Source: Elusimicrobia bacterium GWA2_66_18 | GTDB taxonomy: Bacteria; Elusimicrobiota; Elusimicrobia; UBA1565; UBA9628 | Direction: 5' to 3' | Assembly: GCA_001799675.1 (NCBI GenBank) | Contig: MGTX01000002.1 | Coordinates: 3,878 to 67,877, forward strand | Length of the DNA stretch: 64,000 bases | In this document: in pieces, positions 1 to 64,000 of the stretch | Layout: each line of letters starts with the position of its first letter | How positions within the stretch are numbered: position 1 is the first letter of the stretch | The notes under the pieces: model-generated | The model's database searches: none | What the model was told of the DNA's origin: nothing | What the model saw: the letters and a program-made list of their open reading frames with translations, nothing else | Program-made: the position numbers and the translations under genes

Positions 1-96
1 GCACGCGACGCCGCGGGCTTGGGGCCCGCTCACTCGCACGATGCCCAAGGCGGCTCGCCCCGGCGCGGTGGCCGGGGCGACGATCGTGTCGGTCAT
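1..96 (-). CDS. mnmE: MnmE (TrmE) tRNA-modification GTPase, N-terminal fragment
   Basis: Only the first 32 codons lie in the window; the gene runs off the left edge. The translation starts MTDTIVAPATAPGRAALG and continues IVRVSGP, the folate-binding N-terminal signature of MnmE, which with MnmG modifies the wobble uridine of certain tRNAs. Its ATG (94-96) overlaps the TGA of khpB (93-95) as ATGA, so it is the last visible gene of the rpmH-rnpA-yidD-yidC-khpB-mnmE operon, a conserved bacterial order. The G domain is outside the window. Confidence 0.88.
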   Translation of the reverse strand, partial: MTDTIVAPATAPGRAALGIVRVSGPQARGVAC

Positions 97-983
97 TGAT
101 TCTTGGGGCGGATGACGATCTTGCGCCAGGGGCCCTCCCCCTCGGAGGAGGTGGTGATGTGAGGGCTGGATGCATAGGTGCGATGGATGAGGCGGCGCAT
201 GGACGCGTCCATGGGTTCCAGGCGGACGGGCTTGCCGGTGGCCTTGACGCTCTCGATGGAGAGAAGGGCTGCGTCGAGGATCGCGCGCTCCTTCTTCTCC
301 CAGTAGGACAGGGCGTCTACCTGGACAGAGGTCGAGTCGGCGTCGCCGCGCGAGAGTATGAGCGTGGCCAGGAACTGCAGCGATTCCAGCACGCGGCCGT
401 CGTGTCCGACCAGTTGGGGGGCGTCCTGGGACTCGACGACAGCCTTCACGCGTTCCATGTCCGCGTCCCACGAGGTCGATACGGTCGGGGCGGCGATGGA
501 CATCAGCTTGAGCATTTCCTCGACGAGCTGCTGGGCCTTGGCGCAGGCTTGCTGGGCCGCGGAGGCGGACAGCGGGGCCGACGCGCGGGAGCTCTTCTCT
601 CGCGGGGCGCGCGATGGTTGGCGGACGGCCGGCTTGGGCGCCGGAGGCGGTGCGTTGAGCGAGAGCGACGGCGCGGACGGTTTCGGCGGAAGGTTTCGGG
701 GCAGCGGCACGGGCCGGGGGGGCGCAGCACTGCGCGGCGGCGCGCTAGGCCGGGGCGCGGGGCGCGCGGCGCGCGGCGTACAGGGCGACGGGGCGGGGCT
801 GTCTGGGCCCCAGCGCTTTTCGGTCAGGCTCACGCGCGCGGGCTTGGCGCCGATGCCGAGGAATCCCGAAGCGGCTTCCTGAAGGACGGCGACTTCGACC
901 TGGTCGCGACGCAGTCCGCTCTTCTTTAAAGCGGCGTCGACTGCTTCTGCGACGGTGCGGCCTTCGCTTTCGATTGGTTCCAT
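93..983 (-). CDS. khpB: Jag/KhpB (EloR) RNA-binding protein
   Basis: 296-residue Jag-family protein. Residues 1 to about 55 form the Jag_N domain (EAVDAALKKSGL, then GFLGIGAKPARV). About 60-135 is a proline/alanine-rich linker. A KH domain follows, with GHDG in the GxxG position, and a C-terminal R3H domain with the RxxxH motif in MRRLIHRTYAS. The family binds RNA and in Gram-positives influences cell elongation; its role in this organism is inferred only. AGGAG lies 7 nt before the ATG, so this internal operon gene has a normal Shine-Dalgarno. The linker is long and low-complexity. Confidence 0.92.
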   Translation of the reverse strand: MEPIESEGRTVAEAVDAALKKSGLRRDQVEVAVLQEAASGFLGIGAKPARVSLTEKRWGPDSPAPSPCTPRAARPAPRPSAPPRSAAPPRPVPLPRNLPPKPSAPSLSLNAPPPAPKPAVRQPSRAPREKSSRASAPLSASAAQQACAKAQQLVEEMLKLMSIAAPTVSTSWDADMERVKAVVESQDAPQLVGHDGRVLESLQFLATLILSRGDADSTSVQVDALSYWEKKERAILDAALLSIESVKATGKPVRLEPMDASMRRLIHRTYASSPHITTSSEGEGPWRKIVIRPKNQ

Positions 984-1002
984 GGTATTTCTCCTGAGGT
1001 GG

Positions 1003-2538
1003 TCAGGCTGCCTCTAAGCGGTCCTTGAGCGTAAGTTGGAGGACGGTGCTGACGAGGCTGTTCGTCAGCCAGTAAAGAACAAGGCCAGACGGGAAGTTGA
1101 GGAACATGAAGGTGAATACGATCGGCATGAACATCATCATCTGCTGCTGAGTTCGATCCCCCGCGGGTGGACTGAGCTTCGACTGGAGGAACATGAGGCC
1201 GCCCATGACCAGAGGCAGGACGTAGTAGGGGTCCTTGGCGGAGAGGTCGCGGATCCAGAACATCCAGACCGCGCCGTGCAGTTCCCAGGAGTTGCGCAGG
1301 GCGTTGAAGAGTGCGATGAAGATGGGCATCTGCAGGAGCATGGGCAGGCAGCCCCCGAGAGGGTTCGCCCCCTTGGTCTTATAGAGCGCCATCGTCTCCG
1401 CGTTCAGCTTCTGGGGGTCGTCGGCGTGGCGTTTCTGGAGCTTCGCGATCTCGGGCTGGAGCATCTTCATCGCCGCCGCGGCCTTGAGGCTCTTGTACGT
1501 CAGGGGGAAGAGCAGGACCTGGAGGGCCAGGGTCAGGACCACGATGGACCAGCCCCAATTGCCGGTGGCGCGGTGCAGGAGCTCCAACGCGGCGAGCATG
1601 CCGCGTCCGAGTTGGGCGAAGAAGCCGAAGTCGATGGAGCGCTCCAGGCCCACGCCGTAGCGCGTCAGCCAAGTGTGTCCCTTGGGCCCCAAGTAGTAGG
1701 GGACCTCCCAGGAGAAGCTCCCGCCCGGCTTGAGGGTCACGGGCTTGGCGGTGAGAGTGAGAGCGGGCGGATCCGTCGTGGCGGCGGGCTCGAAGTGCTC
1801 GGCGGAGGGCATGAGCGCGGCCAGGAAGTAACGGTTGTCCACGCCGACCCAGCGGAAGGGGCCCTCGTGGCGGCCGGGCTTGAGGACCTCTATGCGGCCC
1901 TTGAGCCCCGGGGACTCGGGCGTCAGTGCGACGGCGCGCCAGACCTTCGGGTTCTCCTTCTTCTCGCTGTCTATGGTGCCCAGGCCCGGGCCCACGGTGA
2001 GCGTCCACGGCCCGACCGCGAGATCCCTCCGGGTGGCATTGAGGACGGTCACGCTGAGCCGGGGCAGGACCGTGCCTTCCCCGGGCTTATATTCCTTGAG
2101 AATGTTGAGCCCATCGCCGCGCGTCGCGGCGTAGATGAGGCCGTTCTTCACGGCGCGGTTTCGAGTGAACTCCAATTCCGGCCAGGTCGCGAAGAGGCCC
2201 GGGTCGGGTGCGGAGACCAACTCGACACGGCCCAGGGGTTCCGGGTAGCGGAAGCTGATGAGAGCGGCTCCGCGCGGATGGACGCGGGCTTCGGCTTCGC
2301 CTAGGCTCACCATTTCCGACTGGGCGAGGGCCTCGGCGGGGTCCCGCGCGGGGAGCCCGGAGGCGGGGGCCGCGGATCCCGCGGCGGAAGCGCCCGTGGG
2401 CGGCGAACCCGTCGAGGCGGGGGCTGCGGCCGCGAGGGGCTGGGGCGCGGGTGGCCTGACGCGCTTCTCGACGAAGCCGAACCAAACGGCGTAGACTGCG
2501 ATGGAGAGTGCTATGGCGATCCAGAGGTTTCGATCCAT
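1003..2538 (-). CDS. yidC: Membrane protein insertase YidC
   Basis: 511 residues, normal for a diderm YidC. One N-terminal membrane segment (about residues 5-22) is followed by a proline/alanine-rich spacer and a beta-rich periplasmic P1 domain (about 60-300). The C-terminal insertase core begins near residue 325 with WGWSIVVLTLALQVLLFPL and a basic KSLKA stretch in the hydrophilic groove, then GGCLPMLLQMPIFIALF and the final helices. YidC inserts and folds inner-membrane proteins with or without SecYEG. It lies 15 nt after yidD and 19 nt before khpB. The large P1 domain argues for a Gram-negative-type envelope. Confidence 0.97.
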   Translation of the reverse strand: MDRNLWIAIALSIAVYAVWFGFVEKRVRPPAPQPLAAAAPASTGSPPTGASAAGSAAPASGLPARDPAEALAQSEMVSLGEAEARVHPRGAALISFRYPEPLGRVELVSAPDPGLFATWPELEFTRNRAVKNGLIYAATRGDGLNILKEYKPGEGTVLPRLSVTVLNATRRDLAVGPWTLTVGPGLGTIDSEKKENPKVWRAVALTPESPGLKGRIEVLKPGRHEGPFRWVGVDNRYFLAALMPSAEHFEPAATTDPPALTLTAKPVTLKPGGSFSWEVPYYLGPKGHTWLTRYGVGLERSIDFGFFAQLGRGMLAALELLHRATGNWGWSIVVLTLALQVLLFPLTYKSLKAAAAMKMLQPEIAKLQKRHADDPQKLNAETMALYKTKGANPLGGCLPMLLQMPIFIALFNALRNSWELHGAVWMFWIRDLSAKDPYYVLPLVMGGLMFLQSKLSPPAGDRTQQQMMMFMPIVFTFMFLNFPSGLVLYWLTNSLVSTVLQLTLKDRLEAA

Positions 2539-2553
2539 GGTGTGTGTTTCTCT

Positions 2554-2775
2554 TTAATGCGTCTCAGCGGGCACCGCGTCGATGCCTCCGGGGTCGAACG
2601 GATGGCAGCGCGCCAGGCGGCGCACGCAGAGGAGCGCGCCGCGCCAGGAGCCGTGGAGAGAGACGGCCTCGCGCGCGTAGTCGCCGCAACTCGGATGGAA
2701 GCGGCAGGCGCGCGGGAAGCAGGGCCGCAGGGCGGCCCGATAGAAGTCCAAGACGGCGATCAGGACGGTCTTCAT
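2554..2775 (-). CDS. yidD: Membrane protein insertion efficiency factor YidD
   Basis: 73 residues, start chosen at [18 protein letters not shown] because the family begins this way; the longer upstream frame is just rnpA in another register. Conserved YidD features are FHPSCGDYAREA, the basic segment and HPFDPGG near the C-terminus. The family is a small membrane-associated protein that helps YidC. Its ATG (2773-2775) overlaps the TGA of rnpA as ATGA, indicating coupled translation. Confidence 0.93.
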   Translation of the reverse strand: MKTVLIAVLDFYRAALRPCFPRACRFHPSCGDYAREAVSLHGSWRGALLCVRRLARCHPFDPGGIDAVPAETH

Positions 2776-3131
2776 GCTTTTAGTCTTCCGGCTTGCCGCA
2801 GGAGGTCGAGGAGGTCGGACTCCGCTTCCCTCAGAGTGATCCACGGGACTCCGGGGCGCGGGTAGGAGACCATCTCGAGGCCTGAGGCCAGATCCGAACG
2901 GTGGAGGCGGAAAGCCTCCCTCAGCAGGCGCTTGAGCCGGTTGCGCCTGACGGCGCCGCCGACCTTCGCGCTCACTGAGAGCCCCAGTCGGGGCTGCGCT
3001 CCAGCGGGGCCTTCGCGGCACCATAAGATCAGCCACCGACCTATGGCCTTGCGGCCGGTCTCGAAGACGAGTCTGAAATCCTTGCGGTCCTTGAGGCGCG
3101 CGTCGGCCCCGAAGCCGGACGTCTTCGTCAA
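2772..3131 (-). CDS. rnpA: Ribonuclease P protein component
   Basis: 119-residue RnpA, the protein subunit of RNase P that matures tRNA 5' ends. The family signature [14 protein letters not shown] is present, preceded by [13 protein letters not shown]. The start is TTG (3129-3131), which shares two bases with the rpmH stop TGA (3128-3130), so the two genes are translationally coupled. The N-terminus ([20 protein letters not shown]) matches the usual RnpA beginning, so TTG is preferred to any downstream start. Confidence 0.95.
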
Positions 3132-3271
3132 GCCTGCTTGTTGGTCAACATGCGCCTGCCTTTGAAACGACGGCGCTTGAGGACGTTGCGGCCGCCGGTG
3201 GTCTTCATGCGGGCGCGGAATCCGATCTTCTTCGCACGTTTGCGTTTGTGGGGTCGATAAGTGGGGAGCAT
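3128..3271 (-). CDS. rpmH: 50S ribosomal protein L34
   Basis: 47 residues, very basic. It begins [18 protein letters not shown], continues [17 protein letters not shown] and ends in LTNKQA. This is ribosomal protein L34, first gene of the rpmH-rnpA-yidD-yidC-khpB-mnmE operon. It is read divergently from acs across a 36-bp gap. No Shine-Dalgarno is visible; a perfect TATAAT lies 8 nt before the ATG. Confidence 0.97.
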
Positions 3272-3279
3272 AATGATGG

Positions 3280-3285
3280 ATTATA
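3280..3285 (-). promoter_or_regulatory. -10 box of the rpmH operon
   Basis: Reads TATAAT on the minus strand, ending 8 nt before the rpmH ATG. No convincing -35 hexamer is seen. The spacing predicts a very short or absent 5' leader. Confidence 0.55.
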
Positions 3286-3294
3286 GAAAAATGT

Positions 3295-3300
3295 TATCAT
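3295..3300 (+). promoter_or_regulatory. -10 box of acs, leaderless-compatible
   Basis: TATCAT followed by 7 nt and then the acs ATG at 3308. No Shine-Dalgarno lies between. It sits back to back with the rpmH -10 in the same 36-bp divergent gap. Confidence 0.5.
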
Positions 3301-3307
3301 CGATTGC

Positions 3308-5269
<1,962 letters not shown>

Positions 5270-5274
5270 GAATC

Positions 5275-6810
5275 CTGGTCGAACGAATCCTCCTCGCGGT
5301 ACTGCTCGCGGCAGTCCTATGGGCTCTGCTTAAGCCGGACAAATCCGGATCCGCACGGCGGGCGCTGACGGCTGCGCTCCTGGCCCTGCTCTCGGGATGT
5401 TTCCTTTATTACACTCGCAGCGAGAGATATTTCCCGGACGCTTTCCCCGCTGAGTTGGCTCCTCTGACGGCGTTTCTCCTGCAAGCGGCGCTCCTCGCGC
5501 TGGGTGCGGCTGCCTTTGCGGCCGCGGGTGCGCGGGGCGGCGCCCGCCTCGGGGCCGTCTTCGGCCTGATCCTTGGCGTGGTGGGATGGTCGGCCTCGCG
5601 CTGGCCGCAGCTCTCTCGTGCGCTCGAACTCTCCGGCGCGCCCTTCGCCGGGTCTTTTCTGGGAACCCTGCTGCCGACGGCCGCAGCCCTCACCGCCGCG
5701 GCGTCCGCCGCCGTCGTCCTGTGCGAGGAGGCGCGACCCCATGCGCGCGGCCTGCTCCTGGCCTTGGCCGCGGCCTGGGTCCTGCCGACCGCAGCGACGC
5801 AGGCCGCCCTCGTGCGCTGGTGGGGCCTGGGCCCGCGCTCGCTCGCCGAGGCCGCGGCTATCGCCACCAACCGTTCCGCGGAGACGCTCAGCGTCCTGTG
5901 GCTGTACTCCAGCCGCGGCCGCTCCATCCAGAAAGACGCGGTGCGCATGGCGTCGGATACGGTGGACCTCTCCCCGCAGAGCCTGGTGAAGCTCGAGGAC
6001 TTCCTCCCACGCGTCGGCTACCGCGGCGTATTCGCGCTCGAGGCTCTCTGCGCGGTGCGGCAGGGCTGGAGGCAATGGTGGGAGGCAGACCGAGCGCTCG
6101 ATATGGTCTCCCTGGAGGCGCCGGGCCTCGTCCATCCCGATTACCGGTCCGCGCTGGACCTCATCAAGGCCGGGCCGCTGACGCCCGACCGCCGAAAACG
6201 CCTCGATGATCTGGCGGACGCCGCGGCGAGGAGCTCCGCGGGTTTCGAGGACGTGACCCAGAGCCAGTACATCTTTGAAGGTTTCTCCGCGGCCTACGCC
6301 CGCTTCGGCGACGAGGCCAAGGCGCGCCGGTGGCTCAACCGCGTGGACAACCTCTGGCCCATGACCGAGAAGAAGATCGAGGTCACTCCCGTCGAGGACT
6401 TCCGCGAGGGGCGCGTGAGCGGGACGCTCCTGGTGGACGGACGCGCGGCTCCATCGGTGCGCGTAGGGATCTTCATGGTTTGGAAGAGTTCCGGTCCCGC
6501 GGGGAGGACGACGGCGCGGCTGCTTTCCGCCTCGACCTACACGGACCCGGACGGCCGTTTCGATTTCGCGAACCTGGGCCCGGGCCGCTACTGCCTGGCC
6601 TTCATGGCCCGGCCGGAGGTCCTGCGCGGGCGCGTGCTGGACAGTCCTGATGAGTTCGAGCTTGGCTACGAGAAACCCGACCTAGTCCTGCCCGCCATCC
6701 GTATCGAGCGCGATACACAGGGCGTGCCGGAACCCTTCGCGCCGAGCGGCTTGCCCGAGGTTCCGATCCCGGAGGTCCCCGAGGCCGTGCTGCGCTGGCC
6801 GCGGAGGTAG
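5275..6810 (+). CDS. Membrane protein with C-terminal carboxypeptidase-regulatory-like beta domain
   Basis: I do not recognise this protein. The coding character (continuous hydrophobic segments, high-GC codons) extends back to just after the acs stop, but that frame has no ATG, GTG or TTG before TTG at 5455. A GAGGAG at 5261-5266 precedes in-frame ATC (5272) and CTG (5275), so I place the start at CTG 5275; the conservative start is TTG 5455 (451 residues). The N-terminal part holds several membrane helices. The middle is helical. The C-terminal part (GTLLVDGRAAPSVRVGIFM, TDPDGRFDFANLGPGRYCL) resembles a carboxypeptidase-regulatory/SpaA-like beta sandwich. It may be co-transcribed with acs. 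Confidence 0.6.
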   Translation: MVERILLAVLLAAVLWALLKPDKSGSARRALTAALLALLSGCFLYYTRSERYFPDAFPAELAPLTAFLLQAALLALGAAAFAAAGARGGARLGAVFGLILGVVGWSASRWPQLSRALELSGAPFAGSFLGTLLPTAAALTAAASAAVVLCEEARPHARGLLLALAAAWVLPTAATQAALVRWWGLGPRSLAEAAAIATNRSAETLSVLWLYSSRGRSIQKDAVRMASDTVDLSPQSLVKLEDFLPRVGYRGVFALEALCAVRQGWRQWWEADRALDMVSLEAPGLVHPDYRSALDLIKAGPLTPDRRKRLDDLADAAARSSAGFEDVTQSQYIFEGFSAAYARFGDEAKARRWLNRVDNLWPMTEKKIEVTPVEDFREGRVSGTLLVDGRAAPSVRVGIFMVWKSSGPAGRTTARLLSASTYTDPDGRFDFANLGPGRYCLAFMARPEVLRGRVLDSPDEFELGYEKPDLVLPAIRIERDTQGVPEPFAPSGLPEVPIPEVPEAVLRWPRR

Positions 6811-6831
6811 CGCCGGATCAAGACGCGATCC

Positions 6832-6837
6832 TATAAT
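6832..6837 (+). promoter_or_regulatory. -10 box overlapping the annotated ATG
   Basis: Perfect TATAAT whose last two bases belong to the ATG at 6836. Transcription from it would begin near 6844, leaving the in-frame GTG at 6845 as a leaderless start. Confidence 0.5.
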
Positions 6838-7189
6838 GAGCGCCGTGCCCAGGAGCCTATTCTCCGCCTCCATCCGCGCCTGCGTCGCCCGCCGCGACCT
6901 GGCCGCGCTGTCGCGCGTGGTGCGTGCGGCCGGAGCCGACGCCCTGGTCGCCGCTTGGCCGAGCCTCTCGCCGCTGGAGCGGTTGGCCTCCTTCAAAATG
7001 CTCCCCCGGCGGGATGCGGCCGCGGCCTTCTCGGGGCTGGACCCCGATGGCCGCTGGCTGGCCTTTCTGGGCGCGCCGGCCGAGAGCGTCGCTCCCCTCC
7101 TCGAGGACGCGCCGCGCGGCGCGCGGCGAAGCCTGAGGCGCGTTTGCGCCGCCGAGCGCGAGGCGATGCGTCGGGCGCAGAGCCGATGA
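6836..7189 (+). CDS. Small protein resembling the MgtE N-terminal helical domain
   Basis: 117 residues from ATG 6836, or 114 from GTG 6845, which fits the TATAAT at 6832-6837 better. The helical sequence LSPLERLASFKMLPRRDAAA followed by FSGLDPDGRWLAFL resembles the helical repeats of MgtE_N or FliG-like domains, without the membrane part. It overlaps recO by ATGA and heads a recO-glyQ-glyS transcription unit. Function unknown; the similarity is by eye and weak. Confidence 0.7.
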   Translation: MSAVPRSLFSASIRACVARRDLAALSRVVRAAGADALVAAWPSLSPLERLASFKMLPRRDAAAAFSGLDPDGRWLAFLGAPAESVAPLLEDAPRGARRSLRRVCAAEREAMRRAQSR

Positions 7190-7848
7190 TTCTCAACGCC
7201 TTCGGAGTTTCCCTCGCGCGCCGCGCGCTCGGCGAGTACGACCGCCTGACGACCGTGTTCACCGAGGAACTGGGCAAGCTCCCGGTGCGCTTCGTGGGCG
7301 TCTGCCGCCCGGCAGGCAAGCTCAAGGCGTTGGCTGAGCCGGCCGTCTGGGCCGAGTACCGCCTCCATGTTGCCCCCCGCTCCGAGTTCGCCAAGTGCGT
7401 GGGCGGACGAATCGTGTCGACATTCCCGGCCGCGCGCGCGGACCTGGCACGCACCACCGCGCTTCTCTACTGCTGCGAGATCCTCGACAAGCTGACGGCC
7501 GAACGCGCGCCCAGCCCGGAGAAATATCGCTTGCTCTGTGCTACGTTGGCCGCGCTGGAGGCGTCCCCAAGCCGCTGGCTCTCCCTCTCTTTCGGCCTGC
7601 GCCTCATGGACCTGGCCGGTTTCGGCCTGCGCGAGCGCGCGCCCGCGCCCGCGGCCTCGGTCTGGGAGGCCTTGCACGAGACCGAGCCGGCCGAACTGGC
7701 CGGACTCGGCTTCGAGCGCGCCGCCGCGATGTCGGCGCGCCGCGCGCTCGAGGCGCACTTCGAGACGCAGACCGGCCGCCGCCTCAAGACCGCCGAATTC
7801 AGGGAATCCCTCCTCACCGTCCCACGTCCCGAAGGAGTCACCAAATGA
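7186..7848 (+). CDS. recO: DNA repair protein RecO
   Basis: 220 residues. The N-terminal OB fold is recognisable ([48 protein letters not shown]), followed by the helical domain. RecO anneals SSB-coated DNA and loads RecA with RecR. No CxxC zinc motif is evident in the C-terminal half. The ATG overlaps the stop of the preceding gene (ATGA), and its own TGA overlaps the glyQ ATG. recO next to glyQ-glyS is a common bacterial order. Confidence 0.85.
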
Positions 7849-8711
7849 AGAGCTTCCAAGAGATCATCCTCGAGCTGCAGTCGTTCTGGTCGCGCGAAGG
7901 CTGCGCCGTCGTCCAGCCCTACGACCTGGAAAAGGGCGCCGGCACCTTCAACCCCGCGACCTTCTTCGGCGCCCTCACCGCGGTCCCCGCGCGCTTCGCT
8001 TATGTCGAGCCCTCGCGCCGCCCGGCCGACGGCCGCTACGGCGACAACCCCAACCGCCTCGGCAAGTACTACCAGTTCCAGGTCATCTTGAAGCCCGTCC
8101 CGTCCGGGATCACGGACCTCTACCAGAAATCGCTTAAGGCCATCGGCCTGGACCCGAAACAACACGACCTGCGCTGGATCGAGGACGACTGGGAGTCGCC
8201 GACGCTCGGCGCCTCGGGCGTGGGCTGGGAGGTGTGGCTCGACGGCATGGAGATCACTCAGTTCACCTACTTCCAGCAGATGGGCTCGATGCCTCTCTTA
8301 CCGGTCTCGGTTGAGATCACCTACGGCCTGGAACGCATTGCGATGCACCTTCAGAAAAAAGATTCCGTTTATGATCTGGAATATGGCGGCGGCCTGACCT
8401 ACGGAGATCTTCACAAATCGCAAGAGCGCGAATTCTCACGATATCATTTCGAGACCGCCGATACGGCGCTTCTTTCCCGCCATTTTAATGAATGGGAAGC
8501 CGAAGGAGGACGCTTGACCGCGCTCGCAGACCCATTGCCTGCCTATGACTGCGTGGTGAGAATCTCGCACCTCTTCAACACGCTGGAGGCGCGCGGGGCC
8601 ATCTCGGTGACGGAGCGCGCCCAATACGTCACGCGCGTGCGCAACCTGGCGCGCAAGGTGATGCAGCTCTACATCGAAAAGAATGCGCCGAAGGCCGTGG
8701 AGGCCGCATGA
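7845..8711 (+). CDS. glyQ: Glycyl-tRNA synthetase alpha subunit
   Basis: 288 residues, normal for GlyQ, the catalytic subunit of the alpha2beta2 enzyme that charges tRNA-Gly. Family signatures: [65 protein letters not shown] and [14 protein letters not shown]. The start is ATG at 7845, overlapping recO by four bases, with GAAGGAG at 7831-7837 as ribosome binding site. The gene overlaps glyS the same way. Confidence 0.97.
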
Positions 8712-10885
8712 TGTCTCTCAAAAAGAAGAAATCCCCCCTCGAGGCGATGGCGTTTTCCGACGGCCAGATCCCGTATGAGGCGGGAAGAAAGAAGGCGTCC
8801 TCGCCCCCCCGGAAAGCGCCTGCGAGAGACTTCCTCCTTGACGTTCACACTGAGCCCCTGCCCGCCCGCTTCGTCGCCCCGGTCCTGGAGCAGTTGCGCA
8901 CGGGCGCCGCGAAATGGCTGGAAGGCAAGGCTCCCCACGGAGAGATCTCCGTCTCCGGAACCCTGCGCCATCTCATCGTCACCGTGAAGTCCGTCTCGCC
9001 CAAGGGTCACGACAAGTCCGAGAAGTTCAAAGGCCCCAAGGAGCAGGCGTGGAAGCTCCCCGACGGGAAGTTCACGCCCGCAGCCGAGGGTTTCGCGCGC
9101 AAATACGGCCTTTGCGCCGCCGATCTCAAGCCTGAGGACGGCATCCTCTACGCGGAAGTCCACTCCAAGGGCGAGGCCTCATCGGCTTTGCTCCAGGCGA
9201 TGATCCTCGATCTCCTCAAGTCTCTGCAGTTTCCCAAGTCGATGACCTGGGAGCCGTCCGGCTTCAAGTTCGGCCGACCCATCCGGGCCCTCACCTGCCT
9301 TCTCGGCGATAAAGTCGTGGCCGTGGAATTGGCGGGAGTGAAGTCCGGCCGGGCGGTCTATGGACACCCTGTCTTGGCCAAGGCTCCAACCGTGCTGAAG
9401 GACCCATCCAAGCATTCCGCCGTCCTGCGCCAGGGCCTCGTCATCATCGACCCCGCCGAAAGGCGGGAGTATCTACTCAAGGCCCTCGAGCTGACGACCA
9501 AGAAGACCGGCGGCCGGACCGAGGACGATGCGGAGCTCATCGATGAAACGGTCTTCATGGTCGAACACCCCGTCCCCATCTTGAGCAAACTGCGCGAGGA
9601 GCACATGAAGCTGCCCGCGGCTCTGCTGAAGTTGGTCATGAAGAAGCAGCTGAAGTTCTTCCCGGTGATGGCCCGCGACGGGAGTCTTCTTCCGTACTTC
9701 GTGGGCGTACGCGACGGTCTGTCCTGCGGCAACGCGCTGGTGCGCGAGGGGTATCAACGCGTGCTCGAGGCGCGCTTCAACGACGCGGCCTTCTTCTTGG
9801 GCCGCGACGCGGCCTCCACTCTGGAGAGCAAGCTTCCCCTCCTTGAGCGCGTCATGTATCAGAAGGCGCTGGGCTCCATCTCGCAAAAGGCGGCGCGGGT
9901 GGAGTCGCTGGTCTCCTGGATGGGATCACATCTGCGCCACACGGCGCCGATCGACGAACGCGCCGCGTCCTCGGCCGCGCGGCTGGTCTATGCGGACTTG
10001 GTCACCGATGTCGTGAGGGAATTTCCGGAACTGCAGGGTCAGATGGGCGGGGTGTACGCGCGCAACGACGGCCTAGACGAGCGCGTGGCTCTGGCCATCG
10101 AGCAGTTCTACTTCCCGGTCGCGGCCAAGACGCCGATCCCGGCTACGCCGGAGGCCGCGGTGGTCTCGCTGGCGGGCAAGCTGGACAGTCTGTCAGGCTG
10201 CTTCGCGGCGGGCCTGATCCCGACGGGCTCGTCCGACCCCTACGCCCTGCGCCGACAAGCGCTGGGGGTGGTGCGCATCCTTCTCGAAAAACAACTGCCT
10301 TTGGACCTGGAGCAGGCTCTTGAGGAGGCCGTCAAGCTTCAGCCCGTGGTCGTTCCCGGGCCCGGGAAGCTCTCGGCCCAGCTCGCCGACTTCGTCTGGG
10401 GGCGCGCGCAGTCGCTCTTTGAAGAGATGGGCTACGCGTCCGACGAGGTCCGATCGATTCGCGAGGGCGCTCTTAAGGATTTGCCCAACGCGTTCCGGCG
10501 TCTGGCCGCGGTCCGGGCCGTGCGCCGCGAGCCGGCCTTCGAGTCCCTGGCGGCCTCCTTCAAGCGGGCCGCGAATATCCTGCGTCAGGCCAAGAGCGAG
10601 AACAGCGAGCCGCCAGACCGCGCGCTTCTTCAGGATGAGGCCGACTTCGACCTCTACGACGCGCTGGTCGGCGCCGAGGGCGCGGCCAACGACCGCATCG
10701 TGCGCGGAGATTTCGAGGGCGGGCTCAAGAGCCTCGTCGCGGTGAAGCCGTTTTTGGATCTGTTCTTTGAGAAGGTGATGGTGATGGTCGAAGACGAGAG
10801 CCTCAAGCGCCAGCGTCTGGCTTTGCTCGGCAAGCTGGCGCGCGCCTTCAAGCGCGTGGCCGACCTCTCCGAGATCCAGTCTTAA
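8708..10885 (+). CDS. glyS: Glycyl-tRNA synthetase beta subunit
   Basis: 725 residues. After a basic, probably flexible 40-residue N-terminal extension ([26 protein letters not shown]), the usual GlyS start [20 protein letters not shown] appears. Later landmarks are [12 protein letters not shown], the HD-like region with [28 protein letters not shown] and the C-terminal anticodon-binding domain. It binds tRNA and completes the heterotetramer with GlyQ. Its stop (10883-10885) overlaps the nadE stop on the other strand, so the two units end tail to tail with no terminator space. Confidence 0.96.
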
Positions 10886-12537
10886 AGCCCGGCGCGCACG
10901 CGCCAGCCGGCCTTGGCGATGGGCATGCGGCGTCCCACCCCGAACGCCTTCGAGGAGATCTTGAGGCAAGGAGGGGCCTGACGGCGCTTGAACTCGCTTG
11001 AGTCCATGCGGTCGAGAAGGGTCTCGGCCGCCGCGCGGTCGCCGACGATCTTGGCCACTCGGCCGGGCTCCAGGCGCGCCTGGACCCAGGCTTCCAGAGC
11101 GTCGTCGACCTGGTCGTAGGGCGGCAGATCGTCTTGGTCTTTCTGTTCCGGTTTGAGCTCCGCCGAAGGCGCCTTCTCGATGGTGCCGCGGGGTACGACC
11201 ACCCGGTCCGCGTTGAGCCAGGCCGCCAGTTGATAGACCAATCGCTTGGGCGCGTCGGCCAGGGGAGCCAACGCTCCGCACATGTCTCCGTAGAGCGTGC
11301 AGTAGCCGACGGCCAGTTCCGACTTGTTGCCCGTGGTCAGCACGAAGCCGCGGCGTGCTTTGTTGGCCAGGCCCATCAGGATGACTCCCCGCGCGCGGGC
11401 CTGTAGGTTCTGCTCGGCCAAATCGGGCGTTCCCCGGCCCCATCCGCCGCCCAGCGCCTGCAGCAGCGTTTGGTAGACGCCTTCAATACTCACGGTCTTG
11501 AGCTCGATGTCCAGGTTCTTGGCCAATGCCCTCGCGTCTTCGACGCTTCCTGCCGAGGAATAGGAGGAGGGCATGGAGACGCCCACCACGCGATGAGGCC
11601 CGAGGGCGCGGACGGCGAGTGCAGCCGTCACGGCCGAGTCGATGCCGCCGGAGAGGCCCACGAAGGCCGTTTGCAGGCCGCACTTGGTCGCGAAGTCCTT
11701 GATGCCGAGGATGAGGATGCCGCCGCTCTGGCCCGCATCGTCCGGCTCGGCGGACACCGACGCCCCCTCCCAGGTCCGCGTGTCGATGACCAGCAGGTCC
11801 TCGGCCGCGAAGGCCGCGCGCGCGCGCAGCACGCCCTTCGCGTCGTAGGCGAGGCTGCCGCCGTCGAAGACGATTTCGTCGTTGCCGCCCACCGCGTTGC
11901 AGTAGAAGAGCGGCTTCTTATGGCGCTCGGCGTGATGCGAGAGCAAAGTCCGTCGCACGGCGGTCTTGCCGCGCAGGAAGGGCGAAGCCGACAGGTTGAG
12001 GAGGAGGTCGGCCCCGGCCTTGACCTGTTCGGCGATCGGGTCGACGTGGTAGAGGCGGCGCTTGGAGATCGGGTCCTTGGACCAGGCGTCCTCGCAGATC
12101 GTCACGCCCAGCTTGAGCCCGCTCCAGGCGATGGGTTTGTTTGCGCGGGCGGCCTCGAAGTAGCGGGACTCGTCGAAGACGTCGTAGGTGGGCAGGAGGG
12201 TTTTATGACGGATCGCCGTGATTTGGCCGTCGTGCAGCAGGGCCGCGGAGTTGCGCGCAGGCTTGCCCACGCGGTCTTTGTTGCGCGAGACGAAGCCCAC
12301 CAGCGCGGCCGCGCCGCGGACCTTCTTGGCGAGTGCGCGCAGGGCATCCTCGTTGGCCTCGGCGAAGCCCCGCTCCTCCCAAAGATCGAGAGCCGGGTAG
12401 CCGCCGAGCGACTGCTCCGGGAAGACGAGGAGGCGAGCGCCGCGGCGAGCGCCCTCGGCCAGGGCGGAGAGGATGCGTTCGGCGTTGCCGCGCAAGTCGC
12501 CGACCGTGGCGTTGACCTGGGCCAGCGCGAGCTTCAA
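10882..12537 (-). CDS. nadE: Glutamine-dependent NAD+ synthetase
   Basis: 551 residues, two domains. The N-terminal nitrilase-type glutaminase has its Glu in FPEQSLGGYP, Lys in RHKTLLPTYDVF and Cys in VTICEDAW. The C-terminal ATP-pyrophosphatase has the SGGIDSAVTAAL P-loop and LTTGNKSELAVGYCTLYGDM. It amidates deamido-NAD+ to NAD+ using glutamine. The start is taken as TTG at 12537, giving MKLALAQVNATVGDL, the normal family N-terminus; it lies 2 nt after the stop of the upstream gene. Longer frames upstream are shadows of that gene. Confidence 0.93.
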   Translation of the reverse strand: MKLALAQVNATVGDLRGNAERILSALAEGARRGARLLVFPEQSLGGYPALDLWEERGFAEANEDALRALAKKVRGAAALVGFVSRNKDRVGKPARNSAALLHDGQITAIRHKTLLPTYDVFDESRYFEAARANKPIAWSGLKLGVTICEDAWSKDPISKRRLYHVDPIAEQVKAGADLLLNLSASPFLRGKTAVRRTLLSHHAERHKKPLFYCNAVGGNDEIVFDGGSLAYDAKGVLRARAAFAAEDLLVIDTRTWEGASVSAEPDDAGQSGGILILGIKDFATKCGLQTAFVGLSGGIDSAVTAALAVRALGPHRVVGVSMPSSYSSAGSVEDARALAKNLDIELKTVSIEGVYQTLLQALGGGWGRGTPDLAEQNLQARARGVILMGLANKARRGFVLTTGNKSELAVGYCTLYGDMCGALAPLADAPKRLVYQLAAWLNADRVVVPRGTIEKAPSAELKPEQKDQDDLPPYDQVDDALEAWVQARLEPGRVAKIVGDRAAAETLLDRMDSSEFKRRQAPPCLKISSKAFGVGRRMPIAKAGWRVRAGL

Positions 12538-12539
12538 AA

Positions 12540-12977
12540 TCAGGCCCCGCTCGTGCGCAGGAGGCCGTCGAAGACCTCGCCCGCTCCCATGAACTTCTCG
12601 TCGATGGCGTTGCGGACCGCGTCCTGGATCGTGGCGGAGCTCAGACGGCAGACCGCAGCCATGCCCTCCATCGCCCAGGTCATGCACTCCGCCGGGTCCT
12701 GGTGCGTCTCGGCGGCGACGGCGCTCATCTGCTGGAGCACGGCCGTCGCGGTCGCGGGGAGGTCCTTTTCGAGGAGCATCATCCCGCTCATAATCCCCCG
12801 GCAGGCAGAGCTCACGCTGACGTGGGGATCTTGGCGCTCGCCGGTGCCGGTCACGGCGGTCACTGCGATCTTCTTGACGATCTCGGCGGCCGCAGCGACG
12901 GCCGCGGCCGCCTCCACGTTCTTTAGATTGTCGAGGACTATCTCCTTAGCAAGCTTCTCGAAGTCGTAGAAATCCAA
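12540..12977 (-). CDS. Conserved-looking hypothetical protein upstream of nadE
   Basis: 145 residues, not recognised. It is mostly helical: an acidic N-terminus (DFYDFEKLAKEIVLDNL), an alanine-rich helix (about 22-35), and a cysteine/methionine-containing middle (SACRGIMSGMML, ECMTWAMEGMAAVCRL). No signal peptide or membrane segment is obvious. The start is TTG at 12977, exactly 6 nt after a perfect TATAAT, without Shine-Dalgarno. The only clue to function is tight coupling to nadE. Confidence 0.72.
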   Translation of the reverse strand: MDFYDFEKLAKEIVLDNLKNVEAAAAVAAAAEIVKKIAVTAVTGTGERQDPHVSVSSACRGIMSGMMLLEKDLPATATAVLQQMSAVAAETHQDPAECMTWAMEGMAAVCRLSSATIQDAVRNAIDEKFMGAGEVFDGLLRTSGA

Positions 12978-12983
12978 GATCGG

Positions 12984-12989
12984 ATTATA
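12984..12989 (-). promoter_or_regulatory. -10 box, leaderless-compatible, of the nadE unit
   Basis: TATAAT on the minus strand, then 6 nt, then TTG (12977). It lies back to back with the TAGAAT box serving the divergent lipoprotein gene. Confidence 0.55.
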
Positions 12990-13002
12990 GAAAATCGAAT
13001 GC

Positions 13003-13008
13003 TAGAAT
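13003..13008 (+). promoter_or_regulatory. -10 box, leaderless-compatible, of the lipoprotein gene
   Basis: TAGAAT, then 6 nt, then ATG at 13015. No Shine-Dalgarno. Confidence 0.5.
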
Positions 13009-13014
13009 AACATA

Positions 13015-14187
13015 ATGCCGACGCGCGCCTTGACCGTTGCGGTCATCCTGTCTCTGTGCGGCTGCGCGGGTCTGCCTCCCCGTGAGCCCACGGCGGTGTC
13101 CCACGGGATGTTGAGCGTGCGTGCGCGCGTGCGAGGGGCGGTCATCCCCTTCAGCGGCGACGAGGCCGACTCCGCCGTTGTTGAACAGTTGGGCCCCAAC
13201 GGCGAACCCCTGCCCGGCAAGGAGGCCGTGGCGGGGTTGTCGGGCGGAGGCTTCGTCTATTTCCTGGACCTCCCCCCCGGACGCTACGCCTTGATCTCGG
13301 TCTCCTTCCGGGCGCGAGGCGTGCGCTACCGCGTGAATATCCCGCCCGCTTCCGGACGCAAGGAGGCCGTGGACCTCAGGCCCGGCGCCGCCGCCTTCCT
13401 GGGAACGCTCTCGCTGGACGGCCGCTTGCCGGACTTCGAAGTGGCGGTGGAGCGGGCCCTTTCCGTCCTCGGGCATCTGCTGACGCCGTGGATGCGCCGG
13501 CCCGTCGTCGCTCGCGACGCGGATCTGCGCGGCCTGGATCGCGGAGCGCAGGAGGAGGCGCGCGCCCTGCACGCCGCGCGCCAGGTTCTCGGCGCCACCC
13601 AGTGGAAGCGCGTCGTCGAGGCTCGCCGACGCGAGATGGGAGCTCCCGAGCCGGTCGCGATGAAGGGATTGGTGCGTCCGAAGCAGATGACGCTGAAGGC
13701 CGAGGCCATCCTCTCCTGGCGCGACACCCTGGAATGGGGAGAGCCCCAGCGCGCCGGAAACGGACTGGTCTGGACCAAGCCCGGAGGGTCGGCGCGCATC
13801 GCGGTCTTCTTCACCACCGCCGCGGCCCAGGGCTTCGTCGGCTATGAAGCTGCGGTTGCCGAGATGCGCGCAGCCGCGTCCACGACCGACGTCGGCGATC
13901 AGGGCGCCCTCTACGAGGTGCGCGTGTCGACGCACTACGGCGTCGCCGCGCGCGTGACCTCCACGCGCTACCGCGAGGGGACCCTGGTGGGCAGCGAGTT
14001 CAAGGTCGCCGTCACCGAGACCGTCCTCGTTCCGTATCCTGCCGGGATGTACACGGCGCGCCTGCGCGCCGCGAAGGACGAGTTTGATGAGGTCCTGCCC
14101 GCTTTCCGCGAGTTCCTGCTCCAACTCGTCCTCGGCGCACCCCAGAAGACCGAGGCCAAGCAGGACGATATCTTCCTTCCTCTATGA
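13015..14187 (+). CDS. Predicted lipoprotein of unknown function
   Basis: 390 residues. A signal peptide ends in a lipobox (VILSLCGC, Cys at about residue 18), so a lipid-anchored envelope protein is predicted. The next about 120 residues look like a beta domain with a carboxypeptidase-regulatory-like stretch (GGFVYFLDLPPGRYALISV). The middle is helical with many arginines, and the C-terminal half is a mixed fold. No catalytic motif was recognised. The stop overlaps the next ATG (ATGA), pairing it with a PilZ protein. Confidence 0.8.
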   Translation: MPTRALTVAVILSLCGCAGLPPREPTAVSHGMLSVRARVRGAVIPFSGDEADSAVVEQLGPNGEPLPGKEAVAGLSGGGFVYFLDLPPGRYALISVSFRARGVRYRVNIPPASGRKEAVDLRPGAAAFLGTLSLDGRLPDFEVAVERALSVLGHLLTPWMRRPVVARDADLRGLDRGAQEEARALHAARQVLGATQWKRVVEARRREMGAPEPVAMKGLVRPKQMTLKAEAILSWRDTLEWGEPQRAGNGLVWTKPGGSARIAVFFTTAAAQGFVGYEAAVAEMRAAASTTDVGDQGALYEVRVSTHYGVAARVTSTRYREGTLVGSEFKVAVTETVLVPYPAGMYTARLRAAKDEFDEVLPAFREFLLQLVLGAPQKTEAKQDDIFLPL

Positions 14188-14699
14188 CGCATAAAGACGA
14201 ACGCCGCCAAACGACGCGCATCCTCAACGAGTTCTATGTCGTCCTCCAGGACGACAAGGGCGGATTGATCGACGACCACGCCCTGGCCCATGACGTCTCC
14301 GACAAGGGCTTTAAGGTCGAGACCAACGGTGTCCTAGAGAAGGGGCAGGACCTGCGCTTCCGTCTCCATCTCTTCGAGAGGCAGGAGATTCTCGGCCGAG
14401 GGCGCGTGGTCTGGGTCGACCGCACGGGTCTGGCCCTGTGGGGCGGAGTCGAGTTTCGCTCCCTGCCCGGGGCCGATCGCCGGCGCCTGCGCCGCCTCAC
14501 CAGACCCTCGAACGTGAAATGGCCCGTCATCATCGACAAGGCCTTCATCGCCGCCTTCTGGGCCACGGCGAGCGTGGTCTTGTGGATCGGACTGATGAGC
14601 CCGGTCCTGCGCGGCGTCATGCTCGATCTGGCTCCGAAGGCGCTGGCGGCCGTGGCGATGGGCTGGTCCCTCAAGGAGCTCCTGCGCCCCCGTCGTTAG
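14184..14699 (+). CDS. PilZ-domain protein with C-terminal membrane segments
   Basis: 171 residues. Residues 1 to about 105 look like a PilZ domain, the c-di-GMP receptor fold: an N-terminal basic RxxxR-type motif (ERRQTTR) and a DVSDKGFKV element matching D/NxSxxG, then alternating beta strands. The C-terminal part (about 115-165) contains one or two hydrophobic helices (AAFWATASVVLWIGL, PKALAAVAMGW) that should place it in the inner membrane. It is translationally coupled to the upstream lipoprotein, suggesting an envelope function responsive to c-di-GMP. Ligand binding is inferred only. Confidence 0.82.
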   Translation: MTHKDERRQTTRILNEFYVVLQDDKGGLIDDHALAHDVSDKGFKVETNGVLEKGQDLRFRLHLFERQEILGRGRVVWVDRTGLALWGGVEFRSLPGADRRRLRRLTRPSNVKWPVIIDKAFIAAFWATASVVLWIGLMSPVLRGVMLDLAPKALAAVAMGWSLKELLRPRR

Positions 14700-15613
14700 A
14701 AACCTTCGCGGCAGCGGGGATCCATGGCATCGCGCAGGAAGAGGCGCGTCCCCCCGGCGCGAAGGACGAATCCCCAGCGCTCGTGGCCCCAGAGAGGGGC
14801 TTGCCTGGTGTAGGCGAGGAGGAAAGGGCTTCCTTTCCCGCTGGGGTCGTAAGAGACGAAGCGCAGCAGCGCCGTTTCGGCCATCAGGTCGGAGGGCATC
14901 TCGGCGCAGCCTCCAAGGAGCCTTCCCCCGTCGGCCAGGCGCAGGCAGCGGCGGAAGGAATTGGAGATTTGCGCTCCGGTCACCAGCACCGTCGGCGCGG
15001 TGAGGCCCGCGATGCGCGGGTGCGAGGCGTAGTCGATCTTGAGGAGGATCTTCTCGGGCCGGGGGTCGGAAAGAAAGGCGGCCGCGCCCGCGTCATCGGG
15101 GCGCATCCGGAAGGAGCCGGTCTTGGCCTCCTCCACTGTCGCGGCCGTGAGCGCCGGGCCCAGCATCTTGTACAAGTCTTCCTCGACCGCGTTCGGCAGG
15201 GGCGCGTAGAGGGCGTTGGAGCCCTTGAGCGTGAAGCTCTCCGGGACTCTGATGGCGATGATCGGGTCGCCCACCGTCTCGCGCGATCCGCGCAGGAGCG
15301 CTGCGCGCAAGCGCAGAGGCTTGCGCTCGCGGCAGGCGCCGCCGTAAGTCGCGGAGGTGCGGGCCACGAAGAAGAGGTCCGCACCGCGGCTGCCCACGAC
15401 CAGGAAGCGGGATCCGGGGATGAGGCCCCGGGCGGCGCCCTTCCGGGAGGTCTTGTCGTAGATGATCCACGCTCGGCCATTGTCGTAGACCGGGAAGAGT
15501 CCCTTGGACCCGTATTCGTCCTGGGCGAGGGACGGCCGCGGCCAGGCGCAACAGACGAGGAGGACCGCGAGGGCGGCGCGGGCTAGACCGTTCCCGGCGC
15601 TATGCTCGGTCAT
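14696..15613 (-). CDS. Secreted protein of unknown function
   Basis: 305 residues from the ATG at 15613, chosen because a typical signal peptide follows (ALAVLLVCCAWPRPSLAQD, cleavage after SLA). The upstream continuation of the frame is antisense to the next gene and is rejected. The mature protein appears beta-rich with no motif I recognise. A TATCCT box stands 6 nt before the ATG. Its stop overlaps the PilZ gene stop on the other strand. Confidence 0.78.
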   Translation of the reverse strand: MTEHSAGNGLARAALAVLLVCCAWPRPSLAQDEYGSKGLFPVYDNGRAWIIYDKTSRKGAARGLIPGSRFLVVGSRGADLFFVARTSATYGGACRERKPLRLRAALLRGSRETVGDPIIAIRVPESFTLKGSNALYAPLPNAVEEDLYKMLGPALTAATVEEAKTGSFRMRPDDAGAAAFLSDPRPEKILLKIDYASHPRIAGLTAPTVLVTGAQISNSFRRCLRLADGGRLLGGCAEMPSDLMAETALLRFVSYDPSGKGSPFLLAYTRQAPLWGHERWGFVLRAGGTRLFLRDAMDPRCREGF

Positions 15614-15619
15614 CAGTCG

Positions 15620-15625
15620 AGGATA
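15620..15625 (-). promoter_or_regulatory. -10 box, leaderless-compatible
   Basis: TATCCT on the minus strand, 6 nt before the ATG at 15613, in the 17-bp gap between two same-strand genes. Confidence 0.42.
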
Positions 15626-15630
15626 GCAAA

Positions 15631-16965
15631 TCAGGGCAGGGTGAGAGACTGGGGCGCTTTCGGGCGGCGGCGCGCGGGCATGAGTTCCTCGGGGATGCGG
15701 CCCAGTTCGCGGCCGGTGAGGATATCGTAGACGACCGAGCCCTCGCCGGGCGTGATCACGGCCGCGCGCGAGAGGTCGGCGCTGTAGACGATCTCGGTTC
15801 CCGTGGCGGGATGGTAGAGTCCCTCCTCTCCCCAATCCTGGAATCGGCGCCAGACCCAGGGCTCGCCCTGGTGGAGCAGGAGCCACACGCCCTGCTCGCG
15901 CAGCCACCATCTCTTCTGATGGAGGACCAGCGGCGTCTGCGCGGCCAGTCCCCACCAGCGCTCTCCGTCTTTATCGAGCCAGACCCAGCCGCCGTCTCGG
16001 GTCAGACCGCGCGCTTGGCCGTCGTGCCAGGAGTCCCCGTCCCAGTGCGCGGCGCGGCGCCGGTCGGCCGGCAGGACCTCGGGGTCGATGGGCTCGAGCG
16101 CGGAGAGCTTGCTCGCGGGAGGCGGCAAGGGCGAGCCGAGGGCGTCGGTCTCGGGCCTCCGCGCGGGCAGCCCCGCCAGAGAGAGGGGCGGGCGCAGATC
16201 GGAGGGCGGCGGGCGCAATGGGCGCGGGCCGAGAAGGAGGGACAGTCGCGGCGGCAGGAAGCGCGCCGTCTTGACCTCGCCCTGCCGGACCTGCCGGACC
16301 GGAAACGAGACGGGCGCGAAGAGGGAGGCCGCGCGCGCGGGACGGCGGCGCAGGTCTGCGGAGGCTCGGGTGTCCGCCGCGGCGTCGGAGGTGCGCAAGA
16401 CGGCCGCAGAGCGGGTCGGGCGCGGCGAGGCGCAGAGGGCGGACTGGGCGGCCTTGCTCCCATCCGGAGGCGTGGCGGCAATGGACGCATCCGGCCGCGC
16501 AGGCGTGGAGCGGGGAGGAGCGACGGAGTGGAGACCCTTCTTCGCGGAGGCTCTTCCCACGGGGGCGGCGTCGGAGGTGCTCGGACCTCCGCCGCCGCGC
16601 GAGTCTTTCCGGGCACGCTCCTCCTGCGCCCGCGAAGGGACGGAGGAGCGTACGCCGAGGGTCGAGGAGAGGCGATGATCTTCGAGGGGGGGCAGTGACC
16701 GCCGCGGCGGCGCGCCGCTCCCCGGGGCTGCTGCGGCCGCCGCGCCGGCGCCTGCGTTGAGAGCGTCGCGCCATTCGCCTGCGGCCGCCGTGCCGACCGC
16801 CCCCGTCGCGGAGGCGGAGGGCGTCTTGAAGGGTCGCGATCCCGCGCCGGAGCCCAGAACGGCAACGCGGCTCGGCGGGCGGACCGTGAGTAAGGTCGTG
16901 AGAAAGGTTGTGACGGCAAGGACGGCCGTCAGGAAGGCGTCACGAGAGGCTCGTTTGCTTTTCAT
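15631..16965 (-). CDS. Membrane-anchored Pro/Ala/Arg-rich protein with tryptophan-rich C-terminal domain
   Basis: 444 residues from ATG 16965, chosen because a hydrophobic anchor follows at once (AFLTAVLAVTTFLTTLLTV). An in-frame start further upstream (17061) would put about 32 unlikely residues first. About 300 residues of low-complexity Pro/Ala/Arg/Ser sequence follow. From about residue 320 comes a compact domain with a very high Trp content (WDGDSWHDGQ, GGWVWLDKDGERWWG, KRWWLREQGVWLL, EPWVWRRFQDWGEEG), ending in a beta-like tail (VVYDILTGRELGRIPEEL). This looks like an exported protein on a long flexible tether. Family unknown. Confidence 0.72.
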   Translation of the reverse strand: MKSKRASRDAFLTAVLAVTTFLTTLLTVRPPSRVAVLGSGAGSRPFKTPSASATGAVGTAAAGEWRDALNAGAGAAAAAAPGSGAPPRRSLPPLEDHRLSSTLGVRSSVPSRAQEERARKDSRGGGGPSTSDAAPVGRASAKKGLHSVAPPRSTPARPDASIAATPPDGSKAAQSALCASPRPTRSAAVLRTSDAAADTRASADLRRRPARAASLFAPVSFPVRQVRQGEVKTARFLPPRLSLLLGPRPLRPPPSDLRPPLSLAGLPARRPETDALGSPLPPPASKLSALEPIDPEVLPADRRRAAHWDGDSWHDGQARGLTRDGGWVWLDKDGERWWGLAAQTPLVLHQKRWWLREQGVWLLLHQGEPWVWRRFQDWGEEGLYHPATGTEIVYSADLSRAAVITPGEGSVVYDILTGRELGRIPEELMPARRRPKAPQSLTLP

Positions 16966-17022
16966 GAGGGTAGTTTGGCTTGAGGTCGGCGTCGGGAGGA
17001 TGGCCAAAGGGCCCGGATCGGA

Positions 17023-17040
17023 CTGGGACGAAAGTCCCAG
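17023..17040. other. Perfect 7-bp hairpin with GAAA tetraloop
   Basis: CTGGGAC-GAAA-GTCCCAG. It lies in the divergent gap between the tryptophan-rich protein and the coiled-coil protein. As RNA it would form a GNRA tetraloop hairpin in the 5' region of the minus-strand transcript; as DNA it is a possible operator. Function unknown. Confidence 0.4.
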
Positions 17041-17070
17041 GGAGACTCGATTCTGTAACATTGCTCCTCC

Positions 17071-17076
17071 TATACT
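17071..17076 (+). promoter_or_regulatory. Candidate -10 box of the coiled-coil gene
   Basis: TATACT, 16 nt before the ATG at 17093, so a short leader of about 10 nt is expected here rather than a leaderless start. Confidence 0.35.
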
Positions 17077-17092
17077 TCATACGGCACGCCCC

Positions 17093-18823
17093 ATGGATCA
17101 GTTCCATCTCTGGAAGGAAGACTATAAACGAGAGGTCGAAGAGATCCTCTCCTCTCGAAGGCGCGCGCGCGAGCGCGGCGAGGACCCCGGCCCCGGCTTC
17201 GGCTCGGGCTTCAGCGGGCGTCTGGCCGACCTGGTGATCCCCCCCGCCGGCGTCTACGCCGAGGCGGAAGTCCTTAGGAGCCGTCTCAAGGAAGCCGAGG
17301 CCTTGACGGCGGAACTCCGGCGCCGCGTTGAGGCGGCGGAAGCCGAGCGCCTGCGCGAGCGGGATCGCCGCGAGCGGATCAAGGACGCGGCCATGAGGCT
17401 GGCGATCTCCCTGAGAGATATCCAGGCGGAACTGGCCGCGGCGCGCAAAGACGCGGAAGAGGCCAAGGCCGCCGTGCAGGCTGCCCGCCAGGCTGAGGAG
17501 GCTGCCCGCCAGGCTGAGGAGGTCGGCGCCGCACGGCTACGCGAGGCGCGTCTAGACGCGGATCAGGCCGCGGCGCGCGCCGAGGAGGCGGAGCGTTTGT
17601 CGCTGGCGCGTAATCAGGCGGCGCGCGATCTACAGGCCCGCTTCGACGCCATGCAGTTGGCCGCCGACGCCCAGCGCACTCAGGCAGCCTCCCTCGGCGC
17701 CCGCTTGGAGGCCGCGCTGCAGCGCGCCGACGAGGCTGCGACGGACGCGGAGGCGCGCGTCCGACAGGTTCAAGCGGAGATGAAGACCCTGCGCGCAGAG
17801 CTAGACGAGGAGCGTGCGCGCGCAGCTTCCCGCCAAGCCGCCGCGACCGAACTCGAGAGGAGCCTGCAGAACGCGCAGGCCGAGGCCCGCGTCGCCGCTG
17901 AGGAGGCGGACAAGGCCCGGACGCGCATTATGAAGGAAACCGGGCGGCGCCAGGCCGCCGAGCAGGCCCTGGAGGCTGAGTCGCGCCGCGCTGCCGAGGA
18001 GGCGCGCGAATGCGCGCGCCTAAACGAAGAGGGCGCTGCGCAGAGAGATACGGCGCTGCGGCTCAAGGCTGAAGCCGACCTCGCCCGAGAAGAGGCGCGC
18101 AGGCGCGAGGAGGAGATCCCCGGGCGCGTCGAGGCCGCGATCTTCGCGGAGATGTCCCGCGCCCAGGCCGTATTCGCCGAAGGTCTTGCCGCCGCTCAGG
18201 CCCGAGCCGAGCATGCCGAGAGCGAACTGGAGAAATCGCGTCTTGCGCAGGCGGAGGCCGCGGAGAAGGAGCGCCAGTTCCAGCAGACGCTCTCCGACTA
18301 CCGCGACCGCATGACCGAGCTGCTGCAACAACTGCACGTTAAGGAGGTTGTCGACGAGACTCGCGCCCAGGCCGTATTCGCCGAAGGTCTTGCCGCCGCT
18401 CAGGCCCGAGCCGAGCATGCCGAGAGCGAACTGGAGAAGTCGCGTCTTGCGCAGGCGGAGGCCGCGGAGAAGGAGCGCCAGATTCGCAAGACGCTCTCCG
18501 ACTGCCGCACCCGCATGAAAGAGTTCACCGACGAGTTCACGGGACGCCTGGCCCAGGTCCGCTCGCGCGTCGATCTGGAGGTCGCCGCCGCCCACAACCG
18601 CGAGGCCCAGACTCAGATCCGTTATGAGGCAGAGGTCGGAAGACGAGAGGCCATGTTGGAGGAGGAGCGCGCGAAGCTGCGCGCCGAGATGGAGGATGCC
18701 CGGGCCGCGGCTGAAAGGGAGTTCGACAAGGAACGCTCGGCCCTGCAGGCATGCTGGCGCGCGCAGGCGGAGCTCTTGGAGAAGCTGCGCAGCGAGCAGC
18801 AGGGCGAAAGCCCCGAAGCCTGA
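17093..18823 (+). CDS. Long coiled-coil protein with internal duplication
   Basis: 576 residues from ATG 17093 (MDQFHLWKEDYKREVEE). The first about 60 residues are non-repetitive; the rest is nearly uninterrupted heptad sequence rich in Ala, Glu and Arg, predicting a very long coiled coil. There is no signal peptide or membrane helix, so it is probably a cytoplasmic filament or scaffold. It contains a near-perfect duplication (see the 18158-18481 repeat) and a smaller 21-bp tandem repeat. It converges with wecB. Homology cannot be judged from such biased sequence. Confidence 0.8.
   Translation: MDQFHLWKEDYKREVEEILSSRRRARERGEDPGPGFGSGFSGRLADLVIPPAGVYAEAEVLRSRLKEAEALTAELRRRVEAAEAERLRERDRRERIKDAAMRLAISLRDIQAELAAARKDAEEAKAAVQAARQAEEAARQAEEVGAARLREARLDADQAAARAEEAERLSLARNQAARDLQARFDAMQLAADAQRTQAASLGARLEAALQRADEAATDAEARVRQVQAEMKTLRAELDEERARAASRQAAATELERSLQNAQAEARVAAEEADKARTRIMKETGRRQAAEQALEAESRRAAEEARECARLNEEGAAQRDTALRLKAEADLAREEARRREEEIPGRVEAAIFAEMSRAQAVFAEGLAAAQARAEHAESELEKSRLAQAEAAEKERQFQQTLSDYRDRMTELLQQLHVKEVVDETRAQAVFAEGLAAAQARAEHAESELEKSRLAQAEAAEKERQIRKTLSDCRTRMKEFTDEFTGRLAQVRSRVDLEVAAAHNREAQTQIRYEAEVGRREAMLEEERAKLRAEMEDARAAAEREFDKERSALQACWRAQAELLEKLRSEQQGESPEA
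17480..17521 (+). repeat. 21-bp tandem repeat, two copies
   Basis: Two identical adjacent 21-bp units encoding AARQAEE twice, in frame within the coiled-coil gene. Seven residues is one heptad, so copy-number change would keep coiled-coil register. Confidence 0.8.
18158..18481 (+). repeat. 204-bp-period internal duplication
   Basis: The 120-bp segment 18158-18277 recurs at 18362-18481 with a single mismatch seen, encoding 40 identical residues beginning RAQAVFAEGLAAAQARAEHA. The following 84 bp of each unit are diverged but still alignable (TLSDYRDRM versus TLSDCRTRM). The period is 68 codons, in frame. Confidence 0.88.
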
Positions 18824-18824
18824 G

Positions 18825-19952
18825 CTAGCCGCGGAAGGCCCGGGGGCGTGGGCCGCGGCCCGCCCAGTGCTTAAGCGCCGCGACCGCGCGCGCGGCTGCG
18901 CGCCCGTCTCCGAAGGGATTGGGCCCGCGGGGGCGCGGAGGTCGCGCGGCCAGACGCACCAGCGCCTCCTCGACGGCGCGCGGCTCGACGCCCGCCAGCC
19001 GTCCCCAACGCCCCAGCGCTTCGGGGCGCTCCGTCACATTTCTGAGTACGAGGAAAGGCACGCCCAGCGAGGGAGCCTCTTCCTGGATGCCGCCGGAATC
19101 CGTGGCTGTGAAGGCGCAGCGCGCAAGCAGGCGCAGGAAGTCCGGATAAGGCAGGGGCGGCGTCACGACGAAGCGCCCGCGCGGAAGGCCCGAGAGCGGG
19201 GCGCGCGCGGCGGGGTTGGGATGCGCGGGGAGAACCCAGAGGACTTCGGGGCGGCGCGCGGACGCTCGGCGCAGGGCCGAGATGAGGCCGCGCAGAACTT
19301 TCCCGTGGCTCTCGCGGCGGTGCAGGGGGACGACGGCCAAGGGACGGCCCGCGGGCAGGCCGGCCAGCGCGCGCGGCGCCGATCCGGCCGGTTGCGCGAG
19401 GACCGTTTGGAGCGCGTCCACGACGGTGTTCCCCGTCACATAGATCGCGCTCGGGGCGATGCCTTCGCTGAGGAGGCGGCGTCGCGCCAGTGGAGTGGGC
19501 GCGAGAAACACGCAGGAGAGGCGGTCCACCACGATGCGGTTCATCTCCTCCGGCTCGGGTGAGCGGAGGTTGCCGGAACGCAGGCCCGCCTCCAGATGCG
19601 CGACGGGGATGCCGCGATGGAAGGCGGCCAAGGCCGCGCCGAGAGCGCTCGTCGTATCGCCTTGGACGAGAAGGAGGTCCGGCGCGCGCAGCGCCAGATC
19701 CGCATCCACGCCCGCGATCACGGCGGTCAAGAGGGCGTTGAGAGGTTGGCGGGGACGCATGACGCGCAGGTCCCGGTCGGGGCGCAGGCCGAAGGCGGCA
19801 AGCGCGCCTACGAGGATCTCCCGGTGCTGGCCCGTGGAAAGCAGGCGCACCCGGAAGCCCGGGTCCCGCCTCAGACGCCAAACGACGGGGGCCGCCTTGA
19901 CGGCTTCGGGACGGGTGCCGACGACGGCCAGGACCTCGAGAGGCCGGCGCAT
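18825..19952 (-). CDS. wecB: UDP-N-acetylglucosamine 2-epimerase (non-hydrolysing type)
   Basis: 375 residues, family length. It starts RRPLEVLAVVGTRPEAVKAA, with LLVQGDTTSALGAALAAFH, VAHLEAGLRSGN, EEMNRIVVDRLS, VTGNTVVDALQT, LHRRESHG and TDSGGIQEEAPSLGVP. It interconverts UDP-GlcNAc and UDP-ManNAc for envelope polysaccharides. The ATG at 19952 lies 8 nt after the gmd stop, so it is co-transcribed with gmd. A hydrolysing epimerase is unlikely given the fold signatures. Confidence 0.92.
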   Translation of the reverse strand: MRRPLEVLAVVGTRPEAVKAAPVVWRLRRDPGFRVRLLSTGQHREILVGALAAFGLRPDRDLRVMRPRQPLNALLTAVIAGVDADLALRAPDLLLVQGDTTSALGAALAAFHRGIPVAHLEAGLRSGNLRSPEPEEMNRIVVDRLSCVFLAPTPLARRRLLSEGIAPSAIYVTGNTVVDALQTVLAQPAGSAPRALAGLPAGRPLAVVPLHRRESHGKVLRGLISALRRASARRPEVLWVLPAHPNPAARAPLSGLPRGRFVVTPPLPYPDFLRLLARCAFTATDSGGIQEEAPSLGVPFLVLRNVTERPEALGRWGRLAGVEPRAVEEALVRLAARPPRPRGPNPFGDGRAAARAVAALKHWAGRGPRPRAFRG

Positions 19953-19960
19953 GGCGGCCC

Positions 19961-21049
19961 TCAGTCTTCGGCGCGGCGCGGGCGGGCGTAGCCTGCTTTC
20001 TTGACCAACGCTTCGCGCTCGGCCACGGCCAGGTCCTCGCGCGTCATCTCGCGCACGAGTTCGTCGAAGCTGATGCGAGGCTTCCAACCGAGTTCCCGGC
20101 GGGCCTTGGCTGCGTCGCCCAGGAGCGTATCGACCTCGGTCGGCCGAAGGTAGCGGGGGTCCAGGGCCACGAGGGTCTTGCCCGTGCGCCGGTCCACGCC
20201 GCGCTCGTTGCGCCCCCGTCCCTTCCATGCCAGCTCGAAGCCGAGTTCCGCGGCGGCGGTTTCGACGAACTCGCGGACCGAGTGCTGCCGGCCCGTGGCG
20301 GCGACGTAGTCCTGCGGCGCGGGCTGCTGGAGCATGAGCCACATCATCTCCACGAAGTCGTGGGCGTGGCCCCAGTCCCGCTTGGCGTCGAGGTTTCCCA
20401 GCCAGATGGTCTCGTCGAGATCGAGCTTGATGCGGGCCAGACCGCGAGTGATCTTGCGCGTGACGAAGGTTTCCCCCCTCCGAGGAGATTCGTGGTTGAA
20501 GAGGATTCCGTTGCAAGCGTAGAGGCCGTAGGCCTCACGGTAGTTGACCGTGATCCAGTAGGCGTAGAGCTTGGCCACGCCGTAGGGCGAGCGCGGGTAG
20601 AAGGGCGTGGTCTCCTTCTGAGGCGTCTCTTGGACCTTGCCGAAGAGCTCGGAGGTGGAGGCCTGATAAAAACGGGTCTTCTTGGCGAGGCCCAGGGTCC
20701 TGATGGCCTCGAGTAGGCGCAGGGTCCCTAGGCCCGAGGAGTTCGCCGTGTACTCGGGCTCTTGGAAGCTGACGGCGACGTGGCTCTGGGCCGCGAGATT
20801 GTATATCTCGTCGGGCCTGACTTTCTCCATGACTCTCAGGAGGCTAGTCGAGTCCGTCATGTCCCCGTGGTGGAGGAGGAAGCGCAGGCGCTTCTCGTGC
20901 GGGTCCTGGAAGAGGTGGTCGATGCGGTCGGTGTTGAAGAGGGAGGTGCGGCGCTTGATGCCATGGACCTCGTAGCCTTTTGCCAGGAGAAATTCCGCGA
21001 GGTAGGAGCCGTCCTGCCCGGTGATGCCGGTGATGAGGGCTTTTTTCAT
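19961..21049 (-). CDS. gmd: GDP-mannose 4,6-dehydratase
   Basis: 362 residues, short-chain dehydrogenase fold. NADP-binding [13 protein letters not shown], catalytic [11 protein letters not shown] with [10 protein letters not shown] (YxxxK), [16 protein letters not shown], and the C-terminal [13 protein letters not shown]. It converts GDP-mannose to GDP-4-keto-6-deoxymannose, precursor of fucose, rhamnose or perosamine. No fucose synthase gene adjoins it. ATG 21049 was chosen because the family starts [13 protein letters not shown]; the longer upstream frame is antisense to the response-regulator gene. A weak TTCAAT sits 6 nt upstream. Confidence 0.94.
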
Positions 21050-21164
21050 GCAGCTATTGAAGCAAAACCAAGGCCGGAGGGATAAGAGAACCTTGACGGG
21101 AATCAGCAGGGAAGATACACTCACTCGTAATACCTCATGAGCGCGTGACCCAAGGGAGACACCT

Positions 21165-22529
21165 ATGAAAGACGCCTTGATCGTCGACAACTCGGAGTTG
21201 ATGCGGATGGTGATCAAGGACTTGCTGGAGGAAAACGAGATCAAGTCCGTCGGGGAAGCCAAGAATGTCGCCGAGGCCATCGACGCCTACCAGCGCCAGC
21301 AGCCCGATCTCGTGACCCTCGACATCATGATGCCCGGAGGTTCAGGCATCGACGTGTTGAAGAGCATCATGGCGAAGAATCCCAAGGCCAAGGTCCTGGT
21401 CATCACTGAGTCGGGGCGGGATGGCGTGGAACGGCAGCTTCTGCGCCAGGGGGCCTGTGCCGTCATCCACAAGCCGTTGACGAGTTCGTCGATGAAGAAA
21501 GGGCTCCAAGCCGCGGCCGGAGGCGGCGCGGCCGGCCCAGAGCATGCGTTCTCTCCCCGGGTTCTCATCGTCGACGACTCCTCTGTGATCCGCACCATGC
21601 TCAAGGACATCGTCGCGGCCCGGGGCTGGGAGGTCGTAGGGGAAGCCGCGGACGTCGCGCCGGCGATCGACTCTTTCCAGAAGCTGCTGCCGGACCTGGT
21701 GTTCCTCGACCTGGTGATGCCGGGTGGTGAAGGAACCCAGATCCTCAGGCACATCATGTCCAATAAATCAAAAACCAAGGTGCTGATCGTCAGCTCCCTG
21801 GCCCAGACCAAGCTGACGGAAGAGTTGATCCAGGGCGGCGCCGCCGGGGTCATAGCGAAACCCTTCACTGAGGAGGAAATCAACGCGGCCCTCTCCAAGA
21901 TGTATCCCGCCGCGAGCGAGAGGGGCAAAGAGGGCAAAGAGGGCAAAGAGTTTTCCGCGGAGCAGCGCGACGCTCTCGAGCGTCTTTTTATATCGAGCGG
22001 AGAAAGCTGCGCCCAGGCCATGACCAAGATGTCCAAAGCGCCCTGGACTCCGATCAAAACCCAGCTCCTCGCCGCCACGAGCGCGGAGTTCCTGTCCCTC
22101 GCGGACCGGGGCCATCGCATGCAGGTGATTCCAGTTCAGATCACCGTCAAAAAGACGATCATGATCGTCGGCCTGGTGATGATGTCGAAGAACGCGGCGG
22201 AGCAGATTACGCGCGCCGTGACGAAGAACGCGGCCCCGACGCTGGACGGCGAGTTGGTGAAATCGATGATGCTGGAGTGGACGAACATCCTCGTCACCGC
22301 GGTCGTGAACGCCTTCGCCAATCAACTGGGCAAGGTGATCGTCAGTTCCAGCCCCAGGATATTGGACTGGCCGGTCAAGGACCTGATTACCCGCGTGCCG
22401 AGGGAGTTGTCCGACAATCCCGAGCGGGTCATGGCCGCTTACAACACCTTCTCCTGCAAGAGCCTCGAGGCGGACTGCGAGACTCTGTTCATCTTTCGAA
22501 CCGACAACTCCCCCCTCGTCGCCCAGTAA
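21165..22529 (+). CDS. Tandem response-regulator (REC-REC) protein with CheC/CheX-like C-terminal domain
   Basis: 454 residues. REC1 (about 1-118) has LIVDNSE, phospho-acceptor [11 protein letters not shown] in VITESG and K in IHKPLT. REC2 (about 130-250) has [27 protein letters not shown] and IAKPF. After a short Gly-Lys-Glu repeat, residues about 275-445 resemble the CheC/CheX phosphatase fold: the second pseudo-repeat keeps an ExxN ([19 protein letters not shown]), while the first (SGESCAQAM) is degenerate. AAGGGAGA precedes the ATG. A chemotaxis-like phosphorelay sink or phosphatase is the likely role. No chemotaxis genes are nearby. Confidence 0.85.
21923..21949 (+). repeat. 9-bp tandem repeat, three copies, in the REC-REC-CheC gene
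   Basis: Three perfect copies of GGGCAAAGA encoding a Gly-Lys-Glu tripeptide repeat in the linker after REC2. In-frame unit, so slippage would alter linker length only. Confidence 0.85.
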
Positions 22530-22531
22530 TA

Positions 22532-22921
22532 CTACTGGTTCGCGGCGGGCAGCAGGTAGAGCGCACCCGGAAGGACGGACGCGGGGGCGGTCATGGAAGA
22601 GACTAGGACGGTCACGCAGCCCGAGGAGACCTCGAGGGAGGCCACTGAGCGGGTGGAAACCATGAAGCGGAAAGCCGTGCCGGCGGAGGCTTTCAGCGTC
22701 GCCTGGCCGTGGGTGAATTCGGCCTCTCCGGTCCGGACCGAGACCTCTGAGTCCGAGGGCACGGGCGGCTGGGGCATGTCGGGCGCGATGGTCAGGGTCC
22801 CGCTCCAGCCGCGGACTTCGTAGGAGCCGGCCAGGCGCGCGGGGCAGAGGGTCCGCGTGCAGGGGCGGGGGCCGGCGCAGCCGGTCAGGAGGACGGCCGC
22901 GAGCAAGGAGGCGCGGCTCAT
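22532..22921 (-). CDS. Small predicted lipoprotein
   Basis: 129 residues with signal peptide and lipobox (LLAAVLLTGC, Cys at about 15). The mature part is beta-rich (GEAEFTHGQATLKASAGTAF, VASLEVSSGCVTVLVSS), faintly FecR-like. Its ATG shares one base with the stop of the upstream transglycosylase gene (TAATG), so the two are coupled. Function unknown; perhaps an accessory factor of the transglycosylase. Confidence 0.72.
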   Translation of the reverse strand: MSRASLLAAVLLTGCAGPRPCTRTLCPARLAGSYEVRGWSGTLTIAPDMPQPPVPSDSEVSVRTGEAEFTHGQATLKASAGTAFRFMVSTRSVASLEVSSGCVTVLVSSMTAPASVLPGALYLLPAANQ

Positions 22922-23775
22922 TAGTTCAGGGCGCCGGACGGGGCGACCGCCTCCGAGAAGGAGGGCAGATCCAGCGCGACGCCGGTGGGGCGCCGAAGGT
23001 CGGTGACCTTCGAATGGTAGAAGAGGACGACTTTTCGCACATAAGAGCGGGTCGAGGAGAACCAGCGGGTCCGGGTCAGGAATTTGGGGCCCGCGTGATA
23101 GGCGGCTATTACGCGCTGCATAACCCAGTGGGGCGCGTCGGTGTAGCGCACGCCCTGGAGATGGAAGAGGCGCCAGGCGGTCTTGAAGAGCCGTTGGATA
23201 TAGGCGGCGCCGGCCTTGATTCCGTATTTGGGGTCCAGAAGCTTCCAGGAGGGCACGCCCATCCCCTCGGCTGTGACGGGCATGACCTGCATGAGGCCGC
23301 GGGCTCCGGCCGGAGACAACGCTTTGGGGTCGAATTCGGACTCCGCGGCCATGATCGACTTGAGGAAACGGGCGTCCAGATGGTACTTGCGGGCATATTT
23401 CAGGATCAGATCATCCCAACGGTCGGTCTTCAATGGCTGAGAGAGGAGGATCTTGAAGGTCCGGCGGTAGGCCGGGGTCTCCCGAGGGACCGGCACCACT
23501 AGTTCCTGGTGAAGGCGGGCGGCGGCCGGGCGGGTGTCGCGTAGGGCCTCGGGCGGGGCGGGGGCACGCTCGGAGAGGCGCGGGGCGGCCACGACGGCGC
23601 TCGGCAGGGTCTCCGAGCGAACCTGGGAAGCGTCGAACATCTTGTTGAGACGGCCCGCCGCGGCGGTACCGGCGGAGGGGAAGGCGAACGCCAAACGAGG
23701 CCCTCGGGAGGGGACGTTCCTGGGGTCTTGCGCCTGGGCGCTCTGCAAAACGAGGGCCGCCAGGGCGACGGTCAC
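22921..23775 (-). CDS. Lytic transglycosylase (SLT family), exported
   Basis: 284 residues from GTG 23775. From about residue 125 it has an SLT lysozyme-like domain: YHLDARFLKSIMAAESEFDP with the catalytic Glu in AAESEF, then SPAGARGLMQVMPVTAEGMG, the YGIKAGAAYIQRLF element and RVIAAYHAGPKF. It would cleave peptidoglycan to anhydromuropeptides. The N-terminus from GTG (TVALAALVLQSAQAQD) lacks the usual basic residues; the same frame upstream reads TRRLSA but has only ATC/GTC near-cognate codons, so the true start may lie upstream. It is coupled to the small lipoprotein. Confidence 0.86.
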   Translation of the reverse strand: MTVALAALVLQSAQAQDPRNVPSRGPRLAFAFPSAGTAAAGRLNKMFDASQVRSETLPSAVVAAPRLSERAPAPPEALRDTRPAAARLHQELVVPVPRETPAYRRTFKILLSQPLKTDRWDDLILKYARKYHLDARFLKSIMAAESEFDPKALSPAGARGLMQVMPVTAEGMGVPSWKLLDPKYGIKAGAAYIQRLFKTAWRLFHLQGVRYTDAPHWVMQRVIAAYHAGPKFLTRTRWFSSTRSYVRKVVLFYHSKVTDLRRPTGVALDLPSFSEAVAPSGALN

Positions 23776-23810
23776 GGCCGAAAGGCGACGCGTGAAATTG
23801 ACGATGCTTC

Positions 23811-23816
23811 ATTATA
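23811..23816 (-). promoter_or_regulatory. -10 box of the transglycosylase gene
   Basis: TATAAT on the minus strand. It overlaps an out-of-frame ATG (23812). The in-frame codons 5 and 8 nt downstream of the box are ATC and GTC, the first standard in-frame start being GTG 23775. Confidence 0.45.
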
Positions 23817-23835
23817 TCATGATCCCCGGATTTGT

Positions 23836-23841
23836 TAACAT
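23836..23841 (+). promoter_or_regulatory. -10 box, leaderless-compatible, of the RmlD-like gene
   Basis: TAACAT, then 6 nt, then GTG at 23848. No Shine-Dalgarno. Divergent from the TATAAT at 23811-23816. Confidence 0.45.
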
Positions 23842-23847
23842 AAGTAG

Positions 23848-24828
23848 GTGGGCGATCATGTCATGATCATCGGGGCCACGGGGCTGGTGGGCAATGCCCT
23901 CCTGCGCGCCTGGAAGGCCCGCGGCGACCGGGTTTCAGCCGCCACCTATCACTGCCATGCCTCCGGGGGCTTCCTTCAGTTGGACATGCAGGACGAGACC
24001 CGGGTCCGGGCCATGTTGGCCGAAACCCGCCCCTCCCTCGTCGCCGTCCCGGCCGCCAACCCCTATGTGGACTACTGCGAGCTAAATCCGGAGGAGACCC
24101 GCCGCGTCAATGTGGAAGGCACGCTCAACGTGGCCCGGGCCTGCCGCGAGATCGGGGCCCGGATGATTTTCTTCTCGTCCGATTATGTCTTCGACGGCGT
24201 CAAAGGCATCTATACTGAGGAAGACGCCCCCTCCCCCCTCAACGAATACGGCCGGCAGAAGGTCGCCGCCGAGGCCGGCGTGCTGGCCTACGACGGCCGC
24301 AACCTAGTCCTGCGGGCCTCGGGCGCCTACGGTTGGCAGTGGGAGCCCAAGAACTTCGTGCTACAGGTCAAGAGCCGCCTTTCCGAGGGCAAGACCATGC
24401 GCGTGGCCTCCGACCTTCGCTACAACCCCACCTATGTGGAGAACTTGGCCGAGATCACGGTCGCGCTGGCCGACACCGGGGCCGAGGGGATCTTCCACGT
24501 GGTCGGCGCCGAGGAGATCGGGCGGCACGAGTTCGCCGTCCGCGCGGCGAGAGCCTTCGGGCTCGACGCGCGCCTCATCGAGGCCGTGCCCGCCGTCCGC
24601 CTGGGCTCGACCATCCCGCGCCCGAAGGCGAGCATCTTGCGCACGGACAAGGTCCGCGCCGCGCTCGCCGTCCAGCCCGTGGGCGTGGACGAGGGGCTTC
24701 GCCGCATGCTCGCCCTGGAGCCGGCGTGGCGCGAGTACGCCCTGACGCTGCCCGATCCCGCCGCCAAGGCATCGCCGTTGCGTCGTGATATTTTCGACGG
24801 CGGCATAGCTTCTCGGCCGGGAATTTGA
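23848..24828 (+). CDS. NAD(P)-dependent sugar reductase, RmlD-like
   Basis: 326 residues from GTG 23848; ATG 23863 is an alternative that starts directly at the nucleotide-binding strand. Rossmann motif IIGATGLVGNALL, catalytic FFSSDYVFDG with NEYGRQKVAAE (YxxxK), and YNPTYVENLAEITVAL, all typical of the RmlD substrate-binding superfamily. dTDP-4-dehydrorhamnose reductase is the likeliest activity; no other rml genes are present, so another deoxysugar, or a MAT2B-like regulator, is possible. The gene ends next to the rpsB promoter. Confidence 0.83.
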   Translation: MGDHVMIIGATGLVGNALLRAWKARGDRVSAATYHCHASGGFLQLDMQDETRVRAMLAETRPSLVAVPAANPYVDYCELNPEETRRVNVEGTLNVARACREIGARMIFFSSDYVFDGVKGIYTEEDAPSPLNEYGRQKVAAEAGVLAYDGRNLVLRASGAYGWQWEPKNFVLQVKSRLSEGKTMRVASDLRYNPTYVENLAEITVALADTGAEGIFHVVGAEEIGRHEFAVRAARAFGLDARLIEAVPAVRLGSTIPRPKASILRTDKVRAALAVQPVGVDEGLRRMLALEPAWREYALTLPDPAAKASPLRRDIFDGGIASRPGI

Positions 24829-24858
24829 TATAGTCAACAAGTTCTTACATCTCGGAGG
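24829..24858 (+). promoter_or_regulatory. rpsB promoter -10 and Shine-Dalgarno
   Basis: TATAGT at 24829-24834 directly after the preceding stop, and GGAGG at 24854-24858. The SD is 14 nt from the ATG at 24873, longer than usual, so this unit is leadered, unlike many others here. Confidence 0.4.
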
Positions 24859-24872
24859 ATAGAAATCCGCTC

Positions 24873-25697
24873 ATGATCAACGTCTCGATGAAAGCCATGC
24901 TGGAAGCCGGAGTGCACTTCGGCCACCAGACCCGTCGTTGGAATCCGAAAATGGCTCGCTTCATCTTCGGAGAGCGCAATGGCATCCACATCATTGATCT
25001 CCAGAAGACCGTCAAGGAGCTTAAGAAGGTCGGCCAGTGGGTGCGCGACCAGGCCGCCTTGGGCAAGCGCTACCTTTTCGTCGGCACGAAGAAGCAGGCT
25101 CAGGATCTCCTCAAGGCAGAGGCCGAGCGTTGCGGCGCCTCCTACGTCTGCGAGAAATGGCTGGGAGGCACGCTCACGAATTTCGCGACGTTGCGTAAGT
25201 CGGTCAAGCGTCTCGAGGAGCTCGAGAAGTGGCAGAGCGACGGCATCTTCGCCGTCCTGCCCAAGAAGGAGGTCTCCCGACTCAACAAGGAGATGAGCAA
25301 GCTCAAGAAGAACCTCTCCGGCATGCGCGGGCTCGACAAGCTCCCGGACGTCATGTTCGTCGTGGACCCCGTCGAGGAGGACCTGGCCGTGCAGGAGGCC
25401 CGCAAGCTCGGCATCCCGATCGTCGCCGTCTGCGACACCGACTGCGACCCGGACCTCATCGACCATCCGATTCCGGGCAACGACGACGCCGCCCGCTCGA
25501 TCAAGCTGTTCTGCGGCCTGGTCGCCGACGCCGTGCTCGAGGGCAAGCTCGCCTACGAGGCGGCGCTCAACGCGCAGTCCGTCGCCGGCGCCGAGGCCCA
25601 GATGCTCTCAGACGCCGCCGCCGAGACCGCCGAAATCGAGCAGACCGCCGACGTGGTCTACGCCCCCGTCGAAGAGACGACCCAGCAGGGGGCTTGA
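24873..25697 (+). CDS. rpsB: 30S ribosomal protein S2
   Basis: 274 residues. It starts [20 protein letters not shown], continues [21 protein letters not shown], and has [16 protein letters not shown] and [21 protein letters not shown] primary component of the small subunit. It heads the rpsB-tsf-pyrH-frr-uppS run. The C-terminal 40 residues form an acidic, alanine-rich tail ([20 protein letters not shown]). Confidence 0.97.
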
Positions 25698-25702
25698 CCA
25701 TC

Positions 25703-27311
<1,609 letters not shown>

Positions 27312-27315
27312 GACC

Positions 27316-27888
27316 ATGCCCGTCAACGACGCCGTCAACGCCGTGATCTCTAGGATGGAAGAGGCCATGAAGGAGCGCCTCAGCCGCATGGCCAAGGACC
27401 TGTCCGTCATGCGCACCGGGCGCGCCAACCCCGTGATGCTCGAAGGCATCAAGGTCGAGGCTTACGGGACGCTCGTGCCCCTCAAGCAGGTAGCCGCCGT
27501 CTCGGTCCCCGAGGCGCGCACCCTGGAGATCCGCCCCTGGGATCCCACCACCCTCATCGACATCGAGAAAGCCCTCCAGAAGGCCGACGTCGGCGCCATG
27601 CCCCAAAGCGACGGCAAGATGCTCCGCATCAACCTGCCCATGATGACGGAGGATCGCCGCAAGGACCTCGTCAAAGTCCTCAAGAAACTCGGAGAGGAGT
27701 TCCGCGTCGGCGTGCGCAACGACCGCCAGGACGCCCTCAACAAGGTCAAGAAGTCCTTCCAGGCCAAGGAGATCACCGAAGACGACCTTCGAGGCCTCGA
27801 GAGCCGCATCCAGAAGATGACCGACTCCTTCACCGGCCAGATCGATGGCCAGGTCTGCGCGAAGGAGAAAGAAGTCCTCACCATCTAG
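27316..27888 (+). CDS. frr: Ribosome recycling factor
   Basis: 190 residues. Landmarks are LSVMRTGRANPVMLEGIKVE, YGTLVPLKQVAAVSVPEART, INLPMMTEDRRKDLVKVLKK and VRNDRQDALNKVKK. With EF-G it splits post-termination ribosomes. The TAG stop shares its last base with the uppS GTG start (TAGTG). Confidence 0.97.
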   Translation: MPVNDAVNAVISRMEEAMKERLSRMAKDLSVMRTGRANPVMLEGIKVEAYGTLVPLKQVAAVSVPEARTLEIRPWDPTTLIDIEKALQKADVGAMPQSDGKMLRINLPMMTEDRRKDLVKVLKKLGEEFRVGVRNDRQDALNKVKKSFQAKEITEDDLRGLESRIQKMTDSFTGQIDGQVCAKEKEVLTI

Positions 27889-28595
27889 TGCCGCACGACC
27901 CAGCGCGTCGCCCACGCCACGTCGCCGTCATCATGGACGGCAACGGCCGCTGGGCGGCCGCTCGGGGACTGCCGCGAGCGGCGGGTCATAGGGCAGGCGT
28001 GGATTGCGTCCGCGCCATCGTCCGCGCCGCAGGGGAACTCGGCATCGAGGCCCTCACCCTCTACTCCTTCTCGGCGGAGAACTGGCTTCGCCCCGCTTCG
28101 GAGGTCGGGGAGTTGATGAAGCTTCTCTCCTGGGCTTTGAAGAAGGAGGCCTTGGAACTCGACAAGAGAGGAGTCCGCCTCGGCGCCATCGGGCGTCTGG
28201 ATGCGCTTCCAAAGAGCGTTCGCAGCGCGCTGGACTCCGCCATCGAACGATTGAAGGGCAACGCTGGTTTGAGGCTCACGCTCGCCTTAAATTACGGCGG
28301 CAGGCAGGAGATCGTCGACGCGGTCAATAAGGCTCTTTCCGCCGGCGCCGTGAAAATCGACGAAGAGTCCATCGGCCGCAATCTGTATACGACCGGCCTC
28401 CCGGAGCTCGACCTCCTGATCCGCACGTCCGGCGAGATGCGCCTGTCCAACTTCCTTCTTTGGCAGGCCGCCTATGCCGAAATCTTCGTCACCCCCGTGC
28501 TCTGGCCCGACTTCCGCAGAGAACATCTGGAAGCGGCGCTCGAAAACTTCGCCAAGCGCGACCGCCGTTTCGGCGGGCTGTCAGCCAAGTCCTGA
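27888..28595 (+). CDS. uppS: Undecaprenyl diphosphate synthase (cis-prenyltransferase)
   Basis: 235 residues from GTG 27888. The cis-prenyltransferase signatures are all present: VAVIMDGNGRWAAARGLPR with the catalytic Asp, AGHRAG, LTLYSFSAENWLRP, LNYGGRQEIVDA and DLLIRTSGEMRLSNFLLWQA. It makes the C55 lipid carrier for peptidoglycan and other envelope glycans. Normally it is directly followed by cdsA; here a toxin-antitoxin pair separates them. Confidence 0.96.
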   Translation: MPHDPARRPRHVAVIMDGNGRWAAARGLPRAAGHRAGVDCVRAIVRAAGELGIEALTLYSFSAENWLRPASEVGELMKLLSWALKKEALELDKRGVRLGAIGRLDALPKSVRSALDSAIERLKGNAGLRLTLALNYGGRQEIVDAVNKALSAGAVKIDEESIGRNLYTTGLPELDLLIRTSGEMRLSNFLLWQAAYAEIFVTPVLWPDFRREHLEAALENFAKRDRRFGGLSAKS

Positions 28596-28613
28596 GCGCG
28601 GGGGATGACGGCA

Positions 28614-28642
28614 TTGACATACATCGAAATGCACATTACTAT
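28614..28642 (+). promoter_or_regulatory. Promoter of the toxin-antitoxin unit
   Basis: TTGACA (28614-28619), a 17-bp spacer, and TACTAT (28637-28642): the best sigma-70-like promoter in the window. A related TGACATA element occurs at both ends of the region (28615 and 28642), a possible operator for the antitoxin. A Shine-Dalgarno AGGAGG follows near 28661. Confidence 0.6.
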
Positions 28643-28670
28643 GACATATCGCACGGAAGCAGGAGGGGCC

Positions 28671-28895
28671 ATGAGATCCGCGACGTTCAGCGAGTTCCGT
28701 AACCAGGCGAAAAAGTATTTCGACGCCGTCGAAGACGGAGAATCGATAGAGATCTATCGTCATGGCAAGCCTGTCGCCATTCTGGCGCCGATCCGCAAGC
28801 ATTCCCTCGAGCGCTGGCGGACGGCCCGACCCTTGACTCTTACGGGGGCGTCTTTGAGTCACGCCGTCCTCGCCGACCGCGAGGACGGCCGCTGA
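28671..28895 (+). CDS. Phd/YefM-family antitoxin
   Basis: 74 residues from ATG 28671, preceded by AGGAGG. The first 45 residues match the Phd/YefM DNA-binding fold: RSATFSEFRNQAKKYFDAVE, then EIYRHGKPVAILAP. The C-terminal part would wrap the toxin. The stop overlaps the toxin ATG (TGATG). The antitoxin appears intact although its partner is broken. The unit has its own consensus-like promoter and interrupts the uppS-cdsA order, as expected of an acquired module. Confidence 0.87.
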   Translation: MRSATFSEFRNQAKKYFDAVEDGESIEIYRHGKPVAILAPIRKHSLERWRTARPLTLTGASLSHAVLADREDGR

Positions 28896-29320
28896 TGCGC
28901 ATTCTCCTCGATTCGTCCGCTCTGGCGAAGCGGTATGTTTGCGAGCCGGGCACGGAGCAGGTGCTTAGCCGCTGCCGGGACGCCGATGAGATCGTCCTCA
29001 GCGTTTTGTGCGTTCCGGCACTCGTGTAGGCGTTCAATCGCCTTCGGCGCGAGGGAAAATTGTCAGCGGCGCGCTACCGCCGGCTCAAACGAGACTTCGC
29101 GGCCGATCTTGAGCAGGCGATGATCGTTGATCTCACGCCCTCCGTCGTTCATCGGACGGTTTCCTGTCTGGAGCATGCTCCCCTGCGGACCTTGGACGCG
29201 ATCCAGGTGGCTTCGGCGATCGAGTCTTTGTGCGATCTTTTCATCAGCGCCGACCGCCGTCAATGCGAGGCCGCGGCTCGCCTGAAGCTGAGGACTGAAA
29301 ACGTCGGGAACCTCAACTGA
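28895..29320 (+). pseudogene. PIN-domain (VapC-like) toxin, interrupted by a nonsense codon
   Basis: Reading from ATG 28895 gives RILLDSSALAKRYVCEPGTE, a PIN RNase N-terminus with its first Asp. Codon 45 is TAG (29027-29029). The same frame continues with AFNRLRREGKLSAARYRR and ends LRTLDAIQVASAIESL, LFISADRRQCEAA, with the later acidic motifs intact, to TGA at 29318-29320. The full frame of 141 sense-equivalent codons is the normal PIN length. In addition, the Glu usually found just before the break (the PE of related toxins) is Ala (VPALV). So there are two independent lesions; readthrough or a sequencing error is less likely. Confidence 0.85.
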
Positions 29321-29325
29321 TTTAG

Positions 29326-29331
29326 TAAAAT
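29326..29331 (+). promoter_or_regulatory. -10 box, leaderless-compatible, of cdsA
   Basis: TAAAAT, then 6 nt, then ATG at 29338. It lies just after the broken toxin and could restart transcription of cdsA-dxr-rseP-proS downstream of the inserted module. Confidence 0.48.
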
Positions 29332-29337
29332 AAAAAG

Positions 29338-30117
29338 ATGCTGCTCCCGCGCATCATGACGGCGCTTGTCGGCATCCCCCTGCTGGTCTGGCTCGTGCAC
29401 GCCGGGGGGGTGGCCTTCGGAGTGTTCACGACCGGGATCTCCGCGCTGTGTTGCTACGAGTACGCCCTCATCCTTCGCCTCGGCGGCCGTCCGGTTCTGC
29501 CCATCACGACCATCCTCTTCGGCTGCGCGATGGCGGCGTGCGCGGCCTTCGACGGGCCCGTGGGGCTCGTGCTCACCGCCGGCATCGCCCTGGTCACCCT
29601 CGTCGAGATGGCCTCGGGCGTTCATTCCATGGACCGCGCCGCGCTGAGCGTCTTCGGAGGGTTGTTCGCAGGCTGGATGCCCGCGCATCTGGCGCTCATT
29701 CGGGACCTCCGTCCTCACGGGGAAGCTTTCGTCTTTATGACCCTGGTCTCGGTCTGGTGCATGGATACGTCCGCCTACGCGGTCGGCCGCTTGGTGGGAC
29801 GCCGGCCCCTGGCGGACGTCCTTTCGCCCAAGAAGACCTGGGAGGGGGCGGCCGCGGGCTTCGTCGCGGCGGTAGCGGTCTGCCTGCTTGTCCAGCGCTC
29901 CATGCTTCAGGACGCATCCCCCCTCCACGCGGCGCTCATCGGCGCCGTCATAGGGGTGACGGGGCAACTCTCAGACCTGGCCGAGTCCATGGTCAAGCGC
30001 GACGCCGGGGTCAAGGATTCCGGCGCGCTCCTCCCCGGCCACGGCGGCGTGTTCGACCGGTTTGACTCGTACATTTTCTGCGCGCCCGCCGTCTATTACG
30101 TTCTGAGCTTGCGATGA
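29338..30117 (+). CDS. cdsA: Phosphatidate cytidylyltransferase
   Basis: 259 residues with about seven membrane helices. The CdsA signature is at the C-terminus: LSDLAESMVKRDAGVKDSG followed by LLPGHGGVFDRFDSY. LSPKKTWEGAAAGF is also characteristic. It makes CDP-diacylglycerol for phospholipid synthesis at the inner membrane. Its stop overlaps dxr (ATGA). Confidence 0.95.
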   Translation: MLLPRIMTALVGIPLLVWLVHAGGVAFGVFTTGISALCCYEYALILRLGGRPVLPITTILFGCAMAACAAFDGPVGLVLTAGIALVTLVEMASGVHSMDRAALSVFGGLFAGWMPAHLALIRDLRPHGEAFVFMTLVSVWCMDTSAYAVGRLVGRRPLADVLSPKKTWEGAAAGFVAAVAVCLLVQRSMLQDASPLHAALIGAVIGVTGQLSDLAESMVKRDAGVKDSGALLPGHGGVFDRFDSYIFCAPAVYYVLSLR

Positions 30118-31286
30118 AGAAGGTCGCTATTCTCGGCTCGACAGGATCGATCGGCATCAACGCCTTAAACGTCATCCGCGAGATGCCGGGCAAGCTCTCG
30201 GTCTTCGGCCTGGCGGCGCACTCCAACTCCGCGCTCGTGGCCCGGCAGGCCGCGGAATTCGCAGCCAAGGCCGTGTCGATGTTCGAGCCGAAGGCCTCGG
30301 ACGAGTTGAAGCGCCGCCTCGACGGCCGGACCCGGCGCCTGGCGCCGGGAGTCGAGGGGCTGTGCGACATGGCCTCGCATCCCGATGTCGACGTCGTCCT
30401 GACTTCTCTCGTCGGCGGAGTGGGATTCGCGCCGCTCCTGGCCGCCATCCGCGCGGGCAAGATCATCGCCCTGGCCAACAAGGAGCCCATGGTCATGGCC
30501 GGCGCGCAGTTCATGCGCGAGGCCGCGCGCTGGGGAGCGCGCATCGTGCCCGTGGACTCCGAGCCATCGGCCATCTTCCAGTGCGTGCAAGGTTTGAGCC
30601 CCGATCCTCGAGCGGTCGTTCCCCTGAAAACGATCCGCCGCGTCTTCCTCACCGCCTCGGGCGGGGCCTTCGCCAAGTATAAAGGCGATCTGTCGAACGT
30701 GACGCCGGAGCAGGCGCTCAAGCACCCGACCTGGAAGATGGGACGCAAGATCACTATCGACTGCGCGACCCTGATGAACAAGGGCTTCGAACTCATAGAG
30801 ATCATGAACCTGTTCGGCCTCAAGCGCGAGCAGATCGAGATCGTCATCCACCCGCAGTCCATCTTCCATTCGGGCGTCGAGTTCTCCGACGGCTCCGTCC
30901 TGGCGCAGATGGGCGTGCCGGACATGAAACTCCCCATCCAGTACGCTATGACCTTCCCCGAGCGAGCCGAACGCGTCATCGAGCCCCTCGACCTGGTCAA
31001 GGCCGGCACTCTTGAGTTCCGCGCGCCCGACTTCAGCCGATCACCGTGCCTGGAGCTCGCCCGCGAGGCGGCGCAGAAGGGAGGAGGCATGCCCGCCGTC
31101 CTCAACGCCGCCGACGAGATCGCGGTGTCGGCCTTTCTCGGCGGCCGCATCAAGTTCACCGACATACCGCGCGTAGTCGAGAAGACTATGGCGGCGCATC
31201 AAGTCAGCGGAGGCCTTCCGGGCTTCCAAGAGATCGTCGAAATCGACGCCTGGGCGAGAGCCAAGGCCGAGGAGTCCTGCCGATGA
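30114..31286 (+). CDS. dxr: 1-deoxy-D-xylulose 5-phosphate reductoisomerase
   Basis: 390 residues. NADPH-binding AILGSTGSIGINAL; LANKEPMVMAG; metal-binding VDSEPSAIFQ; MGRKITIDCATLMNKGFELI; and HPQSIFHSGVEFSDGSVLAQ. It makes 2-C-methylerythritol 4-phosphate in the MEP isoprenoid pathway. One oddity: the usual SEH(S/N)AIFQ reads SEPSAIFQ, so the His after the metal-binding Glu is Pro. It is coupled at both ends by ATGA overlaps (cdsA, rseP). Confidence 0.96.
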   Translation: MKKVAILGSTGSIGINALNVIREMPGKLSVFGLAAHSNSALVARQAAEFAAKAVSMFEPKASDELKRRLDGRTRRLAPGVEGLCDMASHPDVDVVLTSLVGGVGFAPLLAAIRAGKIIALANKEPMVMAGAQFMREAARWGARIVPVDSEPSAIFQCVQGLSPDPRAVVPLKTIRRVFLTASGGAFAKYKGDLSNVTPEQALKHPTWKMGRKITIDCATLMNKGFELIEIMNLFGLKREQIEIVIHPQSIFHSGVEFSDGSVLAQMGVPDMKLPIQYAMTFPERAERVIEPLDLVKAGTLEFRAPDFSRSPCLELAREAAQKGGGMPAVLNAADEIAVSAFLGGRIKFTDIPRVVEKTMAAHQVSGGLPGFQEIVEIDAWARAKAEESCR

Positions 31287-32392
31287 GCATGGTCCTGTCC
31301 TGGCTGTACACGATCTCCGCCAACGCTTTCGCCCTGGGGCTGGTCATCTTCCTCCATGAGTACGGTCACTACCTGGCCTGCCGCAAGCTGGGCGTGCGCG
31401 TAGAGAAGTTCGCCTTCGGTTTCGGCCCCGAACTGCTGGGCTTCACAGGCCGCGAGGGGACGCGCTTCGCGCTTTGCGCCATCCCCTTCGGCGGCTTCGT
31501 CAAGCCCGCCGGCGAGGACCCGACGCAAGCCAACGGCGTCGCGCCGCAGGCCGACGAGTACTTCGGGCAATCGTGGAGCCGACGGCTCATCATCGTCTAC
31601 GCGGGTCCGGCCATGAACTACGTCCTGGCCTTCGCCCTCTACACCGGCCTCATTTGGGCCAAGGGTCTTCCGGAGCCGTCCAAGGAGGCGGTCATCGGCA
31701 ACATGATGATGGGCCTTCCCGCGGACAAGGTCGGCATCGAGGTCGGCGACCGCATCCTCTCGTTCGATGGGCGCGTCGTGACCGGCTGGGATGATCTGGC
31801 CAGTTCCATCCACCGATCCGCCGGCAAGGAAGTCTCCCTCGGCCTCAGTCGCAAGGACAAGACCCTCGAGGTGAAGGTCACCCCGCGCATGGACGACTCC
31901 GGCCGGCAGGGCGTGATCGGGATCATGCCCAAGGCCGAGTACCGCCCCGTCGGCCCCTTCATAGCGATGTACGAATCGGCGCGTCTGTGCTGGATGCAGA
32001 GCAAGCAGACCGTGACGACCATCGCGGGCAAGATATGGAAGCGCGAACGTCCCGACCTGGCCGGTCCCGTCGGCATCTTCCAGATGGTCTCGCGCGCGGC
32101 ACGGGCGGGTTGGGAGGACTTCCTTTTCCTTATCGGCTTTATCTCGGTGGCCATCGGATTCTTCAACCTCCTGCCCCTGCCGCTCCTCGACGGCGGGCAC
32201 GGCGCGTTCTACTTCTGGGAGGGCATCCGCGGTCGCCGTCCCTCGCCCGAGTCCATGGAGAAGGCAAACACCGTGGGCCTGGCCTTCCTCCTATCGTTGC
32301 TTGTCTTTGCCACATATAACGACGTCCTGCGCCTGCGCGCCGACCGCGCCGCCAAAGCAGCCAAGACCGTCCCCGTCGAGACTAAAAAATGA
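31283..32392 (+). CDS. rseP: Site-2 metalloprotease RseP
   Basis: 369 residues from ATG 31283. The zinc motif HEYGH lies in an N-terminal helix (LGLVIFLHEYGHYLACRKLG). GFGPELLGF and IPFGGFVKPAGED follow. A single PDZ domain covers about residues 140-215 (KVGIEVGDRILSFDGRVVTG), and the second catalytic motif LLPLPLLDGGHGAF contains the LDG element. RseP cleaves anti-sigma factors and signal peptides within the membrane. The longer upstream frame is a shadow of dxr. It overlaps proS by ATGA. Confidence 0.95.
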   Translation: MSMVLSWLYTISANAFALGLVIFLHEYGHYLACRKLGVRVEKFAFGFGPELLGFTGREGTRFALCAIPFGGFVKPAGEDPTQANGVAPQADEYFGQSWSRRLIIVYAGPAMNYVLAFALYTGLIWAKGLPEPSKEAVIGNMMMGLPADKVGIEVGDRILSFDGRVVTGWDDLASSIHRSAGKEVSLGLSRKDKTLEVKVTPRMDDSGRQGVIGIMPKAEYRPVGPFIAMYESARLCWMQSKQTVTTIAGKIWKRERPDLAGPVGIFQMVSRAARAGWEDFLFLIGFISVAIGFFNLLPLPLLDGGHGAFYFWEGIRGRRPSPESMEKANTVGLAFLLSLLVFATYNDVLRLRADRAAKAAKTVPVETKK

Positions 32393-34113
32393 AACTCTCC
32401 CGCTACCTTCTCCCCACCCTTCGCGAGGCTCCTTCAGACGCGGACAACGTGTCCGCCCGGCTCATGCAGCGCGCGGGGATGATCCGCAAGGTCGCCTCGG
32501 GCATCTACGATTGGCTGCCCCTGGGCCTTAGGGTTCTTCGGAAAGTCGAGCGCATCGTGCGCGAGGAGATGGACGCCGTCGGAGGGCAGGAGATATTGCT
32601 GCCGGTCATACAACCGAAGTCCCTCTGGAAGGAGACGGGCCGCTGGGACGTCTATGGCAAGGAGCTCCTGCGCCTGAAGGACCGAAAGGACGCGGAGTTC
32701 TGCTTCGCGCCGACCGCCGAGGAGGTTGTCACCGATCTCGTGCGCCGCGAGGTCCGTTCCTGGCGGCAGTTGCCGACGATGCTCTACCAGTTCGGGCTCA
32801 AGTTCCGCGACGAGATCCGCCCCCGCTTCGGCGTGATGCGCGCGCGCGAATTCCTGATGAAGGACGCCTATTCGTTCCACGCCGACGAGGCAGACGCTTC
32901 CTTGCATTATCAAAAGATCTACGAGGCCTATCGAAAGATCTTCGTGCGCTGCGGCCTGAAGTTCAAGCCCGTCGAGGCGCAGTCCGGGGCCATCGGAGGC
33001 TCAACCTCGCACGAGTTCATGGTCCTAGCCGAGACCGGCGAGGAGACCATTGTCTCCTGTTCGAAGTGCGACTACGGCGCCAACCTCGAGCGCGCAGAGG
33101 TGAAGGACCATTACGCCGCGCCTGAAGCGTCGTCATTTAAGTCCGTGACCAAGTTTGAAACGCAGGATAAGACCTCCGTGGCCGAGGTGGCCAAGCTCGT
33201 CTCTCGTCCCCTGACCGACTTCCTCAAAACGCAGCTCTACATGATCAACGGGCACAAGCCCGTCATCGCGCTCATGCGCGGCGACCACGAGATCCACGAG
33301 GCGAAGCTCGCCGCGGCCGTGGGCTCTCCCGCCCTCCAGCGCGCCAACGAGGCCCAGTACCGGCAGGTCATGGGCTGCAAGGTCGGCTATGGGGGGCCGC
33401 AAGGGCATCCGGACGCGCCCGTCTACGCCGATTTTGCCGCCAAGTCCGTCTTGAACGGAATCACCGGCGCTAATCAAGACGGTCTGCACGTCGATCATTT
33501 CAACATCTCCCGCGATCTTCCCGCTCTCAAGGGATATTTCGATCTGCGCTGCGCCACCCCCGAGGATCCATGCCCTCGTTGCGGTTCCCGGACCGTTTTC
33601 TATAAAGGCATCGAGGTCGGACACACTTTCAAGCTGGGGACGAAGTACTCCGCCGTCCTCAAGGCCGAGTACCTCGATGAGCGCCAGAAGTCGCGGGTCA
33701 TGGTGATGGGCTGCTACGGCATCGGCGTCTCGCGCGTGGTCGCGGCGGCCATCGAGCAGGGCCACGACAAAGACGGCATCCTGTGGCCGCCGGCGATCTC
33801 TCCGTTCCACGTCGCGCTGGTCGTGCTCGACGAGGCCGATGACGCGCGCGTGCGCCCTGCCGCCGACTCCCTGGTCGCCTCTTTGGAGTCGGCCGGCATA
33901 GAGGTCCTCGAGGACGACCGGGACGGCAAGCCCGGCGTCAAGTTCAAGGACATCGATCTGATCGGAATCCCCCACCGTCTCGTGCTCTCCAAAAAGACCC
34001 TGGACGCAGGCGAGGTCGAGTACAAGCGCCGCGGCGTCGCTTCTTTCGAGCGCTGGAAGCTCGACGAAGCCTCCGATCTCCTCGGCGCCCTGCTCGCCGT
34101 CCCCGCTCTCTAG
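32389..34113 (+). CDS. proS: Prolyl-tRNA synthetase (bacterial type)
   Basis: 574 residues. The class II core opens with LLPTLREAPSDADNVSARLM, RAGMIRKVASGIYDWLPLGL and motif 2 FRDEIRPRFGVMRAREFLMKD. An INS/YbaK-type editing insertion (about 230-380) separates it from motif 3 (MGCYGIGVSRVVAAAIEQGH) and the anticodon-binding domain. The insertion contains a zinc-finger-like CATPEDPCPRCG, unusual but seen in some relatives. It is the last gene of the rpsB-to-proS run; the next promoter begins 36 bp downstream. Confidence 0.95.
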   Translation: MKLSRYLLPTLREAPSDADNVSARLMQRAGMIRKVASGIYDWLPLGLRVLRKVERIVREEMDAVGGQEILLPVIQPKSLWKETGRWDVYGKELLRLKDRKDAEFCFAPTAEEVVTDLVRREVRSWRQLPTMLYQFGLKFRDEIRPRFGVMRAREFLMKDAYSFHADEADASLHYQKIYEAYRKIFVRCGLKFKPVEAQSGAIGGSTSHEFMVLAETGEETIVSCSKCDYGANLERAEVKDHYAAPEASSFKSVTKFETQDKTSVAEVAKLVSRPLTDFLKTQLYMINGHKPVIALMRGDHEIHEAKLAAAVGSPALQRANEAQYRQVMGCKVGYGGPQGHPDAPVYADFAAKSVLNGITGANQDGLHVDHFNISRDLPALKGYFDLRCATPEDPCPRCGSRTVFYKGIEVGHTFKLGTKYSAVLKAEYLDERQKSRVMVMGCYGIGVSRVVAAAIEQGHDKDGILWPPAISPFHVALVVLDEADDARVRPAADSLVASLESAGIEVLEDDRDGKPGVKFKDIDLIGIPHRLVLSKKTLDAGEVEYKRRGVASFERWKLDEASDLLGALLAVPAL

Positions 34114-34148
34114 GGAAGAAGATCCGACAGCCGCTCCCCAATACATGC

Positions 34149-34154
34149 TATAAT
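34149..34154 (+). promoter_or_regulatory. -10 box of the rimP-nusA-infB operon
   Basis: Perfect TATAAT 70 nt before the rimP ATG. No clear -35. The transcript would carry a leader of about 63 nt containing two hairpins (one CGTCC/GGACG at about 34165-34180, then the terminator-like hairpin). Confidence 0.5.
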
Positions 34155-34187
34155 AATATCAGTTCGTCCGTTGCGGGACGCGCGTTG

Positions 34188-34218
34188 AAAGTGGCTTTCG
34201 GTGCTGGCCACTTTTTTT
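34188..34218 (+). terminator. Terminator-like hairpin in the rimP-nusA leader
   Basis: AAAGTGGC (34188-34195) pairs with GCCACTTT (34207-34214) across an 11-nt loop, followed by an uninterrupted T run (34212-34218). It lies downstream of the TATAAT at 34149 and upstream of the rimP start, so it could act as an attenuator rather than only ending proS. NusA-dependent autoregulation by a leader terminator is known for the Bacillus subtilis nusA operon; applying that here is inference. Confidence 0.6.
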
Positions 34219-34224
34219 ATTGAG

Positions 34225-34701
34225 ATGAACATGGATGCCAAAGAGATCGAGACCCTTCTGACCCCCCTCCTGGAGCAGGAGGGCGCGGAACTCGTCGACA
34301 TGAACTGGAGGCGGGAAGGACACCGCTGGGTCCTGCGTCTTTTTCTGGACAAGGGGGGCGGCATCACGCTCGACGACTGCGCCTATCTCTCCGAGAGAGT
34401 AGGAGCCTTCATCGACGAGAAGGGGAGCATCGAGCAATCGTATGTCCTCGAAGTGTCTTCCCCGGGCCTCGACCGGGTGATCAAGAAGGAAGGTGATTTT
34501 GAGCGTTTTTCGGGCAAGCCGGTGAAGATCCGCCTTAAGCTCGCCGAGAACGGGCAGCGGAAGTTCTCCGGGACGCTCAGAGGCCTTGCCGAAGGCAAGG
34601 TCGCCGTGCAGATCGGCAAGATCCTCAAGCAGTTCGACCGGCGCAACATCGATGAACTGAGGCTCGACGACTCTGCCGCGATCGATCTTGGAGAGGAGTG
34701 A
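34225..34701 (+). CDS. rimP: Ribosome maturation factor RimP
   Basis: 158 residues from ATG 34225 (ATG 34231 is equally possible; GTG 34201 would lie in the hairpin loop and is rejected). LLEQEGAELVDMNWRREG, LRLFLDKGGGITLDDCAYLS and YVLEVSSPGLDRVIKKEGDF are the RimP signatures, followed by the SH3-like C-terminal domain. It assists 30S maturation. It precedes nusA, as in most bacteria. Confidence 0.94.
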   Translation: MNMDAKEIETLLTPLLEQEGAELVDMNWRREGHRWVLRLFLDKGGGITLDDCAYLSERVGAFIDEKGSIEQSYVLEVSSPGLDRVIKKEGDFERFSGKPVKIRLKLAENGQRKFSGTLRGLAEGKVAVQIGKILKQFDRRNIDELRLDDSAAIDLGEE

Positions 34702-34705
34702 GCAT

Positions 34706-36001
34706 ATGGCCAAGTCCGAACTGATGACGGCATTGGAGCAGATCGCCCGGGAGAAGAACATTCCGGTGTCGGAGATCCTGTTCATGATCGAAGGCGCGGT
34801 GGTGTCCTCGCTGCGCAAGCACGTGGGCAAAAACGCCGACATCCGCGCGGTCATCGATCGCGAGACCGGCGCCTTCTCGGCCGTCGTGGTCAAGAAGGTG
34901 GTCGAGACCGTGACCGAGCCCGAACTCGAACTGACGCAGGCCGAGGCTCAGAAGTACAAGAAGGACGCCAAGATCGGCGATGAGGTCGCCTATCAGGCCC
35001 CCGCCTCAGACTTCGCCCGCATCGCCGCCCAGACCGCCAAGCAAGTCTTGACCCAACGCGTACGCGAGGTCGAGCGAGACAAACTCTACGAGGAGTTCAA
35101 GCCCAAGGAGGGCGAGATCGTCTCGGGCTCCGTGCACCGATTCCTCGACCGTAACATCATCGTGGACCTCGGCAAGACCGAGGGCATCCTCCCTCTCCGG
35201 GAGCAGATCCGCCGCGAGCGCTACGGTATCGGCTCGAACGTGCGCGCGGTGATCCTTCGCGTCGACAAGGCTCAGCGCGGCCCGGCCGTCGTGCTCTCGC
35301 GCGCCTCGGACCTATTCCTCCAGCGTCTCATGGAGATGGAGATTCCCGAGATCGCCGACAAGACCGTCGAGGTCGTGCGCATCGTGCGCGACCCCGGCTT
35401 CCGCGCCAAGGTGATCGTCCGATCCAACGACCCAAAGGTGGACGCCATCGGCGCGTGCGTGGGCCTGCGCGGCTCGCGCATCCGCTCCATCATGAACGAG
35501 GTGGCCGGCGAGCGCATCGACCTCATCCCCGGAGCCGACGACGCGGAGAACGCTCTTGCCAACGCCTTGGCTCCGGCCAAGGTCTCCTCCGTGCGCATCG
35601 TGGACGCGGAGAACCGCGTGGCCGAGATCCTGGTGGCTGAGGAGCAATTGGCCCTGGCTATCGGCAAGGATGGGCAGAACGTGCGCCTGGCTCAGAAGCT
35701 CACCGGCTGGACCCTCGAGGTGAAATCGGAGGACCAGAAGAAGACGGAGAGCGACACGGCCGACAAGTCGGCCGCCAAGATCCTTTCCGCCCTGGAGGGC
35801 TTGGGCCCCAAGACGGTGGACACCCTTGTCAAGGCCGGCATCACCGATGTGGCGCGTCTGGCCGCCTGCAGCGCGGCGGACCTCACGGCTTTATCGGGCA
35901 TCGGAGAGAAGACCGCCGCCAAGATCATCGCTTCGGCCCAGGACGCTCTCGCCAAGGCCCCGGACCCGGCGCAGCCCGCTGCGCAGACGCAGCGGGCCTG
36001 A
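34706..36001 (+). CDS. nusA: Transcription termination/antitermination factor NusA
   Basis: 431 residues from ATG 34706, with a strong GGAGAGGAG site before it. N-terminal RNA-polymerase-binding domain (about 1-125), S1 domain (EGEIVSGSVHRFLDRNIIVD), two KH domains (DPKVDAIGACVGLRGSRI; LALAIGKDGQNVRLAQKL), then a C-terminal helix-hairpin-helix segment (LGPKTVDTLVKAGI, ALSGIGEKTAAKIIA). It modulates pausing and intrinsic termination. It may control its own leader terminator. Confidence 0.97.
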   Translation: MAKSELMTALEQIAREKNIPVSEILFMIEGAVVSSLRKHVGKNADIRAVIDRETGAFSAVVVKKVVETVTEPELELTQAEAQKYKKDAKIGDEVAYQAPASDFARIAAQTAKQVLTQRVREVERDKLYEEFKPKEGEIVSGSVHRFLDRNIIVDLGKTEGILPLREQIRRERYGIGSNVRAVILRVDKAQRGPAVVLSRASDLFLQRLMEMEIPEIADKTVEVVRIVRDPGFRAKVIVRSNDPKVDAIGACVGLRGSRIRSIMNEVAGERIDLIPGADDAENALANALAPAKVSSVRIVDAENRVAEILVAEEQLALAIGKDGQNVRLAQKLTGWTLEVKSEDQKKTESDTADKSAAKILSALEGLGPKTVDTLVKAGITDVARLAACSAADLTALSGIGEKTAAKIIASAQDALAKAPDPAQPAAQTQRA

Positions 36002-36037
36002 ATGCTGAAATGCTATCATGTCCTAGGACCTTGAATC

Positions 36038-38614
36038 ATGAATAAGAAGACGACCAAGAAGACTGCGGCCAAGAAGCCTGAGGAGGCGCTCGAGAAGCCG
36101 AAGAAGGCTGTCGTCAAGAAAGCCGCCTCCTCCGTCAAGGCCAAGCGCTCCTCGAAGAACAGCGGCAAGCCCGAGGTCGAGGGAGTCTTCAAGGCCGAGG
36201 CGGAGGTCCGCAGCAAGGCCGAGGAAGGCTCGATCGCTCCGGAGAGTTCGCGACTGGTCTCCGCTTTTGACCTCTTCAAGAGGCGCAAGGTTTCCACCTC
36301 CACCCCGTCCGTCACGCGTCTGGCTGCCGGAGCTTGCCTGCCGAAGCCTCTCGTGCCTCCGGCGTCGTCGGCGCCCATGGCCCACGCCGCACCACCGCCG
36401 ACCCCGGCCGCTCCCGCCGCAGCAGGCGTGCTTCCCGCTCTCGTTGCCAAGCCGCCGGTCCCCGGCACCCCGGCCCTGCCGCCGCGGGCCGTCCCCGGAC
36501 AAGTCCAGGCGTGTCCCGCCGTTGCGACCTCCGCGCCCGGCTCCGCCGCGCCGGCCGCTGCGAAGCCATCGGTCCCGGGCATGCCCGCGCCGAAGCCATC
36601 CCAACCCGGCGCCAAACCCGGCATGGCGCCGGTCCCGCAGAAGCCGGTCATCCTCCGCCCGGGCGCCATCACCACGCGCCCGCCGACGTTCGTCCCTCCG
36701 AGACCGGCGCCGCGTCCAGGCCAGCCCGGCTACCGGGGAGGCCCGCACCGCCAGGTGACGCGCCCGTCCGCCGCGCATCGCCCGGTTCCGCCCGCAGCGC
36801 CGGCGGTCTCCAAGCCTGTCGAGGGCGCCAAGCCGGTACTTAAGAAGATACAGGTCTCCTCGATGATCACGGTGCGTGAGCTTTCCGAGAAGATGGAAGT
36901 CAAGACCAACGACGTCATCAAGAAACTGATGTCGCTGGGAATATTCGCCACCATCAACCAGCGCCTCGAGACGGAAGCCGCGCAGGTCGTCGCCTCCGAC
37001 TTCGGCTTCGAGCTGGAAGTCGTCGCGATGTATAAAGAAGAGGAGTTGGCCGTCACGAAGACCGAGCAGGAAGATCCGGCCAAGCTCAAGCCGCGTCCCC
37101 CCGTGGTCACCATCATGGGCCATGTCGACCACGGCAAGACCAGCCTTCTCGACGCCATCCGCAAGACCAGCGTCGCCGCGGACGAGGCCGGCGGCATCAC
37201 CCAGCATATCGGCGCCTACAAGGTGAAGGTGGGCAAGGGCGAGGTCGTCTTCCTCGACACTCCCGGCCACGAGGCCTTCACCGCGATGCGCGCGCGCGGC
37301 GCCAAGGTGACAGACATCGTCGTACTTGTCGTTTCCGCCACCGACGGCGTCATGCCGCAGACCGTCGAGGCCATCGACCACGCCAAGGCGGCCGGCGTTC
37401 CCATCGTCATTGCCGTCAACAAGATCGACCTCCCCGGCGCCAACCCTCAGAAGATTCGCCAGGACCTTTCCAACCACGGGCTCCAGCCCGAGGAGTGGGG
37501 CGGCAAGAATATTTTCGTCGACGTCTCCGCCAAAAAACAACTCAATCTCGACAAGCTCCTGGAGAGTCTTCTCCTGCAGTCGGAAATCCTCGAGCTGAAG
37601 GCCAACCCGGACCGCCTTGCCTACGGCACCGTGCTGGAAGCCAAGATGGATGCCAAGCGCGGCGCCGTGGCGACCGTGCTTATCCAAGCCGGCACGCTCC
37701 ATACCGGCGACTCATTCGTCGCGGGCCTGGCGTACGGCAAGATCAAGGCCTTAGTCGACGACCACGGCCTGCGCATCGAGACCGCCCCCCCCTGCACGCC
37801 CGTCGAGGTTCTCGGCCTGACGGGCAATCCGCAGGCCGGCGATGCCTTTACCGTCGTCGAAAACGAGAAGGCCGCGCGTGACATCGCCGAGAAGCGCCGC
37901 CTGATCCATCGCGAGCAGACCATGGCCCACCAGAAGCACATGACTCTCGTCGGACTGCGCTCCGCCCTCAACGCCGGACAGTCGAAGGCCAAGGACCTGC
38001 ACATCGTGCTCAAGGCCGACTCGCAGGGTTCCCTCCAGGCCCTGCGAGACTCTCTGGAAAACCTTACCACCAGCGAGTGCCGCGTGCGCATCATCCACGG
38101 CGCCATCGGCAACGCCAGCGAATCGGACGTCTTGCTTGCCTCGGCCTCGGACGCGGTCGTGCTGATGTTCCACGCGGACGTCGAGCCGCGCGCCGAAGAG
38201 GTCGCGGTGCGCGACGGCGTCGAGATCCGCAAGTACGAAGTCATCTATGACCTCATCGAGGACGTCAAGGCGGCCCTCGAGGGATTGCTCGCTCCGGAGA
38301 TCGTGGACATCGTCGTCGGCAAGGGCGAGGTCAAGCAACTCTTCGCGATCCGCAGCGGCATGGTCGCAGGGGCCGCCGTCCGCGACGGCAAGATCGCGCG
38401 CGGCGGCTTCATCCGCGTCGTGCGCGACGGCGCGACGGTGTACGAGGGCAAGATCACCACGCTCAAGCGCTTCAAGGACGACGTCAAGGAAGTCGAAAAG
38501 GGCCAGGAGTGCGGCATCGGCATCGAAGGCTTTGACGACTTCAAGGTAGGAGACATTCTCGAGTTCTACGTCAAAGAATCGCGCACGCGACGCTTGAGCC
38601 AGTCGCCGCGCTAG
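36038..38614 (+). CDS. infB: Translation initiation factor IF-2
   Basis: 858 residues. A Lys/Ala-rich N-terminus (1-60) is followed by a long Pro/Ala linker (about 110-265), the IF2_N domain ([20 protein letters not shown]), then the G domain at about 350 ([40 protein letters not shown]) and the C-terminal domains II-IV. It delivers initiator tRNA and promotes subunit joining. A TATCAT (36014-36019) and AGGA upstream may give a secondary promoter and RBS. The small ylxR gene often found between nusA and infB is absent. Confidence 0.97.
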
Positions 38615-38628
38615 CCGCGGAGGCTGAC

Positions 38629-38979
38629 ATGTACTCGCGCAACGATCGCCTCAAGGAACTCTACAAGGAACTCATCACCCGGCTCCTGCGCGAGGTCAAG
38701 GACCCCGGCCTGACGGGCTTCCTGACCGTTACGGACCTCTCTCTCTCCGTGGACCGCAAGACCGCCACGGTCTACTACTCGATCCTGGGCTCCGAGGCGG
38801 AGCGCGAAGCGGCAGGCAAGGCCCTCCTGCGCGCCGCCCCCTATCTGCGCGTGCTCCTCAAGAAAAAAGTGGCCGTTAAGGTGGTCCCGAACATCGTCTT
38901 CGAGTACGACGAGACCCCGCGAAAAGCGTCGCGCATCGATGAGCTCCTCAATAAGCTCGAGCAGGAGAAGGGCGCTTGA
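38629..38979 (+). CDS. rbfA: Ribosome-binding factor A
   Basis: 116 residues: RLKELYKELITRLLREVKDP and GFLTVTDLSLSVDRKTATVY, then YDETPRKASRIDELLNKL, the RbfA KH-type fold. It helps mature the 16S 5' end. It is located after infB as usual; its TGA overlaps the truB ATG (TGATG). Confidence 0.95.
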   Translation: MYSRNDRLKELYKELITRLLREVKDPGLTGFLTVTDLSLSVDRKTATVYYSILGSEAEREAAGKALLRAAPYLRVLLKKKVAVKVVPNIVFEYDETPRKASRIDELLNKLEQEKGA

Positions 38980-39710
38980 TGAGCCTCCCGGCGGGCATGC
39001 TGCTCGTCGATAAGCCGCGCGACTGGACCTCTCACGACGTGGCGGCCGTTCTGAGGAAGCTCTTCGCGCGCGGCGTCAAGGTCGGCCACACGGGCACCCT
39101 GGATCCGCTGGCCACGGGACTGCTCGTGGTTCTCGTCGGCCCCTGCACGCGCCTCCAGGCGCGGCTCCAGGGCTTCGACAAGGTCTACTCGGGGACTATC
39201 CGCCTGGGCGTTAAGACCGACACGGGCGACGTCACCGGCAAGGTGCAAGCCGTCTTCCCCGTGCCGCCGCTGAGCCTGGCGGACCTGACGCGGGCGCTCG
39301 CTGCCCTGGAGGGCGAGGTCTCGGCCCCGGCCCCGGCCTACTCCGCGGTCAAGCATCGGGGCAAAGCCCTCTACGCCTACGCCCGCGCCGGCATCCCCGT
39401 TCCGGTCAAGCCGCGTACCTGCGTGATACGCTCCTGGAAGGCCCTGGCCTGGGAGAGTCCGGAACTGACGCACAGGCTCTCCTGCGGGAGCGGGACCTAT
39501 GTCCGCTCGTTGGCCGAGGTCCTGGGCGAGAAGCTGGGCTGTGTGGGCGCGGTCTCGAGCCTGCGGCGCGAGAAAGTCGGTCCCTTCGACATCGCGCAAG
39601 CGCTGTCCTTGGACGCGGCGCGCGCCCTCTCCCCGCAGGCCGTTCGCCGCGTGCTGAGCGCCTCTCTGTCCGTCCTCGACCACGCGCTCAAAGAGACTCC
39701 TGCCCGGTGA
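38979..39710 (+). CDS. truB: tRNA pseudouridine-55 synthase TruB
   Basis: 243 residues. GMLLVDKPRDWTSHDVAAVL and KVGHTGTLDPLATGLLVVLV contain the catalytic Asp. YSGTIRLGVKTDTGDVTG, PAPAYSAVKHRGKALYAYAR and CGSGTYVRSLAEVLGEKL follow. It modifies U55 in the T-loop of tRNAs. It is coupled to rbfA upstream and to the riboflavin kinase downstream (GTGA). Confidence 0.95.
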   Translation: MSLPAGMLLVDKPRDWTSHDVAAVLRKLFARGVKVGHTGTLDPLATGLLVVLVGPCTRLQARLQGFDKVYSGTIRLGVKTDTGDVTGKVQAVFPVPPLSLADLTRALAALEGEVSAPAPAYSAVKHRGKALYAYARAGIPVPVKPRTCVIRSWKALAWESPELTHRLSCGSGTYVRSLAEVLGEKLGCVGAVSSLRREKVGPFDIAQALSLDAARALSPQAVRRVLSASLSVLDHALKETPAR

Positions 39711-40072
39711 GGACGCTGCGCGGCCGCGTGGTCCGCGGGACCCGCCTCGGTCGGCGGTTGGGGTTTGCCACCGCTAATCTGAAGGTCTCTCCCGGCGCGC
39801 GGCCGCCGCGCGGCGTCTGGCGCGTGAAGGTCTCCGGCACGACTTTGGGCGAGCGCCCGGCCGTCTGCAACGTGGGCGTGCGCCCCACGCTCGGCGGTCG
39901 CCGGCTGGTCGTGGAGGTCCACATTCCGGGCTTTCGCGGCGACCTCTATGGGCGCACCCTGAAGATTGGATTCCTCTGCCGGATTCGCTCCGAGAGGAAG
40001 TTCTCGAGCCTCGCCGCGCTCAAGGCCCGCATCCGTCTCGACGTGGCCTGCTTGACGCGAGGGCCGCGTTGA
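39707..40072 (+). CDS. Stand-alone riboflavin kinase (RibF C-terminal domain only)
   Basis: 121 residues from GTG 39707. It matches only the flavokinase half of bacterial RibF: RGRVVRGTRLGRRLGFATAN, where ATAN replaces the usual PTAN; VCNVGVRPTLGG; VEVHIPGFRGDLYGRTLKI with the catalytic Glu; and a C-terminal RKFSSLAALKARI. The FMN adenylyltransferase half (about 180 residues) is missing, and the gene starts exactly at the domain boundary while overlapping truB by four bases, so truncation by assembly error is unlikely. It should make FMN but not FAD. Its 3' end overlaps potC antisense by 53 bp. Confidence 0.88.
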   Translation: MRTLRGRVVRGTRLGRRLGFATANLKVSPGARPPRGVWRVKVSGTTLGERPAVCNVGVRPTLGGRRLVVEVHIPGFRGDLYGRTLKIGFLCRIRSERKFSSLAALKARIRLDVACLTRGPR

Positions 40073-40817
40073 GCGCCAGCAAACCGAACGTGGCGACAAG
40101 AAGGAGCACGGAGAGGGCGTTGATCTCTGGAGTCACGCCGAATTTCATCATGGAATAGACCTTGATGGGCATGGTGACGATGCCGATTCCGGCCAGGAAG
40201 AAGGAGGTCACGAAGTCCTCGAAGCTCACCGTGAAGGCCAGCAGGCACCCGGAGACGATGGCGGGCATGGCCAGGGGCAGGGTGACCTTCAGGAAGGCGG
40301 TCAGCTCCGTGGCTCCCAGGTCCATGGCGGCCTCCTCCAGGTGCGACTCGCCCATGGACTTCAGGCGCGCGCGCGCGGCCCCGACGGTGTAGGGCAGGCA
40401 GATGAGGGCGTGGGCGCAGGCGAGGGCGCCGAAATCCAGCTCGTAGCCCGCGCGCACGAGGAAGCTCAATAGGCCCACTCCCAAGGCCACCTCGGGCATC
40501 ATCAGCGGCGCGTCGAGCAGGGCGCCGTAGCCCTCTCGACTCTTGAAGGGGCGGTGCCGGGTCAGGGCATAGGAGGCGAGCAGGCCCAGGACGGCGGCGA
40601 TAGCCGCCGCGGCCGCCGCCAGCTCGAGGGATGTCAGCAGGGCGCCCAGCAGCTCCGCGTCGTGGAAAAGGAGCTGGTACCACTTGAAGGTGAAGCCGCG
40701 CCAGACTACGTTGCGGTGCGCGTCGTTGAAGGAGAAAACGGCCATCACGCCGAGCGGCAGGTACAGGAACGCGTAGAGCGCCATGCAGTAAAGAGAGAGG
40801 AGCCGGCCGTGCCTCAT
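40020..40817 (-). CDS. potC: Polyamine ABC transporter permease, PotC-like
   Basis: 265 residues from ATG 40817. Six membrane helices; the N-terminus has PLGVMAVFSFNDAHRNVVWRG, typical of PotC. The EAA loop reads EEAAMDLGATELTAFLKVTL. It overlaps potB by ATGA. The C-terminal 17 codons are antisense to the riboflavin kinase gene end (convergent overlap). Substrate class (spermidine/putrescine) is inferred from family and neighbours. Confidence 0.93.
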   Translation of the reverse strand: MRHGRLLSLYCMALYAFLYLPLGVMAVFSFNDAHRNVVWRGFTFKWYQLLFHDAELLGALLTSLELAAAAAAIAAVLGLLASYALTRHRPFKSREGYGALLDAPLMMPEVALGVGLLSFLVRAGYELDFGALACAHALICLPYTVGAARARLKSMGESHLEEAAMDLGATELTAFLKVTLPLAMPAIVSGCLLAFTVSFEDFVTSFFLAGIGIVTMPIKVYSMMKFGVTPEINALSVLLLVATFGLLALNAALASSRPRRDGCGP

Positions 40818-41677
40818 GCCTGGTCGTCCCAGCGGCGGTAGAGCCATAATCCGCCGACGAGGCAGGTCAACAGAAGGCAGGTCAGGGCCGCTCCAAAGGG
40901 CCAGTCCTGCGCCATCAGGAACTGGTTTGAGATGAGGTTTCCGAGCAGGTAGTAGCGCGGCCCGCCCAGGATCTCCGCGGTGAGGAAGTCGCCCAGGCAG
41001 GGCACGAAGGTGAGGAGGCTTCCGGCGATGACGCCGGGAAGGGACAGGGGTAATGTCACCTTGCGAAAGGCCGTCCAGCGGTCGGCGCCCAGGTCGTAGG
41101 CCGCTTCCACATACTGTCGCGGGATCTTTTCCAACGAGCCGTAGAGGGGCAGGACCATGAAAGGCAGGTAGAAATACACCAGGCCCAGCAGGACCGAGAA
41201 CGACGTGTACAGGATTGAGATCGGCGCGCTGATGAAGCCGAAGCGCAGCAGGGCTGCGTTGAGCAAGCCCTCCTTGCCTAGAATGATCATCCACGAGTAG
41301 AAAGCCACCAGAGCCGAGGTCCAGAAGGGGACCATCAGGCCGATGAGCATGGCGTTGCGCCAGCGCCCGGCGCGGAAGCTCAGGAAGTAGGCCAGCGGAT
41401 AGCCGAGCAGGAGGGTCAGGAGGGTCGTCCCCCCCGCAAAGCCCAGAGTGCGCAGAAGGACGGGAAGATACTTGGGATCGAAGGCCCGGCGGTAGTTGTT
41501 GAGGCTCAGGGTCCACAGGATCTCGCCGTAAGGGCCGTTCTTGGCCAAGGAGAGCAGGAGCAAGCCCGCGGCGGGCAGGACCAGGAAGACGATCATCCAC
41601 GCCGCGGCCGGGGCCAGCAAGAGGTGGCTGGCCAGCGGGCGGCGTCCGCCCAGCAGCCAGGACAGGGCTCGGTCCAT
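40814..41677 (-). CDS. potB: Polyamine ABC transporter permease, PotB-like
   Basis: 287 residues, six membrane helices, with an EAA loop VEAAYDLGADRWTAFRKVTL and the PotB-type N-terminus (LLLAPAAAWMIVFLVLPAAG). It pairs with PotC to form the membrane channel. It overlaps potC (ATGA), and its ATG shares its first base with the potD stop, so potD-potB-potC are tightly coupled. Confidence 0.93.
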   Translation of the reverse strand: MDRALSWLLGGRRPLASHLLLAPAAAWMIVFLVLPAAGLLLLSLAKNGPYGEILWTLSLNNYRRAFDPKYLPVLLRTLGFAGGTTLLTLLLGYPLAYFLSFRAGRWRNAMLIGLMVPFWTSALVAFYSWMIILGKEGLLNAALLRFGFISAPISILYTSFSVLLGLVYFYLPFMVLPLYGSLEKIPRQYVEAAYDLGADRWTAFRKVTLPLSLPGVIAGSLLTFVPCLGDFLTAEILGGPRYYLLGNLISNQFLMAQDWPFGAALTCLLLTCLVGGLWLYRRWDDQA

Positions 41678-42738
41678 CAGGAGACCTTCACGTCAGCCCA
41701 GACCTGGTTCCACATTTCGGATTGCTCCGGGTCCAAGATGTGGTGTAGTTGCAGTTGGCCCATGGTTTGCGGCGTCGGGTAGACGCGCGGATCGCGGCGC
41801 AGAGCCTTTTCGACGAGAGGGAAAGCTTTTGCGTTGGGCGTGGCGTAGCGCACCGAATTGGAGATCGATCCCGCGACTTCTGGTTCCAGGAGATAGTCGA
41901 TCAGGCGTAGGGTGTCCTCTCGGTGGCGCGAGCCTCGCAGCATGGCCAGGCAGTCCACCCACATGTACGTCCCCTCCTTGGGCAGGACGTAGTCGAGATC
42001 GGGGTTGTCTCGCGCGGCCTGGAAGAGGTCCCCGGACCAGGTCATGGCGAGATCGATTTCCCCCGCGACGAGACTGTTGAGGTAGGAGGAACTGGAGTAC
42101 TGCCTTACCAGTGGTTTCTGCCTCAAGAGGAGCTCTCGGACCTTGCGAAAATCTTCCGGATCGCGGGTGGTCTGGGGTATGCGCAGAAGCTGCATGGCGA
42201 CCGCGACGCAGTCCCGTACGTTGTCGAGCATGGAGATGCGATCCTTATACTTCGGGTCCCATAGGTCCCACCAGGAGCTCGGCTGCTTGGCGAGCTTGCG
42301 GCGATTGTAGGCGATGCCCGTGGTCCCCCAGAGATACGGGATGGTCGTCTCGTCGGGGTCGTAGGATGGGCGGCGGAAGCGGGGCGCCAGATTGCCCATA
42401 TTTTTGAGCGTGCCCGAGGGCACGGCATCGATGAGGTTGAGGGATTTGAAGCGCGGGATGAGATAGTCGCCGATGACGACAAGGTCATAGCCGCGCGCGC
42501 CTGCGCGGATCTTGGCGAACATCTCCTCTTCGTCGGCAAAAAGGTCGTAGCGCACGCTCACGCCGGCGCGTCGGGTGAACTCCGGCAGGGTGTCCTTGCC
42601 GATGTAGTTCGACCAGTTGTAGAAGTTGACGACTCGTCTCGTGTCGGCGCGGCGGCAGGCGGCCATCAGTGCCGGCATCAGAGGCGCTAGGACGGCGATC
42701 TTCAGGAAGTCCCGGCGGGTGGCGTCAGTCATCATCAT
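41677..42738 (-). CDS. potD: Polyamine-binding periplasmic lipoprotein, PotD-like, with Tat-type signal
   Basis: 353 residues from ATG 42738, inside a run of three ATGs overlapping the potA end. The signal peptide carries a twin-arginine motif (TRRDFLK) and ends in a lipobox (LMAAC), so a Tat-exported lipoprotein is predicted. The mature part has NFYNWSNYIGKDTLPEF, YDLVVIGDYLIPRF, PYLWGTTGIAYN and MTWSGDLFQA, characteristic of PotD/PotF binding proteins. Most PotD proteins are Sec-exported, so the Tat signal is a small peculiarity. Confidence 0.92.
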   Translation of the reverse strand: MMMTDATRRDFLKIAVLAPLMPALMAACRRADTRRVVNFYNWSNYIGKDTLPEFTRRAGVSVRYDLFADEEEMFAKIRAGARGYDLVVIGDYLIPRFKSLNLIDAVPSGTLKNMGNLAPRFRRPSYDPDETTIPYLWGTTGIAYNRRKLAKQPSSWWDLWDPKYKDRISMLDNVRDCVAVAMQLLRIPQTTRDPEDFRKVRELLLRQKPLVRQYSSSSYLNSLVAGEIDLAMTWSGDLFQAARDNPDLDYVLPKEGTYMWVDCLAMLRGSRHREDTLRLIDYLLEPEVAGSISNSVRYATPNAKAFPLVEKALRRDPRVYPTPQTMGQLQLHHILDPEQSEMWNQVWADVKVS

Positions 42739-43843
42739 CGGGCTCGAGAATATATACATCCTCGGGTTGAACCGCGGCGATGACCGGTACGCCGATGTCG
42801 TCGTGAACCGCGTAGCGGTCGCCCCCCGCTACGGCCGTCAGCATGCGCCCAGGCGATTTCTTGAACAGTTCCAAATAGATCTGGCAGGCATCGCCAAGGA
42901 AGACGGTGTCCTTGAGGGTCGCGGCAAGGCGCAGGGCGCCAAAAGGCAGTTCGTCTTTGTAATAAACTTTCACGCGTTCCGGGCGGATGGCGACCCGGAC
43001 GCGCTTGCCCGGCAAGGGGAGCCTCTCGCCGACGTCGAGCGGGACGTCCAGCTCGAATTCGTCTTCCAGCATCAGGTGCGCTCGGCCCGCGGCGGCGGGC
43101 AGAACTCTCGCCGAGAAGATGTTGGCGCCGCCGATGAAGTCGGCCACGAAGCTGGTTTTCGGAGATTCGTAGATTTCCCCCGGCGTGCCGATTTGTTCCA
43201 CGCGTCCCTGGTTGAAGACGGCGATTCGGTCGGACATGGTCATCGCCTCCTCCTGGTCGTGGGTGACGTAGACGAAAGCGATTCCCAGGCGCTTCTGGAG
43301 GTTCTTGAGTTCCAGCTGCATCGACTTGCGCAGCTTGAGGTCCAAGGCGCCCAGCGGCTCGTCGAGCAGGAGCAGGGCGGGGCGGCCCACGATGGCGCGG
43401 GCCAGGGCCACTCGCTGCATCTGTCCTCCGGAGAGGGAGGCGGTGCGCCGGCCTTCGAAGCCGGATAGCTTTACGAGCTGCAGGGCCTCGGCCGTGCGAC
43501 GGGCGATCTCTGCCTCGGGCGCTTTGCGCAGGCGCAGGCCGAAGGCGACGTTTTCGGCTACGTCCAGGTGAGGAAAGAGGGCGTAGTGCTGGAAGACGGT
43601 GTGGACGTCTCTCTCATAGGGCGGTTGGTCGGTCACGTCAAAGCCGCTGAGTTTTACGCGGCCCGAGTCGGGCGCCTCGAAGCCGGCGATGATGCGCAGG
43701 GTGGTGGTCTTGCCGCAGCCCGATGGCCCCAGTAAGGTCATGAACTCGCCCTTGCGCACGAAGAGGCTCACGTCGCGCAGGACCACGCTGCCGCCGAAGG
43801 ACTTCGTCAGCGGGCCGATCTCGAGAAGCGTCTCGTCGCTCAT
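42725..43843 (-). CDS. potA: Polyamine ABC transporter ATPase, PotA-like
   Basis: 372 residues. Walker A GPSGCGKTT, Q-loop VFQHYALFPHLDVAENV, signature LSGGQMQRVALARAI, Walker B LLLLDEPLGALD, switch His in YVTHDQEEAM, and a C-terminal TOBE-like domain (VAIRPERVKV). It energises PotBCD. ATG 43843 overlaps the stop of the aminotransferase gene (ATGA). The GATGATGATGAC tail overlaps potD, giving an Asp-rich C-terminus. Confidence 0.95.
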   Translation of the reverse strand: MSDETLLEIGPLTKSFGGSVVLRDVSLFVRKGEFMTLLGPSGCGKTTTLRIIAGFEAPDSGRVKLSGFDVTDQPPYERDVHTVFQHYALFPHLDVAENVAFGLRLRKAPEAEIARRTAEALQLVKLSGFEGRRTASLSGGQMQRVALARAIVGRPALLLLDEPLGALDLKLRKSMQLELKNLQKRLGIAFVYVTHDQEEAMTMSDRIAVFNQGRVEQIGTPGEIYESPKTSFVADFIGGANIFSARVLPAAAGRAHLMLEDEFELDVPLDVGERLPLPGKRVRVAIRPERVKVYYKDELPFGALRLAATLKDTVFLGDACQIYLELFKKSPGRMLTAVAGGDRYAVHDDIGVPVIAAVQPEDVYILEPDDDD

Positions 43844-45045
43844 CCCTTGAAGGCGGCGACGGCGTCGCGGATGAGGCGGAAGGCCGCCTCGGCTTGGGGC
43901 TCGGAAATCACCAGCGGGGGCGCCAGGCGGATGGTGTTCTCGTGGGTGTCCTTGGCGAGCAGGCCGCGGCGCATGAGGTCCTCGACGAGGGGGCGCACGC
44001 GGCTGGTGAATTCGAGGGCGAGCATGAGGCCTCGGCCGCGGGCCTCCTTGAGCGCGGGATGATGCAGGGTTTTGAGCCGCGCGAGCAGGACGGCTCCGAC
44101 CTTGGCGGACTTGCGCGCCAGGTCCTCGCCGCGAATGACGTCCAGGGCGGCCAGGCCGATGGCGCAGGCCAAGGGGTTGCCCCCGAAGGTCGAGCCGTGG
44201 GTCCCGGGGGTGAAGAGCGACATCACCTCTTCCTCCCCGACCAGGGCGGAGATGGGATACAGGCCTCCGGAAAGGGCCTTGCCGAGGACGAGAAGGTCGG
44301 GCTTGACGCCCTCGTGGTCGCACGCGAACATCCTGCCCGTGCGGCCCAGCCCCGTCTGGATCTCGTCGGCGCACATGAGGACGTTGTACATCGAGCAGAA
44401 GCGGCGCACGGCCTTCAGGTAGCCCTTGGGCGGGATCACCACGCCGGCCTCTCCCTGGATGGGCTCGAAGAGGAAGCCGACGGTGTTGCGTCCGATGGCG
44501 CTCTTGAGGGCGTCCGCGTCGCCGTAGGCGATGACGCGGAAGCCCGGCGTGGCGGGGCCGAAGCCCGTCGACGAGGCCGGATCCGAGGAGAAACCCACGA
44601 TGGTCGTGGTGCGGCCGTGGAAATTGTTCGCGCAGACCAGTATCTCCGCCTGGTCCTCGCCGACGCCCTTTCGTTGGTAGCCCCAGAGGCGCATGGCCTT
44701 GATGGCGGTCTCCACGGCCTCGGTTCCCGAGTTCATGAGCAGGGCGCGGTCCTGGCCCGTGAGCGCGCAGAGACGCTCCAAGAAGGGGCCCAGGAGCTCG
44801 TTGTGGAAGGCCCGCGAGGTCAGGGCGACCTTTCCGAGCTGCTTCCTGGCCGCGGCCACGATTCGGGGATGGTTGTGTCCCTGGTTCAGGGCGGAGTAGG
44901 CCGCGAGGAAGTCGTAGAAGCGTTTGCCCTCGGCGTCCCAGACGAAGGGGCCTTTGGCGCGCGTGATGACCACCGGAAGCGGGTGGTAGTTGTGCGCGCC
45001 GTACTTTTCGGCGAGCGCGATGGCCTTTCGGCTGCGGTCTCCCAT
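43840..45045 (-). CDS. rocD: Class III aminotransferase, ornithine aminotransferase-like
   Basis: 401 residues from ATG 45045 (TTG 45051 possible). PLP-dependent fold type I. EKYGAHNYHPLPVVITRAKG and FYDFLAAYSALNQGHNHP are typical of ornithine delta-aminotransferase; NSGTEAVETAIKAMRLWGYQ, EPIQGEAGV, DEIQTGLGRTGRMF and the PLP lysine in VLGKALSGGLYPISAL follow. It would convert ornithine and 2-oxoglutarate to glutamate semialdehyde. It is co-transcribed with potABCD. TAGAAT lies 7 nt before the ATG. Confidence 0.88.
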   Translation of the reverse strand: MGDRSRKAIALAEKYGAHNYHPLPVVITRAKGPFVWDAEGKRFYDFLAAYSALNQGHNHPRIVAAARKQLGKVALTSRAFHNELLGPFLERLCALTGQDRALLMNSGTEAVETAIKAMRLWGYQRKGVGEDQAEILVCANNFHGRTTTIVGFSSDPASSTGFGPATPGFRVIAYGDADALKSAIGRNTVGFLFEPIQGEAGVVIPPKGYLKAVRRFCSMYNVLMCADEIQTGLGRTGRMFACDHEGVKPDLLVLGKALSGGLYPISALVGEEEVMSLFTPGTHGSTFGGNPLACAIGLAALDVIRGEDLARKSAKVGAVLLARLKTLHHPALKEARGRGLMLALEFTSRVRPLVEDLMRRGLLAKDTHENTIRLAPPLVISEPQAEAAFRLIRDAVAAFKG

Positions 45046-45052
45046 GGTCAAG

Positions 45053-45058
45053 ATTCTA
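45053..45058 (-). promoter_or_regulatory. -10 box, leaderless-compatible, of the rocD-pot operon
   Basis: TAGAAT on the minus strand, 7 nt before ATG 45045, in the 34-bp gap after the next upstream gene. Confidence 0.45.
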
Positions 45059-45079
45059 GCACACCGCCTCCGCCCGCTC

Positions 45080-46408
45080 TCATGAGGCTTCCTGGAGAGA
45101 TCGCGCGAAGACCTCCGCCACGCGGTCCGCGTCGGCCGCGGTGAGGCAGAGAGGGGGCTTGATGCGCACCGTGCTGCCCTCGAGCCCCCCCTTGCCGACG
45201 AGCACGCCGTGGTCCTTCATGCGGTCGACGACCGCCAGGGCGAGCTCGGGCGCGGGCTCCTTGGTCTTCTTGTCCTTGACCAGCTCGACGCCGATCATGA
45301 GGCCCATGCCGCGCACCTGGCCGATCTTGTCCGACTTGGCGGCCGCATCCTCGAGGCCCGCCATGAGCCGCGCGCCCACGCGCTCGGCGTTGTCGGCCAG
45401 GTCCGAGCCCTCGACGACGTCCAGGACCGCGTTCGCGGCGGCCATGGCCATGGGGCCGCCGCCGAAGGTGTTGTAGTGGAGCAGGCCCTTCACCGAGGCC
45501 GCGATCTCCGGCGTGGTGATCACGGCGCCGATGGGGTAGCCGTTGCCCAGGCCCTTGGCCATCACGATGATGTCCGGCTTGGCCCCCCAGTGCTGGATGC
45601 CGAAGAAGTGCCTGCCGGTGCGCCCGACGCCCGTCTGGACCTCGTCGCAGACGTACAGGCCGCCGTGCCGGTGGACGAGCTCGACCGCCTCTGTAAAGTA
45701 GGACTTGCCGGGAGTGATCGCCCCGCCGACGCCGAGGATGGTCTCGGCGAAGAAGCCGGCGATCTTTCCCGAGGTGCCGGTCTTGAGGAGTTCGGCGAGG
45801 CCCTTCACGGCGGCCTTCGTGCTCTGCTCGGCCGTGCCGTCGAAGCGGTAGGCGTAGTCGGCGGGCGTAAACGAGACGCCGACGGGATAGGGCGAGAGGT
45901 TGCGCCAGGCGTGCTGGCCGGTGAGGGCCACGGTCATCAGGGTGCGGCCGTGGTAGGAGCGCTGAACGGCGATGAACTCGTGGCGGCCGGTGTGGGCCTT
46001 GGCGAGCATCGCGGCCATCTCGTTGGCCTCGGAGCCGGAGTTCGTGAAGAAGCAGACCTCCATGTCGGGGTTGACGGCCTTGGCCTTGGCCGCGAGGCGC
46101 TTGGCGAAGGCGCCGACGGCGGGGTGGAGGTAGAGGGGCGGGTTGTGCTGGAGCAGGTCGATCTGCGCCCTGAGCGCCTGGACGAAATGCGGATGGCAGT
46201 GGCCGATGGATACGGTGGCCACGCCGGCGAAGGCGTCGAGGTATTCCCTGCCGTTCTCGTCGTACAGGAACTGCATCCGGCCTTCGACGATCTGGACGGG
46301 CTTGGCGAACATGGGCCCGGGCAAGGGGAGGAGGTGCTTGGCGCGCACGGCCGCCGTCTCGGCGGAGGCGGGCCAGAGGATTTTGGACGCGGCGTTCTTG
46401 GTCTTCAT
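45080..46408 (-). CDS. Class III aminotransferase, AGXT2-like
   Basis: 442 residues from ATG 46408 with GGAGA upstream. PLP fold type I: YLDAFAGVATVSIGHCHPHF, FFTNSGSEANEMAAMLAKAH, SYHGRTLMTVALTG, CDEVQTGVGRTGRHFFGIQH, and PLP Lys in VMAKGLGNGYPIGAVI. The order of motifs and the long C-terminal domain resemble alanine-glyoxylate aminotransferase 2 and related beta-alanine/3-aminoisobutyrate transaminases. Given the pyrimidine-degradation genes upstream on the same strand, beta-alanine or 3-aminoisobutyrate is the likely donor (inference). 4-aminobutyrate is an alternative. Confidence 0.86.
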   Translation of the reverse strand: MKTKNAASKILWPASAETAAVRAKHLLPLPGPMFAKPVQIVEGRMQFLYDENGREYLDAFAGVATVSIGHCHPHFVQALRAQIDLLQHNPPLYLHPAVGAFAKRLAAKAKAVNPDMEVCFFTNSGSEANEMAAMLAKAHTGRHEFIAVQRSYHGRTLMTVALTGQHAWRNLSPYPVGVSFTPADYAYRFDGTAEQSTKAAVKGLAELLKTGTSGKIAGFFAETILGVGGAITPGKSYFTEAVELVHRHGGLYVCDEVQTGVGRTGRHFFGIQHWGAKPDIIVMAKGLGNGYPIGAVITTPEIAASVKGLLHYNTFGGGPMAMAAANAVLDVVEGSDLADNAERVGARLMAGLEDAAAKSDKIGQVRGMGLMIGVELVKDKKTKEPAPELALAVVDRMKDHGVLVGKGGLEGSTVRIKPPLCLTAADADRVAEVFARSLQEAS

Positions 46409-47019
46409 GAAGATCTCCGGACGAGTTTTTCGTCTATAGAGAGGAACAGGCAGAGTCCGACGCCCGAGAGCAGTCCGTCGAGAAGATTCACGGGCGAAGG
46501 GATGAGAGAGACGGGGTTCCAGGGGCTCCTGCCGTAGGCGGGAGCCACCCAGAGGAAGAAGGCGAGAAGGGCGTAGGCCGCCAGGGCCCCGGCCACGGCG
46601 GCGAGCGCCCCTCTCCAGCGGGCGGTGCGCCCGGCGGTCGCGCCGAGAGCCGCGATGGTTCCCCAGATGGACGCGACATAGACGATCTTGACCGCGCTCT
46701 CCCATTGGAACGTGCCGGGCAGGCCGCGGGGCATGCCCCAGCCCGGGTAGCGCGTGAGGACCGCCATGGTCCCGGCGATGCCGAGCAAGGGGCCCAGCAG
46801 GCCCAGCAGGGCCGTCCCGGCCCGGCGGCCCGCCGCTGCCCCGATGGCCGCGTAGAAGACCGCGGTGTAGAGGGCGACCGGCATGAACTGGGGGCCGTAG
46901 GGCCCGCGCAGCCAGCCTTCCGCTCCGGCTCGGTCGGCCAGGGTCGTCAGGATATGCGCCAGCGCGGCGCCGAGCAATCCCGTCAGAGCGCCCCCGACCA
47001 CGGCCGAGAAGGGCGTCAC
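46405..47019 (-). CDS. Unknown multi-pass membrane protein
   Basis: 204 residues from GTG 47019, one base after the dehydrogenase stop. About six hydrophobic helices (FSAVVGGALTGLLGAALAHI, ALYTAVFYAAIGAAAG, ALLGLLGPLLGIAGTMAVL, WGTIAALGATAG, ALAAVAGALAAYALLAFFL, LLDGLLSGVGLCLFL). Not recognised. Its position between the aldehyde dehydrogenase and the AGXT2-like aminotransferase, with ATGA coupling to the latter, suggests a transport or accessory role in the same pathway. Confidence 0.75.
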   Translation of the reverse strand: MTPFSAVVGGALTGLLGAALAHILTTLADRAGAEGWLRGPYGPQFMPVALYTAVFYAAIGAAAGRRAGTALLGLLGPLLGIAGTMAVLTRYPGWGMPRGLPGTFQWESAVKIVYVASIWGTIAALGATAGRTARWRGALAAVAGALAAYALLAFFLWVAPAYGRSPWNPVSLIPSPVNLLDGLLSGVGLCLFLSIDEKLVRRSS

Positions 47020-47020
47020 C

Positions 47021-48532
47021 TTAGTAGATGCTCGAGGATCGCGCGGCTCCGGTGTAGTCGAGGAAGACGGTCTTGAGCTCGGTGAAGAAGTGGAGGCCTT
47101 CCTTCGACATCTCCCTCTCGCCCACGCCGGAGCCCTTGATCCCGCCGAAGGGAACCTGGGCCTCGCCGCCGATGGTGGGGCTGTTGACATGAACCATCCC
47201 GGCCTCGGCGTCCTGCGAGAAGCGCATGGCCAGCGTCAGGTCCTGGGTGTAGATGGCGCAGGTGAGGCCGAACTCGCAGTCGTTGGCGAGGGCGAGCGCT
47301 TCCTCGAAGGTCTTCGCGCGCGTCACGGCGAGGACGGGCCCGAAGATCTCCTCGCGCCACAGCCGCATCCTCGGCGTCACGCCGTCGAAGATCGTCGGCT
47401 CGACGAAGCAGCCGTGCCTGAGGTCCGCGTCCTCCAGGCGCCTGCCGCCGCACAGCAGCTTCGCCCCCTCGGACTTGCCGATCGCGATGTATTCAAGGTC
47501 GGTCTTGAGCTGGCTCTCGTCCACCGCCGGTCCCATGCCGACGGTCTGGTCCATGCCGTCGCCGACCTTGATCTTCTTGACCTCGGCAAGGAGCATCTTC
47601 AGGAACTCGTCGGCGATCCGCTCGTCGAGGATCAGGCGCGAGGTCGCGGTGCAGCGCTGTCCGGTGGAGCCGAACGCTCCCTTCATCACGCCGCCGAGGG
47701 CGAGCGCAAGGTCCGCGTCGCCCCAGACGACGGCGGGGTTCTTGCCGCCCATTTCGCAGGTGACCTTGATGCCGCGCGCGCCGCCGAGGGTGTGGACGCG
47801 CTTGCCGATCTCGTTGGATCCGGTGAAGGAGACGGCCTTGATGCGCGGCTCCGAGACCAGGATGTCGCCCATGGCGGAGCCGGCGCCCAGCACCAGGTTC
47901 AGCACGCCCGGCGGCAGGCCGGCGGCCTCGAAGATCTTGACGATCTCGACGGCGAGCGCGGGCACGAGCGAGGCGGGCTTGAAGACGACGCAGTTGCCCG
48001 CGACGAGCGCCGGGGAGATCTTCCACACCGGGATGGCCCACGGGAAGTTCCAGGGGGTGATGATGGACACCACGCCCAGCGGCTGGCGCAGCGTATAGAG
48101 GAGGTTCCGCGGCAACTCGGAGGGTTGGGTCATGCCGCCCATGCGCATGCCCTCGCCGGCGAACCACTCCATCAGGTTGATGCCCTTCTCCATCTCGCCG
48201 AGCGCTTCGGAGAGAATCTTGCCCTGCTCGCGCGTCATGAGGCGCGCCAGTTCCTCCTTGCGCTCGCGCGCGATGGCGGCGGCTTTGGCGATGATGCGGC
48301 CGCGCGCGGGGGCGGGGGCGGCGCGCCAGGACGCGAACGCGGCTTCGGCGGCATCGACGGCGCGGACGGCGTCGGCCTGGTCGCAGCCCTTCAGCTTCGC
48401 TACGACCTGGCGGGTGTCGGCGGGGTTGGTGGAGACGATCTCCCTCGTCGTGGAGCCGTCCACCCATTTGCCGGCGATGTACTGCTTTAAAAGAGAGACT
48501 TCGGGAGTCGGTTCCGTCGCGGCGGCGGTCAT
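47021..48532 (-). CDS. Aldehyde dehydrogenase, semialdehyde type
   Basis: 503 residues from ATG 48532, which has a GAGAGGA site; ATG 48556 and GTG 48553 are alternatives close to a TATAAT. NAD(P)-binding ITPWNFPWAIPVWKISPAL and FTGSNEIGKRVHTL; catalytic Glu in CEMGGKNPAVVWGD; catalytic Cys in GSTGQRCTATSRL; C-terminal VPFGGIKGSGVGEREMSKEG. The GQRCTATSR context resembles succinate- or 2-oxoglutarate-semialdehyde dehydrogenases. With the neighbouring transaminases, malonate or methylmalonate semialdehyde is also possible. It is not the CoA-acylating MMSDH type by motif. Confidence 0.9.
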   Translation of the reverse strand: MTAAATEPTPEVSLLKQYIAGKWVDGSTTREIVSTNPADTRQVVAKLKGCDQADAVRAVDAAEAAFASWRAAPAPARGRIIAKAAAIARERKEELARLMTREQGKILSEALGEMEKGINLMEWFAGEGMRMGGMTQPSELPRNLLYTLRQPLGVVSIITPWNFPWAIPVWKISPALVAGNCVVFKPASLVPALAVEIVKIFEAAGLPPGVLNLVLGAGSAMGDILVSEPRIKAVSFTGSNEIGKRVHTLGGARGIKVTCEMGGKNPAVVWGDADLALALGGVMKGAFGSTGQRCTATSRLILDERIADEFLKMLLAEVKKIKVGDGMDQTVGMGPAVDESQLKTDLEYIAIGKSEGAKLLCGGRRLEDADLRHGCFVEPTIFDGVTPRMRLWREEIFGPVLAVTRAKTFEEALALANDCEFGLTCAIYTQDLTLAMRFSQDAEAGMVHVNSPTIGGEAQVPFGGIKGSGVGEREMSKEGLHFFTELKTVFLDYTGAARSSSIY

Positions 48533-48550
48533 GGGTTCCTCTCTGAAAAG

Positions 48551-48565
48551 CACCATCGGATTATA
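48551..48565 (-). promoter_or_regulatory. -10 box near the dehydrogenase start
   Basis: TATAAT (48560-48565, minus). An ATG lies 3 nt and an in-frame GTG 6 nt downstream (48553), while the SD-preceded ATG is at 48532. The start is therefore ambiguous: leaderless GTG or leadered ATG. Confidence 0.45.
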
Positions 48566-48612
48566 TCAATTCGTCGGGGATAATCGCCGCAATGAAATCA
48601 GATCGGCTTCCG

Positions 48613-48780
48613 TCACGCCTGGCTGACTTCGCACTCCCACAACCCGCGCGTCTCTGCGTCCGCCAGAGCCAGGATGTCCGACTGCCTCCAGCCGTCGCAG
48701 TCCGAGCTCGACAGCAGGTATTTCGCCGAGAACTCATGGCGGGCGAAGTGGCGCTCCAACAGGAAAGGCTTGAGCGGCAT
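48613..48780 (-). pseudogene. N-terminal remnant of a class I/II aminotransferase
   Basis: Reads 55 residues from ATG 48780: PLKPFLLERHFARHEFSAKY followed by LLSSSDCDGW and ILALADAETRGLWE, then CEVSQA and stop. The first about 48 residues match the characteristic start of a group of class I/II PLP aminotransferases (xLERYFAxxEFxAxYxLSxSDC). The remaining about 300 residues, including the PLP lysine, are absent. The break lies next to the aldehyde dehydrogenase promoter, so a deletion removed the rest. Probably non-functional; matching was from memory. Confidence 0.65.
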
Positions 48781-48875
48781 TGGAGGGGTATAGGATTTCG
48801 TCGTCTTGGTCCGCTGCGGCCTTCGGGAAGACCTGTTAAGCTCAGGGAGCTTCGCCGACTCTTCCCGGCAATGAG

Positions 48876-49952
48876 CTACATGCTGTCAATGCGATTTGTG
48901 TATCCTTCGATAAATTGGCGAGCTTTCTGGCATTGCTCACCGCTAATCCCTGTAGCAGAGCTTCGTTGCGACTTTCCCTTGCCGCCGAAATCTCTCATGA
49001 GGTTATGTCGGCTGTCATTATGACCCTCTTGAAAGACGATATGGCCGACCTCATGCGCCAGAGTCACAATAGCATCCTCATAAATATTTTTTGCAGCGAC
49101 ATGAGGATCATTGTAGTCCGTAAGGAATATCGAAAACTGAGGAAAGGTCTTTTCAGCCAGTTTTCGTGATTCATCATTTTCATATATTTCTCTACCCCGG
49201 ATTACAGCCGTACCTTTGTTTGAAAGTTCAGGCCCAAATCCCATTCTGTCATCATCGTATTTCAAAATCATAACGGGGATGCCTTGGGGTTCATACTGTT
49301 TCTGGAGGAATCCCCAATGCGCCTCAGTTGCTTGAGTCATGCCAAAAAGGTTGGCAGAGAATACTAGATCAAGCCCTTGCGACGAAAATATGCGAATTGG
49401 GACGGGAGATTTAAGAGTAATACCACAATGAGCGTAAATCTTGTTGAACTGGTCCAATTCATCTTGGATTCGCGTCTCGTTGTAGACCGAGTCAAAAGTA
49501 AGAATCGTGATAGATAACTCGATCATGTCATTTTTAGAATAGGACCCATACCATGGCGGAGAAAATTTCTGTGGGTTTAGCGTCTTTAAGGAAAGCAGGC
49601 TCGGCACGTTAAAACTAGCTATTGTTTCTTTGATTTTGTTTCTGTATTGGTCATCGACCGTTGACAACTCATTTCTAAATTCACGAAAAACGCGGGATAA
49701 TCGGGCGCTTTCCTCTGTCAATGCTGCAATAGTAGCCGGGTCTTCGCCAGCTTTAGCGGTCAACTGTCGAATCGCAATATTATTTTCCTTGGGGTCCTTG
49801 ATGCCGTTGAGATATTGAATGCGCGCTTGCTGTTCCCTGATATCCTTAGTAACTTCATTATATTTTTCCAGGAAAGACTGTCCCCCAGATTCCGCAAAGA
49901 CTCCTGAAGTTAACCCGATAGTTAAAATAAACGACCCGTATAGCCTTTTCAT
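48876..49952 (-). CDS. Secreted zinc metalloprotease, matrixin-like, low-GC
   Basis: 358 residues. Signal peptide YGSFILTIGLTSGVFA, then a helical region (about 25-110). The C-terminal catalytic part has a zinc motif VTLAHEVGHIVFQEGHNDSR followed by HNLM. The HExxH and following His and Met recall metzincins/matrixins, but the third His is one residue further than in the standard HExxHxxGxxH. A late GEQCQKAR is also seen in related secreted proteases. Base composition is strikingly lower in GC than all neighbours and codon use is different, arguing for recent transfer. No cognate inhibitor was recognised. Confidence 0.84.
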   Translation of the reverse strand: MKRLYGSFILTIGLTSGVFAESGGQSFLEKYNEVTKDIREQQARIQYLNGIKDPKENNIAIRQLTAKAGEDPATIAALTEESARLSRVFREFRNELSTVDDQYRNKIKETIASFNVPSLLSLKTLNPQKFSPPWYGSYSKNDMIELSITILTFDSVYNETRIQDELDQFNKIYAHCGITLKSPVPIRIFSSQGLDLVFSANLFGMTQATEAHWGFLQKQYEPQGIPVMILKYDDDRMGFGPELSNKGTAVIRGREIYENDESRKLAEKTFPQFSIFLTDYNDPHVAAKNIYEDAIVTLAHEVGHIVFQEGHNDSRHNLMRDFGGKGKSQRSSATGISGEQCQKARQFIEGYTNRIDSM

Positions 49953-50057
49953 GATTTTTCACTCTCAATACGGCATTTATTCACCGGCATCGTAGACGTC
50001 GCTAAGCAGCGGTCCATATCTCAAGTTTAGCCGCCCCAGGCTCGGGTTCAAGAGCCG

Positions 50058-50170
50058 ATGGACCTAAAAATAATGACCCCAAAGACCTGTGCGATGGGGC
50101 GCCCAAAGTCAGGCGTCGCGCGCCGGGATGGCGACTCCAGGACGAAGGCCCCATTTTTTTATAGGTCCAT
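50058..50170. repeat. Inverted-repeat element with internal terminator-like hairpin
   Basis: Bounded by perfect 8-bp inverted ends ATGGACCT (50058-50065) and AGGTCCAT (50163-50170), extendable to ATGGACCTAAAAAT versus ATTTTTTTATAGGTCCAT with a small gap. Inside, ATGGGGC (50094-50100) pairs with GCCCCAT (50148-50154), followed by a T run to 50160, and a nested GTCGC/GCGAC stem lies between. It could be a strong intrinsic terminator, a small non-coding RNA, or a MITE-like element. It marks the region between the low-GC gene and the plus-strand genes. Confidence 0.5.
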
Positions 50171-50221
50171 TTGATCGTTTCGGGAACCCTAAAGGCCCCT
50201 GACCTGGTTTAGGTCCTCTTT

Positions 50222-50227
50222 TATAAT
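50222..50227 (+). promoter_or_regulatory. -10 box before the membrane protein/radical SAM unit
   Basis: TATAAT in an AT-rich context. Transcription from here would start near 50234, before the 30-codon ORF (50259), and continue into the membrane protein and radical SAM genes. Confidence 0.45.
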
Positions 50228-50258
50228 AGTGAGGATCTCCGCAGTTCCGCAGGAACCC

Positions 50259-50351
50259 ATGACGAGAGTTAAAAAGAGCATCGCCTGCCTTATCGCTCCT
50301 GAGGATCGCCTTTACAATGGGGGGGTCCGTTTTGTGAAATCAAAACGCTGA
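50259..50351 (+). CDS. Possible 30-residue leader peptide or small protein
   Basis: ATG 50259 with AGGAA 3 nt upstream, downstream of a TATAAT. Encodes TRVKKSIACLIAPEDRLYNG and GVRFVKSKR, then TGA 50349-50351, 17 nt before the next gene. Basic at both ends. It is too short to be supported by composition; it could be a leader peptide, a remnant, or chance. Confidence 0.3.
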   Translation: MTRVKKSIACLIAPEDRLYNGGVRFVKSKR

Positions 50352-50368
50352 TCCTTGGCATCAGTCTA

Positions 50369-51352
50369 ATGGCTCCCCTGCATTCATCAACGGCCTTGCG
50401 CGCGGCCTCCGGCCGACGCCTTCCTCTCGATGCCGCCCACGTCAGAGCCGTCGACCTCCTGCATTCCCGCGCCAAGAAACATGGTCTGGGAATCGTATTC
50501 TTCGGCGGCTGGGGCCTGCCCGAGCCTGGGGGAACCTGGCGCGCCGGCCCAGTCGCGGTCCTGGTGGACGCCCTTCGGCCCGAGTCCGAGCTTCATGTTT
50601 TAGCCGAGGACATCCAGACCGGCTTGGAACGCGAGGGCGGACGCCCCGTGCAAGTGCTCGCCCGATTCCAAGGGCGGATTCCGCGCTGCGAGGCGGATTT
50701 CAGCGACGGCGTCGCCGAACTGCTCGCGCTCCTGCCTGACAATGCCTTGAGGGAGACTTCTGATTTGCGAAAAGCGGCACGGGAGCTTTACTGCCCCATT
50801 AATCTTCCCCGGCGCCTTCTCGGCAGCCGCGATTTCGGCAACGGCCTCCTGGGCGCAGCGGTGTTCACCGCGTCGTTCTCCCTGGCTCTTGGATTTCACG
50901 GCATCGCTCCGACCTTGGGTTTTGTGTACGGTCTTTTCGGCCGCTACCTGGCCCGGGGGCGGGCGTGGATATCCTTCTCGATGGGCAATGGGCCGAAGGG
51001 CAATGCCGTTGCCCTGGCGGTCGACGCGGTTCATGGGATCGCTCTGATGACTTTGGTCATCAACCCGGCCGCCGGGCTCGGGATCAGCCTGCGCCGCATC
51101 ATCGGGACCTCCGTCTGTCACACCCTGTCGAAGGGGGCTATGCGGCTTTTTATCGATAAGCGCTTCTCGGTGGAGGGGCACGACCGGCAAGCCATGGGCG
51201 TAACGCTCTCGACTCTCGCCGATTTCTGCCATGGGCTGACCACGAGCTTCATGTATGCCGGATGGGCGGCGGCCGGCGCCGTTCAAGCAGGCTTGGCCTG
51301 CTGGTGCGTCTGGGTTCATTTCTGGCCGCGCAAAGCCGGAGAATCGGCGTGA
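50369..51352 (+). CDS. Unknown protein with soluble N-terminal half and membrane C-terminal half
   Basis: 327 residues, not recognised. The first about 165 residues are soluble, with VDLLHSRAKKHGLGIVFFGG and VLVDALRPESELHVLAEDIQ. The second half has several hydrophobic helices (LLGAAVFTASFSLALGFHGI, LGFVYGLFGRYL, AVDAVHGIALMTLVINPAAG, MYAGWAAAGAVQAGLACWCV) with loops GNGPKGNAVAL and RRIIGTSVCHTLSKGAMRLF. The stop overlaps the radical SAM start (GTGA), so the two should act together. The start is uncertain. Confidence 0.72.
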   Translation: MAPLHSSTALRAASGRRLPLDAAHVRAVDLLHSRAKKHGLGIVFFGGWGLPEPGGTWRAGPVAVLVDALRPESELHVLAEDIQTGLEREGGRPVQVLARFQGRIPRCEADFSDGVAELLALLPDNALRETSDLRKAARELYCPINLPRRLLGSRDFGNGLLGAAVFTASFSLALGFHGIAPTLGFVYGLFGRYLARGRAWISFSMGNGPKGNAVALAVDAVHGIALMTLVINPAAGLGISLRRIIGTSVCHTLSKGAMRLFIDKRFSVEGHDRQAMGVTLSTLADFCHGLTTSFMYAGWAAAGAVQAGLACWCVWVHFWPRKAGESA

Positions 51353-53274
51353 TCGCCGAACGTTTCAGTCGCGCCCGCCGACGCTATCGTCGAGAGGACG
51401 GCGCCCGCATCGCCTTGGTCGTGCTGCCGTCTCCGGATTACGACGTGGCGACCTTCAATCTCTCCAGCGCCGAGTTGGCCGGCTATCTCCGGCACGAACA
51501 CCCGGAACTTCGCGACGGCATCCACTTCATCGAGCCCGATATCGTTCTTTCGCGCACCGAGAGCTTGACGCGCAGCGCAGGATACTGCCTGGAGGCTCTG
51601 CGTCGAATCCAGCCCCACATCCTGGGTGTTTCGGCCAAGATCGGATCGCACCGCCACCTCCTCGATCTGCTGGAAGCCCTTCGGGAGGAGCCTTGGGCGC
51701 AATCCTGCGTACTCATCGTCGGCAACGTTCTCTCCACCTTTTCGCACGATGTCTTCTCCGAGCGGCACCCCGAGGCCCTCTATGCCGTCGGTGATGGGGA
51801 ACTGGCCTTGGAGGCCGCCTATAGGGCCCTCAAGGACGAAGCCGTTCGGCTCGAGGACATTCCCAGCGTCGCTTATCGGAAGGAGGGGGAACTCAAATGC
51901 ACGCCGCGGCGAATGCTCGATCATGCGCGGGTGAGCTGGCTGCCGGCCCTCGACATGCTCGATACCGCCATCGAGCGCAAGGCCGACATCGTCGTTCGCG
52001 CCACGACGGGCTGCCCCGCCTCCTGCACCTTCTGCTCCATCAAAGCCGTCAACTTGGAGTCCCAGCCCACGGGCCGCCTCCAGGACATGGGCTGGGAGTC
52101 CTACCCGCCCGCGCGCACCGCGCGCCTTTTCGCCTTGCTGCAAGAGCGCGGCGTCAGGCATGTGAACTTGGCCGATGATGAGTTCGGGAATACCGATTTT
52201 CGTTTCATCGAGATGTTCGCCGACCTTCTGATCGCCCAAAACAATGCGATCACGTTCAACGTCTCCATGCGCCTTGACGCCTTTTGGAGCCCGGCCATGC
52301 CCGCCGCGGAGGTCGCGCGCAGGCGGGGGATTCTGCGCAAAATCTCACGGGCGGGGCTTCAGCATCTTTTCGTCGGCGCGGAATCCGGCTCGGCGAGCCA
52401 GCTCAGGCGCTACGGCAAGGGATACCCTCTCGAGGTCAATGAGCGCACCATTGATATCCTCCTCGAAGAGAATATCCAGCCCTGCCTGGGCTTCATTCCA
52501 TTCGACGCGTTCGTGACCCGCGCCGAGCTCGAGGCGAACCTGAAATTCCTGGAGACTCTCGTGGGGGGCCGGGCTCTCTTCGAGCTCGTCGCCAGCCCCA
52601 TCAATGTCATGAGGGTCCAGAGGGCCACGCCCTACGAGCGTCTGCTCCAGAGACGCGGTCTTCTCCGCGGACTCGAGGACAATCTCACTTTCCACCAAGT
52701 GGAGTTTGCCGACCCGCGGATGGGCGCGGTGGCTCTCGCGGGCCAAGAGTGGTTCCGCGAGGTGCTTTCCCTGCGTTATCCGATCATCCAGCTCTACCGG
52801 ATGTCGCAGACGAGCCATGCCTTCGACCCCGCCAGTCACCGCCGCTCTCGGACGGCCATTCGCGCCTTGCACCAGCTCGACGTCGGTTACGTGCGGGCGA
52901 TGCTCGCCGTCTTCGACGGCGACATAGAGCCCGCGGAAATGCGCGATTGCGCGGCCAATCCGCTCGTCAACGGATTCGCGGGACTCCAGCGGGCGCGCGA
53001 GATCTGGGCCGAATCGGCCCGCAAGGCCGAGCCCGCCTTCGCGGCCATTACGCTGGGGTTCCGCCAAAAAAGGGCGCCCCTTGAACTCGAGATGCGCGGT
53101 CTTCTTGACGAAGCTTACAGTTGCGAGGCGGAGACCGAGCCTCCGAGGAATGCGGGCGCGCGCTTGAGGAACTTGCCGTGGCCGGTCTTGCCCGCCCACT
53201 TGCCGCCCTCGACCATCGCCTCGCCCCGGGAGAACACGTCGCGGATGGAGCCCTTCACCGTGACGCCCTCGTAG
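51349..53274 (+). CDS. B12-binding-domain-type radical SAM protein
   Basis: 641 residues from GTG 51349. The N-terminal Rossmann-like domain (about 20-165) resembles a cobalamin-binding domain but lacks an obvious DxHxxG, so base-off B12 binding is doubtful. The radical SAM motif CPASCTFC (CxxxCxxC) binds the 4Fe-4S cluster. Later motifs include VNLADDEFG, SMRLDAFW, LFVGAESGSASQLRRYGKGY and CLGFIPFDAF. This is the BchE/methyltransferase/methylthiotransferase-like superfamily; the reaction cannot be assigned. The last about 53 codons run antisense through the end of the dihydropyrimidinase gene and do not look native. Confidence 0.84.
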   Translation: MIAERFSRARRRYRREDGARIALVVLPSPDYDVATFNLSSAELAGYLRHEHPELRDGIHFIEPDIVLSRTESLTRSAGYCLEALRRIQPHILGVSAKIGSHRHLLDLLEALREEPWAQSCVLIVGNVLSTFSHDVFSERHPEALYAVGDGELALEAAYRALKDEAVRLEDIPSVAYRKEGELKCTPRRMLDHARVSWLPALDMLDTAIERKADIVVRATTGCPASCTFCSIKAVNLESQPTGRLQDMGWESYPPARTARLFALLQERGVRHVNLADDEFGNTDFRFIEMFADLLIAQNNAITFNVSMRLDAFWSPAMPAAEVARRRGILRKISRAGLQHLFVGAESGSASQLRRYGKGYPLEVNERTIDILLEENIQPCLGFIPFDAFVTRAELEANLKFLETLVGGRALFELVASPINVMRVQRATPYERLLQRRGLLRGLEDNLTFHQVEFADPRMGAVALAGQEWFREVLSLRYPIIQLYRMSQTSHAFDPASHRRSRTAIRALHQLDVGYVRAMLAVFDGDIEPAEMRDCAANPLVNGFAGLQRAREIWAESARKAEPAFAAITLGFRQKRAPLELEMRGLLDEAYSCEAETEPPRNAGARLRNLPWPVLPAHLPPSTIASPRENTSRMEPFTVTPS

Positions 53275-54532
53275 GGATTGTAATCCGCGGCGCTGTGGTG
53301 GTTTTTCACGGTGAAGGTATGCGGCCGGTTGGGGTCCAGGATCACGATGTCGGCGTCGGCGCCGGGATTCAGGTGGCCTTTGCGCGGATAGAGGCCGAAG
53401 AGCTTCGCCGGAGCCGTCGAGGTGATCTCGACGAAGCGGTTCTCGCTGATCTTCCCTTTCTGCACGGCGTCCCAGAGCAGCAGCATCCGATATTCCACGC
53501 CGGGAGCGCCGTTGGGGATCTTCGAGAAGTCCTTCTTGCCCAGCTCCTTGCCGGGCTGGTTGGTTCCGGCCTTCATGCAGAACGAGCAGTGATCGGTCGA
53601 GACGACCTGGAGATCGTTGCGCGCCAGGCCCTTCCAGAGCCTTTCTGCGTTGCCTTTGGGCCGCAGGGGCGGCGACATGACGAATTTGGCGCCCTCGAAG
53701 CCGGGACGGCGATAATCGTCGTGCGAGAGATATAAATATTGCGGGCAGGTCTCCGCGAAGACGGGCAGGCCGCGCTCGCGCGCGCGGCGGACCTCCTCCA
53801 TCGCGTCGCCGGCGGAGAGATGGACGAAGTAGATCGGCGCGCCCGCGATCTCGGCCAGGGCGATCGCTCGATGCGTGGCCTCGGCCTCGGCCGTCATCGG
53901 GCGGGTGAGCGCGTGCCACTCGGGGCTGAGCTTGCCCTCCGCCAGCGCTTTGCGGACCAGCACGTCGATCGCGGAGCCGTTCTCGGCGTGCATGCAGATC
54001 ATGCCGCCGTTGTCCTTGGCGCGCATCAGCGCGCGCAGGATCGTCGCGTCGTCCGACATGAAGATGCCGGGATAGGCCATGAACAGCTTGAAGGAGGACA
54101 CGCCCTCGTCGACCAGCTTGTCCATCTCGTCCTGCCGGGCCTCGGTGAAATCGGTCACGATCATGTGGAAGCCGAAGTCGACGGCGGACTTCCCGTCGGC
54201 GCGCTCATGCCAGTCGTCGAGCGCGTGGCGGAAGGTCTTGCCCTTGCGCTGGATGGCGAAGTCCACGATGGAGGTCGTGCCGCCGAAGACGGCGGCGGTG
54301 GAGCCCGTCGAGAAGTCGTCGATGGTGGTCGCGCCCATGAAAGGCATGTCGAAGTGCGTGTGCACGTCTATGCCGCCGGGGAGCACGACTTTGCCGCGGG
54401 CGTCCACCGTCTTGCGTCCGGGTTCTTCGATGCGCCCGACCGCGACGATCCGGCCGTCGGCCACGCCGATATCCGCCACGAAGGTGTCCGACGCGCTCAC
54501 GACGGTGCCGCCTTTGACGATCAGATCGTAGC

Positions 54533-54536
<4 letters not shown>
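53115..54536 (-). CDS. Dihydropyrimidinase (hydantoinase)
   Basis: 473 residues from GTG 54536, overlapping the transporter stop (GTGA). Metal ligands HTHFD, carboxylated Lys in FKLFMAYPG, His in CMHAENG and HLSAGDA, Asp in STDHCSF; C-terminal GKFLKRAPAFL is typical for the family. It hydrolyses dihydrouracil or dihydrothymine to N-carbamoyl-beta-alanine or N-carbamoyl-3-aminoisobutyrate. It is in an operon with the reductase, ureidopropionase and transporter. A longer frame upstream is antisense noise. Confidence 0.94.
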
Positions 54537-56022
<1,486 letters not shown>

Positions 56023-56026
<4 letters not shown>

Positions 56027-56898
56027 GGGATCTGCTGGACCAACTCGCCGTAGGTCTCGGGGCGGCGGTCGCGGAAGAACTGCCAGACCTTGCGGACCTC
56101 CAGGATCAAGTCGAAGTCGAGCTCGGCCGTCACGAGGGAGTCCTTGTCGCGCGGGCCCACGGCCGCCAGCTTGCCGCGCGGGTCGCAGAAGTAAGACGAG
56201 CCGTAGAACTCGCCGATCTTCCAGGGGCCTTCCGTGCCGACGCGGTTGCTGGCCCCGATGAAGTACTGATTGGCCACGCAGTGGGCCGGCTGCTCCAGTT
56301 TCCAGAGATATTCCGAGAGGCCGGCGACCGTGGCCGAGGGGTTGAAGACGATCTCGGCCCCGTTGAGGCCCAGGATGCGCGCCCCGTCGGGGAAATGCCG
56401 GTCGTAGCAGATGTAGACCCCGACCTTGGCGTAGCGCGTCTGGAAGACGGGATAGCCGAGATTGCCGGGTTTGAAGTAGAACTTTTCCCAAAAGCCGGGC
56501 GGGCAGTGCGGAATGTGATTCTTGCGGTACTTGCCCAGCAGCGTTCCGTCGGCGTCGATGACCGCGGCGGTGTTGTAGTAGGTTCCCGTCGAGGGCGTCT
56601 CGTAGATCGGGGAGACGATGACCATCTGGTGCTTCTTGGCCAGTTTCTGCATCAGTTTCGTGGTCGGTCCGTCGATGGGTTCCGCCGTGTCGTACCACTT
56701 CGCGTCCTGCTCGGCGCAGAAGTACGGGCCGTAGAAGATCTCCTGCAGTCCCAGCATCTGCACGCCCTGCTTGGCCGCCTTCTCGATGAAGGCGACGTGC
56801 TTGTCGATCATGTTCTGCTTGATTTGCTTCAGCGAGTGTTTCGGCGTAGACCAGTCGCACGACGCCTGGATGAGTCCGCACTTCACGATCCGAGCCAT
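56023..56898 (-). CDS. Beta-ureidopropionase (N-carbamoyl-beta-alanine amidohydrolase)
   Basis: 291 residues from ATG 56898, with a perfect GGAGGA just upstream. Nitrilase fold with catalytic Glu in LGLQEIFYGPYFC, Lys in GKYRKNHIPH and Cys in VGVYICYDRHFPDG; HCPPGFWEKFYFKPG resembles the beta-ureidopropionase subgroup. It releases beta-alanine (or 3-aminoisobutyrate), CO2 and ammonia. A general N-carbamoylputrescine amidase is the main alternative, but the neighbours favour pyrimidine degradation. Confidence 0.92.
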
Positions 56899-56908
56899 GG
56901 TTCCTCCG

Positions 56909-57406
56909 TCAGTTCTGGATGCGTCGGTTGAGCTGGGTGAGCCGTTCGATGACCGAGGGCACGTCGAAGAAGCGCTTCTCGAAATGGAGCACGGACGCAT
57001 CGTCGATGGGAAGGCGCAGTTGGTAGCGGTTTTCCTCCTCGTTGCGCTCGAATTGGGTGCCGTAGACCTGGGGCAGGCCGATGGACATGAGGAAGCGGTC
57101 GAGCGACGCGGCCAGCAGCCAGCGCGCGGAGCGGTGGCCGTTGAGCGCGGCCATGGCGGCGAGGCGGTGCGCGGTCAGAAAATCATTAGGGGCGGCGCCG
57201 TGCAGGAAGATGACGCCCGCCCGGTAGAGGTCGGCGGCGGTGTTGACCTCGCCGCGAGCCATCATCTCCCGGACCTCTTTGCGGCGGGCCAGGTCGCTCT
57301 GCTTGAGGGCTTCGACCGCGGCGGAGGACGAGAGAATTTGCGCGCGCTCCTTCTGATCCGCGTTGAACAGGTCCTCCAGACGCAGGTTGTCGGTTTCAGG
57401 AGGCAT
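56909..57406 (-). CDS. DUF6624-like hypothetical protein in the pyrimidine operon
   Basis: 165 residues. The N-terminal half is helical (LFNADQKERAQILSSSAAVE, RRKEVREMMARGEVNTAADL). The C-terminal half has YGTQFE, LRLPIDDASVLHFEKRFF and a terminal helix, resembling DUF6624-type sequences by memory. It overlaps the preA stop by 11 bp and precedes beta-ureidopropionase. No catalytic assignment. It may be a passenger of the operon or an unrecognised regulator. Confidence 0.7.
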   Translation of the reverse strand: MPPETDNLRLEDLFNADQKERAQILSSSAAVEALKQSDLARRKEVREMMARGEVNTAADLYRAGVIFLHGAAPNDFLTAHRLAAMAALNGHRSARWLLAASLDRFLMSIGLPQVYGTQFERNEEENRYQLRLPIDDASVLHFEKRFFDVPSVIERLTQLNRRIQN

Positions 57407-58706
57407 GTCGCCGCTTCCTGCGTCCCAGGCGATAGCCCTTCATCCCCGCCGCGGCGTATTGCTCCCAGGTGAGGGGCTTAAGGCCCGTCTCCACGGTCTT
57501 CATGGAGATGCAGCCGTCCACGGGACAGACCAGGGCGCAGAGGTTGCAGCCCACGCAGTCGCGGGCCCGCACGCGCGGCACGCGGCTGCCGGGGCGCAGG
57601 TCGATGCACTGGTGGGCGCCGTCGTTGCAGGCCACGAAGCAGACCTCGCAGCCGATGCACTTGGCCGGGTCGATGACGGCCGCGGTCTTGTGGTGCAGGT
57701 CCAGGCGCTTCCATTCCACCACTCTGGCGGCCGCGCGGCCGACGAAGTCCGTGAGCGCGGAAAAGTTCTTGCGGCGCATCCAGCCCTCGAGGCCGGCGTT
57801 GAGGTCGTCGATGATGCGAAAGCCATGGTGCATGACGGCGGTGCAGAGTTGGACCGAGGAAGCGCCAAGGAGCATGAACTCGACCGCGTCGGACCAGTTG
57901 GAGATGCCTCCGATGCCGGACAGGGGCACGCCGAGGGTCTCGGGATCGTTGGCGATCGAGCTGAGCATGTTGAGCGCGATCGGCTTGACCGCGGGGCCGC
58001 AGTAGCCGCCGTGCGCGGCCTTCTCGCCGACGGCGAACTTGGGGATCATGGTTTCGACATCCACGCCCATGAGCGAGTTGATCGTATTGATGAGAGAGAG
58101 GCCGTCGGCCCCGCCCGCTCGGGCCGCGCGCGCCGGCACGCGCACGTCGGTGATGTTCGGGGTGAGTTTGACGAGGACCGGGACCGAGGACTTCTCTTTG
58201 ACGAACTCGGTCACCATCTTGACGTACTCGGGAACCTGCCCCACGGCCGCGCCCATGCCGCGCTCGCTCATCCCATGGGGGCAGCCGAAGTTGAGCTCGA
58301 GGCCGTCGCTGCCGGAGTCCGACACCTTGCGGACGATGTCGTGCCAGGCTTTGCGCTCGCAGGGAACCATCAGCGAGGCGATGACCGCGCGCTTCGGGAA
58401 GCGTTTCTTGACCTGGGAAATCTCCTTGAGGTTGACCGAGAGCGGCCGGTCGGTGATGAGCTCGATGTTGTTGAGGCCCGCTATCTTGGAGGTTCCCAGG
58501 TCGATGGCGCCGTAGCGTGAGGTGACGTTGACCACGGGCGGGTCCTGGCCCAGCGTCTTCCAGACGGCCCCTCCCCAGCCGCGCTCGAAGGCGCGCATCA
58601 CCTGCTCGCCCGAGTTGGTGGGCGGGCCGGAGGCCAGCCAGAAGGGGTTGGGAGACTTGATGCCCGCGCAGTCCGAGGAGAGGTCGACGGCGAGGCGGCG
58701 TTTCAT
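57396..58706 (-). CDS. preA: NAD-dependent dihydropyrimidine dehydrogenase, subunit PreA
   Basis: 436 residues from ATG 58706. An FMN TIM barrel related to dihydroorotate dehydrogenase (NPFWLASGPPTNSGEQVMRA, DGLELNFGCPHGMSERGMGA, SGIGGISNWSDAVEFMLLGA) is fused to a C-terminal 2x[4Fe-4S] ferredoxin domain (CIGCEVCFVAC and CVGCNLCALVCP). It reduces uracil or thymine with electrons from PreT. It overlaps preT (ATGA). Together they correspond to the two halves of eukaryotic dihydropyrimidine dehydrogenase. Confidence 0.96.
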   Translation of the reverse strand: MKRRLAVDLSSDCAGIKSPNPFWLASGPPTNSGEQVMRAFERGWGGAVWKTLGQDPPVVNVTSRYGAIDLGTSKIAGLNNIELITDRPLSVNLKEISQVKKRFPKRAVIASLMVPCERKAWHDIVRKVSDSGSDGLELNFGCPHGMSERGMGAAVGQVPEYVKMVTEFVKEKSSVPVLVKLTPNITDVRVPARAARAGGADGLSLINTINSLMGVDVETMIPKFAVGEKAAHGGYCGPAVKPIALNMLSSIANDPETLGVPLSGIGGISNWSDAVEFMLLGASSVQLCTAVMHHGFRIIDDLNAGLEGWMRRKNFSALTDFVGRAAARVVEWKRLDLHHKTAAVIDPAKCIGCEVCFVACNDGAHQCIDLRPGSRVPRVRARDCVGCNLCALVCPVDGCISMKTVETGLKPLTWEQYAAAGMKGYRLGRRKRRHAS

Positions 58707-60064
58707 AAGGTCGAGATCCAGTACTCGTTGTCGGGCGGCGGCGGCACGCCCGGGCGCAGGGCCCGGTGGATACCCCAAGCCGCGCGCTTGCCGTCGGCCG
58801 CGGCGTTGACGACCTCTTTGCCGCCGTTGACCGCGTCGCCGCCCGCGTAGACCCCCCGGCGGGAGGTGCGCAGGGTGTCGGGGTCCGTCTTGATGGTCCC
58901 GTCGCCGTTGAGCGCCACGCCGAAGGCCCGGGGCAGAGCGTTCTCCTTGCGCTGTCCGATGGCCTTGATGACGCGGTCGCAGGGCAGGGTGAACAGCTCC
59001 GTCGAAGATTCGATCAGGCGTCCGGCCTTGGTCGACGTGCGGGCGAACTCGACGGACTCGGCCTTGCGCAGACCCAGCACCCGCTTCGGGACGGCGTTCA
59101 TGAGGAGCGTGACTCCGTCGGTCTTGGCCAGGGCCACCTCGAAGTCGTAGGCCGGCATGTCCGCGAGCCCCCGCCGGTAGGCGAGGATGACGCGCTTGGC
59201 TCCGGTCCGCACGGACTGCGTGGCGGCGTCGATGGCCGTGTTGCCTCCGCCGACGACCACGACGCGCTCGCCGGAGGGCAGGCCGCGTCCGCGGCGGGCC
59301 TTCACGCGCTCGATGAAGGAGATGGCGTCGACGACCCCGGGGAGGTCCTCGCCGAGGATGCCCAGGTCCCGGGTTCCGGCGAGACCGGGGCCTAGGAACA
59401 CGGCGTCGAAATCGCGGAGGAGCTTCTTGGGGGCCAAGTCGCGGCCGACCTCGCGGTTCGTGACCACCGAGCAGCCCAGGCGGAAGAGGAGGCGCAGTTC
59501 CTCAAGGGACGTGCGGCGGTCCATCTTATACTCGGCGACGCCGAAGGTGTTGAGGCCGCCGGGAAGTCTGCGTTTCTCGAAGATGGTCACGGCAAACCCG
59601 AGGCGCCGCAGGTAGGTCGCGCAGGAGACCCCGGCGGGGCCGGCGCCCACCACGGCCACGCGCAGGTCGCTCTCCGGCCCGGGGTCGAAGGGAAGCGCGT
59701 CGGCGGAGTGCACCGCGTCGGTCGCGTAGCGCTGGAGGCCGGCGATGCGGACGGGCTCGTCGTTCCAGGCGGCGTAGACGCAGGCCCCTTCGCAGAGGAC
59801 CGGCACCGGGCAGACGCGGGCGCAGGAGTGGCCGAGGGGGTTGGCCTCGAGGATGGTCTTCCCGGCGCCCAGGGGGTCGAAGGAGGCCAGTTGGCGGATG
59901 AAGCGGGGGACGTCGATCGAGGTCGGGCAGGCCTGGATGCAGGGCGCGTCATGGCAGTAGAGGCACCGGGAGGCTTCAAGACGTACTGCCTCAGGCGACA
60001 ACGGCTTCTTGAGCTCCGCGAGATTGTCGCGCCAGGCGGATCGCCCCGTCGAGGAGGCCATCAT
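58703..60064 (-). CDS. preT: NAD-dependent dihydropyrimidine dehydrogenase, subunit PreT
   Basis: 453 residues. The N-terminal helical Fe-S domain (CLYCHDAPCIQACP, CARVCPVPVLCEGAC) and FAD/NADH-binding folds (VVGAGPAGVSCATYL, PGGLNTFGVAEYK, VVVGGGNTAIDAATQ, GVYAGGDAVNGGKEVV) match the glutamate synthase small-subunit-like PreT. It feeds NADH electrons to PreA. TAAAAT stands 6 nt before the ATG, with no Shine-Dalgarno, so a leaderless mRNA is likely for this operon. Confidence 0.95.
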   Translation of the reverse strand: MMASSTGRSAWRDNLAELKKPLSPEAVRLEASRCLYCHDAPCIQACPTSIDVPRFIRQLASFDPLGAGKTILEANPLGHSCARVCPVPVLCEGACVYAAWNDEPVRIAGLQRYATDAVHSADALPFDPGPESDLRVAVVGAGPAGVSCATYLRRLGFAVTIFEKRRLPGGLNTFGVAEYKMDRRTSLEELRLLFRLGCSVVTNREVGRDLAPKKLLRDFDAVFLGPGLAGTRDLGILGEDLPGVVDAISFIERVKARRGRGLPSGERVVVVGGGNTAIDAATQSVRTGAKRVILAYRRGLADMPAYDFEVALAKTDGVTLLMNAVPKRVLGLRKAESVEFARTSTKAGRLIESSTELFTLPCDRVIKAIGQRKENALPRAFGVALNGDGTIKTDPDTLRTSRRGVYAGGDAVNGGKEVVNAAADGKRAAWGIHRALRPGVPPPPDNEYWISTL

Positions 60065-60070
60065 GGCGGT

Positions 60071-60076
60071 ATTTTA
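60071..60076 (-). promoter_or_regulatory. -10 box, leaderless-compatible, of the pyrimidine operon
   Basis: TAAAAT on the minus strand, 6 nt before the preT ATG (60064). It sits in a 14-bp gap after the DUF350 gene stop. Confidence 0.45.
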
Positions 60077-60078
60077 AC

Positions 60079-60618
60079 CTATTTCAGGACTTGGATGCGT
60101 CCAATGGAGGGCTGCGGCGTGAGGGCCCTGGAGAGCGCGCTCACCCCGTCGCGGACGTAGAGGGAGGAGACGAGCACCACGCTCGAGAGCAGGAGGCCTA
60201 CGGCGATGTTGCCCTTTTGAAGTTCCCGGCCTTCCTCCATCTGCTTGGTCAGACGGCCGAAGAGCCGGAGGGTGACCGAGATCGAGACCACCGCCAGGAA
60301 CATGGACATCGCCAGATGCGCGCAGATGAGGCCGCCCACCTTCAGCAGGCTGGAGTTCTCTTCGGTCGGGGCCAGCATGTGGAGACGGAACATGCTGATG
60401 GACGACTCGGCCCCCGCCATCAAGATCTGGGAGGCGCAAAAGAGGATGGTTCCGACGAGGAGGCCCACGGCGATATTGCCCTTCTTGATCTCGGACTCCA
60501 TGTCGAAGTCGGGGTTGGCCTTGATGAAGGTTCGGTAGGTCAGGTAGATGACGAAGCCGGACAGCACCACCATGAACAGGAAGTGGAACAGGCTGACGAT
60601 CACGCGAGTCGCGAACAT
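60079..60618 (-). CDS. DUF350 double-module membrane protein
   Basis: 179 residues, about five to six hydrophobic helices. Two copies of a KGNIAVGLL motif (EIKKGNIAVGLLVGTILFC and ELQKGNIAVGLLLSSVVLV) mark two DUF350 modules. AGGAG lies before its ATG. The family (for example E. coli YjfL) often lies beside peptide-ligase or transglutaminase-like genes; here the gene 8 bp upstream is transglutaminase-like. Biochemical role unknown. Confidence 0.85.
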   Translation of the reverse strand: MFATRVIVSLFHFLFMVVLSGFVIYLTYRTFIKANPDFDMESEIKKGNIAVGLLVGTILFCASQILMAGAESSISMFRLHMLAPTEENSSLLKVGGLICAHLAMSMFLAVVSISVTLRLFGRLTKQMEEGRELQKGNIAVGLLLSSVVLVSSLYVRDGVSALSRALTPQPSIGRIQVLK

Positions 60619-60626
60619 TTTTTCTC

Positions 60627-61631
60627 CTAGAAGAACGGCTCGATTTTATAGCCCTCGCGAGCGTTGAGTTGGCTGACGGTCTCCTCGGCGACGCGCCCGG
60701 GCGGAAGCCAGGCGGGACCCGCGGGTTCGAGGAGGAGGTACTGGAGTCCTTGATGCTCGACGAACATGTCGCCCTGGTCGGGTATCTGGAGGACGGCCAT
60801 GAGATAGTGGCCGGGCACGGAGATTCCGAGCATGCGCATCTGGGCCCAATTGGAGAGGATCGAGGCCGCGACCGCGGTCTTCGTGTCGCAGTCCCCCCAA
60901 CCCGAGAGGACTGCGGTGATGGGCGGCAGGAAGCCTCCGGTGTGCTTGCCTTTGTAGACCGGGTCGGGCTGGCGGTAGTGCATGGCCGTCTGCACGAAGG
61001 AGAGGACCGTGCCGATGATATCGGCCGAGCGATATTTGCGCTGGGTCGCGAAGCGTTCAAGGGTCAGGGCGAGGGTTTTGATGAGAGGGCCGTTGTTTCG
61101 AACGACGGCCGGCATGTCCACGCGCGCCACATTGCCCTCCTCCACGCGGAAGCCCTTGGACTTCATGTAGTCGCGCAACTTCTGAGCGTACTCCTTGTCC
61201 ACGGCGGTCACGGCCGCGTCGAGCTGGGCTTGGGGCTTGCCGGTCTTGACGGCGATCTTAAACGCGCTCTGCCGGGCGTTCTCCCGCCATTTCTTGAGGT
61301 CGTCGAGATCCTCGGTTCGATAGCCGAAGGCCTCGTCGTACTTGCGGAAATCCGCCTCGGAGACCTGATAGGAGAACCTGATCTTGTCTTGGTTGAAATT
61401 GAGGAAGCCGTATTCGGACGAGCGAAAATCATCGGACTTGCGGATGTGCTGGAAGAGGCGTGCCGTGTAAGCCTCTGTGGGTTGGAAGCCAGATGCCTGG
61501 GAAGCCAGAAGCTGTCCGGCTACGGGAGAAATGACGAGCCTCGCATTCCACTGCCCGCCGAGATGGAAAGCCGCGACGAAAGCGACGGCGAGGGCCGCGT
61601 GAACACACCACGGTGGCCGGCGACAAGACAT
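60627..61631 (-). CDS. Transglutaminase-like cysteine peptidase superfamily protein, membrane-anchored or exported
   Basis: 334 residues. Hydrophobic N-terminal signal/anchor (VHAALAVAFVAAFHLGG), a helical region (about 60-160), then a transglutaminase-like core: Cys in SGWGDCDTKTAVAASIL, His in VPGHYLMAVLQ and an acidic residue in LLLEPAG, in the family order Cys-His-Asp/Glu. It may be a peptidase or cross-linker in the envelope. It is paired with the DUF350 gene. TAATCT lies 6 nt before the ATG. Confidence 0.83.
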   Translation of the reverse strand: MSCRRPPWCVHAALAVAFVAAFHLGGQWNARLVISPVAGQLLASQASGFQPTEAYTARLFQHIRKSDDFRSSEYGFLNFNQDKIRFSYQVSEADFRKYDEAFGYRTEDLDDLKKWRENARQSAFKIAVKTGKPQAQLDAAVTAVDKEYAQKLRDYMKSKGFRVEEGNVARVDMPAVVRNNGPLIKTLALTLERFATQRKYRSADIIGTVLSFVQTAMHYRQPDPVYKGKHTGGFLPPITAVLSGWGDCDTKTAVAASILSNWAQMRMLGISVPGHYLMAVLQIPDQGDMFVEHQGLQYLLLEPAGPAWLPPGRVAEETVSQLNAREGYKIEPFF

Positions 61632-61637
61632 TTAAGG

Positions 61638-61643
61638 AGATTA
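61638..61643 (-). promoter_or_regulatory. -10 box, leaderless-compatible, of the transglutaminase-DUF350 unit
   Basis: TAATCT on the minus strand, 6 nt before ATG 61631. No Shine-Dalgarno. Confidence 0.4.
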
Positions 61644-61677
61644 GCATTTCGGTCTTGCGCGTGGAGGCAGCGGATGT

Positions 61678-61683
61678 TATCCT
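61678..61683 (+). promoter_or_regulatory. -10 box, leaderless-compatible, of the kinase gene
   Basis: TATCCT, 7 nt before GTG 61691 and 10 nt before ATG 61694. Divergent from the box at 61638-61643. Confidence 0.4.
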
Positions 61684-61690
61684 CCTCGTC

Positions 61691-63256
61691 GTGATGAGCG
61701 AGATGGACCCTCTCGTCGGAACGATGCTCGGTCCCTGCCGCCTCGAGGCCCTGGTGGGCCGCGGCGGCATGGGACGCGTCTACCGCGCCCGCCATCTCAC
61801 GTTGGACCGGATCGTGGCGGTCAAGCTCATCGACCGCGCGCAGCCAGGAGAGAGCCCCTCCCAGGGCGTTCTCTCGGAGGCCCGAGCCGCGGCCAAACTC
61901 GACGACCCGCGCATCGTGGCGGTCTACGAGGTCGGCGAGGCCGAAGGGCTGCCCTATATCGTCTTCCAGTGGGTCGAGGGAGAAAGCCTGGAGGCGCGCG
62001 TCAAACGCGTGGGCCCCCTGCCTCCCGCCGAGGCCCTGGCCATCATGCGCGAGGTGGTTCTGGCCCTCAAGGCGGCGCACGTCGCGGGCCTCGTCCACCG
62101 CGACGTCAAGCCGGCGAACATACTGGTGGATCGCCGCGGGACGGTGAAGCTCGCGGACTTCGGCATTGCGCGCGCGGCGGGCGAGGCCATGGGCGCCGAC
62201 GAGCAGGCCTCCGGGTCGTTCCACTTCATGTCTCCGGAGCAGGCGCTGGACAGCCCCCCCGACCCGCGTTCGGACCTTTACGCGGTCGCTTCGAGCTGGA
62301 TCTTCGCTCTGACGGGGAGCCCTCCCTTCCCAGGGCCTGCGCTGGACGCCCTCATCAAGCATCGCGAGGAGGAGCGCCCCGACGTGCGGAGGCGATGTCC
62401 TCAGGTCACGGAGAAGACCTCGGCGCTCATCAGGCTGCTCATGGAGAAGGACCCCAAGGACCGTCCAGCCGACGCCGACGCCGTTCTGTTCGAGATGTCC
62501 TCCGTGGGCATGCTTCTGGATACGGACTCCACGGGCTCGCCTTTCCGCATCCTCCCGCCGCCTCCGCCGGACCCCGCCGCCGTGGCTGCGGCCCCCGTTT
62601 CTGTCCAACTCACCCAACCCGTGCCGCCCCCTCCCCCGCCCCAGCTTGCCGCTCTGGGCTCGCGCGGGAGCTTCCTGGCCCTGCTGGCCGCCCTGGCCCT
62701 GAGTTCGCTGGTCTGGCCCTGGCGCCGGGCCGTGTTCGAGGATCTCGTCGCCGGCGCCGCGCTCTTCGCGGCGGGACCGGCCTTCCTCACCATCGGTAAG
62801 CGCCGTCAGACGTGGCGCAAGGTCCTCGGCGTCCTGCTCTGGCTTGGCGCGATGGCCTGTTTCGGGCGCTTCATCTGGCGCGGGCCGGCTCTCGTCTGGG
62901 CGAACCTGGAGGTGCTCATCGTGGCCGGCTTGGGCGCGGTCTGCTCGGGCGGCGTCGCCTATTTGGGGTCGTGGGGGACCGAGAAGGAGGAGATCTTCTG
63001 GGCCCGCCTCTTGGCTCCCTGCGGCGGCCTGCTGCTGGCGGCGGCGGCGGTGACCTGGACGGCCCCCGAGGGCGCCTCGTGGATGGACACGCTCCGCGTC
63101 GAGGGTGCCCGCGTCTGGCAGGTCTGGACGAGGACGGGCGGCGGCTGGCGCTGGGGCGGGCTGGCGGTCCTGGTCGCAACGGCGTCGGCCGTCGGAAGCC
63201 TTAGGATCGCCGATGACTCGAAGGCCGAAGGCCGCAAGCTCAACTGGAACCGCTGA
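61691..63256 (+). CDS. Membrane-bound Ser/Thr protein kinase (PknB-type)
   Basis: 521 residues from GTG 61691 (ATG 61694 equally plausible). Kinase domain about 10-270: GRGGMGRVYRARH, catalytic-pair Lys in IVAVKLI, HRDVKPANILV, DFGIAR, MSPEQALDSPPDPRSDLYAV. A Pro-rich linker (about 285-320) leads to a C-terminal region with around five or six membrane helices and a short cytoplasmic tail. There are no PASTA repeats. It is divergent from the transglutaminase/DUF350 unit and may share regulation with it. It converges with nuoN. Confidence 0.94.
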   Translation: MMSEMDPLVGTMLGPCRLEALVGRGGMGRVYRARHLTLDRIVAVKLIDRAQPGESPSQGVLSEARAAAKLDDPRIVAVYEVGEAEGLPYIVFQWVEGESLEARVKRVGPLPPAEALAIMREVVLALKAAHVAGLVHRDVKPANILVDRRGTVKLADFGIARAAGEAMGADEQASGSFHFMSPEQALDSPPDPRSDLYAVASSWIFALTGSPPFPGPALDALIKHREEERPDVRRRCPQVTEKTSALIRLLMEKDPKDRPADADAVLFEMSSVGMLLDTDSTGSPFRILPPPPPDPAAVAAAPVSVQLTQPVPPPPPPQLAALGSRGSFLALLAALALSSLVWPWRRAVFEDLVAGAALFAAGPAFLTIGKRRQTWRKVLGVLLWLGAMACFGRFIWRGPALVWANLEVLIVAGLGAVCSGGVAYLGSWGTEKEEIFWARLLAPCGGLLLAAAAVTWTAPEGASWMDTLRVEGARVWQVWTRTGGGWRWGGLAVLVATASAVGSLRIADDSKAEGRKLNWNR

Positions 63257-63259
63257 GGC

Positions 63260-64000
63260 TTAGGGGAGGAGGTGGGCCGATGCGCTCACGCCGGCGATGA
63301 GAGGCTCGGGGTAAACGCCGAAGAAGAGGACTCCCGCGACCGCCACGGCCAGTCCGCCGTAGATGTAGGGTCCCACGCGCAGGGGCGAGCCGTCCGCGCT
63401 CGGGGCGCGGAAGAACATGCGATCCACGATGCGGAAGTAGAAGTACACCGAGGCGACGGAGTTGAGCACGCCCGCGACGGCGAGCCAGTAGCGCCCGGCC
63501 TCGATCGCGGAGGAGAAGATGTACAGCTTGCCCATGAAGCCGGCCAGGGGCGGGATGCCGGCCAGGGAGAGCAGGCAGAAAGTCATGACCAGGGCCAGCC
63601 CCAGGGATCGCTTGGAGAGGCCGTCGAAGGCGTCGAGGCCGTAGCCGCCCTCCTCGCCGACGGCCTGGGTCACGGCGAAGACGCCGATGTTCATGGCGAC
63701 ATAGATGAAGGCGTACAGCATGACGCCTTCAAGGCCCATGGGCGTGCCCACGGCCAAGCCGATGAGCAGGTAGCCCGCCTGCGCGATGGAGGAGTAGGCG
63801 AGCAGGCGCTTGACGTCGTTCTGGAAGAAGGCCGTGAAGTTGCCCACGGTCATGGTCAGGACCGAGATCAGCCCGACGAGGGCCTGAAGCCCGTATTGCG
63901 CGGCCGGAAAGATGGTCCCGTACACGCGCAGGAGGACGGCGAAGGTCGCCAGCTTCGGCGCGATGGAGAGGAAGGTCGTGACCGGGATCGGCGCGCCCTC
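63260..64000 (-). CDS. nuoN: NADH-quinone oxidoreductase subunit N, C-terminal part
   Basis: 247 codons, open to the right edge, so the N-terminus is missing. The visible part begins GAPIPVTTFLSIAPKLATFA, continues LTMTVGNFTAFFQNDVKRLL and AYSSIAQAGYLLIGLA with the proton-pathway lysine-containing helix, and later CLLSLAGIPPLAGFMGKLYI. It is an antiporter-like membrane subunit of complex I. As nuoN is usually the last nuo gene, the rest of the operon should lie to the right. Confidence 0.95.
   Translation of the reverse strand, partial: EGAPIPVTTFLSIAPKLATFAVLLRVYGTIFPAAQYGLQALVGLISVLTMTVGNFTAFFQNDVKRLLAYSSIAQAGYLLIGLAVGTPMGLEGVMLYAFIYVAMNIGVFAVTQAVGEEGGYGLDAFDGLSKRSLGLALVMTFCLLSLAGIPPLAGFMGKLYIFSSAIEAGRYWLAVAGVLNSVASVYFYFRIVDRMFFRAPSADGSPLRVGPYIYGGLAVAVAGVLFFGVYPEPLIAGVSASAHLLP

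Follow-up and report, generated by a model that had tools for sequence, protein, structure and literature searches.

What is the 113-bp inverted repeat in the 416-bp intergenic region between two divergent genes, at the point where a low-GC gene gives way to genes on the plus strand? In the 64-kb window (the whole stretch of DNA analyzed), a sequence-only reading had offered three options, a mobile repeat, a small RNA with a terminator or a terminator by itself, and had favored a mobile or recombination-linked element. We find that a terminator, alone or as the end of a small RNA, fits best among the three and that the mobile or recombination-linked element is unsupported. Our best reading, held with moderate confidence, is a single-copy hairpin resembling a Rho-independent terminator on the plus strand between the two divergent genes.

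Sequence and geometry of the inverted repeat

The features of the locus, by window coordinates, are as follows.

48876–49952, minus strand: low-GC gene encoding 358 aa, with no Pfam (E 0.001) or NCBIfam (E 0.1) family
50058–50066, no strand assigned: left outer arm ATGGACCTA, 9 bp perfect, with weaker pairing that continues to 50073
50077–50099, plus strand: alternative weak hairpin CCCCA/TGGGG (−6.3 kcal/mol), with bases common to the terminator stem
50094–50160, plus strand: terminator-like hairpin, with stem 50094–50100/50148–50154, a 47-nt partly folded loop and T7
50162–50170, no strand assigned: right outer arm TAGGTCCAT, read from the sequence
50199–50227, plus strand: promoter-like site CTGACC-17-TATAAT, a 10/12 match, upstream of the gene at 50369
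50201–50215, plus strand: small hairpin GACCTGGTTTAGGTC between the two promoter hexamers, with a third AGGTCC at 50211–50216
50369–51352, plus strand: gene for a 327-aa protein, with no Pfam or NCBIfam family
51262–53274, plus strand: gene for a radical SAM protein, above the Pfam cut-off

Direct reading of the sequence confirmed that terminal inverted repeats are present, but their perfect length is 9 bp rather than the 8 bp first given. With 16-nt arms, 14/16 positions pair; with the arms extended to 50044–50189, pairing is 75%. Nested within the outer arms is the 7-bp inner stem ATGGGGC/GCCCCAT, which ends in a T run as had been described: T7 occupies 50154–50160 on the plus strand, its first T doubling as the final base of the stem. 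The computed fold energy of 50093–50155 is −27.9 kcal/mol. The weak hairpin at 50077–50099 and the terminator stem would be mutually exclusive, judging from their overlap. The third AGGTCC and small hairpin reported downstream were also found, the two overlapping each other.

Two further observations concern this intergenic sequence. A small inverted repeat, GTTTTG/CAAAAC (50329–50346, −4.9 kcal/mol), lies upstream of the 50369 start, and GGGTTCAAGAGCC resembles a tRNA T-arm by eye. ARAGORN detected no tRNA genes in the whole 64-kb window.

A terminator-like hairpin and its chance expectation

The window contains 10 runs of at least six Ts on both strands combined. No other run abuts a closed hairpin as strong as that at T7 50154–50160, at −27.9 versus −19.5 for the next best, and it is for this reason that a terminator is the best fit among the options first offered. 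T7 is also the only one of the 10 runs outside a greedy map of ORFs of at least 100 aa, a map that may include false ORFs. As in Rho-independent terminators, a G+C-rich stem runs directly into the T run on the plus strand, and the computed fold is strong. Unlike them, the hairpin is nested in a longer repeat and has a loop of 47 nt, only partly folded, against the 3 to 8 nt scanned as a short loop; because of this loop, a standard terminator scan does not list the hairpin at 50094–50160. Loops longer than 3 to 8 nt can also work in intrinsic terminators. A further difference is that we see no convincing plus-strand gene upstream to terminate: the ORFs on that strand to the left come from mechanical calling, most of them lie antisense to better-supported genes, and one, 48592–49023, has no Pfam match. 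Also against a terminator, in the minimum-energy fold of 50058–50170 the T run is taken up by pairing with the outer arm, and none of the relatives carries the hairpin. However, single-copy status without conservation is compatible with a local signal as much as with a relic. Short-loop terminator-like sites showed no clear enrichment in the window (15 versus 11.0 expected, 18 versus 12.6 and 9 versus 13.5; around the element, 2 versus 4.2), in a promoter and terminator scan that covered 60 kb (all but 40001–44000). Over these 60 kb, promoter-like sites numbered 14 versus 4.6 expected from shuffles; one with TATAAT follows the hairpin, at 50199–50227, which favors a terminator.

The evidence for the terminator-like hairpin consists of its sequence, its computed folds and its rarity in shuffles. 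From these, we infer that it may be transcribed, terminate transcription and act as an insulator. RNA polymerase would arrive from the left, having either read the low-GC minus-strand gene in antisense or begun at an intergenic start. The ATGGGGC...GCCCCAT hairpin would then form in the RNA and the polymerase would halt within the Ts, near 50160; the promoter-like site at 50199–50227, which is predicted to drive the plus-strand genes, lies about 40 bases farther on. The outer ATGGACCTA/TAGGTCCAT arms would extend the helix, with A-rich sequence facing the T run. A stop signal placed just ahead of a promoter would shield the plus-strand genes from stray transcription entering from the left; alternatively, the hairpin would end a short antisense RNA.

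The main rival to a terminator is an inverted repeat due to chance, or a relic without present function, such as a leftover gene end in a variable interval. We regard this as possible but hold it tentatively, and the counts bear on it in both directions. Outer repeats of this grade (9 bp perfect, at least 14/16, span 60 to 160) number five in the window, three of them overlapping at 7113–7234, and occurred 0, 3, 2, 2, 1 and 0 times in six first-order Markov simulations of 64 kb; about one or two repeats like ATGGACCTA/TAGGTCCAT are therefore expected per 64 kb. The fold energy of 50058–50170 has a z of −2.1 on the plus strand and −2.0 on the minus strand. A z of −2.1 or lower on the plus strand is reached by 25/566 window tiles, and the wider span 50040–50240 gives only −1.5. 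The gapped self-complementarity score is likewise reached by 8/153 window tiles (its own and seven others). The lack of conservation and the differing content of the interval among relatives are also as expected of chance or a relic. Against this stands the rarity of the structure in its immediate setting, where outer arms and T-run hairpin alike are about 1-in-750 events, one nested in the other. Such arms arose in 2/1,500 simulated 416-bp intergenic regions (rate, 0.0013). Among 3,000 dinucleotide shuffles of the intergenic region, a 7-pair stem abutting at least six Ts arose in four (0.13%), and a hairpin of −25.8 or lower abutting such a run in 0.13%; observed there were 7 pairs and −26.6. 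The self-complementarity score was matched by 3/600 dinucleotide shuffles of the same region. All of these chance tests were post hoc, on a feature already pointed out. Together, these results indicate that the inverted repeat is real and locally unusual, but not exceptional for the window.

We consider it unlikely that the hairpin ends a small or antisense plus-strand RNA that would start at 49837–49864 or within the intergenic region, run over the 5′ part of the low-GC gene, and stop at T7. A promoter-like CTGATA-16-TATATT does lie at 49837–49864 on the plus strand, and T7 would provide the terminator-like end. However, the promoter match is only 9/12, in low-GC DNA where matches come easily, and there are no relatives to show conservation. 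The element matched no Rfam covariance model, even at E 5, and a known RNA family was rejected on this ground.

The mobile-element reading and the gene interval among relatives

A mobile element, MITE-like as first favored or a foldback, that arrived together with the foreign gene or next to it is in our judgment very improbable. Its appeal lies in the outer arms, which look like terminal repeats (9 bp perfect, 14/16), in the length of 113 bp and in the variable genomic interval. Nevertheless, the element has one copy in the 2.79-Mb assembly (94.68% complete). A 191-bp query against this assembly returned itself and 27 short matches at E 0.13 or worse, a two-ended pattern search found the element only, and a search for the right end that tolerated two mismatches gave five matches, its own included, versus seven for a control. 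The 57 relatives yielded short matches at most: 52 of them had a match at E ≤1, the best was 33 bases at E 0.002, and among the matches listed, spans were 37 bases or less and many fell on the G+C-rich core. Single-copy status and absence from relatives, which had been named in advance, together with the lack of a transcript, as grounds for abandoning the idea, are thus both observed in the own assembly and the 57 relatives. Plasmid and phage collections gave no match at E 0.1. Patterns with the exact ends occurred in two viral and two genome records, none of whose interiors was more similar to the element than shuffles were. The proposed search for flanking duplications, at offsets −2 to 11, revealed only 2-bp AT or TA coincidences. 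On copy number, relatives and the lack of a target duplication, we rejected a mobile element; nothing supports a single decayed insertion, and the hairpin is tied to an insertion by nothing found. Like bacterial MITEs such as Correia, ERIC and Chunjie (reviewed in PMC10969869), the element is short and intergenic, with inverted terminal arms; it differs from them in being single copy, in having a target duplication of at most 2 bases and in lacking copies in the relatives and collections searched.

In contrast to the mobile element, the foreign-gene junction proposed in the same reading held up. The minus-strand gene at 48876–49952 has 44% GC versus 66% for the window, none of the 339 other genomes sampled from the phylum matches it at E 1e-5, and the interval in which it lies varies among relatives. 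No homologues of it were confirmed in a genome contig collection with a single-sequence query, which finds close relatives only. By eye, its protein begins with what resembles a signal peptide and carries HEVGH, a zinc-protease-like motif. The 327-aa protein matched in 6/339 other phylum-sample genomes, with homologues about 39 to 44% identical, and the window's radical SAM protein had no match beside these homologues (up to 1.5 kb of flank). NCBIfam matches of the radical SAM protein, several of them to B12-binding types, were all below cut-offs.

The permease, dihydropyrimidinase-like amidohydrolase and aldehyde dehydrogenase genes of the cluster recur in relatives (the latter two named by Pfam, the permease by reading). 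The amidohydrolase matched at E 1e-60 in 46/57 relatives. Loci from 29 of these 46 were examined: the aldehyde dehydrogenase follows the amidohydrolase in 22 and was not found within 11.4 kb in one (G004), and six lay outside this judgment owing to the extent of the DNA. The two genes adjoin in 10 of the 22 loci, with 12 to 118 bp between aligned ends, and are separated by 382 to 4,900 bp in the other 12. The window's own 4,616-bp interval, which holds the 44% GC gene, the 327-aa protein gene and the radical SAM gene, matched none of these 12 longer intervals at E 1e-3. Judged from these loci, 48557–53170 is a variable spot in the clade, and because interval content varies between two conserved neighbors, the region is plausibly an islet. 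Internally duplicated stretches were seen in four of the 12 longer intervals corresponding to 48557–53170. At 53115–53274, the radical SAM ORF runs into the convergent amidohydrolase gene at the 3′ end of the latter. In relatives, the last 39 residues of the ORF (632–670) match only the antisense of the amidohydrolase gene, and for this reason an insertion may have created the end of the ORF.

Regulatory readings and meaning

We give very little credence to an operator, in which a regulator would bind AGGTCC arms, one pair of them within the promoter spacer. Three copies of TAGGTCC fall within 157 bp, out of six in the window, and GACCTGGTTTAGGTC sits between both promoter hexamers. However, AGGTCC is common in the window, with 85 matches where shuffles predict 37.5, so little can be read into its occurrence in the arms. 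None of five neighboring proteins matched a Pfam regulator family, two of them matching no family, and GACCTN5AGGTCC occurred 15 times in the genome on both strands versus 18 for a reversed control pattern. An operator of AGGTCC half-sites was rejected for this lack of genome-wide enrichment. Just as improbable is the combined proposal of a plus-strand switch, in which CCCCA (50077–50081) and GCCCCAT (50148–50154) would compete for TGGGG (50095–50099), an upstream signal would choose between antiterminator and terminator of a leader or antisense RNA, and the 38-aa open frame at 50058–50174, on the same stretch as the element and with no Pfam match, could be a leader peptide.

The inverted repeat is thus real and of an ordinary kind: single copy, and probably a terminator-like hairpin. 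Little depends on it. Its value is mainly negative, in that an inverted repeat at a foreign-gene boundary does not by itself make a mobile element. If the hairpin does terminate transcription, it would be a further insulating signal in front of a set of genes that varies from relative to relative.
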